From a virus: DNA of 20,906 nt. The translations under genes and the position numbers were made by a program. The notes beneath the pieces are model-generated. The model was not told the origin of the DNA. It saw only the letters and a program-made list of their open reading frames with translations, and did not search any database. Where the stretch lies: the IMG/VR virus record IMGVR_UViG_3300009177_000787, positions 1-20,906 of that record; one strand, given 5' to 3'. Of this stretch, positions 1 to 20,906 are shown in pieces. Numbering within the stretch: position 1 is the stretch's first letter; every line of letters starts with the position of its first letter.

Positions 1-2031
1 CGCGCCCTGACGATGCAGTGGTTCACGCCCGACACCGTCGCCTATACCGCCCAGTTCGGCTCCGTTCAGCCGGATCTGGAAACGGTCCTGCGGTTACTGG
101 ACCAGCGGACGCGGTGGAAAACCAGCAACGTCCCTGTCACCGTGTCGACCCCGGGTCCGCCGCCGCCGGGAAGCGTCACCGACGCGACTATCGCCCCGCC
201 GGGATTAAGCGCCAGTTCCATTCAAAGCGTCAACGCGACCACCATCATCGGCCAGATTCAAGCGGGCCAGATCGCCAGCGTCAACGCGGGTTCCATCGTC
301 GGGGTTCTGTCGGCGTCTCAGATCGGGGCGGTCAATGCCAGTACGATTCAGGGGACCATCACAGCGGGCCAAATCGGCAGCGTCAACGCGACCACCATCA
401 ACGGGGTCATCGTGTCGTCCCAGCTAGCGGACCAGATCATCGACAACCTGTCGAAGTACGCGACCGCGTTAACCCCGGTGAAGATCATTCGGACCAGTGA
501 TCCCTGGCCGCCGTCACCGCCGCTTCCGAACAAAAATTACCCGCCGAACAGTTACTTCTACTTCGAACAGAACGGCCACTTCTACCGCATCACAGCAGAC
601 GGCGGGTCCTGGACGGACGCCGGGACGAACCCCGATAGCCTGACGGGGCTTCTGAGTTTCTACACCATCGGGCGGCTGTCGGCCCAGAACATCACCGGCT
701 TAATTCTGGCCGCGCAAATTCAGTCGATCACGGCGGGCCAGATCACTGGGTCGATCCAGGCGGGCCAGATCGGGGGCGTGAACGCGTCGACCATCGTCGG
801 CCAGATCACCGCCGCACAGATTCTGAGCGTCAACGCGAACGCAATCCAGGGGACGATCACCGCCGATAAAATCACGTCCATCGCCGCCAACCAGATCACC
901 GGGAGCTTGACCGCCAGCCAGATCGGCAGTATCAACGCGGCGACCATCACCATCGGTCTGGTCGGGGACAACCAGATCAGCGGGCTGAACGGCGGGAAGA
1001 TTACGGCGGGGTCGATCACCAGTGCTCAACTGAATTCCTACGCGGTCGATATCGGGGACCCGACCGGGGTTTCCGCGATGCCCGCACGAATCCGGGTATG
1101 GTGGGGCGGGGCGGTCATCGGCCAGATTGGTTACCTGAACGAGGTTGGCGCGGGGGCGTACGGCGGCTGGTTCAAGGTCTTCGGGGCGGGCGGCACTTCG
1201 TGGTCGAACGCGAAACTGTACACCGACACCAGCGGGAACGTCTGGGTCCGCGATGTGGACTTCAATATCAGCGGCCAAATCTATACCAGCCCGACGACCC
1301 TGGACGCCACGTATTCCACGTTGGCCTGGGTCAATAAATCGGGGACCGATCAGGCGTCCTTCGTGTCCCGGGGAATGGTCCTGTACTACAACAACAGCAA
1401 AGTCGGCTCCATCGTCCGTTCCCCCAGCGGCGGCTGGATGGATATCGAGTTTAACGCGGGGGCGGCGTACATTCTGTTGTCGGGGAACACCGGGGTCCGC
1501 TCCGACCAGGGCTATTCGGTCGGCGGGACAAAGGTTATCAACTCGTCGGGCCAGTTTACCGGGACCGTCACGGGGACGGTAACGGGGACCGTCAATACCA
1601 GCGGGACCGTGAACGCAAGCGGCGGGTATACCGGGGGAACCTTCAGCGGGTCGTCCGTCAACGTATCCGGTAGCTGTAACGCCAGCGGCGGCTACACCGG
1701 GGGGACGTTCAGCGGTTCAGGGGTCAACGTAAACGGGACCGTTAACGCGGCGGGCGGCCACACGGGCGGCTCCTTCACCGGGGCCGGGGTCAGTTGCCCC
1801 AGTTACGGAATCTCGTGCGGGTCCCTGACCACCAACGGGGGAAACCTAAACTGCGGTCCGTTCGCCGCCAGTGGGGCGGGGTCCGTCGGCGGGAGTTTCA
1901 CGGCGGGCAGTTTCATTCTGAGCGGGTTCGGGACCGCTGTAACCGAAACCGTCGGCCCTATCGCCTTGAGCGGCGGCGGGGTCGTCTATCTGTACTTTAA
2001 ATCCGGCCTGTATTACGGCCACACGAACTAA
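1..2031 (+). CDS. Phage tail fibre / host-specificity protein with repeats (5'-partial)
   Basis: The frame is open to the window edge and the first ATG (nt 13) has no ribosome-binding site, so the gene probably starts upstream. Two blocks (about nt 200-440 and 690-1030) carry a degenerate repeat of roughly 17-18 residues of the form QIxSVNAxTIxGxITA, typical of elongated trimeric phage fibres. They flank an aromatic-rich insert (YFYFEQNGHFYRITADGG). A compact middle part is followed by a Gly/Ser/Thr-rich tail with three 22-residue tandem repeats (nt 1612-1809) and a hydrophobic end. The product should sit at the tail tip or baseplate and contact the host surface. The family is recognised from repeat style and from the second fibre gene downstream; the receptor cannot be inferred. 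It is the first of four rightward tail-region genes. Confidence 0.8.
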   Translation, partial: RALTMQWFTPDTVAYTAQFGSVQPDLETVLRLLDQRTRWKTSNVPVTVSTPGPPPPGSVTDATIAPPGLSASSIQSVNATTIIGQIQAGQIASVNAGSIVGVLSASQIGAVNASTIQGTITAGQIGSVNATTINGVIVSSQLADQIIDNLSKYATALTPVKIIRTSDPWPPSPPLPNKNYPPNSYFYFEQNGHFYRITADGGSWTDAGTNPDSLTGLLSFYTIGRLSAQNITGLILAAQIQSITAGQITGSIQAGQIGGVNASTIVGQITAAQILSVNANAIQGTITADKITSIAANQITGSLTASQIGSINAATITIGLVGDNQISGLNGGKITAGSITSAQLNSYAVDIGDPTGVSAMPARIRVWWGGAVIGQIGYLNEVGAGAYGGWFKVFGAGGTSWSNAKLYTDTSGNVWVRDVDFNISGQIYTSPTTLDATYSTLAWVNKSGTDQASFVSRGMVLYYNNSKVGSIVRSPSGGWMDIEFNAGAAYILLSGNTGVRSDQGYSVGGTKVINSSGQFTGTVTGTVTGTVNTSGTVNASGGYTGGTFSGSSVNVSGSCNASGGYTGGTFSGSGVNVNGTVNAAGGHTGGSFTGAGVSCPSYGISCGSLTTNGGNLNCGPFAASGAGSVGGSFTAGSFILSGFGTAVTETVGPIALSGGGVVYLYFKSGLYYGHTN
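1612..1809 (+). repeat. Three 66-bp tandem repeats in the fibre gene
   Basis: Three in-frame copies start at nt 1612, 1678 and 1744. Each encodes 22 residues around NASGGYTGGTFSG followed by a variable VNV-type segment. They are preceded by a GTVTGTVTGTVN stretch. Such Gly-rich repeats are common in phage adhesin tips and are prone to copy-number change by recombination. Confidence 0.75.
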
Positions 2032-2042
2032 GGAGACGAACA

Positions 2043-2282
2043 ATGGAAGAACCGGAAATCAAGAACGCGGCACATGCCGACGTCGAGAACTACCCGCTGG
2101 ACGAAGCCCTGATCGGGTTACTGGCGGATATCAACCAGCAGATTATGCCGCTCCAGGCTCAACGCCAGGGGGCACTGGTCCTGTTTATCCGCCAGCAGAA
2201 ACTGACGGGGAACTGGCAGGTTGCGGAGAATGGCCGGGAACTGGTGAAGGTCACCGCCCCCGCTCAAGTCCCCACCACATAG
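2043..2282 (+). CDS. Small phage protein between two fibre genes
   Basis: This 79-residue acidic protein lies 11 bp after the first fibre gene, with AAGGAG about 7 nt before its ATG. Its central helix (residues about 18-50) alternates hydrophobic and polar residues (LLADINQQIMPLQAQRQGALVLFIRQQKL) and looks able to form a coiled coil. No Cys, signal peptide or membrane span is visible. I recall similar small proteins encoded among tail genes of other phages, but no function is known to me. Position suggests a fibre accessory or assembly role, which is inference only. Confidence 0.65.
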   Translation: MEEPEIKNAAHADVENYPLDEALIGLLADINQQIMPLQAQRQGALVLFIRQQKLTGNWQVAENGRELVKVTAPAQVPTT

Positions 2283-2292
2283 GAGAACGGCC

Positions 2293-5085
2293 ATGATGCC
2301 GCCGAACACATCGCCGCGAGACTTCCGCCCGGGCCGGTTCCGTTTACCGCCCGGGTTCAAGCTCTGGCCCGACATGTCCCAGGCGTTGGATATCGGACCG
2401 CCCTTGACCCAGGTCACACTGCCCAGTACGTCGCGGATGTGGCCCGACCAGTTCCCCGCGTTACTGGCCCCGGCGTTTCCTGAAACCCCGCCGATTCCGC
2501 CGACCGTCGCGGCGGGGGACCTGATCACGGCGGTTCACGAGAACACCGTCACCGAAGGGATTAACGATCTGTGGATCGACCTGCAATGGTTGGCCGCGAA
2601 TGCCGCCGTGAACCCGACGACCACCAAGGGGGACTTGATCGTAAACGACGGCGGCGTCCTGGCCCGGGTCCCGGTCGGAACCGACGCCCAGGTCCTGACC
2701 GCCGACTCTACCCTGCCGCTGGGGATCAAGTGGGCAACGGCGACGGCCCCGGCGGCGGTTTCCAGCGTCTTTAACCGGACGGGTGCGGTCGTCGCGGTCG
2801 CGGGGGACTACACCGCCGCGATGGTGACGAACGCGGTGTCCACGCTGGGATCGTACGCGGACCCGGCCTGGATTAGTTCCCTGTCCTGGGCGAAGATCAC
2901 GGGCGCGCCCGCGACGTTCCCGCCCGCGACCCATACCCACGATGCCGCCGCTATCGTGTCGGGCGTGATCTCTACCGCACGGCTTGGTACGGGAACGGCG
3001 AATGCGGGCGTATTTCTGCGCGGTGACGGCACGTGGGCGGCGGTGGGCACCGGAACTTCGCAGACCCCGTGGACCAGCGACATCGACGCGGCGGGTTTCG
3101 CGCTTACAAAGACCAGCAAAGTCAGTTTCACATCGGGCGGGGTTTCAGTCGGCCAACTGATCACTGGCGGTATAGGGCAGATCCGCTTAGAAGCCGACGT
3201 TGGTAAATCCCTGGTGGTCACGGGCGACCCGCTCACCATGTCATCCCGTTCTGATGACCTCATATTTCGGACAACGGCGACCGAACGGGCACGCATCACC
3301 GCAGCAGGTCTGGTGGGCATCGGCAGAGTTCCCACCACATACCCGCTGGAAGTCGCGGGGGATGTGAACGTCACCGGGGCGTACCGTGTCAACGGGGTTC
3401 CGATAGGGACCGGCGGCGGGAACCAGACGCCGTGGACCAGCGACATTAAAGGCGCACAGTTCGGGCTGTGGGACGTGCGTTATATTTCCATCGGTCAGGC
3501 TATTTTGCAAAACGCACCGTCGGTCGGCCTCTCAATGATCGGGAATGGTGGTCTGACCAGCGTCAACGTGGTCGAGCAAACCGCCACTGGCGCGTGCGGT
3601 CTTACGCTGAACAACGACGCTTCGCATCAGGCACGCGTATATCTTTACGGCAGCGGAGTCGGGGGCGCACCCAACGCCTTGGTACTTGCCACGGTCGATC
3701 CCTTCCCGATTTCATTTCAGACCAGCAATACGGAACGGATGCGGATCACGGGGGCGGGAAGTGTTGGGATTGGCGTCGCCGCGCCCGGGGCACCATTAGA
3801 GATTTTGGGCGGCACCGCAGGGGCCGACGCCCCGGCTGGCGGAATCATCCTGGCAAGGTATCACGGGAGCGATTATCGCGCCAGCGCGATTTATGACTGG
3901 TACGACTCCGCGAGTACGTTCGAACGTCTGGCGTTCGCGGTCAGCGCATCCGCGAACCCTTACGGAGCACCCGCCGTAATGACGTTGGACCAAGCGGGCA
4001 ACGTGGGCATCGGCACCGGGAGCGGGGCTATCGGGAACAGGGTAATTATTCTCCCGGCGGCGAATCCGTCTACCGTCGCGGCGGCGAATACGCTGGCTAT
4101 CGGTGAGGCTTCAAACAACGGCAGTTACCGCCTGAACTTTGGTTATGCCGTCGTATTGAACGGGAATAATTGGGCTGGCGTGATCCAGTCTAATGTCGGC
4201 GGGGCGACAGGTGCCATCTGCATCAACCCTGCGGGGGGACAGGTCCTGGTGGGGACGAGCAGTAACCCGCTGAATTTCGGGATGACTGTCAGTTCACAGT
4301 TGGCCGTCACCCAGGCCGCGAATCTTTACCTGACCCTTGGACTGGACCCCGGCGGCTACGCCGGTTCCGGGGTCACCGGATCGGGAATGTGGTACGACAC
4401 CACGAATAACTGTATGCGGCTGGAATCCCTGACCGGCGGTGTCGCGTGGCGCGGCGTTACGACCTGCGTGAACGGCGGCTACTTCGGAATCGGCATCGTG
4501 GCCCCCCAGTTTCTACTGTCGTTGGGGGCGGGTGCCCAGACCCGCAAGCTGGCCATCTATGACAACGCTGGCGACTTCATAGGATTCGGCCTCGCTCAAG
4601 CAACGTTACGTTACGACGCGGGCGCAAGTGCCGCCCACGTGTGGTACACGGGCAGTCAGGTCGAGCGGATGCGGATCACGTCGGCGGGTCTGGTCGGGAT
4701 CGCGGGGACCCCCGGGTGCAACCTTGACGTGGCGGGCTGGATTCGGGCGACGGCGATCGGGACCCCGCCGTCAGCGGGCAAGGGCGTCAACATCTTCTAC
4801 CATGGCCCGAATGATTCTGGGAGTATCCACGCTTACGACTACACCCTAGGCGTCTACAAAAAACTAACTGTCGATGGTGCCCCGCTGCAACTATGCGGGT
4901 CATTCGGGGCAGGTAACGTAGCGATTGGAACCCTGACCCCGGCGTACAAATTGGACGTCCTGGGGGACGTGAACTGTTCTGGCGCGTTCCGCGTGAACGG
5001 AGTACCTAAACTGGCCCAATTGGAAGCCGCCCTTAGTGAAATCAGCGTGCGGCTTAGTAAGCTCGAAGGAGCGAAAAATCAATGA
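2293..5085 (+). CDS. Long phage tail fibre protein with GIG-type repeats
   Basis: This 930-residue protein has the mosaic repeats of phage side-tail fibres. Near the N-terminal third are TTKGDLIVNDGG, SVFNRTGAVVAVAGDY and ATHTHDAAAIVSGVIS with GVFLRGDGTWAAV. QTPWTSDI occurs twice. Further on, ERxRITxAGxVGI units are each followed by PLEVxGD or LDVAG, and RVNGVP occurs twice. The last 25 residues (AQLEAALSEISVRLSKLEG) form a heptad coiled coil fit to trimerise the fibre. No intramolecular chaperone or peptidase domain is recognisable. Start: ATG with AGGAGA about 9 nt upstream. It ends in a 4-bp overlap with the next gene. A second fibre with a different repeat type suggests a composite adsorption apparatus. 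Confidence 0.85.
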   Translation: MMPPNTSPRDFRPGRFRLPPGFKLWPDMSQALDIGPPLTQVTLPSTSRMWPDQFPALLAPAFPETPPIPPTVAAGDLITAVHENTVTEGINDLWIDLQWLAANAAVNPTTTKGDLIVNDGGVLARVPVGTDAQVLTADSTLPLGIKWATATAPAAVSSVFNRTGAVVAVAGDYTAAMVTNAVSTLGSYADPAWISSLSWAKITGAPATFPPATHTHDAAAIVSGVISTARLGTGTANAGVFLRGDGTWAAVGTGTSQTPWTSDIDAAGFALTKTSKVSFTSGGVSVGQLITGGIGQIRLEADVGKSLVVTGDPLTMSSRSDDLIFRTTATERARITAAGLVGIGRVPTTYPLEVAGDVNVTGAYRVNGVPIGTGGGNQTPWTSDIKGAQFGLWDVRYISIGQAILQNAPSVGLSMIGNGGLTSVNVVEQTATGACGLTLNNDASHQARVYLYGSGVGGAPNALVLATVDPFPISFQTSNTERMRITGAGSVGIGVAAPGAPLEILGGTAGADAPAGGIILARYHGSDYRASAIYDWYDSASTFERLAFAVSASANPYGAPAVMTLDQAGNVGIGTGSGAIGNRVIILPAANPSTVAAANTLAIGEASNNGSYRLNFGYAVVLNGNNWAGVIQSNVGGATGAICINPAGGQVLVGTSSNPLNFGMTVSSQLAVTQAANLYLTLGLDPGGYAGSGVTGSGMWYDTTNNCMRLESLTGGVAWRGVTTCVNGGYFGIGIVAPQFLLSLGAGAQTRKLAIYDNAGDFIGFGLAQATLRYDAGASAAHVWYTGSQVERMRITSAGLVGIAGTPGCNLDVAGWIRATAIGTPPSAGKGVNIFYHGPNDSGSIHAYDYTLGVYKKLTVDGAPLQLCGSFGAGNVAIGTLTPAYKLDVLGDVNCSGAFRVNGVPKLAQLEAALSEISVRLSKLEGAKNQ

Positions 5086-5369
5086 CCTACAAAGAAAGTA
5101 ACGACCTGATGAACGACCCTGAATTTCGGGGCCGCGTCAAAGTATCCGCGCTGAAGTACGCCGACTCCATCATCGGTGAGCCGGTGAATACGTCGGCTCA
5201 CAACACACGGCTGCGTTGGGCGCAGCGTACGTTCCAGGTGCCGGAACAAGTCGCGATAGAATTGCAACCGCCAGTGGTGATGGACCCGGCAGTCCAAACA
5301 GATGGAGCGGCGATCGCGGACGCCGCCCTTCAGGGTAGCGTGGAGACGGTCGTCAACAAAACTTTGTAG
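5082..5369 (+). CDS. Small phage protein at the end of the tail operon
   Basis: This 95-residue protein overlaps the fibre gene stop by ATGA and has AAGGAG about 10 nt upstream. It has no Cys motif and no membrane segment. Residues 25-60 (YADSIIGEPVNTSAHNTRLRWAQRTF) resemble small structural proteins found after fibre genes in phages with Pro-rich tail-region proteins, though I cannot name a family. It is the last gene before a long non-coding stretch, so it likely ends the late transcript. Function unknown. Confidence 0.65.
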   Translation: MTYKESNDLMNDPEFRGRVKVSALKYADSIIGEPVNTSAHNTRLRWAQRTFQVPEQVAIELQPPVVMDPAVQTDGAAIADAALQGSVETVVNKTL

Positions 5370-5372
5370 GAA

Positions 5373-5397
5373 TTCGCCCCCCGCGAAAATATTTTTT
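5373..5397 (+). terminator. Weak rho-independent terminator candidate
   Basis: TTCGC (5373-5377) and GCGAA (5383-5387) form a 5-bp stem around a CCCCC loop, followed by AATATTTTTT. The stem is short, so termination would be modest. Its position just after the last tail gene fits a late-operon terminator. Confidence 0.35.
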
Positions 5398-5426
5398 CGT
5401 TACAATTCGCGGCAAAATTCGCGGGG
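5379..5426. repeat. Nine-bp inverted repeat with AT-rich centre
   Basis: CCCCGCGAA (5379-5387) is the exact reverse complement of TTCGCGGGG (5418-5426), separated by 30 bp that contain TTCGCGG again (5406-5412) and GTTACAAT. It overlaps the terminator candidate. The structure could be an alternative hairpin or a protein-binding site. Confidence 0.45.
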
Positions 5427-5717
5427 TCGTTGTATAACGGTTCAGGAAAGGCGCGACATGCGTTTTGTCGGTCATCAGCGACCGGCGTGCCGTTCACCGT
5501 CGTCCGCCGTGGAAACCCCTTGATAGGCGGTTTTCCTGCCGGTTTTGCTTCGGAGGACAAGCCTGTTACACCGCCGCGTTGTGCGGCACCATGTATTACT
5601 TTGCGTCGTTAGTTGCAGTAACCGTCCGTCATAACCGAATCAGTCACGCACACATCCGACCGCATACGACCTACACATACTTCGTGGCAACTTACTGATC
5701 CAGCGGCAGTTGGGGTC

Positions 5718-5746
5718 TTGACACTTAGTTCGCGTCGGCGTATATC
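5718..5746 (+). promoter_or_regulatory. Sigma70-type promoter of the early operon
   Basis: A perfect -35 box TTGACA (5718-5723) is followed after 17 bp by TATATC (5741-5746), a 5/6 match to the -10 consensus. Transcription would begin near nt 5753, about 105 nt before the first early gene at 5859. It is the best sigma70 match I found in the window. It points into the YqaJ/RecT operon, consistent with an immediate-early promoter. Confidence 0.8.
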
Positions 5747-5858
5747 TGAGTTTCAAGGGGAACGCATCCAGGGCGGCAATACCTGATTGATGCGGCGGAA
5801 CGGTTCCCTTTGGCTAACCCGAAACCAACGACTGGAACGAACGGGAGAAGTGTGCCTA

Positions 5859-6134
5859 ATGCCGCGAATCACGCCGATAGATAACGAGAAATTCCCCCGG
5901 GTAAATACCCGAATTACCAGGGAAGCCCTGGAGCGGTTGAATTACGCCTGTGAAGTTCGCGAACGTACGGAGCCGCGAATCTGCCCGCAGGGAACAATCC
6001 TGACCGAACTACTGATGAAGCACCTGGAGCCGACCCCGGCCCAACGTTCGGCGGCGGACGCCCCACCGGCCCCGGCGAAAAAGAAAAAACCGAAGTCCAG
6101 TAAACGCACCGAACCGAAAGCGATCAGTGCATGA
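5859..6134 (+). CDS. Ribbon-helix-helix-like small basic protein
   Basis: I chose the ATG at 5859 because GGAGAA lies 9 nt upstream; the frame extends 24 codons further but those are Arg-rich and unconvincing. The 91-residue product has a strand (RVNTRIT, residues 14-20), a helix (21-34) and, after a short turn, a second helix (TILTELLMKHL, 47-56), the order seen in ribbon-helix-helix DNA-binding proteins. A Lys/Pro-rich basic tail (72-88) follows. It is the first gene after the early promoter, where phages often place a regulator. Two extra Cys residues (31 and 42) are unusual for the fold. A regulator role is inferred. Confidence 0.55.
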   Translation: MPRITPIDNEKFPRVNTRITREALERLNYACEVRERTEPRICPQGTILTELLMKHLEPTPAQRSAADAPPAPAKKKKPKSSKRTEPKAISA

Positions 6135-6334
6135 CGCCCGCCGAACGGGTCGCGTTGTTGGTCCAGGAGGACGTCGAACTGACCCGGCGCGACGCCGCCG
6201 CGCACCCGTGCGATCACTGTAAGGCCGCGTTGGGTTCGGACTACTTCGACACGAACTGGTTGTGCCCGGGGTGCCGGGAGATTCTGTGGGAACGGCTGAA
6301 GTGGGAGCCGTACCGCGAGAAGGAGGTCAAGTGA
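6131..6334 (+). CDS. Small zinc-ribbon protein
   Basis: This 67-residue protein overlaps the previous gene by ATGA. CDHC (residues 27-30) and CPGC (45-48), 14 residues apart, would bind one zinc ion in a ribbon. The N-terminal helix and the WxRLKWEPYREKEVK tail are charged. Its stop overlaps the GTG start of the exonuclease gene, so translation is probably coupled. Partner and target are unknown. Confidence 0.65.
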   Translation: MTPAERVALLVQEDVELTRRDAAAHPCDHCKAALGSDYFDTNWLCPGCREILWERLKWEPYREKEVK

Positions 6335-7329
6335 TAGATCACGAAATACGCAAGACGGGGATCGGCGGTAGCGAAGTCGCCGCCCTGTACGGTGAAGACG
6401 AATTTAAAACCGCGTTCGGGGTCTGGGCCAGCAAAAAGGGCGGCCTGGAGCGGACCCCTGACGCGGTCAATTCGCGGATGATGATCGGGAAGGTCCTGGA
6501 ACCGGCGGTCCTCCAGCTGTACCAGCGGATGAAACCGGAGAAGCAGGTCGTCTATACGGACGTCACGTTCCAGCACCCGTCGCGGCCCTTCCAGGTCTAT
6601 TCCCCGGACGCCCTGATCGTCGGGGAAAAACGCGGGGTCGAGGTCAAGGTCGTTTTCTGGGACCAGCGCGGCAAGTGGGGCTGGGACCCCGATTCGATTC
6701 CGACCCGGGTCCTGTTCCAGTGCTGGTGGTATATGGCCGCGATGGGCTACGACACGTGGGACGTGGTCGCGTTGATTGGCGAAGACCTTCCACGAATCTA
6801 CACCATCGACCGGCTGATTCCCGCCGAAGAAAAGGCCATGTTGGATTACGTGGAGTCCTGGTGGCGGCGGTTCATTGAAGGGGACGAAGAGCCGCCCCTG
6901 GACAACAGCGAAGACGCGGCCCGCCTTGTCGCCCAACGGTATCCCCGCCATAAGCGGCCCGACATGCGGGAAGCGACGGAAGCGGAAACCCTGATCCTGG
7001 AAAAGTACGTGACCCTGCGGATTCTCCAGCGGGAACTGAAGAGCGAACAGACCGGCCTGGAAACCCTGATCAAGAACGCCATCGGGGACCGGGAAGGTCT
7101 GACCTGGGGGGACCAGTACGCGTTCACGTGGCGACGGTCGAAGGACGGAACGGAGATCAATTACGAAGCGATGGCGCTGACCCTGCTCCACAATTTCGTG
7201 AAGGACCCCGCCGACCGGCTGGTGGTCGAATCCCTGCACACCGTCCCGAAGGAAGGATCGCGGCGGATTCGGCTGAATCACCCGGAGTTTAACCGGACCA
7301 CGCGGAAAAACCTGGAGGTGTCCGCATGA
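6331..7329 (+). CDS. YqaJ-family viral recombinase exonuclease
   Basis: The start is GTG at 6331, overlapping the previous stop (GTGA) with AGGAGG 5 nt upstream; an ATG 69 nt earlier lies inside the upstream gene and lacks support. The 332-residue protein shows the lambda-exonuclease/YqaJ fold signature: GIGGSEVAALYG (10-21), GKVLEP with Glu57, SPDAL with Asp93, VEVKV with Glu104 and Lys106, and a helix starting FQCWWYM with Gln130. The family degrades one strand of dsDNA ends from 5' to 3', using metal ions, to expose ssDNA for annealing. The RecT gene follows directly with a 4-bp overlap, the usual two-component phage recombination pair. The C-terminal third is helical (residues about 220-260). 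Confidence 0.92.
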   Translation: MIDHEIRKTGIGGSEVAALYGEDEFKTAFGVWASKKGGLERTPDAVNSRMMIGKVLEPAVLQLYQRMKPEKQVVYTDVTFQHPSRPFQVYSPDALIVGEKRGVEVKVVFWDQRGKWGWDPDSIPTRVLFQCWWYMAAMGYDTWDVVALIGEDLPRIYTIDRLIPAEEKAMLDYVESWWRRFIEGDEEPPLDNSEDAARLVAQRYPRHKRPDMREATEAETLILEKYVTLRILQRELKSEQTGLETLIKNAIGDREGLTWGDQYAFTWRRSKDGTEINYEAMALTLLHNFVKDPADRLVVESLHTVPKEGSRRIRLNHPEFNRTTRKNLEVSA

Positions 7330-8267
7330 CCCCTGAACCCGAACAACCGCCGACCCAGACCGACGAAATCGACCGGACCGCCGTCAGCGATGTAGCGGTT
7401 CGGATCGCCAAACAACCAGGGACCGTCCGCGACGTTCTCCGGGGGGAACGGTTCCTTCGGGAACTGGCCGCCACCAAGCTGGTCACTCCCGAACGGTTCG
7501 TCCGTATCGCGTTGACGACCATGATGCGGATACCCGAACTGGCCGACTGTTCCCGGGAAAGTTTATTCCAGTGTCTGCTCGACCTGTCCAGTTACGGCCT
7601 GGAACCCGACGGACGCCGCGCCCACCTGATCCCGTTTCGAAACCGGAAAATGTGCAAGTGCGGCCACCGCCAGGATAGCCATCGCGGCCAGGACTGCACG
7701 TTGTGTGACTGCCGGGAACGCCGCGAACTACTGGAATGTACCCTGATCATCGACTACAAGGGGCTGGCCGAACTGGTCCGCCGGTCGGGCGATGTCAGCT
7801 ACATGCACGCCGATGTCGTATACGAAGGGGACGAATGGGACGCCAGTTTCGGGACCAACGCCCACTTGGTGCACAAGATGGGTGCGGTTCGCGGCGGCAA
7901 GCCGCTGTGGTATTACTCCTTCGTCCGGTTTAAGGACGGGACCGAAGATTTCCGCATCCTGCGGCCAGCGGACGTGGAGAAGGTTCGCCGCCGGTCGAAG
8001 TCCCCGGACGTCGGACCCTGGCAGACCGATTACGACGCGATGGGGATTAAGACCGCGTTCCGCCAACATGCCAAGTGGTTGCCCCTATCCCCCGAAGTCC
8101 GCGACAAGATCGAACGGGAAGATGCCATCGACATCGCCCCGGACGACCAGGGACCCGTCGACGAAGTCCCCGAACAGCCAGCGGTGCGGACGGCCCGGGT
8201 TCGCGGAAAGATCCTGAACCCGCCCGCCCTACCGCCCCAGGCCGAACCAGCGGAGGAGACGTTATGA
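7326..8267 (+). CDS. recT: RecT-family ssDNA-annealing protein with zinc-like insert
   Basis: This 313-residue protein has RecT hallmarks: FLRELAATKLVTPERFVRIALTTMMR (43-68, N-terminal helices), CLLDLSSYGLEPDGRRAHLIPF (83-104), IIDYKGLAELVRRSG (141-155), VVYEGDEW (164-171), and an acidic Pro-rich tail. The family anneals complementary single strands after exonuclease resection. It overlaps the YqaJ gene by ATGA. Between LIPF and the IIDYKGL motif, where RecT proteins usually have a short link, there is an insert with Cys110, Cys112, His114, His119, Cys124, Cys127 and Cys129, arranged like a small zinc knuckle of the CxCGH...H...CxxCxC type. The core motifs remain intact on both sides, so the protein should be functional. 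Confidence 0.9.
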   Translation: MTPEPEQPPTQTDEIDRTAVSDVAVRIAKQPGTVRDVLRGERFLRELAATKLVTPERFVRIALTTMMRIPELADCSRESLFQCLLDLSSYGLEPDGRRAHLIPFRNRKMCKCGHRQDSHRGQDCTLCDCRERRELLECTLIIDYKGLAELVRRSGDVSYMHADVVYEGDEWDASFGTNAHLVHKMGAVRGGKPLWYYSFVRFKDGTEDFRILRPADVEKVRRRSKSPDVGPWQTDYDAMGIKTAFRQHAKWLPLSPEVRDKIEREDAIDIAPDDQGPVDEVPEQPAVRTARVRGKILNPPALPPQAEPAEETL

Positions 8268-8527
8268 ACCGCGTCCAGAAAAAGTGGCCGGCGACCCCGT
8301 CGGAATGGCAGGAAGCGGTCGACCTGTCGTGCGGTCTTCGTGCCCTGGCCAACTGCAAGATGTATGGCCTATTGGCGAACGGTCCTGAAATCGACCACGA
8401 CCGTTGCGACCAGTTAATCGCGGAAGGGAAACGCCTGGGGATCGGCCCTTCGAAGCCGATTCCTGAACTGGCCGCGTACGTGGTGATGGCGTATAACCGA
8501 ACGACCGAAGAGGATCAGACCCAATGA
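8264..8527 (+). CDS. Conserved small phage protein, function unknown
   Basis: This 87-residue protein has GGAGGAG 5 nt before its ATG and overlaps the RecT gene by ATGA. The pattern WPATPSEWQEAVDLS, then YGLLANGPEIDHDRCDQLIAEGKRLGI, matches a family I recall from many phage early regions and prophages, without known function. It looks all-helical, with no catalytic motif or membrane segment. Its place right after RecT suggests a link to recombination or replication, which is inference. Confidence 0.65.
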   Translation: MNRVQKKWPATPSEWQEAVDLSCGLRALANCKMYGLLANGPEIDHDRCDQLIAEGKRLGIGPSKPIPELAAYVVMAYNRTTEEDQTQ

Positions 8528-9237
8528 CCCGCGCCATCGTCGACGATGATTTCCGCAACTGGCCCCCGCGACCGGAACCGCTCGAGGATTGCCCCGTACG
8601 GCCCGCGTTGAAGGACATTCCAATCCGCATGATGGACCTGCCGACCGACCGGGGGTTTCCGGTCCCCTGGTTCGTCGACTGGATCGACGGGACCCCGGAG
8701 TTCCGGCTAATGAACGGAGAGAAGTGGAAACGGGCGGTCCGCGAAAAACTGTGCTGGGTCTGCGGGAAGAAACTGGGGGCGTACTTGTGTTTCGTCCTGG
8801 GTCCCATGTGCGGGATTACCCGGACCACGTCGGAACCCGCGTGCCACCGGGAATGCGCCAGATGGTCCGCCCGGTTCTGTCCGTTCCTATCCCGGCCCCA
8901 CATGATGCGGCGGGGTCAGGAAGAACTGGCGGCGGCGGGGGCACAAAGTATGGGCGGGACCGGCTTATCGCGGAACCCCGGGGTCGTTCTGCTGTGGTCC
9001 GCCCGCGACTACAAAGTATTCCGGCCCGAAGGGGGCGGCATGTTGATCCAGGTCGGGGACCCGCTCGAGGTGGAATGGTGGGCCGAAGGGCGGAAAGCGA
9101 CCAGGGACGAAGTCCAGGAAAGTATCCGCACCGGGTTGCCCAGTCTTCAGGAAGTGGCGCGGCAGGAAGACGGGGCGATGGAAGATTTGAGTCGCCGGGT
9201 CGCGGCGTTCGAACAGTATCTGCCGCAGGAAGTGTGA
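8524..9237 (+). CDS. Cys-rich phage protein, paralogue of the gene at 18261
   Basis: This 237-residue protein contains LPTDRGFPVPWFVDW (39-53), DGTPEFRLMN (55-64), CWVCG (77-81), FVLGPMC (90-96), ACHRECARW (106-114) and FCPFLSRP (118-125). Cys77/80, Cys96, Cys107/His108/Cys111 and Cys119 could hold one or two zinc ions. The family is widespread in temperate phages as a protein of unknown role. The C-terminal half (KVFRPEGGGMLIQVGDP, VEWWAEGRKATRDEV) is also characteristic. A second, diverged member lies at 18261-18863. It overlaps the previous gene by ATGA. Confidence 0.7.
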   Translation: MTRAIVDDDFRNWPPRPEPLEDCPVRPALKDIPIRMMDLPTDRGFPVPWFVDWIDGTPEFRLMNGEKWKRAVREKLCWVCGKKLGAYLCFVLGPMCGITRTTSEPACHRECARWSARFCPFLSRPHMMRRGQEELAAAGAQSMGGTGLSRNPGVVLLWSARDYKVFRPEGGGMLIQVGDPLEVEWWAEGRKATRDEVQESIRTGLPSLQEVARQEDGAMEDLSRRVAAFEQYLPQEV

Positions 9238-9243
9238 CGCGGG

Positions 9244-9480
9244 ATGAACGATGACGTCCGCCCATCATTACGTTTCATTCGTCGACGTCGCGACCATACA
9301 TTGGCGGCATCCACATTAATCATCCTGGCCCAGAAGCTCATAAAAACGGGCGGGGTTGAACAGGCCGCCGCCGCATTACAGGAAGCGAAGGAACAGATAG
9401 ACGATCTTGATTCCGAACTGGCTCAAGAGGAAGAGACGCTGTGGGCGAAGCAGCGAACGATAGCGAAGGGGAAGGGGTGA
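9244..9480 (+). CDS. Small coiled-coil protein, function unknown
   Basis: This 78-residue product has a basic N-terminus (LRFIRRRRDH) followed by a long helix from about residue 20 to 72 (ALQEAKEQIDDLDSELAQEEETL) with heptad character. No strong ribosome-binding site precedes the ATG, which lies 6 bp after the previous stop, so translation is probably coupled. It ends one base before the ATG of the HNH gene. The strong helix and placement within the operon support a real gene; the role is unknown. Confidence 0.55.
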   Translation: MNDDVRPSLRFIRRRRDHTLAASTLIILAQKLIKTGGVEQAAAALQEAKEQIDDLDSELAQEEETLWAKQRTIAKGKG

Positions 9481-9481
9481 A

Positions 9482-10021
9482 ATGGCGCGGCGGCAAAACG
9501 CATGGAAGCGTCCGCTACCCTGGGTTCCGCCGCCCGCGCCCCATGCGAATCCGCCATTTCAGTACAACCTGTTCGACTGGGGCAGAACGATGGAATGTGA
9601 GCGAGAGAAAATCCTGGGAAAGTATTGGGACAGTGAGGTGCCGTATGTCACCGGAAACCTTGAACAAGAACTGGCGCGGCTACCGGGGTTCGTCGCGAAG
9701 ATTCTGGAACGGCGTTTTAACGACCGAAGATGGCGAACACTTCGCAAACAAGTTTATGCCCGCGATGGCGGACGGTGTATGGTCTGCGGTGGCGATTTAA
9801 CTGGGGACAACGCGGTGTATTGGGAATGCGGCCATATCATTGATCGGTTTTTGGGCGGTCCCGACCACATAAATAATCTGGTCGTCATGTGTATTACCTG
9901 CAACCGCCTGAAGCCACCAACCAAGACCCGGGACGAATATCTGGCCTGGGCCGTCAATGGCGGGCCGATTATGGAAATCAGCGCGGAGGTCAGCCGCCGT
10001 TGTTTGGAAGGACTGGCATGA
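9482..10021 (+). CDS. HNH endonuclease
   Basis: The domain lies at about residues 82-145 of 179. WRTLRKQVYARDGGRCMVC leads to Cys99 and Cys102, then CGHIIDRFLGG with the active-site His118, then HINNLVVMCITCNRLK with Asn132 and Cys137/Cys140. This is the McrA-type HNH pattern with a structural zinc held by the four Cys. HNH proteins cut DNA with a single metal ion. An unusual Pro-rich N-terminus (KRPLPWVPPPAPHANPPF) precedes the domain. AGGGG before the ATG overlaps the previous stop. The gene sits in the early operon, not next to a terminase, so a packaging role is less likely than recombination, homing or defence. Confidence 0.88.
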   Translation: MARRQNAWKRPLPWVPPPAPHANPPFQYNLFDWGRTMECEREKILGKYWDSEVPYVTGNLEQELARLPGFVAKILERRFNDRRWRTLRKQVYARDGGRCMVCGGDLTGDNAVYWECGHIIDRFLGGPDHINNLVVMCITCNRLKPPTKTRDEYLAWAVNGGPIMEISAEVSRRCLEGLA

Positions 10022-10040
10022 ACCATATTCGGAGGACAAA

Positions 10041-10196
10041 GTGACCGACACCTGGAAGGAACACGCGTACGCGGCGACCGTCGACATCGCGGCGGCGTAC
10101 GTCGGGAAGGACGACCGTCAGGTCCTGGGCCATCTTCGGGACGCGGCGGACAACATTTACCGGGCGATAGAGGCCGTCGAGGAAGAGAACCAGTGA
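10041..10196 (+). CDS. Small protein, function unknown (GTG start)
   Basis: The start is GTG with GGAGG 5 nt upstream. The 51-residue product is mostly helical (VDIAAAYVGKDDRQVLGHLRDAADNIYRAIEAV) and acidic at its end. The stop overlaps the next GTG (GTGA). It is short, but the ribosome-binding site, codon use and coupling to both neighbours support expression. Confidence 0.6.
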   Translation: MTDTWKEHAYAATVDIAAAYVGKDDRQVLGHLRDAADNIYRAIEAVEEENQ

Positions 10197-10399
10197 TCCT
10201 GGACCGCCAGATCCGTAAGTCCCCGCCGGGGGACACCGGCCATTGTTATTGCGGTCTGCGGGCGGCGTACGTGGCGACGGTGAACTATGAGCGGAAGAAC
10301 CGCTTCGGTCTTCGGGACGTGGGGACCCAACGCAACAACCTGTGCTCGATTCACGGGCGGGTTTACGCGTCCCGCCACAAGCTGGAGGTGAAGCCGTAA
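10193..10399 (+). CDS. Small Cys/His protein (GTG start)
   Basis: This 68-residue basic protein starts at GTG overlapping the upstream stop. CYC (18-20) and a later NLCSIHG (Cys51, His54) could bind zinc between a long basic hairpin (VNYERKNRFGLRD). Its stop TAA shares a base with the next ATG (TAATG). No family is recognised. Confidence 0.55.
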   Translation: MILDRQIRKSPPGDTGHCYCGLRAAYVATVNYERKNRFGLRDVGTQRNNLCSIHGRVYASRHKLEVKP

Positions 10400-10575
10400 T
10401 GAACGATGACGAAAAACGGCAAATCATGGCCGATCTGGCCGTTTTCATGGGCACGACTGAGGAAGAGGTCCGCGCCACGTTCCTCCGTGCCGTCCGACAA
10501 TCAGCGAAGGACCGCGAATCCCTTGAACAAATTAACGACCGCGAAAACGCGGAAGATTCGACGGAGCCGAAGTGA
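10399..10575 (+). CDS. Small acidic helical protein
   Basis: This 58-residue protein has GGAGG about 12 nt before its ATG. Residues 4-45 appear as helices (DDEKRQIMADLAVFMGTTEEEVRATFLRAV) and the C-terminus is strongly charged. It is coupled on both sides (TAATG upstream, GTGA downstream). Function unknown. Confidence 0.55.
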   Translation: MNDDEKRQIMADLAVFMGTTEEEVRATFLRAVRQSAKDRESLEQINDRENAEDSTEPK

Positions 10576-10799
10576 TCCGCCTATCAATGGCCAGGGCGAC
10601 CGCGTGCGAAACGGCGAAGACCGGGAAGTGCCGGTGCCGGTGTGGCGGAATACTTCACGGGAAGAAACGGGGGGATGATCCCGCGTTCTTCGAAGGTCTG
10701 CCGAAGGACGACCCCCACTTCGCGAAACCGAAGCGGGTGCGGAAACCGCGGATTCTGAAACGGGACCGCGTTCCCCCGCTGTTCGAAGGGATCGTATGA
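10572..10799 (+). CDS. Small phage protein with CRCRCGG motif (GTG start)
   Basis: This 75-residue protein starts at GTG overlapping the previous stop. The motif TGKCRCRCGGILHGKKR (17-33) matches a small phage family I recall, in which closely spaced Cys and a following His may bind zinc. Residues 36-50 (DPAFFEGLPKDDPHF) and a basic tail (KPKRVRKPRILKRDR) also fit that family. No function is established. A TTG or ATG inside the N-terminus could serve as an alternative start. Confidence 0.6.
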   Translation: MIRLSMARATACETAKTGKCRCRCGGILHGKKRGDDPAFFEGLPKDDPHFAKPKRVRKPRILKRDRVPPLFEGIV

Positions 10800-11275
10800 G
10801 CATCGAAGTCACGTTGACGTGGTACGAACACCAACTGGCGGCGTTCTGCGGAATTATGCGGATTGTCGAGTCCAAGCGGGGGAACCTGGGGAACCACGTC
10901 GACATGAACGGGGACCAGAACCTGAACGACATTCAAGCGGCGGCGGCGGAACTGGCGGTCGCCAAGGCGTTGAACCGTTACTGGGTCGCGGGCGTCAACA
11001 CGTACACCATGCCCGACGTTGGCCGCAACATCGAAGTCCGCTGTACGAAATATCCGAACGGGAAGCTGGCGATCCGCGACCGGGACCAGGACGACCGGCC
11101 CTTCGTTCTGGTTCGCGGGATCATTCCCACGTTTGAGATTGTCGGGTGGATTTACGCCCGGGACGCGAAACAGGAACAGTGGAAGGAAGCGATGACCTGG
11201 GGCGAGGCTTACATGGTCCCCGAAGACGCCCTTCGCCCGTTCCCGCTGAAACCGAATGGAGAACCGACCATATGA
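10796..11275 (+). CDS. PD-(D/E)XK-like phage protein
   Basis: This 159-residue protein overlaps its neighbours by ATGA on both sides. IQAAAAELAVAKALNRYW (46-63) gives a helix with Glu52. YTMPDVGRNIEVRCTKYP (70-87) gives Asp74 and Glu80-x-Arg82, followed by FVLVRG and FEIVGWIYARDA strands. This matches the helix-strand-strand order of restriction-enzyme-like nucleases, with Arg where a catalytic Lys is usual (Lys85 and Lys90 are nearby). I recall similar phage proteins without assigned role. Nuclease activity is an inference and the protein could be an inactive fold member. Confidence 0.6.
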   Translation: MSIEVTLTWYEHQLAAFCGIMRIVESKRGNLGNHVDMNGDQNLNDIQAAAAELAVAKALNRYWVAGVNTYTMPDVGRNIEVRCTKYPNGKLAIRDRDQDDRPFVLVRGIIPTFEIVGWIYARDAKQEQWKEAMTWGEAYMVPEDALRPFPLKPNGEPTI

Positions 11276-11652
11276 CCCGCACGATCTGGGTCGAACTGTT
11301 CGACGGACCCTGGCCGGGAAGTGACGAAGCCGCGATCGCCGCGATGGCGACGGAGATCCGCGCCTTGCGGTTGTTGTCGGACACCATCGTAACGACCGCC
11401 CTGGACGAAATGAACGCCCACCGCGATTTCGACGAGATCCAGCGGGCGCACGATCTGGTCGGCCAGTACTGCGTCGAAATGGAGGATGACGAAACTTTCA
11501 AGTTCGTTTCCGCGTTGTGTTGGGTTCTGCGGCACGACCACAACAACCAGTTCGCGAAAGTTCTGGCGATGGTCGAGTCGCGGATGGAATACCTGGGTTT
11601 CCACGTGATCAAGTTACCGGACCTGCGGAAACCGGGGGACGGGGACAAATGA
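11272..11652 (+). CDS. Conserved-looking protein, function unknown
   Basis: The start ATG overlaps the previous stop (ATGA); the frame is open 42 codons upstream, but those lie within the previous gene. The 126-residue acidic product is largely helical (TEIRALRLLSDTIVTTALDEMNAH and FKFVSALCWVLRHDHNNQFAKVLAMVESRM). There is no metal-binding or catalytic signature and no membrane segment. Position within the early operon is the only clue to its role. Confidence 0.55.
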   Translation: MTRTIWVELFDGPWPGSDEAAIAAMATEIRALRLLSDTIVTTALDEMNAHRDFDEIQRAHDLVGQYCVEMEDDETFKFVSALCWVLRHDHNNQFAKVLAMVESRMEYLGFHVIKLPDLRKPGDGDK

Positions 11653-11861
11653 CCAGGGCGACGTCCGGTAAAGTGCCGGTTCCCGGTCCTGCGGTGACCC
11701 TGGCGGGTCTGGCCGACCTGGGGCCGTCGAAAGACCCACGAACCCGGCCCGGGGCGCAAGACGGGGACGCTGGCCCCCAGGACCTGGGCACGGGGCAGGA
11801 ACCCCGGCAGGTCCCTTGCGGGGTCCGCCGCCGGTCTAAACCGGAGGTGGCCGTCAAATGA
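11649..11861 (+). CDS. Small Pro/Gly-rich protein, doubtful
   Basis: This 70-codon frame is linked to both neighbours by ATGA overlaps, and GGGGGACGGGGACAA precedes the ATG. The product is low in complexity (Pro, Gly, Asp, Arg) with no predicted structure. The coupled spacing and strong third-position G/C argue for translation. It may be a fast-evolving or decaying gene. Confidence 0.4.
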   Translation: MTRATSGKVPVPGPAVTLAGLADLGPSKDPRTRPGAQDGDAGPQDLGTGQEPRQVPCGVRRRSKPEVAVK

Positions 11862-12112
11862 CCCACACCGACCGCCAGGGGTCCCCAGGTCGGGCCGAAT
11901 TCCTGGAACGCCACTATACCCTGGCCGAACTGGCGACGGCGTGGCACGTGTCCAGGGCGACCCTGGTCCAATGGTTCAGGGACGAACCCGGGGTCATCAG
12001 ATACGGGACTGGAAAGCTGAAAAAGGGACGCCAACGAATTCATGTTTCGTTACGCGTCCCTGAAAGTGTCGCACGCCGGGTTTATAAGACCCGGACCGGA
12101 CGGGAGATTTAA
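11858..12112 (+). CDS. Helix-turn-helix protein, possible excisionase
   Basis: This 84-residue protein contains YTLAELATAWHVSRATLVQWFRDEPGVIRYG (20-50), a MerR/excisionase-like helix-turn-helix followed by a wing, then a basic stretch (KLKKGRQR) and SLRVPESVARRV. GGAGG lies about 7 nt upstream of the ATG, which overlaps the previous stop. It is the last gene of the rightward operon. Its stop overlaps that of the leftward integrase gene by 4 bp. Xis proteins commonly sit beside integrase genes, so a recombination-directionality role is plausible; a transcriptional regulator of similar fold is the alternative. Confidence 0.65.
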   Translation: MTHTDRQGSPGRAEFLERHYTLAELATAWHVSRATLVQWFRDEPGVIRYGTGKLKKGRQRIHVSLRVPESVARRVYKTRTGREI

Positions 12113-13323
12113 CTGGCGGCGGCGATGGGGAACCGATACGCCAGAACCCGGGTCGCTTTCGACATTCGTTCGCGATATCCTGGCACGAGTTTCATATAAT
12201 GTTTCTGCGTAATCTTCACGTCGGAGTGACCCAGTGCCTGGGACACCGTGAAGATATCGGTTCCGCCAACCAACATGTTGATGGCGAAAGTATCGCGGAA
12301 TTTATGGCAGGTCCCCTTGATTCCCGCGACCGTCAGAACCCGCAGGACCAGTTCGGTCGCCGCCACGATTCGTTGTTTGTAGTGCGGCATCAGGTCGGAG
12401 AATTCTTTGTCCCCGTCCCGCAGGGACTGACGGGCGTCCCGGTAATCGTCGACCGCGTCTGGTTGGAAGAAATAAACCCGGGTCTTCGGAAGTTTCTTCA
12501 GTGCGGCGATCGCCGGTTCCTGCAGTTCCGGCGGCAGACTGATCGGGCGGCGGGTCTTGATCACGAAGTAATCCATGTTCCCTTCGGGGGTCAAGTATTC
12601 CCGTTCGCAGAAGGTCGCGTCACTGATCCGCATCCCGGTAAACAACATCAGATAGATGATGGCCCGCGCCCGGTCGCGGACGTCGGCGGGCATCCGTTCG
12701 ACGGCGGCGAATATCTGGGTAATCTGGTCCGGGGTGAAGGGGGACCGGGTGGTTCCCGATTTCCGCGACCCGTTCAACAACGTACTGTCTTCGGTCGGCG
12801 TGAAGGTCAACCAGCGGCGGTCCCGGCGGCAGAAATTGAAGAATACCCGCAGGTGGGTCAGCCGACCCGCCGCCGTATTCCGTTTCCAGTCCCGGTTCGC
12901 GTCGAAGTACTGGCGGACGTGAGTCGCTTCCACGTCCCGCAACAGAACCAGTTCCTGTTTCGCGGCGAACTGGCCGAAGTGTTCGACCGCCCGCCGATAC
13001 AAGGTCTGGGAACTGGTCGACAGTCCCTTGCGGGTTTCCATGAATTCCTGGATCGCGTATTCCAGGGTTTCGGCCCCGGCTTTCCTGGTGACCAGGACCG
13101 GACCGGCGGCGTTGTGGCCGTCCTCCAGGTCGTTCTGTCGCCGTTCGGCGGTCGACAACGTCCTGGTGTCCAGGGACTGGCGGATAAACTGTCCGCGAAT
13201 CTTCCCGTGAATCCACAAGGGACACTCGCAGTTCGTCACGTTATTCGGCTGACCCGCGACAGGACAGGTCGCGGCGTGGCGGCGGTAAATGGTCGTTTTC
13301 GTTTGATTGGTTCGTTTGGTCAT
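12109..13323 (-). CDS. int: Tyrosine recombinase / phage integrase
   Basis: This 404-residue protein carries the full tyrosine-recombinase catalytic set: Arg232 in FTGMRISD, Lys256 in VIKTRRP, His340 and Arg343 in CHKFRDTF, His366 in LGHSD and the nucleophile Tyr376 in QKHYMK. A SAM-like core-binding domain occupies about residues 85-170. The N-terminus (residues 16-40) has His16, Cys20, Cys32 and Cys34 before PLWIHGKIRG and RQSLDTR, a zinc-like arm-binding segment of a type I associate with Acidobacteriota and Planctomycetota-type integrases. It catalyses site-specific integration and, with a helper, excision. It is the last gene of the leftward operon, starting with leader AAAGGAAACTGAAATG. 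No attP could be identified. Confidence 0.93.
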   Translation of the reverse strand: MTKRTNQTKTTIYRRHAATCPVAGQPNNVTNCECPLWIHGKIRGQFIRQSLDTRTLSTAERRQNDLEDGHNAAGPVLVTRKAGAETLEYAIQEFMETRKGLSTSSQTLYRRAVEHFGQFAAKQELVLLRDVEATHVRQYFDANRDWKRNTAAGRLTHLRVFFNFCRRDRRWLTFTPTEDSTLLNGSRKSGTTRSPFTPDQITQIFAAVERMPADVRDRARAIIYLMLFTGMRISDATFCEREYLTPEGNMDYFVIKTRRPISLPPELQEPAIAALKKLPKTRVYFFQPDAVDDYRDARQSLRDGDKEFSDLMPHYKQRIVAATELVLRVLTVAGIKGTCHKFRDTFAINMLVGGTDIFTVSQALGHSDVKITQKHYMKLVPGYRERMSKATRVLAYRFPIAAAS

Positions 13324-13336
13324 TTCAGTTTCCTTT
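13319..13336 (-). promoter_or_regulatory. Translation leader of integrase, variant of a repeated element
   Basis: On the minus strand the sequence is AAAGGAAACTGAAATGAC. It matches the leaders at 15057-15076 and 15290-15309 at 16 of 18 positions. AAAGGA is the ribosome-binding site, and its distance fixes the ATG at 13323. Confidence 0.6.
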
Positions 13337-13344
13337 CTCCGTTA

Positions 13345-13719
13345 TTACTTCCACAAACATCCGCAGTCCGCCCGACCCCGAAAGGTCGGCGTACCGCACA
13401 CGGGACACGAATCGGCGGGTTCGGCGGCGACGGTCGGGGCGTCCGACGTTTCGACGACACCGGCCAGATCCTTCCAGTCCCAGGACCAGTAACTGTCGGT
13501 CCCCCAGGGTCCCGCGTGATCCCCCAGGTCCCGCAACTTCGCACCGAACAGGTCGAAGGTGCAGTAGTCCGAATGAAAGGACGTCGGACCGTCAATGTAC
13601 TCGACCCCGAACCAGTGATCCCGCACGTACGTCTGAAGGTCGGCCAGGGTCTTAAAGGTTCGGATGGCCGGGTTTCCCCGGCCCTCCTCGCGAACGTGAA
13701 TGGTGTAGGTCCGCTTCAT
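13345..13719 (-). CDS. Protein with C-terminal zinc ribbon, function unknown
   Basis: This 124-residue protein starts directly after the TAA of the upstream gene (TAAATG on the minus strand), with GGAGG 8 nt before the ATG. The N-terminal 90 residues are a compact, aromatic-rich domain (YTIHVREEG, DHWFGVEYIDGP, DSYWSWDWKDLAGVVE) that I do not recognise. A Pro/Ala linker leads to CPVCG (105-109) and a terminal CGC (118-120), which form a short zinc ribbon. It lies between the Lys-rich gene and the integrase. Confidence 0.65.
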   Translation of the reverse strand: MKRTYTIHVREEGRGNPAIRTFKTLADLQTYVRDHWFGVEYIDGPTSFHSDYCTFDLFGAKLRDLGDHAGPWGTDSYWSWDWKDLAGVVETSDAPTVAAEPADSCPVCGTPTFRGRADCGCLWK

Positions 13720-14847
13720 TTACTGAACCTCCACGACCAACGCGTCCCCGACGACCTTCACCGGCAGGTCCTGCGACTTTTTATCCCAGGTCGTCTCCTT
13801 CAACAGTTTGGAAACCCCGATCTGAGAATGGCGGACTTCCAACGCCCCGGCGGCGGCCTTGGTGGGGGTCAGGGTTACTTTGTTCTTGGTGACAACGACC
13901 TGGACGAACGGCAGACCGTTCAGCAGGTCAGCGGCGGTCTTCGTGAAGTACAGGACGCCCTTCGACAACAGTTTGATAACCGGGACCCCGGGTTCCTTCG
14001 GCTCCTTCGATTTCTTGGCGGTCTTCGCGACCTTCGGGGTCTTTTCCTTATTGACCTTCCGTTCCCGTTTCGCGGCGGTCTGGAGTTTCTTCAGTTCCGC
14101 GTCCTTCGTCTCGACCGGGGTCCGCGACTTGATCAGGATCGCGGCCTCTTTCGCCAGGGACTTCAGATCGCGGACCGAAAGGATCGCAACCGATCCGTCC
14201 TTATACAGGACCGACCGCATCTTTCCTTCGCCGGAAACCCGGACGGTCGCGGGTTCGTTGGTTTCCCGGTTCAATACGACCATCTCGACCCCTTCGCCCT
14301 TCGTGTCGGCGGCGGCGGTCTTCGGGGTCTTCGGTGTCTTCGGTGTCTTGACCTTCAACGCGGCGGTTGTGGTCTTGGCGGAAACCTTGGCGGTCTTCGC
14401 GGTCTTCGTGTTCTTCGCAGTGGTCTTCATGGTGTCGTTTTCCTTTTCTGTTTCGTTCTGTTCTTCGTTGCCGCCGGTGTAATCGACCGGCTCGACTTGG
14501 TGTTCGTAACGGGCAAGAACCGCCATCCGATTGTCGCGGACGGTCGGGTTACTGAACCGTTCATACTGAACTGGTTCGTTTGGGTTCGTGATCTTCACGG
14601 CGAACGGCCACCGGAGATTCGGTCCCAGGTATGCGGGGGACGTCAATTCCCCCCGCGTGAATTCGGTCGTTTCATAGAAGGGGACCGCCGCTTTCTTGCA
14701 GGTCCTGCAGGTTTCACTGACGGCCTTTTGTCCGCAGGTCTTACACCGAACTTTTCCGCCGTGGTTGACGGTCTTCGCACCCCGGGCGGTTTTACAAGGG
14801 ATACAGTTGGTCTGGCCGTGTTTCTGGCATCCGGTCTGTTTCGCCAT
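13720..14847 (-). CDS. Zinc-ribbon and lysine-rich two-part protein
   Basis: The start at 14847 lies one base after the upstream stop (TAACATG) and has no ribosome-binding site, so re-initiation is likely. Of 375 residues, the first 50 hold CQKHG, CIPC, CKTCG and CRTCKK zinc pairs. An unrecognised domain and an acidic linker (NEEQNETEKEN) follow. Then comes a Lys/Thr/Ala tract (TAKTAKVSAKTT, KTPKTPKTPKT) like histone-H1 tails, a strand-rich middle, a second basic tract and an unknown C-terminal domain. The basic tracts suggest DNA or RNA binding. An internal ATG at 14430 with AAAAGGA 10 nt upstream could yield a separate 236-residue product lacking the zinc part. The gene may be a fusion of two genes. 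Confidence 0.7.
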   Translation of the reverse strand: MAKQTGCQKHGQTNCIPCKTARGAKTVNHGGKVRCKTCGQKAVSETCRTCKKAAVPFYETTEFTRGELTSPAYLGPNLRWPFAVKITNPNEPVQYERFSNPTVRDNRMAVLARYEHQVEPVDYTGGNEEQNETEKENDTMKTTAKNTKTAKTAKVSAKTTTAALKVKTPKTPKTPKTAAADTKGEGVEMVVLNRETNEPATVRVSGEGKMRSVLYKDGSVAILSVRDLKSLAKEAAILIKSRTPVETKDAELKKLQTAAKRERKVNKEKTPKVAKTAKKSKEPKEPGVPVIKLLSKGVLYFTKTAADLLNGLPFVQVVVTKNKVTLTPTKAAAGALEVRHSQIGVSKLLKETTWDKKSQDLPVKVVGDALVVEVQ

Positions 14848-14848
14848 G

Positions 14849-15061
14849 TTAGATACACTCGCAGTGGACAGTACGTCCGCAGATTTCGCAACCTTCGCCG
14901 TCGGCCAAAGTGCAATCACAGTCAGGTAATGGTTGTTCGCAGATTCCGCACACCGGGACCATTTGGTGTACTTTGTGGCGGGCCGTTTTCCCGCAGGACT
15001 TACACGGACTGTTGTAATAGTGGTAAGCGGTCGGCGGTTCGTAATGGTGGTTTGTGGTCAT
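14849..15061 (-). CDS. Small Cys-rich zinc protein
   Basis: This 70-residue protein contains ten Cys in pairs: Cys20/23, Cys38/41, Cys48/50, Cys58/61 and Cys67/69, after a Tyr/His-rich N-terminus (NHHYEPPTAYHYYNSP). It could bind two or more zinc ions, as in double zinc-ribbon adaptors. The start is fixed by the repeated leader AAAGGACTCTGAAATG. Its stop lies one base from the next ATG. Function unknown; protein or nucleic-acid binding is likely from the fold type. Confidence 0.7.
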   Translation of the reverse strand: MTTNHHYEPPTAYHYYNSPCKSCGKTARHKVHQMVPVCGICEQPLPDCDCTLADGEGCEICGRTVHCECI

Positions 15062-15076
15062 TTCAGAGTCCTTTAT
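15057..15076 (-). repeat. 20-bp translation-leader repeat, copy A
   Basis: On the minus strand this reads ATAAAGGACTCTGAAATGAC and is identical to copy B at 15290-15309. It contains AAAGGA and the start codon of the gene at 15061. Its TAA is also the stop of the gene upstream, so the two genes are translationally linked. Confidence 0.8.
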
Positions 15077-15372
15077 TTGTGTTCGTTGATCCAGGAAGTC
15101 AACGACTCGACCGCTTCACGTTTGGTGTAGAAGCGGTCATGGGCGGCGTCGTTCACTGGCCGCCAGTACCAAGTCCATTCGCCAGCGGAACCGTAACCGT
15201 TTTTCTCCGGTCGTTGGAAACCGTGGATTTCATATTGGCCGTCGGTCGTAACGTACGAACCGGGGCAGATTCTTTTCAATCGCAGTTTTGTCATTTCAGA
15301 GTCCTTTATCAGGGTTACATCAGTCGGGCGAACCTCGACCCCGTTTACTACCACGGTCGTATCGTTCGTCAT
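15073..15372 (-). CDS. Small protein, first gene of the leftward operon
   Basis: The full frame gives 99 residues from the ATG at 15372, with GGGG 8 nt upstream. A second in-frame ATG at 15294 (73 residues) carries the leader AAAGGACTCTGAA, identical to the next gene's, and may be the main start. I report the longer form because the first 26 residues (TTVVVNGVEVRPTDVTLIKD) look protein-like rather than random. The C-terminal part holds WTWYWRPVNDAAHDRFYTKREAVESLTSWI, probably a strand-helix module. No family is recognised. It directly abuts the 16-bp dyad at 15375-15390, so its expression is probably repressor-controlled. Confidence 0.6.
   Translation of the reverse strand: MTNDTTVVVNGVEVRPTDVTLIKDSEMTKLRLKRICPGSYVTTDGQYEIHGFQRPEKNGYGSAGEWTWYWRPVNDAAHDRFYTKREAVESLTSWINEHK
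15290..15309 (-). repeat. 20-bp translation-leader repeat, copy B
   Basis: Minus-strand ATAAAGGACTCTGAAATGAC, identical to copy A at 15057-15076. Here it lies in frame inside the longer ORF that starts at 15372 and could launch a shorter product from 15294. Confidence 0.8.
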
Positions 15373-15374
15373 AC

Positions 15375-15390
15375 TGTATACCCCTATACA
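15375..15390. promoter_or_regulatory. Operator-like 16-bp perfect dyad
   Basis: TGTATA-CCCC-TATACA has 6-bp arms in perfect inverted repeat. It lies 2 bp before the ATG at 15372, in the short gap between the leftward and rightward operons. A dimeric repressor site or a hairpin are both possible. No convincing -35/-10 pair could be placed around it by eye. Confidence 0.5.
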
Positions 15391-15454
15391 AGTGTACCAA
15401 GGCGACGGCTTTTTTGTACGGAGTCCGCTATGTGTTGGAGCGAAAGGAGTTAAG

Positions 15455-15640
15455 GTGGGTAAAAAAACTAGAACGTCTATTCCGCACGTCCTGCGGGATC
15501 AATCACTTAGACGCGCACACATTGGCAGCATTGCCGCGATTGTCGCGATTGTAACGGGTCATTGTACGACCTTTGTACGTTTCGCGGCGACGGTCGGCGG
15601 CGGGAATCGCGGCGGCGGTTCCTTAAGGGGGCGGGTATGA
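15455..15640 (+). CDS. Possible small protein with hydrophobic segment (GTG start)
   Basis: This 61-codon frame starts at GTG with AAAGGAG 5 nt upstream, and its stop overlaps the next ATG as ATGA, the junction used throughout this operon. The N-terminus is basic (KKTRTSIPHVLRDQSLRRAH). Residues about 24-46 (IGSIAAIVAIVTGHCTTFVRF) are hydrophobic enough for one membrane span. Against it, codon use is less G/C-biased than its neighbours and the sequence contains repeats (CGCGATTGT twice in tandem at 15535-15552; TTGTACG at 15562 and 15573), which suits a control region. It may be either. Confidence 0.35.
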   Translation: MGKKTRTSIPHVLRDQSLRRAHIGSIAAIVAIVTGHCTTFVRFAATVGGGNRGGGSLRGRV

Positions 15641-15960
15641 CCTGCCGGAAGTGCGGCCATTTCATCCCGAACGAGATGATCGGGTGCCCGACCTGTGCGG
15701 AACAGACGACCAGGGATTACCAGCGGGAACCCCTGCGGCATCTGGCCAGGAATAACGGGAACCTGACGACCAGAACCCTGAACGGGGTCCGCCATATTCA
15801 GATGATCGGGGGCGCGGAACGGACCTTCTGCGGCGAACCCGTCGAAAGTCATCACCGCCGGGGCCGGATCGCGATCGGGACCCTGGCCCAGGACCAGTAC
15901 ATCTGCGCCGTCTGCCGCGAACAGATCGACACCATAACGAGGGAACCGTGTTCCGCGTGA
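15637..15960 (+). CDS. Double zinc-motif phage protein
   Basis: The ATG at 15637 has AGGGGG about 7 nt upstream; the longer open frame is not used. In the 107-residue product, Cys3/Cys6 and Cys17/Cys20 form a compact N-terminal ribbon (MTCRKCG, GCPTC). A second module follows: VRHIQMIGGAERTFCGEP (Cys65) and YICAVCREQID (Cys90/Cys93), a pattern common in small phage and actinobacterial zinc proteins of unknown role. It opens the second rightward early operon. Confidence 0.65.
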   Translation: MTCRKCGHFIPNEMIGCPTCAEQTTRDYQREPLRHLARNNGNLTTRTLNGVRHIQMIGGAERTFCGEPVESHHRRGRIAIGTLAQDQYICAVCREQIDTITREPCSA

Positions 15961-16175
15961 CCCTGGCGAAGACCAGGACCGTCCGGGGGGAACTCCATTA
16001 CGACGTCCGGGTTTCGGCCATGCGGTCGGGCGGCTGGCACGTCTGCGGTCTGTTCGTCTTCAATCCCCGGGAGTGGGACTGGTTCCGCTCCATCGTCGAC
16101 GCGAATCCAGCACTTTTAGAAATCACACATGAAGGACTTCCGACTGAAACCGCCGAAGACACTACGCCTCGTTGA
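15948..16175 (+). CDS. Small protein, function unknown (GTG start)
   Basis: This 75-residue protein starts at GTG, 13 bp inside the end of the previous gene, with GAGGGAA upstream. Predicted strands (FRVTLAKTRTVRGELHYDVRVSAM, WHVCGLFVFN) form a beta sheet followed by a helix with an acidic tail. Its 3' end overlaps the VRR-NUC gene by 47 bp, more than elsewhere in the operon, so either this stop or the next start may be read differently in vivo. No family recognised. Confidence 0.5.
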   Translation: MFRVTLAKTRTVRGELHYDVRVSAMRSGGWHVCGLFVFNPREWDWFRSIVDANPALLEITHEGLPTETAEDTTPR

Positions 16176-16521
16176 AAACGACGTCGAGCGGCAGTGTATC
16201 GACGCGTTACGTTATCGCCAGTATCGGCCAGAACGGCTCCACGCGGGCCGGTTCAAATCCCTGGACGGTCGCCGGTATATCACCGCCCACCCGAAGGGGA
16301 CGCCCGATTACGTGGTGACCCATTCCCTGTATCCGGCCTTTTATATGGAGGTCAAACGCCCTGGTGAAACCACCGCGCCAGAGCAGGACATTAAACACGC
16401 CGAACTGCGGCTGAATGGACTGACGGTCGTCTGGGTCGACGGCTTCGAAGTCCTTCTGCGGTGGGTCGAACGGCACGAAGGGTTAACCCGCGACCGCTGG
16501 CGGGTGGAACTGGAGTCCTGA
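16129..16521 (+). CDS. VRR-NUC domain nuclease
   Basis: This 130-residue single-domain protein has the VRR-NUC signature of the PD-(D/E)XK superfamily: Glu20 in a helix (VERQCIDALRY), KGTPDYVV with Asp60, FYMEVKRPG with Glu74 and Lys76, and APEQDIKHAELRLNGL with Gln86 in the following helix. VRR-NUC enzymes of phages are thought to cut branched DNA such as replication or recombination intermediates. It stands just before the replication organiser gene (TGATG overlap), matching such a role. The ribosome-binding site is weak, so coupling to the overlapping upstream gene is likely. Confidence 0.88.
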   Translation: MKDFRLKPPKTLRLVENDVERQCIDALRYRQYRPERLHAGRFKSLDGRRYITAHPKGTPDYVVTHSLYPAFYMEVKRPGETTAPEQDIKHAELRLNGLTVVWVDGFEVLLRWVERHEGLTRDRWRVELES

Positions 16522-17390
16522 TGTTACGAGCAAGAGTCATCCGTCCGGGTATCGTGACGAACGAAAAACTGGCCGCGTTAGGGGCCGAAGCTACCCTGCT
16601 TTTCGAGCGGCTCTGGATGCTGGCCGACCGGGAAGGAAGGATCGAATACCGCCCCGAAAGAATCCGCGCCGAACTGTTCCCCTACTGGCCTGACTTTCCG
16701 GTGCAGAACCTTGTGGAAAAACTGTGCGAAAGTGGGTTCCTCCTGACCTACAAAGTTCGCGCCACTTTCTGCATCTTTGTGCAAAAATTCGCCGCTCACC
16801 AACCGATCCATCCACATGAGGCAAAAAGCACACTTCCGCCGCCGCCACGAAGTGCTTTAAGGTCAGCAACTTCAAATGGGACCCGCGATGTCCGAAATGT
16901 AATTACATGTCGCGACAAGTCACGTAATGTCACCTTACTATTACCATTACCTATACATAAGAGCGGCGGCGTAATTTCCCCTGATAGTAGTGGGGAAAAA
17001 GTGACGGTGGAAAACCCGCCGCCGCCGCCCCCGGAAACCGCCCCGGAAAGGAAGCCGCCGCACCGGGATTTTGTTGCCGACCACGGGTCCGAAAACCCTT
17101 CCCAGGAAGAACCGAAACCACCGCATCCCGCACCCATTGCACCCGGGTTCGATTTCCTGCGGCAGTCCCTGCACAACCTGGGCCGGGAAATCGGGATGCC
17201 CCCACCTGACGATGGAATGGTCGACATGGTCATGCGGTCGGCCCGGGGTGCCAACGGACACCAGATCCATGAAGTCCTGAAAATGCTTTTCTTACGCGGG
17301 AAGTTTCACCAGATGCGGTCCTGGGGACTGGTTCCGGTAATCCTGGCCGATATCTTCGGACCGGGACGCACGATGGCCGCGCTCGCGTGA
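16521..17390 (+). CDS. Phage replication organiser with N-terminal winged helix
   Basis: The ATG overlaps the VRR-NUC stop (TGATG). The first about 105 of 289 residues match the N-terminal DNA-binding domain of phage replisome organisers: RVIRPGIVTNEKLAALGAEA, LLFERLWMLADREGRIE, RPERIRAELFP, LVEKLCESGFLLTY, and FAAHQPIHPHE. A disordered, Pro-rich middle (residues 105-205, with PPPPPPE) follows. The C-terminal 80 residues are helical and probably bind a host helicase or loader. Residues 126-151 are encoded by AT-rich repeats (16897-16974) that may be the origin, as in lambda O. Codons there (TTA, CTA, ATA) are unlike the rest of the gene. Confidence 0.82.
   Translation: MLRARVIRPGIVTNEKLAALGAEATLLFERLWMLADREGRIEYRPERIRAELFPYWPDFPVQNLVEKLCESGFLLTYKVRATFCIFVQKFAAHQPIHPHEAKSTLPPPPRSALRSATSNGTRDVRNVITCRDKSRNVTLLLPLPIHKSGGVISPDSSGEKVTVENPPPPPPETAPERKPPHRDFVADHGSENPSQEEPKPPHPAPIAPGFDFLRQSLHNLGREIGMPPPDDGMVDMVMRSARGANGHQIHEVLKMLFLRGKFHQMRSWGLVPVILADIFGPGRTMAALA
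16897..16974. other. Candidate phage replication origin inside the organiser gene
   Basis: Within a G+C-rich gene this stretch holds the perfect 12-bp palindrome ATGTAATTACAT (16897-16908) next to TGTCGCGACA (16908-16917), then TTAC/GTAA units at 16899, 16903, 16924, 16935, 16941, 16947 and 16971. The encoded residues use rare codons (TTA CTA TTA CCA TTA CCT ATA), suggesting selection on the DNA itself. Placement between the DNA-binding and C-terminal parts of an initiator gene matches lambdoid origins. Confidence 0.5.
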
Positions 17391-17399
17391 TGTTCCCAC

Positions 17400-17448
17400 T
17401 TGCGCGACTAACGACATTCCTGTTATGTAATGGGCAGACAGTTACAAT
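17400..17448 (+). promoter_or_regulatory. Promoter candidate before the gene at 17507
   Basis: The 116-bp gap after the replication gene is less G+C-rich. TTGCGC (17400-17405) is 17-18 bp from TTATGTA with a TG before it (17421-17429). Further on lies TACAAT (17443-17448) within GTTACAAT, a good -10 without a clear -35. Either could start transcription of the downstream genes. Confidence 0.3.
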
Positions 17449-17506
17449 ACGTGTGGTGGTCAGGTCGACACGAAGTAAACGTCGACCGGCCTGGAGAAAT
17501 GATCGA

Positions 17507-17932
17507 ATGAAGAAAACCGAAGAAACCACGCGGTACGCCCAGATGGGGATGGCCGCGCTTTTACCCGGCATGACCTACATGCTGGAACTGATGACCAAAG
17601 CCGTTGCCGAACACCGCGACTTACTGTCGTTCATGCAGGACGCGGGACAGATCGTCGCCAAGGGGCGAAACGGCTGGCCCGACGACCCAGAGGAACGGTC
17701 GGCGGAAATGAAACGGCGGCTGGCGGTCGCCAAAGAAAACAAGAGACTGACCCCCGAAGGACTGGCGAACCTGCGGAAGATCCGGCGGCGGTCCTGGAAG
17801 AACAAAACCCCGGAAGAACGGGCCGCGTGGCAAGCGAAGATGGCCGCCGGTAAAGCAAAAGCGCGGCGGGCGAAACGGAAAGCCGAACGGGACGCGGTTT
17901 CCCCCGTGGTCCGATTGGAGAAAACCGCATGA
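17507..17932 (+). CDS. Basic phage protein, function unknown
   Basis: I chose the ATG at 17507, with GGAGAA about 10 nt upstream; the frame is open 40 codons further, but that part covers the intergenic gap. Of 141 residues, the N-terminal half is helical (MGMAALLPGMTYMLELMTKAVAEHRDLLSFM). GRNGWPDDPEERSAEMKRRLAVAKENK marks the middle. The C-terminal half is strongly basic (KIRRRSWKNKTPEERAAWQAKMAAGKAKARRAKRK), consistent with nucleic-acid binding. I recall related proteins in other phages without a role. Confidence 0.6.
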   Translation: MKKTEETTRYAQMGMAALLPGMTYMLELMTKAVAEHRDLLSFMQDAGQIVAKGRNGWPDDPEERSAEMKRRLAVAKENKRLTPEGLANLRKIRRRSWKNKTPEERAAWQAKMAAGKAKARRAKRKAERDAVSPVVRLEKTA

Positions 17933-18264
17933 CGCGTTTATCCAACCGCCAATGGCCGATGTTGATGGCCCTTGCCGAAAACGGGACCGACCAGTACATG
18001 ACCATCGCCGAAGCGCAACGGTTCGACCAGCGTCCCTTCCGCAGTATGTTGATTCGGAAGTGGGCCGCGTACCGCCCGGGCCGGGGATTCTACATCACCC
18101 GGGAAGGAAAGGCCGCGATCGTCGAATTCCAGTCGACCGATATCACCAGGAAGAACCCGTCTCTGCCGCTGACCGCGTATTTCGACCCGACGGCGTATGG
18201 TCTGAAGACGCCGTCAAAAAAAGCGGCGGCGGTTCACGTGATGCCTAAACGGGGGGCCGCATGA
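17929..18264 (+). CDS. Probable winged-helix protein
   Basis: This 111-residue protein is linked by ATGA overlaps to both neighbours. LSNRQWPMLMALAENG, MTIAEAQRFDQRPFRSMLIRKW and RPGRGFYITREGKAAI (roughly residues 4-64) read as helix, helix, recognition helix and beta wing, typical of small phage winged-helix proteins. The remainder is a flexible, basic tail. A DNA-binding role is inferred from the fold pattern. Confidence 0.55.
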   Translation: MTRLSNRQWPMLMALAENGTDQYMTIAEAQRFDQRPFRSMLIRKWAAYRPGRGFYITREGKAAIVEFQSTDITRKNPSLPLTAYFDPTAYGLKTPSKKAAAVHVMPKRGAA

Positions 18265-18863
18265 CCGCCACAATGCCGCCCCGGATTGCCCGATTACCCC
18301 GCGACGAGCGGGGTTTTCCGATCCCGTGGAATATCGTTCGCGGCGACGATGGCACGCCGTTTTTCATCGTCAACGACGAGGTAAAGAATCTGGTCGCCCT
18401 TCACGACCGCCTGTGCCCGATCTGTGGCGACACGTTGGGCAAGCGGCGGTGGTTCGTCGGCGGACCAGGGTCGGCGTTCGACCCGCACGGGTGGTATCTG
18501 GACCTTCCCGGCCACCACGAATGCGTCACGTACGCCCTGGGGACGTGCCCGTACTTGGCGACCCCGAAGTATCTGCGTCACCGGGACACCATCCGCCATT
18601 CGGAGAAACTGCCCGCGTTGGCGCGGATGTTAGTCGACGAGACGGTGTCCCCGGACCGGCCCGACCTGTTCGTGGCGGTCGCCGCGTACCGGCTCGAGAT
18701 CCAGTTCCGGGGGATCGCCCCGCCGTACGTGCGGCCCGTCCGCCCGTTCCTGGATTACGAGTTCTGGCGTCACGGGGAACAGATTTCCTATGACGCCGCC
18801 CTGGTGATCCTTCGCAAGAAATTCGGGAAACACTGGGACCTGCCGGAAAAGGGGACGCCATGA
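18261..18863 (+). CDS. Cys-rich phage protein, paralogue of the gene at 8524
   Basis: This 200-residue protein shares with the 8524 product LPRDERGFPIPW (12-23), DGTPFFIVN (30-38), LCPICGDTLG (51-60), FVGGPG (65-70), HHECVTYALGTCPYLATPKYLR (85-106) and the general order of motifs. Cys52/55, His86/Cys88 and Cys96 would be the metal ligands. The C-terminal half differs completely (LDYEFWRHGEQISYDAALVILRKKFG). It overlaps neighbours by ATGA. Function unknown; two diverged copies in one phage suggest separate jobs or successive acquisitions. Confidence 0.68.
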   Translation: MTATMPPRIARLPRDERGFPIPWNIVRGDDGTPFFIVNDEVKNLVALHDRLCPICGDTLGKRRWFVGGPGSAFDPHGWYLDLPGHHECVTYALGTCPYLATPKYLRHRDTIRHSEKLPALARMLVDETVSPDRPDLFVAVAAYRLEIQFRGIAPPYVRPVRPFLDYEFWRHGEQISYDAALVILRKKFGKHWDLPEKGTP

Positions 18864-19174
18864 CCCGCCGCGCAAAGTTCACGTGTTCGGGGTGCGGGGG
18901 GCCGTTTCACGGGCCGACCCCGTGTCCCCCGGACGGACCCCTGTTCGTCGCCGCCCGTGCCGCCAGGGTCCGAACCCTGGTCGCCCAGTTAAAGGAACTA
19001 CGCGTTACGTTGGACGCGATCGAACGGGAACTGTACGACCTGGGCGGCGATCCAATGTTCGGTGCCGCCCGCCAAGCGGTCGACGATGTTCTGGGCCGGG
19101 GGGCGTACGCCCGCCTGAACCGCGATAATCCGGGGGTGCCGTTGAAACTTCGAAGGGGGCCGCGTGAAGGTTAA
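18860..19174 (+). CDS. Small zinc-motif and coiled-coil protein
   Basis: This 104-residue protein starts with KFTCSGCGGPFHGPTPCPP (6-24), a short Cys/His knuckle. A helical stretch follows (RVRTLVAQLKELRVTLDAIERELYDL) that may form a coiled coil, then FGAARQAVDDVLGRGAYARL. It overlaps the previous gene by ATGA and the next by 11 bp. No family recognised. Confidence 0.6.
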   Translation: MTRRAKFTCSGCGGPFHGPTPCPPDGPLFVAARAARVRTLVAQLKELRVTLDAIERELYDLGGDPMFGAARQAVDDVLGRGAYARLNRDNPGVPLKLRRGPREG

Positions 19175-19340
19175 CATCGGCGTCACCGTTCACTTGTTCA
19201 GGGTCGACGCGGACGATTTCGCCAGCGGCGTCCTGGCGACTCAGATCGCGACGGCCCTTGAGGAAGTTCCAGGATTGTGCGGCTACGCGATTGTCGACGA
19301 CCTGGAAGAACTGGAAACAGTCGACGGGGGTGCGGCATGA
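19164..19340 (+). CDS. Small acidic protein, function unknown (GTG start)
   Basis: This 58-residue ORF starts at GTG with AGGGGG about 5 nt upstream and ends in an ATGA overlap with the next gene. The product (KVNIGVTVHLFRVDADDF, IATALEEVPGLCGYAIVDDLEELE) alternates strands and a helix like a small alpha/beta fold. Strong third-position G/C and the coupled junction support it. Confidence 0.6.
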   Translation: MKVNIGVTVHLFRVDADDFASGVLATQIATALEEVPGLCGYAIVDDLEELETVDGGAA

Positions 19341-19678
19341 CCGATATCACCCAACGCTGCCAGCACTGCGGCGGAACCCGCCAGGAACACGGTCGGACTT
19401 CACCGTTTCACTGTCGGACCCGGTTAACGGAGACGTACTGGGAACCCTGGACGGTCGAGCAATACGACGCGGCGGTCCGGGTCGGTTACGCGGCGACCAG
19501 TCGCGTCTGTAACTGCGGTTCTGGTCTGCCGTCCCGGGGTCTGTACGACGCCCGGGGGATCTACTGCGGGCGGGTCTGCGGCCAGTGCGAGACGCGGGTC
19601 AAGGGGTCGTTCCGCCCCGAAATCTTCACGGACCCGAACTACTACACCAGTGAGCCGGTCGAAGAGGACGATGACTGA
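19337..19678 (+). CDS. Conserved phage zinc protein with GSGLPSR motif
   Basis: This 113-residue protein has a first cluster RCQHCGGTRQEHG...FHC (Cys8, Cys11, His18, Cys26). A second follows: CNCGSGLPSRGLYDARGIYCGRVCGQC (58-84), then RPEIFTDPNYYTSEPVEED. The second module is a hallmark of a small zinc protein I know from many temperate phages and prophages, with no established function. The start ATG overlaps the previous stop. The acidic tail overlaps the next gene by 8 bp. Confidence 0.7.
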   Translation: MTDITQRCQHCGGTRQEHGRTSPFHCRTRLTETYWEPWTVEQYDAAVRVGYAATSRVCNCGSGLPSRGLYDARGIYCGRVCGQCETRVKGSFRPEIFTDPNYYTSEPVEEDDD

Positions 19679-19976
19679 TCCTGCGATAATTTATTGGGTT
19701 CTGGTCGGGCAGACGCCCGTGCCGGAACCCGACTTTATGGCGTGGGCGGTATGGTATCGGACCGCCGACCGCGTGGTCCGCCAGACCGAAATTCCCGGCG
19801 GCATGGTGTCGACGGTGTTTCTGGGGCTGGATCACGGTTTCGGCGGCGGTCCCCCGATACTTTTCGAGACGATGATCTTCTGCGACGGTGAAAGTTGCGG
19901 CGAATGTTGGCGGTGTTCGACGTGGCTTGAAGCCGAACAACAGCACGCCGCGGCGTTGGCGATGGTGGCCAAATGA
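19671..19976 (+). CDS. Conserved phage protein (VSTVFLGLDHGFGGGPP family)
   Basis: This 101-residue protein contains VRQTEIPGGMVSTVFLGLDHGFGGGPPILFETMIF (about 43-77) and ECWRCSTWLEAEQQHAAALAMV (84-105 region), signatures of a family found in numerous phages and prophages as an uncharacterised protein. It usually sits among early genes, as here, at the end of the operon. AGAGGA lies about 4 nt before the ATG. No enzymatic motif is evident. It is the last gene before the terminator at 20050. Confidence 0.75.
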   Translation: MTDPAIIYWVLVGQTPVPEPDFMAWAVWYRTADRVVRQTEIPGGMVSTVFLGLDHGFGGGPPILFETMIFCDGESCGECWRCSTWLEAEQQHAAALAMVAK

Positions 19977-20047
19977 CCGGCGCGGTACACTGAAGGGGTT
20001 CGGTCATTTCAGACGATTTTTGAAACCCTTCGCAGTGGGATTTCAAC

Positions 20048-20266
20048 CTACGGCACCCCGTTTTGTGGGTGCCGTTTTTTTGGCTCCGTTCCATCGGCGG
20101 CGGGCCACGAATGGTGCCGCAGACCCTTGAACGGAATCGACCAGTTCAACAGATTGCCGACCGGCTGACCCAGGAACCGCCGCACCAACGGGGCCGCGAA
20201 AACGATTTTATTCCAGTCGGTCTTCACCATGACGGTGAAGGATTCCGTTGAGATCCAGTGGGCCAT
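20048..20266 (-). CDS. Doubtful small leftward ORF
   Basis: The 72-residue frame (MAHWISTESFTVMVKTDWNK..., RRFLGQPVGNLL, LRHHSWPA) has more G/C at third positions than the competing plus-strand frame, and reads like protein in the middle. Against it, its last ten codons are the terminator hairpin itself, the ribosome-binding site (GGAACGG) is weak and it opposes both neighbouring operons. Confidence 0.3.
   Translation of the reverse strand: MAHWISTESFTVMVKTDWNKIVFAAPLVRRFLGQPVGNLLNWSIPFKGLRHHSWPAADGTEPKKRHPQNGVP
20050..20081 (+). terminator. Rho-independent terminator of the early operon
   Basis: ACGGCACCC (20050-20058) pairs perfectly with GGGTGCCGT (20067-20075) around an 8-nt loop, and seven T residues run through 20081. 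It closes the rightward operon ending at 19976. Confidence 0.88.
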
Positions 20267-20291
20267 CTGCACCGTTCCATTTTCGCAGGAC

Positions 20292-20320
20292 TTGCGCCCC
20301 CGCCGATTTCCGCGTACGAT
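20292..20320 (+). promoter_or_regulatory. Promoter candidate before the proline-rich gene
   Basis: TTGCGC (20292-20297), 17 bp, then TACGAT (20315-20320; 4/6 to consensus). It lies between the terminator and the next rightward gene. The -35 hexamer equals that at 17400. Confidence 0.35.
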
Positions 20321-20446
20321 TGTGGACGGATTACCGGGCCGTGTGGGACCTAGGCCCAAGACCCAAGCGATAGCATCCCGCCAACCTCAACGCGGCGTAT
20401 CCCTGCGTTCAACCGCAACCGAACAACACGAAGAGGGAAAAACAGC

Positions 20447-20906
20447 ATGTCGCAATTGGCACTAATCACCCCGATTTCCGGCGGCCATCCCGACCAGGGT
20501 CTGCCGGGACACGAAGGTCCAGTCGACCCAGGTTACGGGGTCAGCGGCGATCGCGTCTGGCCGCCGGTGAATCTGCCGCCGTTACCCCCGGGCGTCTGGC
20601 CGTCCCCGCCGGTCGGCGTCTGGCCGCCGTCCCGCCCCGGGATTCCGTCGAACCCGATTGTCGTCTACCCGCCCCGGGCCGACAACAGTCTGCCGGGTGC
20701 GCCACCCGCGCCAGATCAGGGGTTGCCGGGTTCGGGTGGTAAGCCGCCGAAACCCGACCAGGGTCTGCCTGGGACGCCACCGGCACCGGACCAGGGTCTG
20801 CCCGGTACGCCGCCGTCGGTGGACAATTCCTTGCCCCAACCGCCCGCGACCATCTGGCCCCCACTGCCGCCGGGAGTTGGTGTCGCCGGTAAGGCTCTGT
20901 TGTTGA
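20447..20906 (+). CDS. Proline-rich repeat phage protein (3'-partial)
   Basis: The frame runs open to the window end, giving 153 residues so far. GAGGG lies about 10 nt before the ATG. After MSQLALITPISGG come six DQGLP or DNSLP units (such as HPDQGLPG and PKPDQGLPG) and four WPP/WPS units separated by Pro/Gly/Ser stretches. This matches a low-complexity protein I recall at the start of operons in several phages of high-G+C hosts, usually labelled hypothetical or structural. Function is not established. It starts a new transcription unit after the terminator. Confidence 0.7.
   Translation, partial: MSQLALITPISGGHPDQGLPGHEGPVDPGYGVSGDRVWPPVNLPPLPPGVWPSPPVGVWPPSRPGIPSNPIVVYPPRADNSLPGAPPAPDQGLPGSGGKPPKPDQGLPGTPPAPDQGLPGTPPSVDNSLPQPPATIWPPLPPGVGVAGKALLL

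What the first reader, a model, noticed from the sequence alone, without database searches (positions are those of the whole stretch)
7653..7712. RecT annealase with a Cys/His zinc-knuckle-like insertion
Seven metal-ligand type residues (Cys110, Cys112, His114, His119, Cys124, Cys127, Cys129) sit between two conserved RecT core segments. RecT proteins I know lack such a module here. The CxCGH...H...CxxCxC pattern also occurs in stand-alone small proteins, suggesting domain insertion into an annealase, perhaps to bind DNA or recruit a partner.
Basis: partly seen in the sequence, partly recalled or inferred. Interest (0 to 1): 0.62.

Follow-up and report, generated by a model that had tools for sequence, protein, structure and literature searches.

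The report
Phage RecT with metal-binding clamp hairpin
A DNA-annealing protein of an uncultured phage carries a small conserved, probably zinc-binding module on the tip of the exact hairpin that, in the solved relative, wedges between base pairs and clamps the newly annealed strand; no paper that we could search describes such a variant.

Summary
The RecT gene (7326-8267, +) encodes C110, C112, H114, H119, C124, C127 and C129 at 7653-7712, between two RecT core segments. The same insert, same place and same length, is in RecTs of 13 IMG/VR contigs (nine lineages counting the window, 53-63% identical to it). All seven residues are invariant, although six of their seven codons change synonymously. 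A tenth lineage (L034) has a longer-spaced version. Relatives have 19-, 25- or 27-residue hairpins instead of 49/52. Aligned with the solved Listeria RecT, the insert lies at the tip of the beta1-beta2 hairpin, which wedges into DNA every fifth base pair and closes on the annealed duplex. A prediction (pLDDT 85) keeps the RecT fold with the insert capping that hairpin. The insert is one instance of a widespread Cys/His mini-module of phage proteins that reaches no Pfam or NCBIfam cut-off; it is not a canonical zinc knuckle. Most likely it is a structural zinc cap that extends and stiffens the clamp and helps hold the second strand; metal binding and this role are inferred. No RecT with the insert was found in about 85,000 genomes (one restrictive pattern).

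The parts
7326..8267 (+). recT gene (RecT/Redbeta-type single-strand annealing protein, 313 aa) carrying the insert
   Evidence: PF03837, TIGR00616, phrog_148 matches; model matches 7ub2 LiRecT, Z 11.9
7620..7655 (+). beta1 strand of the wedge/clamp hairpin (residues 99-110), AHLIPFRNRKMC
   Evidence: DSSP of AlphaFold2 model mc0b49642772d; aligned to LiRecT A95-K101
7650..7733 (+). inserted segment M109-L136, replacing a 4-residue turn of the 25-residue hairpin class (net 24 extra residues)
   Evidence: alignment A3 of 58 viral RecTs; hairpin length classes 19/25/27/49/52
7653..7712 (+). Cys/His module C110-C129, CxCGHx4Hx4CxxCxC, putative zinc site(s)
   Evidence: seven residues invariant in nine lineages, only synonymous codon changes
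7719..7751 (+). beta2 strand of the hairpin (residues 132-142), RRELLECTLII
   Evidence: DSSP of model
6262..7329 (+). RecE/YqaJ-type exonuclease gene, partner of RecT; its stop overlaps the recT start (ATGA)
   Evidence: phrog_434 E 6.5e-55, PF09588 66.5 bits; homologue found upstream of every 49-residue-hairpin RecT

Best explanation
This is a phage RecT annealase whose beta1-beta2 hairpin, the element that in LiRecT wedges between base pairs and closes over the annealed duplex, has been lengthened by a 24-residue Cys/His mini-module that most likely folds around zinc. The module should act as a rigid, basic cap on the clamp: on single-stranded DNA the N-lobe is mobile, and when the complementary strand pairs the hairpin closes and the cap sits on or beyond the outer, weakly held strand, adding contacts (or touching the neighbouring subunit's cap five base pairs away) and so stabilising the annealed intermediate. 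Shown here: the RecT family, the insertion site, conservation and purifying selection on the ligands, RecT fold prediction, conserved DNA-binding residues. Taken from the LiRecT structure paper: the role of the hairpin. Inferred: metal binding, contact with the outer strand, effect on annealing.
For: Family. Thirteen contig records with identical insert length and invariant ligands. Codon-level purifying selection. Profile alignment to LiRecT puts I102, P103, F104, R105 on V98, P99, Y100, K101 and Y144-K145 on Y110-K111, so the insert replaces the residues just after K101 at the hairpin tip. PMC9772228 reports that V98, Y100 and Q107 wedge into the duplex every fifth step, K101 contacts the outer strand, and the N-lobe with the hairpin is disordered on ssDNA and would clamp the duplex. 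AlphaFold2 with 58 sequences: pLDDT 85.3, beta1 99-110, beta2 132-142, insert pLDDT about 73-78 with a short helix; PDB match to LiRecT Z 11.9. Inner-strand contact residues Y144, K145, K242, R246 and K250 are conserved, so an active annealase is expected. Tip net charge +3 to +5 in Cys/His hairpins against a mean of +0.8 in the others, with [RK]G after H119 in all RecT copies. The same module recurs in unrelated phage proteins, as expected of a self-folding metal site.
Against: No metal, binding or annealing data. Ligand distances in the model could not be measured and AlphaFold2 has no metal. LiRecT hairpin mutants, including K101A/E and Y100A/E, had only mild effects, so the tip need not be critical. 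Counting thiolates and zinc would lower the apparent positive charge. Close relatives L035, L036 and L037 do without the insert, so it is dispensable for RecT function as such. Contact with the outer strand is an inference from another protein's structure.
Confidence: 0.5

Rival explanations
1. The module is a protein-docking site: it projects from the outside of the RecT filament and recruits a partner (the RecE-type exonuclease, a phage or host SSB, or the replisome).
For: [quoted passage not shown] All 49-residue-hairpin RecTs lie next to a homologue of the same RecE-type exonuclease, whereas most short-hairpin RecTs in the set do not.
Against: L036 and L056 have the exonuclease homologue but no Cys/His insert, and the association follows phylogeny. 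From general knowledge of Redbeta and RecT, partner contacts are usually made by the C-terminal region. No candidate partner motif was found.
Confidence: 0.25
2. The Cys cluster is a redox or metal-level switch: zinc release or oxidation unfolds the cap and turns the annealase down.
For: Seven clustered thiol/imidazole ligands are chemically suited to it (general knowledge).
Against: The module recurs in many unrelated phage proteins, which points to a structural fold. No regulatory context was seen.
Confidence: 0.08
3. A tolerated loop decoration: the module folds with metal but its presence on the tip has little functional effect.
For: The hairpin tip varies in length across RecTs (19, 25, 27, 49, 52), and the insert is absent in three RecTs that group with the insert-bearing ones. 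LiRecT tip mutations are mild.
Against: Constant length and invariant ligands, G121 and a basic residue at 120 across nine lineages, with no non-synonymous ligand change.
Confidence: 0.15

Closest known systems
LiRecT, RecT of Listeria innocua prophage A118 (PDB 7ub2, 7ubb; PMC9772228)
   Same: Same family and fold (Z 11.9), conserved inner-strand DNA contacts (Y110, K111, K206, R210, K215 equivalents), same beta1-beta2 hairpin strands
   Different: LiRecT has the 19-residue hairpin (AWIVPYKGRAQFQLGYKGY); here it is 49 residues with a Cys/His module at the tip
Other viral RecTs of the PF03837/phrog_148 type (alignment A3)
   Same: EPDGRRAHLIPF and DYKGLxELV core, DNA contact residues
   Different: 47 of 58 rows of A3 have 19-, 25- or 27-residue hairpins without the Cys/His module
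PF24331 Phage_zn_bind_7 (mycobacterial phage zinc-binding domain)
   Same: Short Cys/His phage module; one stand-alone relative matches weakly (15.1 bits)
   Different: Below its cut-off (27 bits); the RecT insert itself does not match it
Retroviral-type zinc knuckle (CX2CX4HX4C)
   Same: Small Cys/His element in a nucleic-acid-binding protein
   Different: Spacing here is CxCxHx4Hx4CxxCxC with seven ligands; no CX2CX4HX4C in the insert

Membership tests
RecT (PF03837) annealase | Profile match over curated cut-off | tested here: met
   PF03837 115.5 bits vs 24; TIGR00616 128.4 vs 52.65
RecT (PF03837) annealase | RecT/Redbeta fold (beta hairpin, central helices, beta sheet) | tested here: met
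   AlphaFold2 model pLDDT 85.3; 7ub2 Z 11.9, 7ujl Z 7.9
RecT (PF03837) annealase | Inner-strand DNA contact residues | tested here: met
   Y144, K145, K242, R246, K250 correspond to LiRecT Y110, K111, K206, R210, K215; conserved in A3
RecT (PF03837) annealase | Anneals complementary ssDNA | not testable with these tools
   needs purified protein
RecE/RecT two-gene recombination module | Adjacent exonuclease gene | tested here: met
   phrog_434/YqaJ gene 6262-7329 overlapping the recT start
Canonical zinc knuckle (CX2CX4HX4C) | Ligand spacing | tested here: not met
   C110-x-C112-x-H114-x4-H119-x4-C124-x2-C127-x-C129
Known Pfam or NCBIfam zinc domains | Profile match of the insert over cut-off | tested here: not met
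   no match at E up to 1 for the window insert
Zinc-binding module | Binds metal | not testable with these tools
   inferred from invariant ligands only
Zinc-binding module | Ligands converge in space | tested here: inconclusive
   ligands lie in one 20-residue hairpin tip of the model, pLDDT about 73-78, but no coordinates to measure

The most novel reading that the evidence does not exclude
A metal-dependent class of RecT annealases in which a binuclear zinc cap (two metals held by seven ligands, one of them bridging) on the wedge hairpin grips the incoming strand and so gates the step from loosely bound ssDNA to a locked duplex intermediate.
Probability: 0.25. Interest if true: 0.72.

Novelty: new variant of a known kind. 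Interest (0 to 1): 0.55.

Why it matters
How RecT/Redbeta/RAD52 annealases recognise and lock the second strand is not settled: in LiRecT the outer strand is barely contacted, and point mutations in the wedge hairpin do little. A natural family that puts a separate folded module on exactly this tip gives a removable handle on that step: deletion and chelation would change only the clamp tip. RecT proteins are also recombineering tools, so a metal-tunable or stiffer clamp would be of practical interest. The wider Cys/His module is itself a frequent, uncatalogued element of phage proteins.

Tried and rejected
C138 as an eighth ligand: invariant in the set but also present in most short-hairpin RecTs, so rejected as part of the module. 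Artefact or frameshift: rejected, same insert in 13 other contig records. Host assignment: not achieved; genome contigs gave no RecT relative and relatives cannot be drawn for a virus record. The four genome contigs pattern hits are not RecTs; one is a Streptomyces protein with the module, the other three gave no open reading frame that fits. That scan required TGC-GGN for Cys-Gly and a fixed His-His spacing, so it does not exclude bacterial copies. No insert-like match in cultured phages beyond weak partial hits. No solved structure matches the module by sequence; only the whole model was searched by fold, not the module alone. One origin or several: the tree needs three changes, and an AU test does not reject one clade (p 0.25 with L034, 0.43 without). 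Looking for more L034-type RecTs found only the same contig. A search of papers for the motif spelling found none, and the 10,280-structure survey of annealases mentions neither zinc nor insertions; most subscription papers are not in that library.

Full report
Observation. The ORF at 7326-8267 (+) is a RecT annealase (PF03837 115.5 bits against a cut-off of 24, TIGR00616, phrog_148). It starts on the ATGA that ends a RecE/YqaJ-type exonuclease gene (6262-7329). The window is a whole 20,906-base IMG/VR record.

Is it more than chance? Pattern scans for the motif followed by the RecT YKG core returned 13 viral contigs, one of them near-identical to the window. Every one is a RecT with the block at the same place and with the same spacing. 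Ignoring near-copies, this makes nine lineages including the window, 53-63% identical to it over the whole protein. C110, C112, G113, H114, H119, G121, C124, C127 and C129 never vary. Six of the seven ligand codons differ synonymously between sequences, with no replacement at any of them, while the other insert residues change about three times as often as the flanking core (pN 0.35 against 0.11). This is purifying selection on the ligands. The pattern itself fixed most of these residues in advance, but L003 was found by protein similarity alone, and the wider similarity search did not turn up a RecT of this hairpin length with a broken ligand set.

What was inserted, and where. The wider scan gave 80 RecT loci. 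The segment from AHLIPF to YKGL is 19 residues in 49 loci, 25 in 13, 27 in one, 49 in the 13 Cys/His loci and 52 in L034; three loci could not be read in that run (L056 was read as 25). Against the 25-residue class the insert is 24 residues, replacing a turn between PFxNxK and VECxLI. L034 has VCANCNHPTDQHKGPICQIAGCPC: the same order of ligands with one and two extra residues between the outer Cys pairs, at the same register and with the same HKG. On a tree made without the insert columns, the Cys/His RecTs and L034 fall in one group of 14 (SH-aLRT 97) that also holds three RecTs without it (L035, L036, L037). This fits one gain and later losses, but the order is not firmly resolved.

Structure. 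AlphaFold2 on a 58-sequence alignment gave pLDDT 85.3 and pTM 0.76. Beta1 spans 99-110, beta2 132-142, and the insert forms the tip with a short helix (pLDDT about 73-78). The best solved match is LiRecT in its annealed-duplex complex (7ub2, Z 11.9 over 183 residues), then LiRecT with ssDNA and Redbeta. The profile alignment to LiRecT pairs I102-P103-F104-R105 with V98-P99-Y100-K101 and Y144-K145 with Y110-K111; LiRecT has the 19-residue hairpin. [quoted passage not shown] The insert therefore sits at the working tip of the clamp. Residues equivalent to LiRecT inner-strand contacts (Y110, K111, K206, R210, K215) are conserved, so the core should be a working annealase.

The module elsewhere. 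The bare pattern CxCGHx4Hx4CxxCxC occurs in 43 viral contigs, 30 of them not Cys/His-RecT loci: small ORFs, tails of larger proteins, a helicase-like protein, and a position inside a conserved protein in L111, L112, L124 and L126. The L034-like spacing is even commoner (the scan stopped at 120 contigs), mostly in small stand-alone ORFs. A rough estimate of my own from codon frequencies gives about one chance hit or fewer for such seven- or eight-residue patterns; invariance of the pattern residues in those sets is by construction and is not evidence. No Pfam or NCBIfam model reaches its cut-off, and no PDB sequence matches; the nearest is a sub-threshold match of one stand-alone relative to PF24331 Phage_zn_bind_7. 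Thus the RecT insert is one instance of a frequent, uncatalogued phage Cys/His mini-module.

Mechanism. Most likely (about 0.5) the module is a zinc-stabilised cap that lengthens and stiffens the clamp hairpin and adds contacts to the weakly held outer strand or to the next subunit's cap, stabilising the annealed intermediate. The tip carries +3 to +5 formal charge (cysteines taken as neutral) against a mean of +0.8 in hairpins without the insert, and a basic residue follows H119 in every RecT copy but in only a few of the other module copies. Against it: LiRecT tip mutants are mild, and relatives manage without the insert. The main rival is partner docking (0.25): every 49-residue-hairpin RecT lies next to a homologue of the same exonuclease, but L036 and L056 have the exonuclease and no insert. 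Neutral decoration (0.15) and a redox switch (0.08) remain.

Novelty. The protein is a RecT by every test that could be run. The hairpin insert is a new variant: it is not mentioned in the 10,280-structure survey of annealases (PMC11783212), and is absent from the solved structures and from the other RecTs examined here. It is confined, so far, to uncultured viruses; a single, rather strict scan of genome contigs found no bacterial copy.

Noticed in passing
L101-L130 and L131-L249 (viral contigs), e.g. L102, L153, L195, L205: A frequent, uncatalogued Cys/His mini-module (CxCGHx4Hx4CxxCxC and CxxCxHx4Hx4Cx4CxC) in small stand-alone phage ORFs and inside larger proteins, sometimes in tandem (L102, L195) or on two long ORFs of one contig (L198, L205).
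   Followed up: partly
L111, L112, L124, L126: The same module appears inside another conserved phage protein (flanked by HNFVGI/HNYVGL and GSGLN...LGADCALR), with relatives on several contigs: possibly a second case of insertion within a domain.
   Followed up: no
window 8524-9237 (+) and 18261-18863 (+): Two paralogous phage proteins of unknown function, each with a Cys-rich segment (29% identity, E 4e-17).
   Followed up: partly
window 12109-13323 (-): Tyrosine integrase (phrog_1) with an N-terminal H..CP...CxCPxW segment, suggesting a temperate phage.
   Followed up: no
window 1602-1782: 66-bp tandem repeat (2.7 copies) in the ORF 13-2031, which also holds many 'AGQI/SVNAxxI' type repeats.
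   Followed up: no
window 6131-6334 (+), 14849-15061 (-), 13345-13719 (-), 19277-19678 (+): Several other small Cys-rich ORFs (zinc-ribbon-like, all below Pfam cut-offs) in the same phage.
   Followed up: no
L034 5968-7224: RecT of 419 aa with the longer-spaced Cys/His version in the hairpin and a longer C-terminal tail; no homologue of the window's RecE was found beside it.
   Followed up: partly
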